A DNA stretch of 37,783 bases from positions 1 to 37,783 of the forward strand of contig JAJQCB010000005.1 in assembly GCA_021203005.1 (NCBI GenBank), read 5' to 3'. The notes beneath the pieces were generated by a model. The model had not been told where the DNA came from. It did not search any database and worked only from the letters and a program-made list of their open reading frames with translations. A program made the translations under genes and the position numbers. Shown here in pieces: positions 1 through 37,783 of the stretch (positions within the stretch are counted from its first letter, which is position 1; every line of letters starts with the position of its first letter). This DNA is from Clostridiales bacterium (GTDB lineage Bacteria > Bacillota > Clostridia > Lachnospirales > Lachnospiraceae).

Positions 1-87
1 ATTCCGGTTTTTTCAGAATCAAATGATTTGACATCTTTATATAAATTTCTTACTTCATTTATGATATTTTTATGCTTAATTTACAAA

Positions 88-153
88 GAAAGGCGGCAGA
101 ACCTTGTCGCATTGACCGAAAATCTGCCCCGCCCCAAAATACTGCCGTCTTTC
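88..153. terminator. Inverted repeat downstream of the alcohol dehydrogenase, possible terminator
   Basis: Arms GAAAGGCGGCAG (88-99) and CTGCCGTCTTTC (142-153), 11/12 complementary, about 42-nt loop, just past the stop at 186 on the minus strand. Confidence 0.35.
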
Positions 154-185
154 ATTCTGTAAAATACACAAAATACTGTTTAAGA

Positions 186-1229
186 TTACATCTTACCGAC
201 GCTCTTTACCACATTTGCCTTATCCTTCACACTGGTATCCATGGCATTCTGAATATCGTCAAAGTCAAAAATGTTTGTCACAATACCCTTGACATTTACC
301 CGTCCGGAGGCAACCGCCTCGATCGCCAGCGGATAAATATGGCGGTAGCGGAAAATCGTCTTGAAAGTGAGCTCCTTATCCAGCGCCGCACCCATGGGCA
401 TGTTGACATCACCGGACGGTGAATAGCCGACAAACACCACAGTCGCCCCTTTCTTGCAGGCAAAGACACTCTGCCTGGACGTGATCTCGGTTCCCGCCGT
501 CTCAATGATCAGATCGGCGCCGCGTCCCTCTGTCAGCCGCATGATTTCCGCCACGGTATCGCACTCTCCGCCGTTGATCACCTCCGTGGCTCCCAGCTCC
601 TTTGCCTTGTCCAGACGCTTCTGTATCACATCAACCACATAGACCGTGGAGACGCCCATTGCTTTGAGCGCCAGCAGGCTCACCAGCCCGATACAGCCCG
701 CTCCCATGACGACCGCCGTCTGCCCCGCCTGGGCATTTCCCTGTCTGGCGGCGTGGAATCCGACCGCCAGCGGCGCGATCAGAGCAGCTTCCATCGTGTC
801 CATATTGTCCGGAATCTTAAAACAGAGACCCGCCTCGTGGGCTACATACTCCTGGAACACACCATTTACCGGTGGTGTGGCAAAGAACTGCACATCCGGA
901 CAGAGGTTGTAGCGTCCGGTCTTACAGAACTCACACTTTCCGCAGGTTTTCCCCGGCTCCAGGGCGACTCTGTCCCCCACTTTCAGATGCGTCACGCCCG
1001 TCCCAACTTCCACAACGGTGCCGCCCGCCTCATGGCCCAGCACGAAAGGCGGTTCCACGATAAAATCCCCGATTCTGCCGTGTTCATAATAATGAAGATC
1101 CGAGCCGCAGACACCAACGTACTCTATCTTGGCGAGAACCTCGTCCTCCCTCGGCTGCGGAATCGGCTTCTGTACGAAATCCATCTTGTTTAAGTCCGTC
1201 ATCACGGCAACTTTCATAGTTCCCTGCAT
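186..1229 (-). CDS. Zinc-dependent medium-chain alcohol dehydrogenase, sorbitol/xylitol dehydrogenase-like
   Basis: 347 aa; [12 protein letters not shown] motif, structural-zinc cysteines ([15 protein letters not shown]), Rossmann region [24 protein letters not shown] upstream of the start. Confidence 0.88.
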
Positions 1230-1269
1230 ATGATACGATCCTCCTGTTCAACTTCTATCATACTTACCC

Positions 1270-1307
1270 GAATACCAGGCACAATTCTACATTGATGCCT
1301 GGTATTC
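1270..1307. repeat. Perfect 12-bp inverted repeat between the dehydrogenase and xylulokinase genes
   Basis: GAATACCAGGCA (1270-1281) and TGCCTGGTATTC (1296-1307), 14-nt loop. Confidence 0.8.
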
Positions 1308-1334
1308 TCAAAGAAATATACTTACAAAATTCCA

Positions 1335-2804
1335 CTAGATAATCTCAGAGAACAGATTTTTCACGGTCGGATATATCTTCGCAAATTTCTGATATTTTTC
1401 TTCATACTTTGCCGCAATCTCCGGATCCGGGTTTACGGTATCGACTACCTTCACAATCTTCTCCGCCGCATCCTCCACGGAGTCATACGCGCCGCAGGCC
1501 ACCGCCGCCAGCATCGCGCCGCCCATGCCCGGGCCTTCCTCCGCCGCGATGATATCTACTTTGATGTTCAGCACGTTGGCGATAATCTTGCGCCAGAGCG
1601 GGCTCTTCGCGCCCCCGCCGCAGATTTTCGTGCGCTCGATCTGCACGCCGAGGGACTTTGCCACCTCAAAGGAATCGCGGATAGCAAACGCCACGCCCTC
1701 CAGCACCGCCTGGGTCATATCCGCACGGGTCGTATCCATCGTCATGCCGATAAATGTTCCCCGCGCATCCGGATTGTTGTGAGGGGAACGCTCTCCCATC
1801 AGATAAGGGAGAAAGAACACATGGTTTTCACCGAGATTTGTGATCATCTCCTGTTCCTTCGCATAATCTTTCGTACCGATAATCTCGTCCATCCACCACT
1901 TATTGCAGGATGCTGCACTCAGCATACATCCCATCAGGTGATAGTGGCCGTCCGCATGGGCAAACGCATGGAGTGCATTATACTTATCTACGCCGAATTC
2001 CCTGCTGGATACGAAAATCGTCCCGCTGGTTCCGAGGGAGATATTGCATCTGCCGTCGCCGACTGTGCCGGTTCCGACCGCAGCGGCAGCGTTGTCGCCG
2101 GCTCCCGCCGCAATTTTGCATGTCTCCGGAATCCCAAACATCTGCGCTACCTCCGGTTTTAACGTGCCGGTGACTTCATAGCTTTCAAAAAGCTGCGGCA
2201 GCATCTCCTCCCGGATACCGCAGATCTCAATCATCTCCTGAGACCAGCGTTTATTTTTCACATCCAGAAGAAGCATACCGGACGCATCGGAATAATCGCA
2301 GCTGTGCACACCGCAGAGCTTGTAGGCGATGTAATCCTTCGGCAGCATAATTTTCGCAATACGGGCAAAATTCTCCGGTTCGTTCTCCTTCACCCAGAGA
2401 ATCTTCGGAGCGGTAAATCCTGCAAAAGCGATATTTGCCGTATACGAAGAAAGTTTTTCCTTTCCGATCACATTGTTTAGGTAATCGGTCTGCTTCCCGG
2501 TGCGGCCGTCATTCCAGAGGATAGCCGGGCGGATCACCTCATCATTCTCATCAAGGATCACCAGACCGTGCATCTGCCCGCCGAAACTAATGCCTTCCAC
2601 CTGGGATTTGTCAAAACCATCCACCAGCTCTGTGATTCCCTCACAGACCGCCGTCCACCAGTCCTCCGGCTTCTGCTCCGACCAGCCGGGGTGTGGGAAG
2701 TAAAGAGGGTATTCTTTGGATACCACGTTCTCGATGCCGCCGTCCCGGTTCATCAGCAGAAGCTTAACGGCAGAGGTACCCAGATCTACGCCTATATATA
2801 ACAT
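1335..2804 (-). CDS. xylB: Xylulokinase (FGGY carbohydrate kinase)
   Basis: 489 aa; MLYIGVDLGTSAVKLLLMN, GGQMHGLVILDE, ICGGGAKSPLWRKIIANVL, typical of xylulokinases. Confidence 0.9.
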   Translation of the reverse strand: MLYIGVDLGTSAVKLLLMNRDGGIENVVSKEYPLYFPHPGWSEQKPEDWWTAVCEGITELVDGFDKSQVEGISFGGQMHGLVILDENDEVIRPAILWNDGRTGKQTDYLNNVIGKEKLSSYTANIAFAGFTAPKILWVKENEPENFARIAKIMLPKDYIAYKLCGVHSCDYSDASGMLLLDVKNKRWSQEMIEICGIREEMLPQLFESYEVTGTLKPEVAQMFGIPETCKIAAGAGDNAAAAVGTGTVGDGRCNISLGTSGTIFVSSREFGVDKYNALHAFAHADGHYHLMGCMLSAASCNKWWMDEIIGTKDYAKEQEMITNLGENHVFFLPYLMGERSPHNNPDARGTFIGMTMDTTRADMTQAVLEGVAFAIRDSFEVAKSLGVQIERTKICGGGAKSPLWRKIIANVLNIKVDIIAAEEGPGMGGAMLAAVACGAYDSVEDAAEKIVKVVDTVNPDPEIAAKYEEKYQKFAKIYPTVKNLFSEII

Positions 2805-2826
2805 AATTTTTCTCCTGTTTCTAATT

Positions 2827-4305
2827 TTATGCGAATGGATTCTCTGTCGGATAGCGCATCCCTGCCGGCTGGTTGTACCCGATCTCTGCGGGTTCCACCC
2901 CGATCAGCTTGAACACTTCGAACAGCGCTTTGCCGTGATGTCCGAATGCGACTGCACCGTGATGCGGATAGTTGCCCTGCACCAGCACATGACGATAGAA
3001 ACGATCCATCTCACTGATAGCAAAGATACCGACGCCGCCGAAGGAGCGCGTCGCGACCGGAAGCACTTCACCCTCAGCCACATAGGCCCGAAGCCTGTTG
3101 TCCGCAGTGCTCTGGATGCGGTAGAAAGTGATGTCTCCAGGGATGATATCTCCCTCGATTGTACCGTTTGTCACTTCTGCCGGAAGGCTTCTCGCCATAA
3201 TCTTCTGATTCCTCATCTCGTGCGTCGAAAGCTTGGATGAGCAGGTGTTGCCGCAGTGGAAGCCCATGAAAGTCTCACCCTGGCGGTAATCATACTTATC
3301 CTTAATATCCTCATTGTAAATCAGGTCTGTCACTGTGTTATTGATATCGAGCAGAGTCACCGCATCATTGCTCACACACTGACCGATATATTCACTGAGC
3401 GCACCGTAGAGATCTACCTCACAGGAAACCGGGATTCCACGGCCGGTCAGGCGGCTGTTGACATAGCAGGGCACAAATCCAAACTGGGTCTGGAAAGCCG
3501 GCCAGCATTTACCAGAGAGCGCGACATATTTGCGATAGCCCCTGTGCTCGTCAATCCAGTCCAGAAGTGTCAGCTCGTACTGCGCGAGCTTTTCTAAAAC
3601 CTCCGGCTTTTTATTGCCTGCGCCGAGCTCCGCCTCCATATCCGCAACCACCTCGGGGATACGTGCGTCTCCGGCATGCTTATTGAAAGCTTCAAAAAGG
3701 TCGAGCTCGGAGTTCTCTTCCACCTCGATGCCCAGATTATAGAACTGTTTGATCGGGGCATTGCAGGCCAGGAAATTCAGCGGACGCGGTCCAAAGCTGA
3801 TAATCTTTAAATCGGAGAGGCCGACGGCAGCGCGGGCGATTCCAACAAACTCATGCAGCATATCTGCACACTGCTGCGCGCTCCCGATCGGGTTTTCGGG
3901 AATATATGCTTTTACATTGCGCAGCGCCAGGTTGTAGCTGGCATTGAGCATACCGCAATATGCATCGCCGCGTCCGTCAATCAGATCTTCCTCTTCCGCC
4001 GCGCCAATAAACATGGCCGGGCCGTCAAAGTGCTTCGCCAGCAAAGTCTCCGAAATCTCCGGGCCAAAATTGCCAAGGTAAACACAGAGAGCGTTGCAGC
4101 CTGCTTTTTTGATATCCTCCAGCGCCTGCGTCATATGTATCTCACTCTCCACGATGCAGACCGGACATTCATAGACCGCCCCATCACCGTATTTTTCATT
4201 GTAGGCCGCCATCAGGCGCTCCCTTCTTCCCACGGAAAGACTCTCCGGGAAGCAGTCGCGGCTCACCGCCACAAGTCCGATTTTGATCTCAGGCATGTTT
4301 AACAT
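2827..4305 (-). CDS. L-fucose/L-arabinose isomerase-family protein
   Basis: 492 aa; resembles fucose isomerase-like proteins (KIGLVAVSRDCFPESLSVGRRE, GNYPHHGAVAFGHHGKALFEVFKLIG); encoded beside xylB. Confidence 0.75.
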   Translation of the reverse strand: MLNMPEIKIGLVAVSRDCFPESLSVGRRERLMAAYNEKYGDGAVYECPVCIVESEIHMTQALEDIKKAGCNALCVYLGNFGPEISETLLAKHFDGPAMFIGAAEEEDLIDGRGDAYCGMLNASYNLALRNVKAYIPENPIGSAQQCADMLHEFVGIARAAVGLSDLKIISFGPRPLNFLACNAPIKQFYNLGIEVEENSELDLFEAFNKHAGDARIPEVVADMEAELGAGNKKPEVLEKLAQYELTLLDWIDEHRGYRKYVALSGKCWPAFQTQFGFVPCYVNSRLTGRGIPVSCEVDLYGALSEYIGQCVSNDAVTLLDINNTVTDLIYNEDIKDKYDYRQGETFMGFHCGNTCSSKLSTHEMRNQKIMARSLPAEVTNGTIEGDIIPGDITFYRIQSTADNRLRAYVAEGEVLPVATRSFGGVGIFAISEMDRFYRHVLVQGNYPHHGAVAFGHHGKALFEVFKLIGVEPAEIGYNQPAGMRYPTENPFA

Positions 4306-4434
4306 TGTTTTTCCTCCTTCATGATACAGTATCCTGTTTTTATAATTATTATTTTTGCTTTTTCTTTAAAAAACGGTCACACTATCCGTTCGCTCAGCCC
4401 GTTGCCGGATACTAAATTCTGCAGAAAATTAATC

Positions 4435-5049
4435 TCACTTTACAGAGATGTTATCTCCCACAAGCCCGTTATGCGCCCCCTCAATTCCGGCCTCCGGATG
4501 TGCGATCAGCCACTTATTCCGCGCAAACAACAGCTTATCCTCAGACGTCAGCGGCTCGGATTTTTCGATCTCTGTATTCGTCCCTTTCGGGAGAACCACC
4601 ACAAACTTAAATCCATCCTCCGACACATTGCACGGCGCATAGTGCAGCGTAGTCGCATAGACTTCTATCGCCGTTCCCTTCGGCACCAGAAATGCCTCAA
4701 TCTTCGCGGTGTCATATGTCCCGTCACAGATATCCTGCTCACAGCCAAGAAGCAGAATGCCATCGGTCGCCGCGATGTTGACCTCTGAATCCCTATGATA
4801 CTCGACAGCATTCAGCAGGTAATTGTTGCCATTACAATAACCGACCTGAACCGGCATCCCGCCGTAAACACTGTCCGACAGAAGCTTCGCGCCCGGGCAA
4901 CGCTCCAGCGCATCAAGTCCCGGCACATACTCCACATCCTCAGGCAGCGGAGTATCCTCCATCGCAGTCAGAATATCAGAGAAATCAATTCCGGTAATAA
5001 TCTTACCGTACCTGCGAAAAGCCGGATCTGTCACTTTCAATATTTCCAT
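4435..5049 (-). CDS. DUF4867-like protein
   Basis: 204 aa, first gene of the sugar cluster; resembles the DUF4867 family from memory. Confidence 0.6.
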   Translation of the reverse strand: MEILKVTDPAFRRYGKIITGIDFSDILTAMEDTPLPEDVEYVPGLDALERCPGAKLLSDSVYGGMPVQVGYCNGNNYLLNAVEYHRDSEVNIAATDGILLLGCEQDICDGTYDTAKIEAFLVPKGTAIEVYATTLHYAPCNVSEDGFKFVVVLPKGTNTEIEKSEPLTSEDKLLFARNKWLIAHPEAGIEGAHNGLVGDNISVK

Positions 5050-5336
5050 TGCTGCACCCTCTTTCTCCTAGTATATTTCATCAGTTACTCCTGGATGTAT
5101 GGTAACCTAACCGCCCTTTTTTTTCAATATAATATCGTGATTATTTTTATGAAATTTTTAACTGTGCCGTTACTGTACAAAATTATGTTCTCAAGTACAG
5201 ATTGTCTTTTTTCCCCTGTAATGATAAAATGGCGATACGAAAAATGTTGAATCAGGGTATAGTTTCAGCAATATCTGCTTATGAATAGGAAAATGCAAAA
5301 ATTATTTTGTAATATTACAGCAAGGGGGCATTTTAC

Positions 5337-7568
5337 ATGAATATACAGAAAAATAAGGATGGCATCTGCCGCCTGAACCAACCGGGCGGAAAAACGCTGG
5401 CGTGGCATGAGGGTTCCGGGGTCATGCTGCTTGAGGATGACGGATTATATTTTAAAGACCTGGAGCGGAGCGGCCGCCTGCTGCCCTATGAAGACTGGCG
5501 CCTGTCGGACTGGGAGAGAGCACAGGATCTTGCGCAGCGTCTGAGTCCGGAGGAGATGGCCGGGCTGATGATTTATTCTGTCCACCAGGTGGTTCCGCCG
5601 ATGTCCGGAGGTCCGTTTCCGGGAACTTTTGACGGAAAATCATTTGAGGAATCCGGCTGCGAGGCCTGGGAAATGTCTGATGAACAAAAAGAATTTATGG
5701 AGAGTGAGCACATCCGACATGTACTGCTTTCTTCCGTGAAAGATGCTGCTACCGCGGCCAGATGGAGCAATGAACTGCAGAAGAAAGCGGAGAGTATGCC
5801 GCATGGCATACCGGTAAATATTTCCTCAGATCCGCGCAACGGCGCCAGCGATTCAGTGGCGGAGTTTAAAGGCGGCGGGTCTGATGTCAGCAAATGGCCG
5901 GAAGGGCTTGGATTTGCGGCATGTTTTGACCCTGAGGTTGTAAGGCAGTTTGCAAAGGATGCTTCCCGGGAATACCGTGCCATGGGCATCAGTACGGCAT
6001 TGGGACCTCAGATTGACCTGTGCACAGAGCCGCGGTGGATGCGCATGGCAGACACTCTCGGCATGGATACCGAAGCGGTAAAGCAGATGGTAAAAGCATA
6101 CTGTGACGGCATGCAGACAACGGAAGATGCCGAAGGTTCCGGTTGGGGCAGGGAAAGCGTAAATGTCATGGTCAAGCACTGGCCCGGCGGCGGCACGGGA
6201 GAAAGCGGTCGTGACGCACATTATCCGTTCGGGCAGTTTGCTGTCTATCCGGGTGCAAACGCCGGGGAACATTTAAAACCGTTTACAGAGGCGGCGTTCC
6301 GATTGGATGGACCGACCGGCTGTGCGGCGGCGGTCATGCCTTACTATACCGTGTCCTGGGGGATGGATTGTAAGAACGGAAAAAATGTAGGAAACTCCTA
6401 CAGTGAATATATCATCAAAGATCTGCTGCGGGAAAAATACAGTTTTCAGGGAGTAGTCTGCACTGACTGGGGAATTACGCAGGATCCGGAGCCATGTATT
6501 GACAGCTTCGGCAGCCGCTGTTACGGCATGAACCGGATGACAGAAGCGCAGAGATGTCTGACCATTCTTATGAACGGCGTGGACCAGTTCGGCGGAAACA
6601 GTGAAATCGCGCCGATTCTGGAAGCATATGAGATCGGCTGCAGAGAATATGGTGAGTCTGTAATGCGCAGAAGAATGGAGACTTCCGCGGCAAGACTTTT
6701 AAAGAATATATTCCAATGCGGCTTATTTGAGGATCCCTATCTGGATCCGGAACATTCCAAAGAGCTCGTGGGCTGTGAGGAATTTTGCAGACACGGCTAT
6801 GAAGCGCAGCAGAAATCGGTGGTTCTCCTGAAAAACAGGATTCTTCCGCTGACGGAGAGACCATGCCTTCCGCTGAAAAAGGGAGTCCGGGTCTATATCC
6901 CTGACCGGAAAATACGGGAATCAAAAAACTTTTTCAGGAAGTCCGTGCCGGCCCATACGGAAAATCCGATTCCGGATTCAGTGCTTGCGCCTTACGCAGT
7001 GCGCGTGGGCACACCCGAAGAGGCTGATGTCGCCCTTGTTTTTGTGGATAGTCCGGCCTGCGACCCTTATTCGCCGGAAGATGCTGAGCACGGCGGAAAT
7101 GGATATCTGCCGATCACACTGCAATACCGTCCCTATACGGCAATGAAAGCCCGGGAGCACAGCATCGCCGGGGGAGATTTCAGGGAAGATTTTGTCGACC
7201 GCTCCTACCGTGGAAAGACAAATACCGCTTACAATGAAGCGGATCTGGACAATATTCTGGCCTGCCGCGAGGCGATGGGGGATGCACCGGTGATCGTCTG
7301 CGCACGTCTGAATAACCCAATGGTAATGAGTGAATTTGAACCGTCTGCGGATGCAATCGTTGCAGAGTTTGGCATCTCAAAGTCCGCGGTGCTTGACATT
7401 CTGTTTGGTGAGTGTGATCCGACAGGACGGCTGCCTGTACAGATGCCGCTGGATATGGATACAGTTGAAAAACATTCGGAGGATGTTGCATTTGACCTGG
7501 TTCCTTATACAGACAGCCAGGGGAATGTTTATGATTACGGATTCGGGCTCCGGTATGGGGAGAAATAA
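5337..7568 (+). CDS. Glycoside hydrolase family 3 protein (beta-glucosidase/xylosidase type)
   Basis: 743 aa; VMVKHWPGGG, GVVCTDWG (nucleophile region), KSVVLLKN, DPTGRLPVQMP; AGGGGGC ribosome-binding site. Confidence 0.88.
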   Translation: MNIQKNKDGICRLNQPGGKTLAWHEGSGVMLLEDDGLYFKDLERSGRLLPYEDWRLSDWERAQDLAQRLSPEEMAGLMIYSVHQVVPPMSGGPFPGTFDGKSFEESGCEAWEMSDEQKEFMESEHIRHVLLSSVKDAATAARWSNELQKKAESMPHGIPVNISSDPRNGASDSVAEFKGGGSDVSKWPEGLGFAACFDPEVVRQFAKDASREYRAMGISTALGPQIDLCTEPRWMRMADTLGMDTEAVKQMVKAYCDGMQTTEDAEGSGWGRESVNVMVKHWPGGGTGESGRDAHYPFGQFAVYPGANAGEHLKPFTEAAFRLDGPTGCAAAVMPYYTVSWGMDCKNGKNVGNSYSEYIIKDLLREKYSFQGVVCTDWGITQDPEPCIDSFGSRCYGMNRMTEAQRCLTILMNGVDQFGGNSEIAPILEAYEIGCREYGESVMRRRMETSAARLLKNIFQCGLFEDPYLDPEHSKELVGCEEFCRHGYEAQQKSVVLLKNRILPLTERPCLPLKKGVRVYIPDRKIRESKNFFRKSVPAHTENPIPDSVLAPYAVRVGTPEEADVALVFVDSPACDPYSPEDAEHGGNGYLPITLQYRPYTAMKAREHSIAGGDFREDFVDRSYRGKTNTAYNEADLDNILACREAMGDAPVIVCARLNNPMVMSEFEPSADAIVAEFGISKSAVLDILFGECDPTGRLPVQMPLDMDTVEKHSEDVAFDLVPYTDSQGNVYDYGFGLRYGEK

Positions 7569-7731
7569 AATTCGATTACTCTGTCAGAAAATTCTATTGT
7601 CAGTCGAACATTGTTTTGTTAAGTTAAATTTAAAGAGCGTAAGCAATGAACCGTAAAGTCAGGCGCAGCCGGGCAGACACGTCATGCCGACAGGATTGGC
7701 GAACAGTGAAATGCAATGAGGAAAGAAACAT

Positions 7732-8406
7732 ATGAGCATGAATGAAGATTCCACATTCCGAAAAGCAAAAGAAGAACTAAAAAGGGAACGGGATATGATG
7801 CAGGGAAAATCATTCCGCCAGAAAGCAGGGTATTTTTTTACGTACTATAAAATCCCCGTAATCATCATTGCTGTCGTCATCGCCATCCTGATCTCCATAC
7901 TTTACAGCAGAGCCCAGCACAGAGATTATGCTTTCCATGCACTGTTCGTCAACGCAGACAACTCGGCCCATGATGAGCAGATGGAGGCGGAATTCGGTGC
8001 ATGGATTGACTTTGACAGCGACAAATATCAGGTTGTCATTGATTCTTCCATGTATATCGACGGCAATTCCCAGGGTTCCATCGCCAGCACGGAAAAGCTG
8101 GCCGCTGAAGTCTCATCGGAGATTCTGGATGTCTGCATCATGCCCGAAGATCTCTTCTCAACCTACACTGACGAAGGATGCTTTGGCGACCTCTCGAATT
8201 ACCTCACAGAGGAACAATTGGACTACTATGCCGATCTTCTCGTCTATGACGGGGACACCCCGGTGGGCATCCGTGCAGACGATTTTGCAATCATAAAGGA
8301 CGCCTCTCTGTACACATCAGAGGACGCCCCTGTCTTCGGTATTGTTTATAACGCTCCTCACAGCGCGGATTGCAGCCTGTTTCTGGATTACCTGACCGGC
8401 AGATAA
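7732..8406 (+). CDS. Hypothetical single-pass membrane protein
   Basis: 224 aa; charged N-terminus, one hydrophobic helix (IPVIIIAVVIAILISILY), then an acidic extracytoplasmic-looking domain. Confidence 0.7.
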   Translation: MSMNEDSTFRKAKEELKRERDMMQGKSFRQKAGYFFTYYKIPVIIIAVVIAILISILYSRAQHRDYAFHALFVNADNSAHDEQMEAEFGAWIDFDSDKYQVVIDSSMYIDGNSQGSIASTEKLAAEVSSEILDVCIMPEDLFSTYTDEGCFGDLSNYLTEEQLDYYADLLVYDGDTPVGIRADDFAIIKDASLYTSEDAPVFGIVYNAPHSADCSLFLDYLTGR

Positions 8407-8424
8407 ACAACGATTACGGATATC

Positions 8425-8874
8425 TTATTTTTCTGCTATCTCCTCCTCGTCTGCATGCTCCGACGGCTCCTTTTTTCTGCAAAAAAATTCCGGCCACTTT
8501 TCATCCAGAACATATTTTTTTACAATAATGATAACCGCCACGCCGAGCACTGTCAGGAAGTTTTCCCACGCCGTCGTTTCGTTCACAATCATATGGCGCA
8601 CGATTACAAACATCATCACCTCCAGCACAGTGTCCGCCCCAGGGCTGCAGAGCATTTTAAAGAGTTCAACAGCGATAACAATATTGATCACATAGGTAAT
8701 AAAAACCAGAAGAGCATTGCTGTCCGCTGCATTCGCGATATACTCCAGAATCGGAGTCTTTAAAAAAATAAGCGCCAGAATAATGATTAATATAAGAATT
8801 GCTGACAGAACCAATTCCAGTATAACACTTACCCGCTCCATCCACTTTCTGATGAGTTTGGATTTCTTAGACAT
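8425..8874 (-). CDS. Multi-pass membrane protein, PsiE-like
   Basis: Start set at MSKKSKLIRKW behind GGAGG; several TM segments and pattern VELFKMLCSPGADTVLEVMMFVIVRHMIV. Confidence 0.55.
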   Translation of the reverse strand: MSKKSKLIRKWMERVSVILELVLSAILILIIILALIFLKTPILEYIANAADSNALLVFITYVINIVIAVELFKMLCSPGADTVLEVMMFVIVRHMIVNETTAWENFLTVLGVAVIIIVKKYVLDEKWPEFFCRKKEPSEHADEEEIAEK

Positions 8875-8995
8875 CTCTATCCTCCCTGCCTGATTGCCGT
8901 TCACTATGAAATACAACGAAACCAAAACACTGCCGAAATTCTTTTATACAAGGCGGAATTCTACTTGCTATTTCATAAAAAAACTCATAGATTCT

Positions 8996-10624
8996 CTATT
9001 GGAATTCCTCCAGCAGGCCTGAAATGCCGCCCTCCGCGTAAATCTGCTTGTAATAAGTCACCTCATCCGCGATCAGATCATCAATCACGCGCATTCCCAG
9101 CAGTTCAACCGGCGCCTTATCATCGGTCATACAGTAGTCTCCGGCCTCATACACAGCCAGATTTTCCGAGATGTTTTCCATCATTGCCGTCAGATCCGCA
9201 TCGTCCTCCAGCAAAACATTATCCGCAAACACATCCAGCACTGCCTCATTGTCCGTGGCGAAAAGCTCCCGGTTGGTATTCCCCGTGCAATCCACAGTAT
9301 ACACTTCCGAAAACACCGCTGATACGGTATCGGCGATATACTGGTTAATACTGCCCTCTTCTTCGCCGCGCATATTCATATTGATCACCATCACGCCGCC
9401 TTCATTCAGATGCTCCTTTACCAGCGTAAAAAATTCTATCGTCGACATCTGAAACGGAATCGTGATATCCTGATACGCGTCCACCATAATCACATCGTAG
9501 GTTTTGTCTACTGCATTCAGATAAGCTCTCCCATCATACGTATAAACCGGAATATCCTCTGAGAGATGAAAATATTCCACAGCCAGGTCCGTGATATCCT
9601 CATCAATCTCAACGCCCTCCATGGTGAGATTGTCAAAATAAATGTCGCACTGGGTCGCGAAAGTCCCGGTTCCCATACCGAGGATCAGCACATCCAACCC
9701 GTCCGCTTCATTCACCCCGGCCATCAGCGGTGCTGCCATGGCGTAATCATAATACATTCCGGTCAGACTCCCGTCCTTGACATAGACGGATTGAACACCG
9801 AAAAGGACATTGGTAGAGAGATACACTGCTGAGTCATCTTCCTTCACCTGAAGATAATTGTAAATCGACTCTCCCTCATAGACCAGATCATCCTCCCAGA
9901 AAACAAAGCTGTCCGTACTGCTTGTCAGACATGCGGCAATCAGTATCACCACGCCCACCGCTGCGCGAATGGAGCGCTCCCGCTTGCTGCAAAAGTAGAT
10001 GATCGCGATCAAAAGTAAAATCCCGGCAAAAATATAAAAGGTGATGGACACTCCCACCGATGGAATCGTCACAAAAGTCGGGACAAAAGTGCCGATGATG
10101 CTGCCAATCGTGTTGGACGCATTTAAAAATCCAACCGTCTTTCCATTGTCATCCAGGTCACTCACCGCATACTTCACCAGCGACGGCGTCACCGTCCCCA
10201 ACAGGAAAAGCGGAAAAACAAAAATGATCATGCAGGCCGCAAATGCCGCCCAGATCAGAAAATTGCTGTTCACGGAAAAAATCATCACCGCTGAAATACC
10301 AAGAATAATGTATTTCCCCAGAACCGGAATCAGCGCAATCCAGATTGCCGCCAGGATAATACGCCGATAAAGACGGTCCGGATCGGGATTCTTGTCCGCA
10401 GAACGGCCGCCGTAGATATTTCCCAGAGCCATTGCTATCATAATTGTGCCGATGATGATCGTCCACACAATCTGCGAAGAACTGAAATACGGCGCCAGCA
10501 GACGGCTCGCGCCGAGCTCCACAGCCATCACAGACATACCGGAAAAGAACTCTGTCAGGTAAAGATAGAATTTATTATTTAAAATTTTCCTGGTACCAAT
10601 CGTTTTATGTTCTTCCTGTTTCAT
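8996..10624 (-). CDS. Membrane-anchored spermidine synthase-like protein (fused MFS-like/spermidine synthase)
   Basis: N-terminal multi-TM region; C-terminal SAM-binding-like domain (DVLILGMGTGTFATQ, VEIDEDITDLAVEYF, YDVIMVDAYQD). Confidence 0.75.
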   Translation of the reverse strand: MKQEEHKTIGTRKILNNKFYLYLTEFFSGMSVMAVELGASRLLAPYFSSSQIVWTIIIGTIMIAMALGNIYGGRSADKNPDPDRLYRRIILAAIWIALIPVLGKYIILGISAVMIFSVNSNFLIWAAFAACMIIFVFPLFLLGTVTPSLVKYAVSDLDDNGKTVGFLNASNTIGSIIGTFVPTFVTIPSVGVSITFYIFAGILLLIAIIYFCSKRERSIRAAVGVVILIAACLTSSTDSFVFWEDDLVYEGESIYNYLQVKEDDSAVYLSTNVLFGVQSVYVKDGSLTGMYYDYAMAAPLMAGVNEADGLDVLILGMGTGTFATQCDIYFDNLTMEGVEIDEDITDLAVEYFHLSEDIPVYTYDGRAYLNAVDKTYDVIMVDAYQDITIPFQMSTIEFFTLVKEHLNEGGVMVINMNMRGEEEGSINQYIADTVSAVFSEVYTVDCTGNTNRELFATDNEAVLDVFADNVLLEDDADLTAMMENISENLAVYEAGDYCMTDDKAPVELLGMRVIDDLIADEVTYYKQIYAEGGISGLLEEFQ

Positions 10625-10719
10625 TTTTGCCCGTCTTTCTGTACTGTTTGTCCACATTCTAACACAAAGGGAACATCATGGAAAGCAAAATTTCAAATTA
10701 GGAAAAGAAACCCAAAACG

Positions 10720-10758
10720 AAAAGAGGAAATGCCTGATCTGACATTTCCCCTCCTTTT
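10720..10758. terminator. Likely terminator downstream of tsf
   Basis: AAAAGAGGAAATG ... CATTTCCCCTCCTTTT imperfect hairpin with T/A tracts. Confidence 0.6.
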
Positions 10759-10846
10759 TAAATATTAAATCGAAGTTCGTTTAGTTTCCGCTTTCGCTGT
10801 GCATAAGCTCAACTACGGTTCATCTTCGCCTTACGGCTCGATTCAC

Positions 10847-11788
10847 CTAGTTTCCGCTTATCTGTGCGGCTACCTCTGCTGCGAAATCCTCATTTTTCTT
10901 TTCAAGGCCCTCACCGGTCTCAAAACGGACAAATCCTTTAATGGTGATCTTCGCGCTGTTTGCTTTTGCCACCTGCTCAATGTACTTGCTGACGATCTGC
11001 TTGCCATCCTCCGCCTTTACATAAACCTGATCCATCAGGCTGATCTCTTTGAGTTCCTTATTGATACGCCCCTTTATCATACCCTCGATTACTTTCTCAG
11101 GCTTCTGGGACTCTTTCGGATCGTTCATAATCTGCGCACGGAGAATCTCCTCCTCATGAGCGATATACTCAGCGCTGATCTCAGACCGGTTGGTATACTG
11201 AGGCTTTAACGCTGCAACCTGCATTGCAATGTTCTTTGCCATCTCTTTGATATCATCATTTACCACATCGGTCTCAACATCCACGAGAACACCGATCTTG
11301 CCGCCCATATGCACATAGGAAGCAACAAAACCGTTCTCCTCTGTCACCTGCTGGAAACGGCGAATCTTTAAGTTCTCACCGATCACCGCGATCTGACCTG
11401 CCAGCTCCTCATTTACAGTCTTGGAAGTGTCAAGCTTCCAGGGCTCTGCAAGGAACGCCTCGATGTCCGCCGCTGTGGTGTCCATCGCCTGGTCCGCCAC
11501 CTGGGCGACATAATTCTGGAACTTCTCATTTTTCGCAACGAAGTCAGTCTCGGAGTTTACCTCCACTGCAACTGCCTTTTTGCCGCAGTCGGTTACCTTC
11601 AGGGCTACAATACCCTCAGCCGCGATACGGCCGGACTTCTTTACTGCCTTTGCCAGACCCTTCTCACGAAGAACCTCAACAGCCTTATCCATATCACCGT
11701 CGGTCTCGGTCAGGGCTTTCTTGCAGTCCATCATACCGGCGCCGCTCATTGCACGTAATTCTTTTACCATTGCTGCTGTAATAGCCAT
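10847..11788 (-). CDS. tsf: Translation elongation factor Ts
   Basis: MAITAAMVKELRAMSGAGMMDCKKALTETDGDMDKAVEVLREKG is diagnostic; start behind GGAGGAGA. Confidence 0.97.
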   Translation of the reverse strand: MAITAAMVKELRAMSGAGMMDCKKALTETDGDMDKAVEVLREKGLAKAVKKSGRIAAEGIVALKVTDCGKKAVAVEVNSETDFVAKNEKFQNYVAQVADQAMDTTAADIEAFLAEPWKLDTSKTVNEELAGQIAVIGENLKIRRFQQVTEENGFVASYVHMGGKIGVLVDVETDVVNDDIKEMAKNIAMQVAALKPQYTNRSEISAEYIAHEEEILRAQIMNDPKESQKPEKVIEGMIKGRINKELKEISLMDQVYVKAEDGKQIVSKYIEQVAKANSAKITIKGFVRFETGEGLEKKNEDFAAEVAAQISGN

Positions 11789-11946
11789 ATTCGATCTCCT
11801 CCAAACATAGTAACTGTTTTTCACCTATACAGTTACGATATAATCATTCATGATAACATAAAAAACAAGACAAACTCTGTTTTCTTTGCAAAAATCTCTT
11901 ATATACCGATCACTGACAATGCACCGGAGCAGGGATATTTGCTGAT

Positions 11947-12693
11947 TTATGCTTCTGCGGGCTCCTCGTACTCTGCCTCGTCGTCATAATACTCCGCCTC
12001 TTCGGCGATCTCGCCCTGCTTGCCCTCGATGACAGCGTCCGCCATCGTGGAAACGATCAGCTTCACCGCACGGATTGCGTCGTCATTGCCCGGGATCACA
12101 TAATCAAGCTCCTCCGGGTCACAGTTCGTATCCGCGATACCGATCAGGGTAACGCCCAGCTTATGTGCTTCCTGTACGCAGATTCTTTCTTTCTTCGGGT
12201 CAACAATGAAAATCACATCCGGGATACGGGTCATATCCTTGACACCGCCAAGGTTCTTCTCCAGCTTCTCCCATTCTTTCTTCAGCGCGATTACTTCCTT
12301 CTTCGGCAGAACATCAAATGTACCGTCCTCAGACATTCTCTCAATCTCGCGAAGTCTCTCTACGCGGCTGCGGATGGTCTTAAAGTTGGTCAGCATACCG
12401 CCGAGCCATCTCTCGTTCACATAGTACATGCCGCAGCGCTGTGCCTCAGCTGCGATGGAATCCTGCGCCTGCTTCTTTGTGCCGACAAAAAGGATCGTAC
12501 CGCCATTCGCCACGATATCAGCAACAGCGTTGTAAGCCTCGTCGATTTTGCCGACGGACTTCTGCAGATCGATGATGTAGATACCGTTTCTCTCCGTGTA
12601 GATATACGGAGCCATTTTCGGGTTCCATCTGCGTGTCTGATGTCCGAAATGAACACCTGCCTCGAGTAACTGTTTCATTGAAATTACGCTCAT
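11947..12693 (-). CDS. rpsB: 30S ribosomal protein S2
   Basis: [45 protein letters not shown]; start behind GGAGGTAAAGAG. Confidence 0.97.
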
Positions 12694-12720
12694 CTCTTTA
12701 CCTCCATGGTTTGCGTCTTC

Positions 12721-12784
12721 CATGCGCATCCAGCCCGCCGGTTCACCCCGGAATCAGAGCACCATACCGGTCAGTCCGCGCATG
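12721..12784 (-). promoter_or_regulatory. Candidate structured 5' leader of rpsB
   Basis: CATGCGC (12721-12727) pairs with GCGCATG (12778-12784), enclosing a second CCGGT/ACCGG pairing, between the rpsB promoter and start codon. Confidence 0.4.
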
Positions 12785-12819
12785 TGATTGATGTATTTGT
12801 CTGAATCACAGACCCAATT

Positions 12820-12848
12820 ACTATAGCACAGTAAAACTTATAATTCAA
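12820..12848 (-). promoter_or_regulatory. Putative sigma-A promoter for rpsB-tsf
   Basis: Minus strand TTGAAT-N17-TATAGT. Confidence 0.6.
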
Positions 12849-12971
12849 GAGAAATTCTTGATTTTCCTTAGTTTTTCATAGTTTAGTTTGTCGAAGCGTT
12901 GTCCCGGTTGTCTTAAAATATATCTGCGCCATCTGCTGCATCCGTCGCAAATTACAAAAGCATTCGATCCT

Positions 12972-13748
12972 CTACTCCTGCGCTCTCCGCTCCAGTTCAT
13001 CAAACACCGCATCGTTAAGTACCCGGATGTAAGTCCCTTTCATTCCCGAAGACCGGGATTCAATGATGCCCGCGCTCTCAAATTTGCGCAGCGCATTGAC
13101 AATCACCGAGCGGGTGATGCCGACGCGGTCCGCAATTTTGCTCGCCACGAGAATGCCCTCCCTGCCATCCAGTTCCGCAAAAATATGCTGAATTGCGTCC
13201 AGCTCCGAATAAGACAATGTACTGAATGCAGCTTGAACCACATGGATTTTACGGGTTTCCTCTTCGTTTTCCTCATTGACAGACCGCATGGTCTCCAGAC
13301 CAATCACAGTTGCGCCGTATTCACAGAGAATAATATCGTCGATATCATACTGCCGCTCCTGACGGTACATAAAGAGGGTTCCCAGACGTTCCCCGGCGAT
13401 GTCGATCGGCGCGATCGTCGCATCATAGCTCCGCATGTCCGCTCCTGTAAAACCAAGTGTCTCCAGATTGACATTTTCTTTCGTGGATAAAATGCCGAGA
13501 AGACGCTCATTTAAAGCAGGATCAATGTGCTCTCCCACCTGACCTGCCAGCAGCTCGCCAATGACAGGTATTTTCTTCGTGCAGGAGATGCCGAGCGCTT
13601 TTCCTTTCTTGCTGATGACCATCACGTTGGATTCCAGAATCTCCGTCATCACCGCGCAGATGTCATTAAACACCACCTTGGAAGAATTGTTGTTGTGAAG
13701 CAGTTTCCCGATTTTTCTCGTTTTATCCAACAGCTGTACACTACTCAT
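12972..13748 (-). CDS. codY: GTP-sensing global transcriptional repressor CodY
   Basis: 258 aa; MSSVQLLDKTRKIGKLL N-terminus, HTH ASKIADRVGITRSVIVNALRKFESAGIIESRSSGMKGTYI. Confidence 0.96.
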   Translation of the reverse strand: MSSVQLLDKTRKIGKLLHNNNSSKVVFNDICAVMTEILESNVMVISKKGKALGISCTKKIPVIGELLAGQVGEHIDPALNERLLGILSTKENVNLETLGFTGADMRSYDATIAPIDIAGERLGTLFMYRQERQYDIDDIILCEYGATVIGLETMRSVNEENEEETRKIHVVQAAFSTLSYSELDAIQHIFAELDGREGILVASKIADRVGITRSVIVNALRKFESAGIIESRSSGMKGTYIRVLNDAVFDELERRAQE

Positions 13749-13830
13749 GGCTGTCCTCCTGTATATTATTATTCATTTACCTCATCAGACGCACTTCGCA
13801 GCAAATGCAAAGTACTATCCTGAATAAATA

Positions 13831-15903
13831 CTATTTTTCCTGGGAACGGGACTGCACATAACCGCATTCTTTGTCGGCACAGACCAGACGGTTTCCTTTT
13901 TCTACCATATAGCCGCCGCACTCCGGACAGGGAATCGCGGACGGCTTCTGCCACGACATAAAATCACAGTCCGGGTGATTCTCACAGCCGTAGTATTTTC
14001 TCCCTTTCCTGGTCTTTTTCAGCACAAGTTCTTTCCCGCATTTCGGACAGGGAACACCGATCTTCTCCAGAAGCGGCTTTGTGCTGCGGCACTCCGGGAA
14101 GCCCGGGCATGCCAGGAATCTTCCGTGCGGGCCGTATTTGATCACCATATTTCTCCCGCAGATATCACAGGTCTCCTCAGAAACCTCGTCTGCAATCTCG
14201 ATCTTTTCCAGCTTCTGTTCCGCCGCTTTTACCGACGCGTCCAGATCCGGATAAAAGTTCCTCACCACCGCTTTCCACTCCACGCTTCCCGCCTCGACAT
14301 CGTCCAGCAGGGACTCCATATTCGCGGTGAACTGTTCGTCCACGATGGTCGGGAACTCGTCCGTCATGATTTTATTCACAACCTCGCCCAGTTCCGAGAC
14401 ATACAGGTTTTTATTCTCTTTCACCACATATCTCCGGCCAAGCAGCGTCGTGATCGTCGGCGCATAGGTGCTTGGGCGGCCAATGCCGAGTTCTTCTAAT
14501 GTCTTCACCAGCGAAGCTTCGGTATAGTGAGCCGGCGGCTGGGTAAAGTGCTGCTTTGGCTCCAGCTTTTTCTTCCGCAGAGCCACGCCCTCTTCCAGAC
14601 TTTTAGAAAGCACCACCGAATCTGACTTTTTCTCATCCATCGCGTAAACCGACAAAAAGCCGTCAAACTTCAAACTGGACGCCGCCAGGTGAAAGCGGTA
14701 TTCCCCCGCCCCAACACGTACCGTCGTCGTCTCATAGTAAGCCGGCGTCATCCGACTTGCCGCAAACCGGTTCCAGATCATCTGATACAGGCGGAACTGA
14801 TCCCGCGTGAGGGACTCTTTGACCATCACCGGCGAGCGGCGGATGTCGGTGGGACGGATTGCCTCATGTGCATCCTGGATGTGTGTGGAAGAACTGCCGG
14901 CTGCCGTGCTTTTTGACACATAGCTGCCGCCATAATGCTCCGCGATGTAATCCGCCGCGGCGGATTTTGCCTCTTCTGACACGCGGGTGGAATCCGTACG
15001 CAGGTATGTAATCAGACCCACAGAGCCGCTCCCCTTGATATCTACTCCCTCGTAGAGCTGCTGCGCTAATCGCATGGTTTTCTGCGTGGAAAAATTCAGG
15101 TATCTGCTGGCATCCTGCTGCAAAGTACTCGTGCTGAACGGGAGCGGCGGCTTTTTCACACGCTCCCCTTTTCTGACCTCGAGAACCTCAAACGGCTGAT
15201 CCTCAATCCGTCCGAGGATTTTGTCTAATTCTTCCTTATTATGAATCGCGATCTTCCCATTCTGATCCCCGTAAAAGGACGCTGTCATCGTCTTCTTCTC
15301 ACCGTCCGCCTGAAGCACGGCATCCAGCGTCCAGTACTCCTCCGGGATAAAAGCATTAATCTCCTCCTCCCGATCGCAGATAATGCGGAGCGCTACCGAC
15401 TGCACGCGCCCGGCACTCAAACCGCGCTTTACTTTCGCCCAGAGCAGCGGGCTGATCTTATAGCCCACCATCCGGTCCAGCATTCTCCGCGTCTGCTGGG
15501 CATCCACAAGATTCATGTCAATATCCCGCGGATGCTTGAAGGAATCTTTCACTGCCGACTTCGTGATTTCATTAAACGTAATCCGTCTGGTGTTTTTTTC
15601 ATCCAGCTTTAACGCCTGCGCCAGATGCCAGGAAATGGCCTCTCCCTCACGGTCCGGGTCGGTAGCCAGATAAACTTTATCCGCTTTTTTCACTTCTTTC
15701 CGAAGATTGGCGAGCGCATCTCCCTTTCCGCGGATCGTTATATACTTTGGTTCAAAATCATGCTCCACGTCAATGCCCAGGGAGCTCTTCGGAAGATCTC
15801 TGACATGCCCGTTGGAGGCAGCCACCTCATAATTCTTTCCGAGAAATTTCTTGATGGTCTTCACCTTTGCCGGTGACTCCACGATCACTAAATTCTTTGC
15901 CAT
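13831..15903 (-). CDS. topA: DNA topoisomerase I
   Basis: 690 aa; MAKNLVIVESPAKVKTIKKFLG, ATDPDREGEAISWHLA, LITYLRTDSTR, C-terminal zinc ribbons. Confidence 0.97.
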   Translation of the reverse strand: MAKNLVIVESPAKVKTIKKFLGKNYEVAASNGHVRDLPKSSLGIDVEHDFEPKYITIRGKGDALANLRKEVKKADKVYLATDPDREGEAISWHLAQALKLDEKNTRRITFNEITKSAVKDSFKHPRDIDMNLVDAQQTRRMLDRMVGYKISPLLWAKVKRGLSAGRVQSVALRIICDREEEINAFIPEEYWTLDAVLQADGEKKTMTASFYGDQNGKIAIHNKEELDKILGRIEDQPFEVLEVRKGERVKKPPLPFSTSTLQQDASRYLNFSTQKTMRLAQQLYEGVDIKGSGSVGLITYLRTDSTRVSEEAKSAAADYIAEHYGGSYVSKSTAAGSSSTHIQDAHEAIRPTDIRRSPVMVKESLTRDQFRLYQMIWNRFAASRMTPAYYETTTVRVGAGEYRFHLAASSLKFDGFLSVYAMDEKKSDSVVLSKSLEEGVALRKKKLEPKQHFTQPPAHYTEASLVKTLEELGIGRPSTYAPTITTLLGRRYVVKENKNLYVSELGEVVNKIMTDEFPTIVDEQFTANMESLLDDVEAGSVEWKAVVRNFYPDLDASVKAAEQKLEKIEIADEVSEETCDICGRNMVIKYGPHGRFLACPGFPECRSTKPLLEKIGVPCPKCGKELVLKKTRKGRKYYGCENHPDCDFMSWQKPSAIPCPECGGYMVEKGNRLVCADKECGYVQSRSQEK

Positions 15904-15916
15904 GCTGCAAACATCC

Positions 15917-16999
15917 TTACAATTTTTTACAAAAATAATTTTGAAACGTCTCCTGAACCAGCTCCTTCCGTTTTAACGTATCCAGCACATGCAGAACAGT
16001 CAGAAGATTCAGGTCAGTCTCATCTATGATTGAATTGATGAATTTCGGATTCAAATCCAGACTACCATACACCAATTCCTCCTCTTTTTCAAGTGGCAAT
16101 TTATCCGTTTTCCCCTCTTTTTTCTTTCTTTGTTCGACAATATTCGTATTTTTCAGAAAACTTTCCACGTCATAGAGAATACCTGCGCCCTGCTCAATCA
16201 GTCGGTTGCAGCCTGTGCTCAGGGCATCCTGATAGCGCCCCGGAACAGCATAGATGTCCTTTCCCTGCTCCAGCGCGCAGTCCGCCGTGATCAGGGATCC
16301 GCTCTTCTCCCGCGCTTCCACGACCACCACCACATCAGAGAATGCGCTGATGATGCGGTTGCGCATCGGAAAAAAGTGCGGCAAAGGCTTCGTCCCCGGC
16401 GCCAGCTCTGAGATCACGCCGCCATGTCCGTCCAGGATGTTCCTGTAAATGTTTTCGGAAGAACGGGGATAGCAGATGTCACAGCCGTTTCCCAGAATGG
16501 CAAACGTATCCCCGCCGCCGGTGAGCGCCCCCGCATGGGCTGCGCTGTCTACACCGAGCGCCATACCGCTGATCACCTGTACCTGTTGTTCAGCCAGCGT
16601 CTTCCCCAGCATCCGCGCCACGCTCCGGCCGTATTCGGAGCAGGCACGGGCTCCGACAACCGCCACGCTTTTCTTTCCCGGATCCGGCAGTTTCCCCCGG
16701 ACGTAAATTGCGTAGGGCGGATCATAAATTTCCCGGAGTTTTTCCGGATACTCCTCATGCGAAAAAGGCAGAAAGCGCACCTTTTTTTTCTCCAGATTTT
16801 TCCACTCCCGATCCGGCTCAAAATGCCGGCGGCTTTCCAAAAGGCAGCCAAGCTCATTTTCTGAAAATATATGAAGCTTTTCGACTTCTTTTTCCGGGAG
16901 ATGATATAATCTTTCCGCACCGCCTGCCAGCTCACAGGCCTGTCTGCGGCGGTTTGTTTTAATCTGATACAACGATGCCATCCAGAATTCATATTTCAT
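15917..16999 (-). CDS. dprA: DNA-processing protein DprA
   Basis: VAVVGARACSEYGRSVARMLG, VISGMALGVDSAAHAGAL, PRSSENIYRNI, MRNRIISAFSDVVVVVEAREKSGSLITA; start set at MKYEFWMASLYQIK behind a GGGGGTGA site. Confidence 0.93.
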   Translation of the reverse strand: MKYEFWMASLYQIKTNRRRQACELAGGAERLYHLPEKEVEKLHIFSENELGCLLESRRHFEPDREWKNLEKKKVRFLPFSHEEYPEKLREIYDPPYAIYVRGKLPDPGKKSVAVVGARACSEYGRSVARMLGKTLAEQQVQVISGMALGVDSAAHAGALTGGGDTFAILGNGCDICYPRSSENIYRNILDGHGGVISELAPGTKPLPHFFPMRNRIISAFSDVVVVVEAREKSGSLITADCALEQGKDIYAVPGRYQDALSTGCNRLIEQGAGILYDVESFLKNTNIVEQRKKKEGKTDKLPLEKEEELVYGSLDLNPKFINSIIDETDLNLLTVLHVLDTLKRKELVQETFQNYFCKKL

Positions 17000-17006
17000 T
17001 TTAAGA

Positions 17007-18548
17007 TCACCCCCAGTATTTTTTATCGGGGCTCCTGAGGAAAAATGCCTCTTCCAGGTGATCCCACCGTATATTCTCAGACTCATCCATATCAGCCAGC
17101 GTCCGTGCAAGCTTCAGCGTCCGGTTGTAGGTGCGTGCACTGAACCCGTACTCCTCGTATTTCTGCGCCATCCGCTGCTCACAGTCCGCGTCCAGGTGGC
17201 AGAAGCGGTCCATGTCCGCTCCTGTGATCTGGCTGTTAAAATGGTATCCTCTCCCCGCAAAGCGCTCGCGCTGCACCTGGTGCACACGCTCAACGCGTTT
17301 GCGTATCTCCGCCGAGGATTCCGCGGCTTCTTTTTTCTGCAGTTCCGAAAAGCTGACCTCCGCCGTCTCCACGCACAGGTCGATGCGGTCCAGCAGAGCC
17401 TGGGAGACCCGGTTCATGTAGCTGCGAATGGCAAAAGGCGAACAGCTGCAGCGGTTCCGGTCAGGATAGTAGCCGCAGGGGCAGGGATTCATGGAAGCCG
17501 CCAGCAAAAAATCCGCCGGGTATGTGATTGCGGCATCCAGGCGCGAAATATGAATCTGCTTTTCCTCCAGCGGCTCCCGCAGCACCTCCAGGGTCCTGGC
17601 AGGGAATTCGGGAAGCTCGTCCAGAAAGAGGACGCCGTGGTGCGCCAGACTGATCTCACCGGGGCGCGGGAACTTGCCGCCTCCGGCTATGGCAGGCGGT
17701 GTGGATGTGTGGTGCGGGCTCCGAAACGGACGCTCATTTTTAATAATCCGTTCCTCATCCAGGAGGCCGCAGATACTGTAGATCTGGGATAATTCCAGTT
17801 TTTCCTCCCGGTTCAAATCCGGCAGGATCGTGGGAATCCGCTTTGCCGCCATTGTTTTCCCGGATCCGGGCGGCCCGATCATCAGGAGATTGTGCATCCC
17901 GCTGACCGCCACCTCACAGGCACGACGCAGCGTCCGCTGTCCGCAGATCTCAGCAAAATCAACGGCATAAGAAGTCTCCCAGACCTCCCGCACCGGGGAA
18001 AAACAGCACTCTTCCGGGAAACCCGCTTCACAGAGATCGATAAATTGTGAGAGGTCTTTCACCGGAATCACCCGGATGCCGGTGATGATGGCGGCCTCAC
18101 GCGCGTTTTTCTCCGGAACCACGATGCCGGTATATCCGCTTTTCTGCGCCAGCATCGCGGCGGAGAGAATGCCATTTACCGGCAGAACCGCGCCGTTTAA
18201 ACTGACTTCACCAACCAGGATATAATCTGATAAAAGGGATTCATTCAGAATGCCAAGAGCAGAGAGAACCGCCGCGGCCACAGGCAGATCGCAGCCGGTC
18301 CCGGATTTGCGTATATTCGCAGGGGTAAGATTGATCGTCACCCGTTTGGGCGGAATCGGATAACCGGAATTCTTCAGCGCCGTGCGGACCCGCTCCCGCG
18401 CCTCCCGGACTTCCGAGGAAAGAAAACCAACCATCTCGAAGCAGGGCAGACCCTCACTGATGTCTGCCTCCACCTGCACCGGGACGGCATTTAAACCATA
18501 ATGAATGGCTGTTGTAATGACACTGTACATAGATAAACTCTGGTACAA
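17007..18548 (-). CDS. YifB/ComM family magnesium chelatase-like AAA+ ATPase
   Basis: 513 aa; GPPGSGKTMAAKRIPTILP Walker A, LFLDELPEF Walker B, SMNPCPCGYYPD. Confidence 0.94.
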   Translation of the reverse strand: MYQSLSMYSVITTAIHYGLNAVPVQVEADISEGLPCFEMVGFLSSEVREARERVRTALKNSGYPIPPKRVTINLTPANIRKSGTGCDLPVAAAVLSALGILNESLLSDYILVGEVSLNGAVLPVNGILSAAMLAQKSGYTGIVVPEKNAREAAIITGIRVIPVKDLSQFIDLCEAGFPEECCFSPVREVWETSYAVDFAEICGQRTLRRACEVAVSGMHNLLMIGPPGSGKTMAAKRIPTILPDLNREEKLELSQIYSICGLLDEERIIKNERPFRSPHHTSTPPAIAGGGKFPRPGEISLAHHGVLFLDELPEFPARTLEVLREPLEEKQIHISRLDAAITYPADFLLAASMNPCPCGYYPDRNRCSCSPFAIRSYMNRVSQALLDRIDLCVETAEVSFSELQKKEAAESSAEIRKRVERVHQVQRERFAGRGYHFNSQITGADMDRFCHLDADCEQRMAQKYEEYGFSARTYNRTLKLARTLADMDESENIRWDHLEEAFFLRSPDKKYWG

Positions 18549-18575
18549 CGAAGATACGGTAGAAAAAGTATAACA

Positions 18576-19205
18576 CTATTCGACAGAGAATGCACGCTTT
18601 AATTTTACCAATGCCTTTTTTTCTATACGGGAAACGTAGGAACGGGAAATGCCGAGAGACTCCGCAATCTCCCGCTGGGTCCCCGGACGCATATTGTAGA
18701 GGCCGTAACGCCTGCCGATAATATACTGCTCCCGCCGGTTCAGCGTGCGCGGGATCAGAGTATAAAGCTGCCCGACATTTTTCTTTAAAGCGACCTGCTC
18801 CCAGAGCTCCGGCTCCGGGCTTTCCACAATGTCTGCCAGGGTGATCTGGTTCCCCTCTTTGTCCGCGCCGACAGGGTCGTAGAGGGAAACCTCCCTGCTC
18901 TGCTTTTTTCTGCTTCTGCAAAACATGAGAAGTTCATTTTCAATACAGCGGGCTGCATAGGAGGAAAGCCGGTTTGCTCTCCCCGGATTGAATGTGGACA
19001 CCGCCTTGATCAGTCCGACAGAACCGATCGAAATCAGATCTTCCATCGATTCCTCCGTGTTCAGATACTTCTTTGCGATATGAGCAACCAGACGCATATT
19101 CCGCTCAACCAGGATATCCCTGGCAGAGAGATCTCCCCTGCTCAACTGCTCCAGATAATATCGTTCCTCCTCCGTATCCAGCGGTGACAAAAATGATTTC
19201 TGCAA
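18576..19205 (-). CDS. sigK: RNA polymerase sporulation sigma factor, SigK-like
   Basis: 209 aa sigma-70 protein; RNMRLVAHIAKKYLNTEESMEDLISIGSVGLIKAV, SYAARCIENELLMFCRSRKK, QREIAESLGISRSYVSRIEKKALVKL; TTG start behind AGAGGTG. Confidence 0.88.
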   Translation of the reverse strand: MQKSFLSPLDTEEERYYLEQLSRGDLSARDILVERNMRLVAHIAKKYLNTEESMEDLISIGSVGLIKAVSTFNPGRANRLSSYAARCIENELLMFCRSRKKQSREVSLYDPVGADKEGNQITLADIVESPEPELWEQVALKKNVGQLYTLIPRTLNRREQYIIGRRYGLYNMRPGTQREIAESLGISRSYVSRIEKKALVKLKRAFSVE

Positions 19206-19278
19206 AAAAGCACCTCTAAATTCGGTCCTTTCTTATCATTTTATGTAAAAAGAAATCGGAAGTGCCTTTCCCATCGTA

Positions 19279-20277
19279 TTAAATATACATGAAAGCCGTC
19301 AGTGCTTTTGTATACTGCAGGGTATGATCCGCCGCAAGCCGCGCCGCGCCCAGAGGATAGTGATCCGGCACAACGCTGCGGTGAACCTCCGGCTCCCAGT
19401 AAAAAACACCCAGGCCGCGGCCGTCCGGCATTTCCCTGACCGCATCGACACAGTCGCGGATGATCTGATAAGTTCCCTGCTCATCCTCATCCTCCGCGCC
19501 AACCTCCACGATCATCACAGGCCTGCCAAACTTCTGCTCATACATGGTCAGCCAGCCGAGCAGTGCATCCTTATCGCTCTCAAACTGCATCCAGTACGGA
19601 TAATAGGAAAAACCAATGATATCCGTCTTTCCGTTTTTCGCAAAAAAATTGTCCAGAAACGGCATGCACCATTCCTCATTGTTCACACCAGCCATGTGCG
19701 TGATCACCTGACAATCCGGGAAAACCTCTTTCACCGCATCGTAACCGGCATTTAAAAACCGCACCAGTGCATCCGGAGCCTCCTCCAGTCTCCCTTTCGG
19801 CCACATAATGCCGTGGTTGATCTCGTTTCCCACCTGCACCCACCGGGGTTCTACGCCGTTTTCCTTGAAAAGGAGCAGAGATTCTTTCGTATGCCGGTAC
19901 ACACGTTCCGTCAACGCGTCATCGTTATCATCTTTCCATTCCTCCGGAATATCCTGAATCTCCGGATCCGCAAAGTGATCGCTGTAATGAAAGCCGAGCA
20001 TCACATCCATACCGAGATCGCGAACCCGCTTTGCCGCCTCGACTACACTTTTCGTATCGCAAAAACCGAGCATGCAGGTCTCGTTCTCCCGTTTCCGCCA
20101 GAAGGCCTCCTGCGGCGGATTTACAAAAATGCGGAAACGCACCGCGTTGGCTCCCATATTTTTACACGCCTCGATAGGGTCTGTCGTCTTCCCCGCATCA
20201 TCAATCCATCTGTATCCCAGCTGCTCCAGCTGGGTGACCCATCCCAGGTCAACCCCCAGGGCAAAATTTTCTGTCAT
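19279..20277 (-). CDS. Glycosyl hydrolase family 53-like (arabinogalactan endo-beta-1,4-galactanase)
   Basis: FALGVDLGWVTQLEQLGYRW, ANAVRFRIFVNPP, LGFHYSDHFADP, VQVGNEINHGIMWPKG, IGFSYYPYW; start at MTENF behind GGAGAG. Confidence 0.82.
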   Translation of the reverse strand: MTENFALGVDLGWVTQLEQLGYRWIDDAGKTTDPIEACKNMGANAVRFRIFVNPPQEAFWRKRENETCMLGFCDTKSVVEAAKRVRDLGMDVMLGFHYSDHFADPEIQDIPEEWKDDNDDALTERVYRHTKESLLLFKENGVEPRWVQVGNEINHGIMWPKGRLEEAPDALVRFLNAGYDAVKEVFPDCQVITHMAGVNNEEWCMPFLDNFFAKNGKTDIIGFSYYPYWMQFESDKDALLGWLTMYEQKFGRPVMIVEVGAEDEDEQGTYQIIRDCVDAVREMPDGRGLGVFYWEPEVHRSVVPDHYPLGAARLAADHTLQYTKALTAFMYI

Positions 20278-20377
20278 AACACTCTCCATTCCTCCGCTCC
20301 CAGATAAACTGCGCGGGTAATCCATTTATTTTTCATTCACCCTTTTCCCAATCATACGCCGGGTCTCAAACGTTGCC

Positions 20378-21376
20378 TTATCTGACAGGGAACCCGACTT
20401 TTTTCTGCACTTTACGCAGCGTTTTGGTCGCGTAATAGTTTGCCTTCTCCGCATTTTCCTTAATGATAGTGTCAATGTATGCCTTGTCCTTCGACAGCCT
20501 TGCCACCTCATCCTGGAGCGGTTTTAACACTGCGACAACCGCTTCCCCAACGCCGGTCTTTAACTCGCCGTAACCCTTTCCGGAAAATTCAGCCACCGCC
20601 TCGTCGGGCGTCTTTCCGGTGCAGGCACAGTAGATATTCAGCAGGTTTTTGATGCCCGGCTGCTCATCCCTGTAGCAGATGCAGGCCTCGGAATCCGTCA
20701 CTGCGCGCTTAAATTTGCGCATAATCGTATCCGGGTCATCCATAAGATAAATGCTTGCATTGACATTTTCATCGGACTTTGACATCTTCTTCTCCGGATT
20801 CTGCAGGCTGTTGATCTTCGCGCCAACCTTGCCGACATAAGCCTCGGGAACCACAAAGACATCTCCGTAAATCGCGTTGAAACGCTGCGCGATATCGCGG
20901 GTCAGTTCCAGATGCTGCATCTGGTCGATGCCGACCGGAACCAGGTCTGTCTGGTACAGAAGAATATCTGCTGCCATCAGGACAGGATAGGTAAACAGGC
21001 CCGCGTTGATATTATCCGCGTGCTTTGCCGCCTTGTCCTTAAACTGAGTCATCCGGTTCAATTCTCCCATATAGGTAAAGCAGTTTAAAATCCAGGCCAG
21101 TTCCGCATGACCGGAAACATGGGACTGATAATAAATGCAGTTCTTCTTCGGATCAAGTCCGGCCGCGATATATAAAGTTAAAAGTGCCCGTGCGCGCCTG
21201 CGAAGCTCCGCAGGATCCTGCCGGATTGTGATAGAATGCATATCCACCACACTGTAAAAGCACTCATATTCATCACTCAGCGTCAGCCAGTTTTTCAAGG
21301 CCCCCAGGTAATTCCCGAGTGTCAGGTTGCCGGTGGCCTGCATTCCGCTGAATAAAACTTTTTTCCCGTCGATCAT
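20378..21376 (-). CDS. trpS: Tryptophanyl-tRNA synthetase
   Basis: LFSGMQATGNLTLGNYLGALKNW (HIGH-like), VPVGIDQMQHLELTRDIAQRFN, KKMSKSDEN (KMSKS). Confidence 0.96.
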   Translation of the reverse strand: MIDGKKVLFSGMQATGNLTLGNYLGALKNWLTLSDEYECFYSVVDMHSITIRQDPAELRRRARALLTLYIAAGLDPKKNCIYYQSHVSGHAELAWILNCFTYMGELNRMTQFKDKAAKHADNINAGLFTYPVLMAADILLYQTDLVPVGIDQMQHLELTRDIAQRFNAIYGDVFVVPEAYVGKVGAKINSLQNPEKKMSKSDENVNASIYLMDDPDTIMRKFKRAVTDSEACICYRDEQPGIKNLLNIYCACTGKTPDEAVAEFSGKGYGELKTGVGEAVVAVLKPLQDEVARLSKDKAYIDTIIKENAEKANYYATKTLRKVQKKVGFPVR

Positions 21377-21472
21377 AGTCTTACCCTCCATTTTATAGTT
21401 CCGCAATTTCAAAACAAACCCTGTTATTTAACGTAAAAATTCTACCATCTGCTGACCGATTCGTCAAACCTC

Positions 21473-22009
21473 TTATCGCTTTCCGAGCACTTCATGCCTG
21501 ATGTAATCCAGCGTGTAATCCTCTCCCTTTTCCGCCAGCATGCGGAGCAGGCGCTCCAGAAGTTCCCTCACCTCGGGGTGAAGCACATGGCGTGCTTTCC
21601 CTTTCTCATAATAATCCAGGGCACTCCGGTCCGTGTAGGCGTCTTTCTGGTAGTTTTTCGAAGCCGACATGCGGTCGATAAACATCTCAACGACATACTT
21701 ATCCGGCATCCGCATCCCCTCCAGAGGAAACTCGCTGTCTTTGGATCCGTAATCAATCCAGTATTCCAGATGGTGTTTGTTCCGGCCTTTGTGGTGCAGC
21801 CAGGCGGAAGTATACCCCTTTTCCTGGCGCTCCGCGTTGTTCGGGCTCATATTTCCCTTATAATACTTCACACCAACCAGAAACTCCGCCGGGGAATACT
21901 TGGACAGATCATGGAGAAGCCCCTGTTTGTAGAGACCCACACGAAAGCAGGCTTTCATGACAAGCCATTTATGATGATTGATTGTGTGAAGATGTCCCCA
22001 GAAGTTCAC
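21473..22009 (-). CDS. DUF5662-like protein
   Basis: 178 aa; HTINHHKWLVMKACFRVGLYKQGLLHDLSKYSPAEF and HHKGRNKHHLEYW recall the DUF5662 family. Confidence 0.65.
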   Translation of the reverse strand: MNFWGHLHTINHHKWLVMKACFRVGLYKQGLLHDLSKYSPAEFLVGVKYYKGNMSPNNAERQEKGYTSAWLHHKGRNKHHLEYWIDYGSKDSEFPLEGMRMPDKYVVEMFIDRMSASKNYQKDAYTDRSALDYYEKGKARHVLHPEVRELLERLLRMLAEKGEDYTLDYIRHEVLGKR

Positions 22010-22031
22010 TGAATTTCCTCCCTGCCAATGA

Positions 22032-22748
22032 TTATATTAAAAAATGCAGAATCAACAGATGCACAGGATAAAATATGTAAAATAAATATTTCAGCAAGGC
22101 TGCTCCCGCACCGTTTGCCGCTCCGCTGTACAATCCGTTTTCCCTGCGAAATCCTCTCTCGCCGTTGTAAAGGAGGAGCGGCACCGCCGCCAGCAGGCTC
22201 CAGCACTCGATCAGCCCAAAGAAAAACCAGGATATCGCTCCGAGCCCGATAAATTTAATCAGGGGCCGGTTGCGAAACTGATAAAACCACCAGATCAGGA
22301 AAACCCCGCCGCCGCTGTAATCCGTCTGCAGCAGCTCTGCAAACAGCACAAACGCCGCCAGAATCAGAATCTCCCAGTATATTTTGTTCTTCGCCCGCCT
22401 CATCAGGTCGAGCATCAGCAAACCCAGAAACAATGTAAAAAAGACATTCTGATAGGAAAACTCGAGAACCGCACCGTTAAAAGCCAGGTCAAACGGAATT
22501 TCCGAGACCAGAGCAAACAGCAGCAACCGCAGTTCATATTTCCGGATATTTCTCGTATGAAAAAATCCTTCCACAATCAGAAACACAAAAATCGGAAACG
22601 CGATACGTCCTATGTAGCGAAATACCATCTGATAGGGAAATAAAACCGCTCCGACATGGTCGATCAGCATGGTAATGATCGCGATCATTTTTAAGATGAA
22701 ACCGTTCACACACGCGATAGAAGGCACAGGTTTAAATTCTGTATTCAT
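22032..22748 (-). CDS. TraX family membrane protein
   Basis: 238 aa multi-TM; FILKMIAIITMLIDHVGAVLFPY ... RYIGRIAFPIFVFLIVEGFFHTRNIRKYELRLLLFALVSEIPFDLAF, typical of TraX-like proteins. Confidence 0.85.
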   Translation of the reverse strand: MNTEFKPVPSIACVNGFILKMIAIITMLIDHVGAVLFPYQMVFRYIGRIAFPIFVFLIVEGFFHTRNIRKYELRLLLFALVSEIPFDLAFNGAVLEFSYQNVFFTLFLGLLMLDLMRRAKNKIYWEILILAAFVLFAELLQTDYSGGGVFLIWWFYQFRNRPLIKFIGLGAISWFFFGLIECWSLLAAVPLLLYNGERGFRRENGLYSGAANGAGAALLKYLFYIFYPVHLLILHFLI

Positions 22749-22783
22749 GAAAAACTCCTTTGCGCATAATAGAAGATTCCGGT

Positions 22784-24469
22784 TTAAAACTCCCGGAATC
22801 TCTCGTAACGCTCCTGCGCCAGCGTCTCCGGCGCTTTATCCAGATTTTCATAGAGGAATTTCCGTATCATTTTCCTCATGATGCGGCAAAGCTCCGCCCG
22901 GTTGTATTTACTGGCCGGCTCCGGCTCCGCAATGACCCAGTCGATAATCCCCAGCTCCTTTAATTCTGCCGCGGTCACCTTCATGATTTCCGCCGCCTCA
23001 CTGGCGCGCTTCCCGTCCTTCCAGAGAATGGAAGCAAATCCCTCCGGAGAAAGAATCGTGTAAGTGGCATTCTCCATCATCCACACTTCGTTTCCGACTG
23101 CAAGAGCGAGAGCTCCGCCGCTTCCGCCTTCGCCGATGACAATACTTAAGACCGGTACCTTTAAGGTGGACATCTCATAAAGATTGCGGGCAATCGCCTC
23201 TCCCTGCCCGTGCTCCTCTGCTTCCAGTCCCGGGTAAGCGCCCGGTGTATCGATAAAGTTGATAATCGGACGATGGAACTTCTCCGCCTGTTTCATCAGG
23301 CGCAGCGCTTTCCGGTATCCTTCCGGGGATGGCATGCCAAAGTTGCGGGTAATGTTTTCTTTCGTCGTCCGCCCTTTCTGCTGTCCGATGACAGTCACCG
23401 GAAAGCCATCCAGGTATGCGAGTCCGCCGACGATGGAACCGTCGTCCGCATCATGACGGTCGCCGTGCAACTCCTCAAAACAGGAAAAAATCTCCGTGAT
23501 ATAATCCAGGGAAGTCAGACGGTCCGCAGCGCGCGCAGTGAGCACGCGGTCCCATGCTGTCATCTCTTCCGAAGTATTCTGTTCTACCTCAGGAACCACC
23601 AGTTTATTGGTGAGCAGCGCCTCCTCCCTGGACGGCATCTGATGCATATGCAGGAGACGAGCCAGCTTTTCTTTCATCTCATCCCGCGTGATGATGCCGT
23701 CAATCAGGCCATGCTCCACCAGAAACTCTGCCCGCTGAAAACCTTCCGGCAGCTTCTGTCCGATGGTCTGTTCAATCACACGGGGACCGGCAAATCCCAC
23801 CAGCGCCCCCGGCTCCGCCAGTATGATGTCGCCCAGCATGGCAAAGCTGGCTGTGACGCCGCCCGTCGTCGGGTCTGTGAGAACCGTGATATATAAAAGT
23901 CCCTCATCTGAGTGTCTGCGGATCGCAGCAGAGGTCTTTGCCATCTGCATCAGAGAAACCATACCTTCCTGCATACGGGCCCCGCCGGAACAGGTAAAAA
24001 TAATAATCGGGAGCTTTAACTCAGTCGCTTTTTCCACCGCTCTCGTAATCTTCTCTCCAACCACATAGCCCATGCTTCCCATCAGGAAACGGGAGTCACA
24101 GACAGCAATCACCGTCTCCTCCCCGTGAATCGTGCAGCGCCCGGTGACAACCGCCTCATCGGTCTTTAGCTTGTCCCGCAGTGCTTCCACTTTTTCCGGG
24201 TAGCCCGGGTAAGCCAGCGGGTCTTTCCCCTCCAGGCCGGTATCCCACTCTTCAAAGCTATGCTTATCCGCGATCACATGAATGCGTCTTCGGGAAGCCA
24301 TACGGAAATATTTGCCGCATTTGTAGCAGGCAAGGTGATTTCTGACCACATCATCCCGATACAGCATCTCCCCGCAGGCATCACATTTGATCCAGACACC
24401 CTCCGGCATGTCATTCTCTTTCTTTTGTGCAGGTGTAAAACTCTGCTTTTTAAACTTCAGAACACTCAT
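22784..24469 (-). CDS. accDA: Acetyl-CoA carboxylase carboxyltransferase, fused beta-alpha (AccD-AccA)
   Basis: 561 aa; N-terminal zinc ribbon CDACGEML...CYKCGKYF and AccD core ([23 protein letters not shown]), then AccA core ([53 protein letters not shown]). Confidence 0.93.
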
Positions 24470-25805
24470 TTAAAATACTCCTCGAGAAATCCCGTCGTCA
24501 CATCTCCCTCGCAGAAGACCGGATGGGTAATAATATCATACTGGTAATCCAGATTCGTGATAATTCCGTCCACATTGACTTCGCCGAGAGCGCTCCGCAT
24601 CTTATCAATCGCGTCCTTTCTATCCTTGCCAAAAGCAATAATCTTCGCGATCATGGAGTCATAGTTTGGCGGAATCTGATAACCCGCAAAAATGGCGGTA
24701 TCCACCCGGATTCCATTGCCGCCGGGCAGATAGAGGAATTCAATCTTTCCCGGACAGGGCATAAAATTTTTCTCCGGATTCTCAGCATTGATCCGGCACT
24801 CGATGGCATGTCCGGTGATATGGATATCTTTCTGCTTAAAGTGCAGCTTCTCACCGGCCGCGATGAAAATCTGCTCCTTGATCAGGTCTATCCCCGTCAC
24901 CATCTCTGTCACGCCGTGCTCCACCTGGATCCGCGTGTTCATCTCCATAAAGTAATAATTCTTATCCTTATCCAGGAGAAATTCTATGGTGCCGGCGCTT
25001 TCATAATGGGCAGCTTTCGCCGCGCGCACCGCCACCTCTCCCATCTCTCTGCGGAGCTTCTCATCCAGCGCGACGGACGGGGATTCCTCCACCATCTTCT
25101 GAGGCGCCTCTGGATAGAACAGTCACGCTCGCCCAGGGAAACCACATTGCCATACTTGTCTGCAAGAATCTGAAATTCAATATGGCGGGGGCGCTCGATA
25201 TACTTTTCAATATACATCGTATTGTCCGCAAACCCGTTTACCGACTCCGCCTGCGCCACCTCAAAGTTTTCCTTAAAGTCAGCGGCGGATCTGGAAATGC
25301 GCATTCCCTTTCCGCCACCGCCGCTGGCCGCTTTAATCATAACCGGAAAACCAATCTCTTTCGCCAGCTGCAGACCATACTCCGCCTGATATACCGGCTC
25401 TTTCGTCCCCGGAACGACCGGGACTTTTGCCGCCATCATGGTGTTGCGGGCCTCCTGCTTATTTCCCATTCTGGAAATAATATCAGCATCCGACCCGATA
25501 AAAACGATATTGCACTGGCGGCACATCTGCGCAAATTTCGCATTCTCTGAAAGAAAACCAAAGCCCGGATGGATCGCATCCGCTTTGGATGCGATCGCCG
25601 CGCTTAAGATACGTTCCATATTCAGATAACTGTCGGCGGGAGCCGCTTTGCCGATGCAGATGGCCTCGTCCGCCAGCATCGTGTGCAGAGCCTCCCGATC
25701 CGCCGTAGAATAAACAGCAACAGAGCGGATGCCGAGCTCCCGGCAGGCACGGATAATCCGCACCGCAATCTCCCCCCTGTTTGCAATCAATATTTTCTGA
25801 AACAT
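24466..25805 (-). CDS. accC: Acetyl-CoA carboxylase biotin carboxylase subunit, interrupted by a frameshift near 25102
   Basis: Two overlapping ORFs (24984-25805 and 24466-25095) together make one AccC; the frame changes in the SIQRR(H)QKMVEESPS motif. Confidence 0.92.
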
Positions 25806-25849
25806 AAATATCTCCTCAGGATCTGTGCATCGTATCCCGCAACATATCC

Positions 25850-26278
25850 TTAACCGATTGCAAAGGTAAGCTCCGCTACCACAGCAACCTTGCCATCCAC
25901 CGTTGCTTTCGCCCTGGCAATGCCGATCGGTCCTTTCTGCTTGATCATCTCTGTCTCAAGAATCAGAACGTCTCCGGGAACCACTTTTTTCTTGAACTTA
26001 GCGGAATTGATTGCGCCGAAGTATGCGGTTTTCCCCTTAAATTCTTCGCTTCCCAGAATCGCCACAGCGCCGACCTGCGCCAAAGCCTCCACGATCAGTG
26101 CGCCCGGCATCACCGGCTCCGCGGGAAAATGACCGGCAAAATACGGTTCATTGTAGGATACACATTTCTTTCCGACCGCACGCACGCCGGGCTCCCATTC
26201 CTCAATCGTATCGATGAGAAGCATGGGCTGACGATGGGGGATAATCTCCATAATTTCCTTTGTAGTTAAAACTGACAT
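25850..26278 (-). CDS. fabZ: 3-hydroxyacyl-ACP dehydratase FabZ
   Basis: IMEIIPHRQPMLLIDTIEEWEPG, GHFPAEPVMPGALIVEALAQVGAV. Confidence 0.97.
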   Translation of the reverse strand: MSVLTTKEIMEIIPHRQPMLLIDTIEEWEPGVRAVGKKCVSYNEPYFAGHFPAEPVMPGALIVEALAQVGAVAILGSEEFKGKTAYFGAINSAKFKKKVVPGDVLILETEMIKQKGPIGIARAKATVDGKVAVVAELTFAIG

Positions 26279-26345
26279 ATCAACTTCTCCTGTTAATTAG
26301 AATTAGATCATGAATTTTCGATTCACGATGTCGGAATCATAAACC

Positions 26346-26903
26346 TTAACCAATAACGAACAATGGCTGATCATACTCCACAAGATCGCCGTTTTTCACC
26401 AGAATCTGCTTTACAACTCCATCATAATCGGACTCAATTTCGTTCATCAGCTTCATGGCTTCCACGATACCGAGGACATCGCCCTTTTTCACCGTGTCGC
26501 CCACCCGGACAAAAGGCTCAGCGTCCGGGCTGCCCGCCGCGTAAAATGTGCCGACCAACGGACTGTTTACAATCTGACCATCTGTCTGATCATCCGATGT
26601 CTCCGCATCAGACGCCGCCTGTGCGCTGCCCTGCGGATTTTCCGCTGCCATCATGGCAGACGGGGAAAAGCTCCCCGGATTCATCTGCTGCGGCGGCATC
26701 GGCGGAGGATATGCTCCGAAAGCAGGCGGCATCGGCGCTCCGGGCGGAGGGCATTGCCCCTGTCCCGGATGCGGCGGAGTCAGAATCTTTTTTTCGGGGC
26801 GCTTCTGCATCCGGATCTTCAGTCCGCTCTCCTCATAAGTAAAGTCTGTCAGTCCCGCCTCGGAAACTGCTTTCATCAAATCAATAATCTGATTTACTTC
26901 CAT
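26346..26903 (-). CDS. accB: Acetyl-CoA carboxylase biotin carboxyl carrier protein
   Basis: Biotinylation motif [13 protein letters not shown]; Pro-rich linker; start set at [10 protein letters not shown]. Confidence 0.95.
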
Positions 26904-27010
26904 TCTCATCACTCCTGTTGAACAACTGCAGTCACAAAACCACACATTGACCAGCAAACTTCCTGTCATCTCCCGGCGGCATATTCTGACACAGATTGTA
27001 CAATCAAAAT

Positions 27011-28246
27011 CTATTCATGGTACTTCTTAATTAAAATGCTGGCGTTATGTCCGCCGAAAGCAAGGGAATTGGACATCGCATACTCAATCTCCGCTTCCAC
27101 ACCGTGTCCCTGCACGTAATCCAGATCAAGCTCCTCGCCAGGCTCCTCCAGACCTACCGTCTGGTGAATGTAGTTATGATTCATCTGCAGTACCATAGCG
27201 ACAAACTCCACCGCTCCTGCTCCGCCGAGCAGATGACCGATCATAGACTTTGTGGAATTAATCTTTAAATTATATGCGTGGTCGCCAAAAGCGGACTTAA
27301 TCGCACGGGTCTCAAAGAGATCATTGTGGTGCGTGCTGGTGCCATGCGCATTAATATAAGAAACCTGCTCCGGCTTCACACCGGCATCCTCCATCGCAAA
27401 AAGCATCGCATGCGTCGCACCCGCGCCGTCCTCCGCAGGAGATGTGATGTGATAAGCGTCGCTGGTCGCGCCGTAGCCGACCACTTCTGCAAGAATGTTT
27501 GCTCCGCGTGCCTTCGCGTGCTCCAGTTCTTCCAGAATGACAATACCGGCGCCTGCGCCGATGACAAAACCATCGCGATCTTTATCAAAAGGAATGGAGC
27601 ATCGCTCCGGGTTATTCGTCGTGGAGAGAGCCGTCAAGGATGTAAATCCCGCCACACTGATCGGGGTGATTGCATCCTCTGTGCCTCCGGCCACCATAAC
27701 ATCGCACTCACCGTGCTGAATCGTACGGAAAGCCTCGCCGATATTGTGCGTACCGGTAGCACAGGCCGTCGCGATATTGATGCTCTTGCCCTTAATTCCG
27801 AACTGAATTGTGATATTACCGGCTGCCATATTGGTGATCATCTGGGGAACCAGAAGAAGATGTACCCTGGACGGTCCCTTTTCCAGCAATTTTTTATACT
27901 CTCTCTCAATCGACTGAAGAGAGCCGACGCCGGAACCGACACAGCATCCCACACGGTAAGGATCTTCCTTTTCCATATCAATGCCCGACTGAGCGAATGC
28001 TTCCTGTGTCGCTGCCACCGCATACTGAGCGAATGCTTCCATCCGCTTTGCGTCTTTGCGATCCATATAATCGGCGGCTTTAAATCCTTTTACCTCCGCG
28101 GCCACTTTTACCTTGTAATCTGTGGTGTCAAATGCGGTAATCTCGCCGAAGCCGAGCTTGCCTTCTTTAATGCCGTTCCAGTATTCGTCTACGTTTAAAC
28201 CAATGGGAGTGATCGCCCCCATACCGGTTACAACAACACGTCTCAT
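27011..28246 (-). CDS. fabF: 3-oxoacyl-ACP synthase II
   Basis: [39 protein letters not shown] active-site Cys, [29 protein letters not shown]. Confidence 0.97.
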
Positions 28247-28264
28247 ATAAATTTCTCCTTTTTT

Positions 28265-29017
28265 TTACATGGCCATTCCGCCGTCCACACAGAGCACATG
28301 TCCCGTGATATAGGAGGCTTTATCGGATGCAAGGAATGCCACCGCATTTGCAATATCCTGCGGCTGTCCCATTCTTCCGAGCGGAACCTGTGCAACCCCC
28401 GCCTCTTTTGCGGAATCTGTCATCGCCTTTGTCATATCGGTATCGATAAATCCGGGTGCCACAGCGTTGACACGGATATTTCTGCTGGCAAGCTCGCGCG
28501 CCATGGATTTCGTCATGCCAATGACACCGGCCTTGGATGCGCAGTAGTTCATCTGTCCCGGGTTTCCGATCATGCCGGACACGGATGAAATGTTGATGAT
28601 GGAACCGCCCTTCTGCTTCAGCATAGGACGCGCAATGTGGCGCATCGTGTTGAAACTGCCCTTTAAGTTGGTATCGATTACCGCGTCAAACGCCTGCTCG
28701 GACATCCGCATCAGAAGGTCGTCGCGGGTAATTCCCGCGTTATTCACGAGAATGTCAATACGACCCAGCTTTTTCACGAGGGTCTTGATCATCTCCTCCA
28801 CTGCGGCAAAATCATTCACCCAGCACGCATAAGCTTCCGCCTGACCGCCTGCGTCCTGAATCGTTTTTACAACTTCCTCCGCACTCTCTTTCACCGGTTC
28901 AATGTAATTGACTATCACATATGCACCCTCGCTCGCCAGTGTGATTGCAATCCTTCTTCCGATACCGGTACCTGCTCCGGTCACCAGTGCAATTTTGTTT
29001 TCCAATAAATTACCCAT
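28265..29017 (-). CDS. fabG: 3-oxoacyl-ACP reductase
   Basis: [67 protein letters not shown]; start at MGNLLENK behind GGAGG. Confidence 0.95.
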
Positions 29018-29099
29018 AGTTCCTCCATTCTCTAAATGTTCCCGTTCTCTATTTCGTATAGTGAACTCCAATACTACATAAATACCGTTTTATCGGAAT

Positions 29100-30023
29100 C
29101 TACGCCTCCAGCGTTTCACACAGTGCATCCAGATCAGCCACCGTATCCACATGATAAACCGGAATCGTCTTATCTATCTTCTTTATAAATCCTGTCAGGG
29201 ATTTCTTTGGTCCTATCTCAATAAAAACTTCCACACCGTCTGCGATCATCCGCTCTACGCTCTGCTGCCAGCGCACGGAGGAAGAAATCTGCCGTTTCAG
29301 CAGATCCTTCACCTGATCTTTATCCGTCACATAATCTGCTGTGACATTGGTGATATAGGGTGTGGCGATATCGTGGATCTCCACGCTCTCCAGCTCTTTT
29401 GCGAGCTTCTCTCCCGCTCCTTCCAGCATAGCGGAATGGAACGGCCCGCTGACATTGAGCGGCATACAACGTCTGGCTCCTGCCTCTTTTAACGCCGCAG
29501 CTGCCCGTGCTACCGCATTCTCCTCGCCGGTGATGACAGTCTGCCCGGGGCAGTTATAATTGGCAACCGATACGATGCCTTCTGTCTTGGTGCATACTTT
29601 CTCGATTGTCTCATTGCCCAGCCCGATAATGGCCGTCATGGCTCCGCCGGTGGGAACAGCCTCCTGCATATAAGCTCCTCGCTTTACGACGACGCGGAGC
29701 GCATCCTCCTCCGTCATAACCCCGGACGCAACCAGCGCGGCATACTCACCCAGGCTCAGGCCGGCGTTGACTGCAGAGTGAAATCCTTTTTCCTCCACAG
29801 CACGCAAAATTGCAAGCTCATCCGCGAGCATTGCAATCTGTGTGTACTTTGTGATATTAATCTGATCGTTCTCTTCAAAAAGAAGAGCATTCATATCCAT
29901 ACCGCTTACTTTCCCGGCAAGGTCGATCACTTCTTTTGCACAGGCAAAATTTTCATAAAAATCTTTTCCCATGCCAATGTACTGCGACCCCTGACCGGGA
30001 AAAATAAACGCTATTTTTTTCAT
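29100..30023 (-). CDS. fabD: ACP S-malonyltransferase
   Basis: IAFIFPGQGSQYIGMGKDFY, NAGLSLGEYAALVASG, GPFHSAMLEGA. Confidence 0.96.
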   Translation of the reverse strand: MKKIAFIFPGQGSQYIGMGKDFYENFACAKEVIDLAGKVSGMDMNALLFEENDQINITKYTQIAMLADELAILRAVEEKGFHSAVNAGLSLGEYAALVASGVMTEEDALRVVVKRGAYMQEAVPTGGAMTAIIGLGNETIEKVCTKTEGIVSVANYNCPGQTVITGEENAVARAAAALKEAGARRCMPLNVSGPFHSAMLEGAGEKLAKELESVEIHDIATPYITNVTADYVTDKDQVKDLLKRQISSSVRWQQSVERMIADGVEVFIEIGPKKSLTGFIKKIDKTIPVYHVDTVADLDALCETLEA

Positions 30024-30062
30024 ATTCTGTTAAAATCTCCTCTTATTCCGATATACCGGTTC

Positions 30063-30296
30063 TTACTCTTCTACGCCGTGCGCCTTTAAGTAATCAATGA
30101 TAGAACCAACAGTTGTCAGAGTCTCAAGCTCCTCTGTGGGGATCTCAATGTCATACTCCTCCTCGAGAGCCATAACAAGATCAAACAGATCAAGGGAATC
30201 CGCATCCAGATCCTCATTGAAACGGGCTTCCAGAGTAATTTTGTCCTCGTCGATTGATAAACGGTCTGCAATCAGTTCTTTCATTTTCTCAAGCAT
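30063..30296 (-). CDS. acpP: Acyl carrier protein
   Basis: 77 aa acidic; DLDADSLDLFDLVMALEEEYDIEIPTEE with the DSL phosphopantetheine site. Confidence 0.96.
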   Translation of the reverse strand: MLEKMKELIADRLSIDEDKITLEARFNEDLDADSLDLFDLVMALEEEYDIEIPTEELETLTTVGSIIDYLKAHGVEE

Positions 30297-30338
30297 AATG
30301 TGTCTCCTTATCCTTCTATAAATTTTAATTTATGCCAA

Positions 30339-30359
30339 ATACTTTGACAGTCAAAGTAT
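30339..30359. promoter_or_regulatory. Perfect palindromic operator candidate, FabT-like
   Basis: ATACTTTGAC-A-GTCAAAGTAT, 10+1+10 perfect; overlaps the -10 of the acpP promoter. Confidence 0.75.
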
Positions 30360-30383
30360 AATGGATTTGAAATACCTCGTCAA
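30355..30383 (-). promoter_or_regulatory. Putative sigma-A promoter for the acpP-fab operon
   Basis: Minus strand TTGACG-N17-TATACT upstream of acpP. Confidence 0.75.
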
Positions 30384-30439
30384 TAGTCTCTTGCAAAAAT
30401 TACGGAAAAGGCTATTGTGACGGATCTGTCAGTTCGAAT

Positions 30440-30464
30440 GAAACAGTCTGCTAAACACTGTTTC
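30440..30464. repeat. Hairpin downstream of etfA
   Basis: GAAACAGT (30440-30447) and ACTGTTTC (30457-30464), 9-nt loop; no clear U tract. Confidence 0.5.
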
Positions 30465-30469
30465 TGTGG

Positions 30470-31462
30470 TTACGCTTTCTTTGCTCTTATCGCCTCTGTA
30501 AGCGCCGGTACTACCTCAAAGAGATTCCCCACAATTCCGTAATCCGCCACGGAAAAGATGGGTGCATCCGGATCTTTATTGATCGCGATAATCGTATCGG
30601 ACCCGCTCATACCGGCCAGGTGCTGAATCGCGCCGGAAATACCGACAGCCACATAAATCTTCGGCGCCACAGTCTTGCCGGTCTGGCCGACCTGATGCGC
30701 ATGCGGAATCCAGCCGGCGTCCACTGCTGCACGGGAAGCACCGACAACGCCGCCCATAGCATCAGCCAGGTCGCGAATCAGGGAGAAATTTTCGGGATTT
30801 CCAAGGCCGCGTCCGCCGGAAACGATGATCTCCGCCTCTTCCAGGTGGACAGCCTCCGCCACTTCTTTTACTCTCTCCAGCAGATGCACGCGGACATTCG
30901 CGGAATCCATATGGATATCCTCGCGGATGATCCCGCCGGTTCTGCTCTCATCCGCAGCCGGTTTTTTGAATACGCCGGGGCGTACCGTAGACATCTGCGG
31001 CCGGTGATCCGGACAGGAAATCGTTGCCATCAGGTTGCCTCCAAACGCCGGACGCGTGGAAGCCAGAAGGCCGTTCTCATCAATGTCCAGTCCGGTGCAG
31101 TCCGCGGTCAGACCTGTGTGCAGTGCGCAGGCCACACGGGGCGCCACGTCACGTCCGTTGTTGGTCGCGCCAAAGAGGACGATAAACGGCGTGTATTTTC
31201 TCACCAGCGCCTCCATGGCGTAGGACTGGATATCCGTATTGTAAGTATCGTACTCGTCGCCCTCGACCAGAATCGCCTGATCCGCGCCGTAGGCGATCGC
31301 CTGCGCGGCGACATCCGCCGCATCTTTCCCGAGGATCACAGCGACCAGCTGCGCCTCAAGCTTATCCGCCATCGCGCGGCCGGGAGCCAGAAGCTCGTAA
31401 CCCACATTCTTCGCGATGCCGTTTTCTGTCTCTATATATACCCAGATATTTTTATTTTCCAT
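30470..31462 (-). CDS. etfA: Electron transfer flavoprotein alpha subunit
   Basis: 330 aa; IIVSGGRGLGNPENFSLIRDLADAMGGVVGASRAAVDAGWIPHAHQVGQTGKTVAPKIYVAVGISGAIQHLAGM. Confidence 0.95.
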   Translation of the reverse strand: MENKNIWVYIETENGIAKNVGYELLAPGRAMADKLEAQLVAVILGKDAADVAAQAIAYGADQAILVEGDEYDTYNTDIQSYAMEALVRKYTPFIVLFGATNNGRDVAPRVACALHTGLTADCTGLDIDENGLLASTRPAFGGNLMATISCPDHRPQMSTVRPGVFKKPAADESRTGGIIREDIHMDSANVRVHLLERVKEVAEAVHLEEAEIIVSGGRGLGNPENFSLIRDLADAMGGVVGASRAAVDAGWIPHAHQVGQTGKTVAPKIYVAVGISGAIQHLAGMSGSDTIIAINKDPDAPIFSVADYGIVGNLFEVVPALTEAIRAKKA

Positions 31463-31480
31463 TGCGTCGCACCTCCTGTA

Positions 31481-33538
31481 TTATAGCAACCCGGCATCGG
31501 ATAACAGACCTGTCAGCTTCTCAGCCGCAGCTTTGCCGTCCAGGTTCTCGATCTTCATGCCGTTCTTCTCATGGCGGGGCGTATAGGTCTTCAGCACTCT
31601 GGTAGGAGAACCGTTTAGACCGCGCTCCTCGGGGGCAACAACCACCTGTTCCGACGTCAGCTGTCCGATCTCGGCAGTGCGTGCAAAACGCTTCGTCGTA
31701 AAGCTGGGGTACCGCAGATCATAACTGGTCTTGTTGATCGTGATCACACAGCCGGTGGAAACCGCAAAATAATCATATCCCTCGTCGCTCTCGCGCTTGC
31801 ACTTTAACGTGCCGTCATCCTGCAGCGTCACTTCCACGGCGTAGGAAACAAGCGCCCTGTTCAGATGCTGCGAAATCTCGGGCCCTACCTGACCGGTATC
31901 ACCGTCGATCGCCTGTTTTCCGCAGAAGATAATGTCAAACGGCTTTCCGGACTGTTCCTCCAGATAAGTAATCGCCGTAGACAGGATCTTAGAGGTAGCC
32001 AGCGTATCCGATCCGCCGAAGACTCTGTCAGTAATGAGCCATGCTTCGTCAGCTCCTGCCGCCAGGCACTCACGAAGAGCATCCTCCGCCTTCGGGATAC
32101 CCATGGTGATGACCGTAACTTTGCCGCCGGTCTTATCTTTCAGGCGAAGAGCGGTCTCCAGGGCATACGTGTCGAACGTGCTGACGATGGCGGGAACGCC
32201 CTCACGGATCAGTGTGTGCTTTACGGGATCGATCTTAATCTGTGTCGTATCGGGAACCTGCTTGATGCATACCAGCAGATTTAACGCGTTTTTATTCTCC
32301 CTGGCCTTTGCTGCGGGTGCCGGGGTAACGGCCGTCTTCGCGGGCGCCTCTTTTTTCACCGGGGTGGCAGGAGCAGACGGGGCCGGACTCTTTGCAGTCT
32401 TCGCGCCGTATTTTTTCTTCACCTGACCGGCAATGACCGTGCGCTGAATCTGGTTGGTGCCCTCGTAAATCTGAAGAATCTTCGCGTCACGCATCAGTTT
32501 CTCCATCGGGTACTCTCTCATGTAACCGTAACCGCCCATCACCTGAACGCCGTCGATGGCGTTCTGCATGCCCGCGTCGGTACCTGCGGTCTTGGCGATC
32601 GCAGCCTCCATCGTAAATGAAAGTCCCGCATCAATCCGCTCTGCCGTGTGCAGATACATCTGACGCGCCGACTGCGCCCGGATCTCCATATTCGCCAGCA
32701 TTCCCTCCACCATCTGGAAATTTGCTACCGGCTGGCCGAACTGTACGCGCTGCTTGGCATATCTGGTCGCTTCCTCCACCGCACGCTGCGCAATGCCGAC
32801 GCCAAACGCGCCGACACCCGGACGGGAGTGATCCAGCGTATCCAGAATATACTTAAATCCGCGGTTCTTTCTGCCGAGCAGATGGTCCTTCGGAATACGC
32901 ACATTGTCAAAAATAACCTCGCTGGTGCAGCTTAAGCGCATGCCCATCTTATCCTCTTCCTTGCCGATGGAAACACCCGGACGGTCACGCTCCACAATAA
33001 ATGCGGAAAGTCCCATGACGCCGGCAGACTTCTTGGTGGAAGCCAGAATGGTATAAATGCCGGCAATCGGACCATTGGAGATAAACGACTTGGTGCCGTT
33101 GATGACATACTCATCGCCATCCTCTACGGCTGTCGTCTGAACACTTCCCGCATCGGAACCGGCATTCGGCTCTGTCAGACAGAAAGCTGCATATTTTTTT
33201 TCTTTAATCGTGTCAAACCACAGTTTTTTCTGTGCATCATTACCCGCAACCAGTACCGGGTAGGAAGCCAGGGAGTTGGCAATCAGTGTGGTAGCAATGC
33301 CGATATCGCCGCGGGCAATCTCCTCCGCAATGGCACAGCTCTCTACATTGGTAAGCCCCGGTCCGCCATATTCAGTGGGAATACAAAGCTGGTTCAGCCC
33401 CATATCGCAGGCCATATTCAGCAGCTTTTCCGGGAATTCATTGTTGCGCTCATAATCCCCTACAGTCGGGATTATCTCTTTGTCTACAAATTCCCGAACC
33501 ATAGTGAGCAATTCCTGGGTCTCGTTATTGAAGATCAT
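31481..33538 (-). CDS. Acyl-CoA dehydrogenase fused to electron transfer flavoprotein beta subunit
   Basis: N-terminal ACAD (MCFLTEPNAGSD-like CLTEPNAGSDAGSVQT, QIYEGTNQIQRTVIAGQV), Ala/Pro/Lys-rich linker (AKSPAPSAPATPVKKEAPAKTAVTPAPAAKA), C-terminal EtfB (NLLVCIKQVPDTTQIKID, CGKQAIDGDTGQVGPEI); start at MIFNNETQ behind GGAG. Confidence 0.93.
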   Translation of the reverse strand: MIFNNETQELLTMVREFVDKEIIPTVGDYERNNEFPEKLLNMACDMGLNQLCIPTEYGGPGLTNVESCAIAEEIARGDIGIATTLIANSLASYPVLVAGNDAQKKLWFDTIKEKKYAAFCLTEPNAGSDAGSVQTTAVEDGDEYVINGTKSFISNGPIAGIYTILASTKKSAGVMGLSAFIVERDRPGVSIGKEEDKMGMRLSCTSEVIFDNVRIPKDHLLGRKNRGFKYILDTLDHSRPGVGAFGVGIAQRAVEEATRYAKQRVQFGQPVANFQMVEGMLANMEIRAQSARQMYLHTAERIDAGLSFTMEAAIAKTAGTDAGMQNAIDGVQVMGGYGYMREYPMEKLMRDAKILQIYEGTNQIQRTVIAGQVKKKYGAKTAKSPAPSAPATPVKKEAPAKTAVTPAPAAKARENKNALNLLVCIKQVPDTTQIKIDPVKHTLIREGVPAIVSTFDTYALETALRLKDKTGGKVTVITMGIPKAEDALRECLAAGADEAWLITDRVFGGSDTLATSKILSTAITYLEEQSGKPFDIIFCGKQAIDGDTGQVGPEISQHLNRALVSYAVEVTLQDDGTLKCKRESDEGYDYFAVSTGCVITINKTSYDLRYPSFTTKRFARTAEIGQLTSEQVVVAPEERGLNGSPTRVLKTYTPRHEKNGMKIENLDGKAAAEKLTGLLSDAGLL

Positions 33539-33621
33539 AATGGGAAATACTCCTTTTCTGTAAAAATAATAGAAGCGGTAGTCAGGGACTTCCGCCTGTT
33601 GTCCGCCTCTCATCCAGTGGA

Positions 33622-33650
33622 ATAATAACATATTTAACCATCATTGGCAA
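33622..33650 (-). promoter_or_regulatory. Putative promoter for the acyl-CoA dehydrogenase-EtfB/EtfA genes
   Basis: Minus strand TTGCCA-N17-TATTAT; -35 lies inside palindrome TCATTG-G-CAATGA (33641-33653). Confidence 0.5.
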
Positions 33651-33690
33651 TGACTTTTTATAAGTTACGATTTGTCGTTGTTTATAGGAC

Positions 33691-34002
33691 GGATGCGTAA
33701 GATGTTCAGGGAAATAGAATCAGTCAACCGGGGGCAACGCTTCGCCGAACTAAGTGCTAACTGCGACTAAGACGCTCAGGAAAGCCTTCGCGCCTAAGTC
33801 TTACTATAAAAGCCCAAGAAGCGGAGCCCAGAGGCGAACGCTGATTGGTTGCTTTTATGTATGCATGCGGCGCTTAGCAAGCCCAAGCCATGGGCGCCGG
33901 GCGAGCTTAGCAAAGTCGTATAGTAAGCACTGGATTTCGTCTCAGCTAAAACCGCCCCTACAGAGTTGCCTGACTCTATTTCCCTGAACATCTTACGCAT
34001 CC
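33691..34002. repeat. 312-bp element with 37-bp terminal inverted repeats, MITE and/or structured-RNA candidate
   Basis: Left 33691-33727 GGATGCGTAAGATGTTCAGGGAAATAGAATCAGTCAA versus right 33966-34002 reverse complement GGATGCGTAAGATGTTCAGGGAAATAGAGTCAGGCAA, 35/37 with the outer 28 perfect; internal nested inverted repeats. Confidence 0.85.
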
Positions 34003-34053
34003 TGTGCCAACTTTAAAGAATAACTGTACGAGAATTTATTCTCCATATAAGGT

Positions 34054-34082
34054 TTGACTTTCCTCCCATCTGCCCCTATACT
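34054..34082 (+). promoter_or_regulatory. Putative sigma-A promoter for the DUF1292 gene
   Basis: TTGACT-N17-TATACT upstream of 34178. Confidence 0.7.
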
Positions 34083-34177
34083 ATCAACATAGATTTCTGT
34101 AGATTAAATAGTTTGAATTCAAGTTAACTACATGCAAAAATATACACCTGGAAAAAATATCAAAGGAGACTCTTGAA

Positions 34178-34486
34178 ATGAGCAAAAAGAAATCAACCGC
34201 TGCCAATACAGACCACGACATTCTCGACCCGCAGGAGATGTTTCTGACCGTTGACCTCGACGACGGCGGAACTGAGACGTTTCAGATTTTAAAAATCTTT
34301 GAGGCCGGCGGCCGGGACTATATTGCGGTATGCCCCACAGACGGATCTGAGGATGTCTATTTTTACCGGTATTCTGAAGACGCGGCAGGCAACCCGGCTG
34401 TAGACAATATCGAGACGGATGAAGAGTTTGAGATTGCCATCGATATGTTTGACCAGCTTCTGGATGAGGATGAATTTGACGCGTAA
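34178..34486 (+). CDS. DUF1292 domain-containing protein
   Basis: 102 aa acidic; TVDLDDGGTETFQILKIFEAGGRDYIAVCPTDG...DVYFYRYSED; AAAGGAG site. Confidence 0.85.
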   Translation: MSKKKSTAANTDHDILDPQEMFLTVDLDDGGTETFQILKIFEAGGRDYIAVCPTDGSEDVYFYRYSEDAAGNPAVDNIETDEEFEIAIDMFDQLLDEDEFDA

Positions 34487-34507
34487 TTATCTGGCATACA
34501 GGCTCTC

Positions 34508-36346
34508 TCATCCTTTTTTCACCTGTATCTCCTCCAGGAACCGGGACGGCGCCATCTCCTTATTGTGGATCTGCCCGGAGTGCAGCAGATACAGGCGTTT
34601 TTTGGCGCGGGTCATTCCGACGTAAAACAGCCGCCGCTCCTCCTCTATCTCCGGTTCCAGCGCGGCTTTTTTATAGGGCACGATCGTCTCGTTGACATCT
34701 ATGATGAAAACCGTGTCAAATTCCAATCCCTTGGAGGCATGGAGTGTGGAGAGCCGGATGGCAGATACCGGATTCTGCTTTTTTGCAAGCTGCTTTCCCC
34801 ACTCTTCTTTCACCTCTTCCATGTGCGCGAACCATTCTGTATAGGTACTGTATGCTTTGGCGTCCTCCTGGAACTCATCCAGAATATCCAGCAATTCCTC
34901 CTTCGGCATTCTCCACTCTGCCGCAAAATCCGTCAGATAATCCTCGTAGGCGATCGCTTTCCGGATATAATTGACCGCGGAATACGGCCGCATCCGGGAC
35001 AGTGTTTTCAGGTCAATCTCCAGCTTTTCCAGCCGCTGGCACATCCATCCCTGGTCTTTATAATAATCCTCCCAGACATCGAATGCCACTTCCTCGTAAG
35101 GCAGACTTTCCCTGGACAGATAACGCTTCGGACGGTTCATGATTTTTAAAAACGATGCCCGGGACCGGTCTCCCATGGCAATCTGTATGTAGGTCAGAAT
35201 GTCCCTCACAATCCAGTGATCGTAGAGATTCGGAATATGCTCTTTGGAAACAAACGGCAGGTTGTACTCGAACAGCTGCCGGATCAGAAGGCCGGGCTGG
35301 GCGTTCGTGCGAAAAAGGACCGCCATCGCGTCATAAGGGACACCGGCCGACCGGTTCAGTTCCTGCATCGTCCGGATTACATAGAGGTTCTGCTCTCTCT
35401 GATTTTTAAATTCCTCTATCACAGGGCGGGTTCCTCCCGCCGCGTTTGCCCGAATGTTCTTGGCAAACCGCGCGCTGTTATAGGAAATCAGATTGCCCGC
35501 CAGCTGCACGATCTCCGGCACGGAACGGTAGTTCGTATCCAGAAGAATCTTCTGTGCCCCGGGGTAATCCCGCTCAAAATTCAGCATGATTTCCGGACGG
35601 GAGCCGCGGAACCGATAGATGGACTGATCATCGTCGCCGACGATAAACAGGTTATTCTGCGGCAGCGCCAGCATCCGGATAATATCATACTGGATCCGGT
35701 TGATATCCTGAAACTCGTCCACAAGAATATACTGAAATTTTTTCTGCCACGCCTGCAGAATATCCGCCCGCTGCTCCAGCAGTTCTTTTGTATAAACCAG
35801 CATATCGTCAAAATCGATCAGCCGGTTCTGCGCCAGATACTCCTGATAGGCATGAAAAATCTTCCGGAAAACGCCCTCCCCGCAGCTGGTGGAATAATAA
35901 TGCTCCAGATCAACGCCCGTATTTTTAATCAGACTGATCTCTCCCAGAATCCCCTGGATAAAATCCGCCTCATCGTCGTATTCCAGCCGGAGCCGGTGAA
36001 TAAATTCACGGATAAACCGGGTGCGCTGCTCTTCCTTCGCAATATTATTGGACGTATATCCGTAAGCACATTTTAAAATATGAAAATAGACAGCATGAAA
36101 TGTACCAAATGTAACCGGGACGCTCTGCCCGTCCATCAGCGCATAAAACCGCTCCTTCATCTCCCCCGCCGCCGCCCGGGAAAAAGTGATGACCAGGATA
36201 TTCTCCGGTCTGACCCGGTACTTCCGGATCAGACACGCGATCCTGCCGGTGATCACCGTCGTCTTGCCGGATCCCGGTCCGGCGAGAATGATAGCGGGAC
36301 CGTCCTTTAATTGAATTGCCTGTGACTGTGTCTGATCAACTCTCAT
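34508..36346 (-). CDS. UvrD/PcrA/Rep-type superfamily 1 ATP-dependent DNA helicase
   Basis: ILAGPGSGKTTVITGRI Walker A, YILVDEFQDIN, VGDDDQSIYRFRGS, STLHASKGLEFDTVFI, RLFYVGMTRAKKRLYL; start set at MRVDQTQSQ. Confidence 0.93.
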   Translation of the reverse strand: MRVDQTQSQAIQLKDGPAIILAGPGSGKTTVITGRIACLIRKYRVRPENILVITFSRAAAGEMKERFYALMDGQSVPVTFGTFHAVYFHILKCAYGYTSNNIAKEEQRTRFIREFIHRLRLEYDDEADFIQGILGEISLIKNTGVDLEHYYSTSCGEGVFRKIFHAYQEYLAQNRLIDFDDMLVYTKELLEQRADILQAWQKKFQYILVDEFQDINRIQYDIIRMLALPQNNLFIVGDDDQSIYRFRGSRPEIMLNFERDYPGAQKILLDTNYRSVPEIVQLAGNLISYNSARFAKNIRANAAGGTRPVIEEFKNQREQNLYVIRTMQELNRSAGVPYDAMAVLFRTNAQPGLLIRQLFEYNLPFVSKEHIPNLYDHWIVRDILTYIQIAMGDRSRASFLKIMNRPKRYLSRESLPYEEVAFDVWEDYYKDQGWMCQRLEKLEIDLKTLSRMRPYSAVNYIRKAIAYEDYLTDFAAEWRMPKEELLDILDEFQEDAKAYSTYTEWFAHMEEVKEEWGKQLAKKQNPVSAIRLSTLHASKGLEFDTVFIIDVNETIVPYKKAALEPEIEEERRLFYVGMTRAKKRLYLLHSGQIHNKEMAPSRFLEEIQVKKG

Positions 36347-36458
36347 GTCGAATAGTTTATCGCGTTCGCGCTCAACGGTCAAGAGCCACCCGCAACTCAC
36401 ACAGGTGGCTCCCCGGGCAGATACAGCCCGCAAATCATGATTTTTTTAATTCATTTCT

Positions 36459-37097
36459 TTAAGCAGGGCAGCCGCAGCCCGGTTTACAGCCCGCGATTCC
36501 CTTAACATCAAATTCCGGGTTGAACGCATAGAAGTTTTTCTCATTTAATCGATCCGTCACAATGCGGAGTCCCTCGCCGAACCGCTGGAAGTGGACGACC
36601 TCACGCTCCCGCAAAAAGCGGATCGGATCGCAGACCTCCGGGTCTTTGACCAGGCGGAGGATGTTGTCATAGGTGGTTCTCGCCTTCTGCTCTGCAGCCA
36701 TATCCTCAAAGAGATCCGTGATGGCATCTCCCTTTGACTGATATTCGCACGCGTTCTGCGGGATGCCGGCTGCCGCCGCGGGCCATAAGCCCAGCGTGTG
36801 ATCCACATAGTAGGTGTCAAACCCGCTCTTTTTGATTTCCTCCGGAGTCAGATCCTGCGTCAGCTGTTTCACAATCGCGCAGATCATTTCCATGTGCGCC
36901 AGTTCCTCCGTGCCGATGTCCGTGAGCAGACCGGCCACCTCTTTATACGGCATGGAATACCGCTGGGACAGGTAGCGCATAGACGCGGACATCTCGCCGT
37001 CAGGCCCGCCAAACTGTGAGATAATTATCTTTGCAATCCCGGGGTCGGATTTTGTGATGTTGACCGGATACTGCAGTCTTCTCTCATAATTCCACAT
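36459..37097 (-). CDS. cotJC: Spore coat protein CotJC (manganese catalase family)
   Basis: 212 aa; MWNYERRLQYPVNITKSDPGIAKIIISQFGGPDGEMSASMRYLSQRYSMP, EELAHMEMICAIV. Confidence 0.93.
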   Translation of the reverse strand: MWNYERRLQYPVNITKSDPGIAKIIISQFGGPDGEMSASMRYLSQRYSMPYKEVAGLLTDIGTEELAHMEMICAIVKQLTQDLTPEEIKKSGFDTYYVDHTLGLWPAAAAGIPQNACEYQSKGDAITDLFEDMAAEQKARTTYDNILRLVKDPEVCDPIRFLREREVVHFQRFGEGLRIVTDRLNEKNFYAFNPEFDVKGIAGCKPGCGCPA

Positions 37098-37100
37098 AAC

Positions 37101-37379
37101 TTAAAAATACCCCCTTTCCCACGGCCAGCACTGTACCGACCACTTCCAGACATCATGCTCCTCGCCGCCGAACTGCGTCAGCGGGCCGTATTTGTGCTCG
37201 TATTCTGAGCAAGCCTTCTGATACATGTGATTCATGTGATTGTAGTAATCCAGCGCCTCCTGGTCTTTCGGATGGGTATCCAGGTACAGTGTGATATCGC
37301 TCAGTGCAAATCCATACTGGTTCACCGCCTGGAACAGCCTCATTTTTTCCGAAGCATTACAATTGCAGGACATACTCAT
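37101..37379 (-). CDS. cotJB: Spore coat protein CotJB
   Basis: 92 aa; LFQAVNQYGFALSDITLYLDTHPKDQEALDYYNHM, WPWERG. Confidence 0.92.
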   Translation of the reverse strand: MSMSCNCNASEKMRLFQAVNQYGFALSDITLYLDTHPKDQEALDYYNHMNHMYQKACSEYEHKYGPLTQFGGEEHDVWKWSVQCWPWERGYF

Positions 37380-37579
37380 CAGCAGTTTCCTCCTTTCCCG
37401 GTGAACGGTTTATCTAATTCGGGAAAAATAGTTCCGACTGTAAGCGCCCGATCCAGCTCATACGTCCGCGCGAAATGCTGCCACGGCACATACGCCATTG
37501 CGATCGGCATGCGGTCGATGGCGTACGGCATGCCGCCGTTCATCTGCATCGTCCGGTAATTTCCTGTATTGCAACTCAA
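37379..37579 (-). CDS. cotJA: Spore coat-associated protein CotJA
   Basis: 66 aa; PIAMAYVPWQHFARTYELDRALTVGTIFPELDKPF; apparent TTG start; overlaps cotJB. Confidence 0.88.
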   Translation of the reverse strand: MSCNTGNYRTMQMNGGMPYAIDRMPIAMAYVPWQHFARTYELDRALTVGTIFPELDKPFTGKGGNC

Positions 37580-37672
37580 TTTGATTGCCCTTTCTGATGG
37601 ATTTACTGTAATATATGCGGAATCGGCGGCATAGGTTCTAATGAATTAAAAAAGACTCTCTTTTTCATTGAA

Positions 37673-37711
37673 AAAAAACGGTCTGTCAGGCAACCTGACA
37701 GACCGTTTTTT
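37673..37711. terminator. Bidirectional rho-independent terminator
   Basis: AAAAAACGGTCTGTCAGG-CAA-CCTGACAGACCGTTTTTT, 18-bp perfect stem with A/T tracts. Confidence 0.93.
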
Positions 37712-37731
37712 GGTATTATACTGTGTATAAA

Positions 37732-37783
37732 TCGAGTAGGAGGCGGTGATTAGCCGCCGTCCTCTCACAGCACCGAACGTACG
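37732..37783. other. Possible group II intron/maturase-associated flank, cut by the window end
   Basis: GGAGGCGGTGATTAGCCGCCGTCCTCTCACAGCACCGAACGTACG resembles, from memory, sequence seen next to intron reverse-transcriptase genes in Clostridia. Confidence 0.3.

What the first reader, a model, noticed from the sequence alone, without database searches (positions are those of the whole stretch)
33691..34002. 312-bp intergenic element with 37-bp terminal inverted repeats and a dense internal fold
Directly visible: 35/37 terminal inverted repeats (outer 28 perfect). Inside are a 12-bp stem with a 2-nt bulge (33806-33817 with 33845-33858) that encloses an AGCG/CGCT pairing, GCCCA/TGGGC at 33881/33891, and GGGCG-N3-TTAGC pairing with GCTAA-N3-CGCCC (33899-33911 with 33945-33957). 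A competing 9-bp pair CTTACTATA/TATAGTAAG (33800/33919) shares bases with the first stem. No convincing ORF and no obvious target-site duplication. It sits between divergent promoters. Inference: a MITE, a structured ncRNA, or a mobile structured RNA. The ORFs called inside (33754-33987 +, 33794-34000 -) are probably artefacts of this element.
Basis: partly seen in the sequence, partly recalled or inferred. Interest (0 to 1): 0.7.

Follow-up and report, generated by a model that had tools for sequence, protein, structure and literature searches.

The report
Two nested DNA-hairpin repeats
The 312-bp "element" is really two small selfish-looking DNA repeats, one inserted into the tip of the other; the outer one belongs to an undescribed hairpin family scattered through the bacterium's whole taxonomic family, and its two arms stay matched in a way that points to DNA folding rather than to a working RNA.

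Summary
In detail: 38-nt arms, 95% complementary, outer 28 perfect; fold z = -10.6. It is not one element. Outer unit A (about 200 bp) is interrupted at its apex by a separate 119-bp repeat, B (33804-33922). The orthologous site in a sister species (98% identical left flank) holds A without B. A's core occurs in 7 of 20 genomes of the genus, in 34 of 396 of the family (32 of 333 genera) and in no sampled genome outside the family, at 8-44 copies in fully scored genomes, intergenic. Rfam does not hold it. Covariation is overwhelming (36 of 44 pairs changed on both sides; score 0.369 vs 0.145 shuffled), but wobble pairs are no commoner than A-C mismatches (78 vs 90; RNase P of the same genus 33 vs 7, p = 3e-5). 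Pairing therefore seems maintained in DNA, as a hairpin intermediate and/or by one arm templating the other, not as an RNA. Close inverted doublets always face 3' foot to 3' foot (13:0), as in REPINs, but the REP/IS200-type transposase is undetected in 5 of 7 carriers and no mobilising gene is linked. Best reading: a new ERIC/REP/YPAL-like family of dispersed DNA hairpins, hit by a second repeat. Mobility is inferred; the enzyme is unknown.

The parts
33688..33803 (+). Left half of element A: 5' foot GACGG (33688-33692), 5' arm of the outer stem, left side of the core
   Evidence: joined directly to the right half in other copies and at the orthologous site in G001
33804..33922 (+). Element B, 119-bp insertion after TTA at the apex of A (end points ambiguous by 2 bp because of TA repeats)
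   Evidence: absent from the G001 orthologue, AAGTCTTA|GTAAGCAC; independent copies elsewhere in the genome and genus
33923..34007 (+). Right half of element A: right side of the core, 3' arm of the outer stem, 3' foot CCTGTGC
   Evidence: exact 3' boundary not defined by any empty site
33691..33728 (+). 5' arm of the terminal inverted repeat (outer stem of A)
33965..34002 (+). 3' arm of the terminal inverted repeat (outer stem of A)

Best explanation
The interval is a nested pair. A is a non-autonomous dispersed DNA repeat: one long imperfect hairpin of about 200 bp with a conserved irregular core, conserved short feet (GACGG / CCTGTGC) and a 25-30 bp outer stem whose sequence differs between copies but stays paired. 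Shown: multiplicity, patchy presence, conserved core, compensated stems, no wobble preference, B inserted later. Inferred: A spreads as, or is copied through, a folded single-stranded DNA hairpin, and its arms are kept complementary at the DNA level, by hairpin recognition and/or by replication template switching in which one arm is copied into the other. B is a second, unrelated structured repeat that inserted after TTA at the apex of this copy after its lineage parted from G001. No RNA product is needed to explain what is seen.
For: Split matches in own genome; B-free orthologue in G001 and loci without A or B in G017, G013, G015; 34 of 396 family genomes, 8-44 copies in fully scored genomes; covariation far above shuffled and slid controls; G-U no commoner than A-C in core (42 vs 40) and outer stem (36 vs 50), against 33 vs 7 in RNase P of the same genus; same lack of bias in B; sister species lacking A between the same core genes; inverted doublets 13:0 with 3' feet facing.
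Against: No clean insertion footprint or target-site duplication for A; no mobilising gene linked; Y1 transposase undetected in most carriers. In eight orthologous pairs A changes about half as fast as its flanks, which hints at a function in place or at conversion between copies. Copies are related, so the p value is indicative only; two core columns hold fixed G-U pairs.
Confidence: 0.65

Rival explanations
1. A is a multi-copy structured RNA, free-standing or carried in mRNAs (for example a 3'-UTR stability or processing element as reported for ERIC and NEMIS transcripts), under RNA-level selection in place.
For: Very strong covariation and conserved core; slower change than flanks in orthologous copies; many copies lie just downstream of a stop codon in the same orientation.
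Against: No G-U excess over A-C on either strand, unlike RNase P; mixed gene orientation; no Rfam match; no expression data available.
Confidence: 0.17
2. A is a REP/REPIN-like repeat moved by a RAYT or other Y1 transposase that recognises the hairpin and its foot.
For: Hairpin with conserved feet; DNA-level pairing; close inverted doublets always with 3' feet facing, 13:0, p 0.0002, as REPINs are inverted REP doublets (PMC3116915).
Against: Y1_Tnp (PF01797) undetected in 5 of the 7 A-bearing genomes of the genus; hairpin far longer than a REP; no such gene among neighbours. The genomes are drafts, so absence is not proof.
Confidence: 0.08
3. A is a classical MITE: an internally deleted IS with terminal inverted repeats cut by a DDE transposase in trans.
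For: Small, intergenic, AT-rich flanks, long inverted repeats, no ORF.
Against: The ends differ between copies and are paired within copies instead of sharing fixed TIRs; no TSD; no parent IS found.
Confidence: 0.07

Closest known systems
ERIC / IRU / RU-1 (enterobacterial repetitive intergenic consensus, 127 bp)
   Same: Imperfect palindrome, non-coding, intergenic, tens of copies per genome, spread over one taxonomic family group (PMC2229807, PMC10969869)
   Different: Unrelated sequence and host group; A is longer, its outer stem sequence differs between copies, and no TA target-site duplication was seen
YPAL / RU-2 (Yersinia palindromic sequence, 168 bp)
   Same: Intergenic, not AT-rich, inverted repeats, termini without 5'-TA-3' (PMC2229807)
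   Different: YPAL makes target-site duplications of 3-26 bp; none seen for A. Different hosts and sequence
REP / REPIN / BIME
   Same: Extragenic DNA hairpins, inverted doublets (PMC3116915)
   Different: REPs are much shorter and go with a RAYT; Y1 transposase undetected in most carriers here
IS200/IS605-derived non-autonomous elements (compared with B)
   Same: B sits after a short fixed motif (TTA/TTAC) with little or no duplication, has structured ends and occurs in tandem
   Different: No TnpA or TnpB partner found; B-rich G017 lacks a Y1_Tnp match

Membership tests
MITE | Shared terminal inverted repeats across copies | tested here: not met
   Arms pair within a copy but differ between copies; only the short feet are shared
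MITE | Target-site duplication | tested here: inconclusive
   None seen, but spacers around occupied and vacant sites are too diverged to fix the boundaries
MITE | Parent IS with matching ends | tested here: inconclusive
   No recurrent gene next to about 95 loci; whole genomes were not searched for IS ends
REP/REPIN | RAYT / Y1 transposase in the genome | tested here: not met
   PF01797 found in G000 and G002 only among the seven carriers; draft genomes
REP/REPIN | Inverted doublets | tested here: met
   13 of 13 close opposite-strand pairs face 3' to 3'; most copies are single
ERIC | Sequence similarity to the ERIC consensus | not tested
   No direct alignment made; the A core was found only in the window's family
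Structured RNA family (Rfam) | Match to a curated covariance model | tested here: not met
   No match at gathering; only weak chance-level matches at E up to 5
Structured RNA family (Rfam) | RNA-type covariation, with G-U tolerated over A-C | tested here: not met
   78 G-U vs 90 A-C; RNase P control 33 vs 7
IS200/IS605-like (for B) | Insertion next to a fixed short target without duplication | tested here: inconclusive
   TTA/TTAC precedes nearly all copies; a 2-bp TA duplication cannot be told from none

The most novel reading that the evidence does not exclude
A is a new class of mobile DNA that moves as a long folded single strand and re-synthesises one arm from the other (snap-back copying), so that each copy carries its own perfectly matched stem around a fixed core, driven by an unidentified enzyme.
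Probability: 0.15. Interest if true: 0.8.

Novelty: new variant of a known kind. Interest (0 to 1): 0.5.

Why it matters
A family-wide hairpin repeat, not in Rfam, with very strong covariation but no wobble preference is a clean case of structural covariation that should not be taken as proof of a functional RNA. It offers a natural system for asking how DNA hairpin arms stay matched, and it marks a dispersed element whose mobilising enzyme is unknown. The nested insertion also warns that a fold computed across such an interval can mix unrelated elements.

Tried and rejected
Rfam at gathering and permissive thresholds: nothing credible. Phages, plasmids and viral contigs: no match. A hammerhead-like core on the minus strand was considered and dropped because its CTGA box is not conserved across copies (read). 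Cis-regulatory leader as the sole explanation: rejected, gene orientation is mixed. Linked mobilising gene: clustering of ORFs around about 95 loci gave only housekeeping proteins, ABC transporters and orthologous neighbourhoods. Y1 transposase as mobiliser: undetected in most carriers. RNase P class B as a control failed, class A was used instead. Three scans of genome contigs gave no answer, so organism names are unknown. Orthologous comparison with L058 was set aside because its orientation did not align with L054/L057.

Full report
OBSERVATION. The inverted repeat is real: arms 33691-33728 and 33965-34002, 38 nt, 95% complementary, with a fold far stronger than shuffles as RNA (z -10.6) and as single-stranded DNA (z -8.5). 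It lies between an acyl-CoA dehydrogenase/ETF fusion gene on the minus strand and a DUF1292 gene on the plus strand.

TWO ELEMENTS, NOT ONE. Searching the window's own genome gave many copies that match only query positions about 30-116 and 231-312, directly joined, and others that match only about 119-229. So an outer element A is split by an inner element B. A sister species, G001, has the same locus (98% identical left flank) with A intact: AAGTCTTA|GTAAGCAC, where the window has AAGTCTTA-[119 bp]-GTAAGCAC. B is therefore the later arrival in this copy. The orthologous regions of G017, G013 and G015 lack both. A third insert (about 140 nt) sits at one position of A in five sequences from four loci (L044/L120, L131, L122, L123), so composite forms have either spread or been exchanged between loci. 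The A+B junction of the window recurs in L117 of G002; L050 of G001, which by its flanks looks like the same locus, lacks B (read by eye). Exchange between loci or repeated insertion at one spot is unresolved.

FAMILY A. A covariance model of the core finds A in 7 of 20 genomes of the genus and in none of 41 genomes of other genera in a sample of relatives, in 34 of 396 genomes of the family (32 of 333 genera), and, in a class-wide sample, only in genomes of the same family. Eight genomes scored in full had 8-44 matches each (a few low-scoring matches may be spurious). The large searches used strict filters, so these frequencies are lower bounds. Copies are intergenic, with mixed gene orientation.

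STRUCTURE. On 76 copies 95.0% of cells pair (83.1% after shuffling), 36 of 44 pairs change on both sides and the covariation score is 0.369 (shuffled 0.145, sd 0.005; slid structures 0.05-0.10). The 25-30 bp outer stem varies strongly between copies but pairs within each copy: 1727 Watson-Crick, 36 G-U, 50 A-C, 65 other. In the core, unpaired and paired columns are equally conserved on average (entropy 0.66 each).

DNA OR RNA. A helix kept as RNA should tolerate G-U far more than A-C. Where the commonest pair is Watson-Crick, A shows 42 G-U and 40 A-C in the core and 36 and 50 in the outer stem. RNase P RNA of the same genus shows 33 and 7; the contrast gives p = 3e-5. Cells are not independent because copies are related, so that p is indicative. 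Two core columns hold fixed G-U pairs and were left out. B shows the same pattern (4 and 8). The likely reading is that pairing is kept at the DNA level. Template switching during replication can make such two-sided changes in one step (PMC8794818). One orthologous pair, L052/L098, has three compensated pairs and three single changes, where independent mutation would predict almost no compensated ones (my estimate). In the other orthologous pairs single changes dominate, so correction, if real, is occasional.

CONSTRAINT IN PLACE. Summed over eight orthologous pairs the element differs at 72 of 1572 sites and the flanks at 230 of 2344 (my sums). This may mean some function, conversion between copies, or poorly aligned flanks; it is unexplained.

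MOBILITY. Gene pairs such as clpC/radA and dapF/murE (names from my reading of the translated ends, not scanned) carry A in G013 and not in G004, but the rest of the spacer also differs, so no clean insertion footprint or target-site duplication can be read. Copies under 600 bp apart in opposite orientation always face 3' foot to 3' foot (13 of 13, p 0.0002), as in REPINs (PMC3116915). Yet the Y1 transposase is not found in five of seven carriers and no gene recurs beside A.

CONCLUSION. The window holds a copy of an undescribed, family-wide DNA hairpin repeat of the ERIC/REP/YPAL kind (PMC2229807; PMC10969869), interrupted by a second structured repeat. Mobility is inferred and the enzyme unknown. 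Undescribed means no Rfam match and no report found in six searches of an open-access library; candidates listed in supplements, for example of PMC8040213, were not checked.

Noticed in passing
L046:1106-1446 (G000:C50): A B copy ends only a few bases upstream of the tmRNA gene, between it and whatever lies upstream; effect on tmRNA expression unknown.
   Followed up: partly
L044, L120, L131, L122, L123: A third structured insert of about 140 nt, itself with hairpins that vary in step, sits at the same place inside A at four loci.
   Followed up: partly
L223 and L235: B copies head to tail, the end of one (GTCGTTTA) directly followed by the start of the next (CTATGAAA).
   Followed up: no
L118, L227, L229 and L237 (G017): Some B copies carry an extra hairpin (GGATAAGTGAGACAGGAAATCTCTGATTTCC...) inside them: a further level of nesting.
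   Followed up: no
G145:C1 (3.59 Mb contig): A copies from about 1.96 Mb to the end are mostly on the minus strand (15 of 17, counted), which might be a replication-strand bias; the origin was not located.
   Followed up: no
L037, L042 (G000), L061 (G001): The apical stem has one arm rewritten to match the other perfectly (CGCTCAGGAAAG to CGCGAAGTATTG opposite CTTCGCG), the mark expected of template switching.
   Followed up: partly
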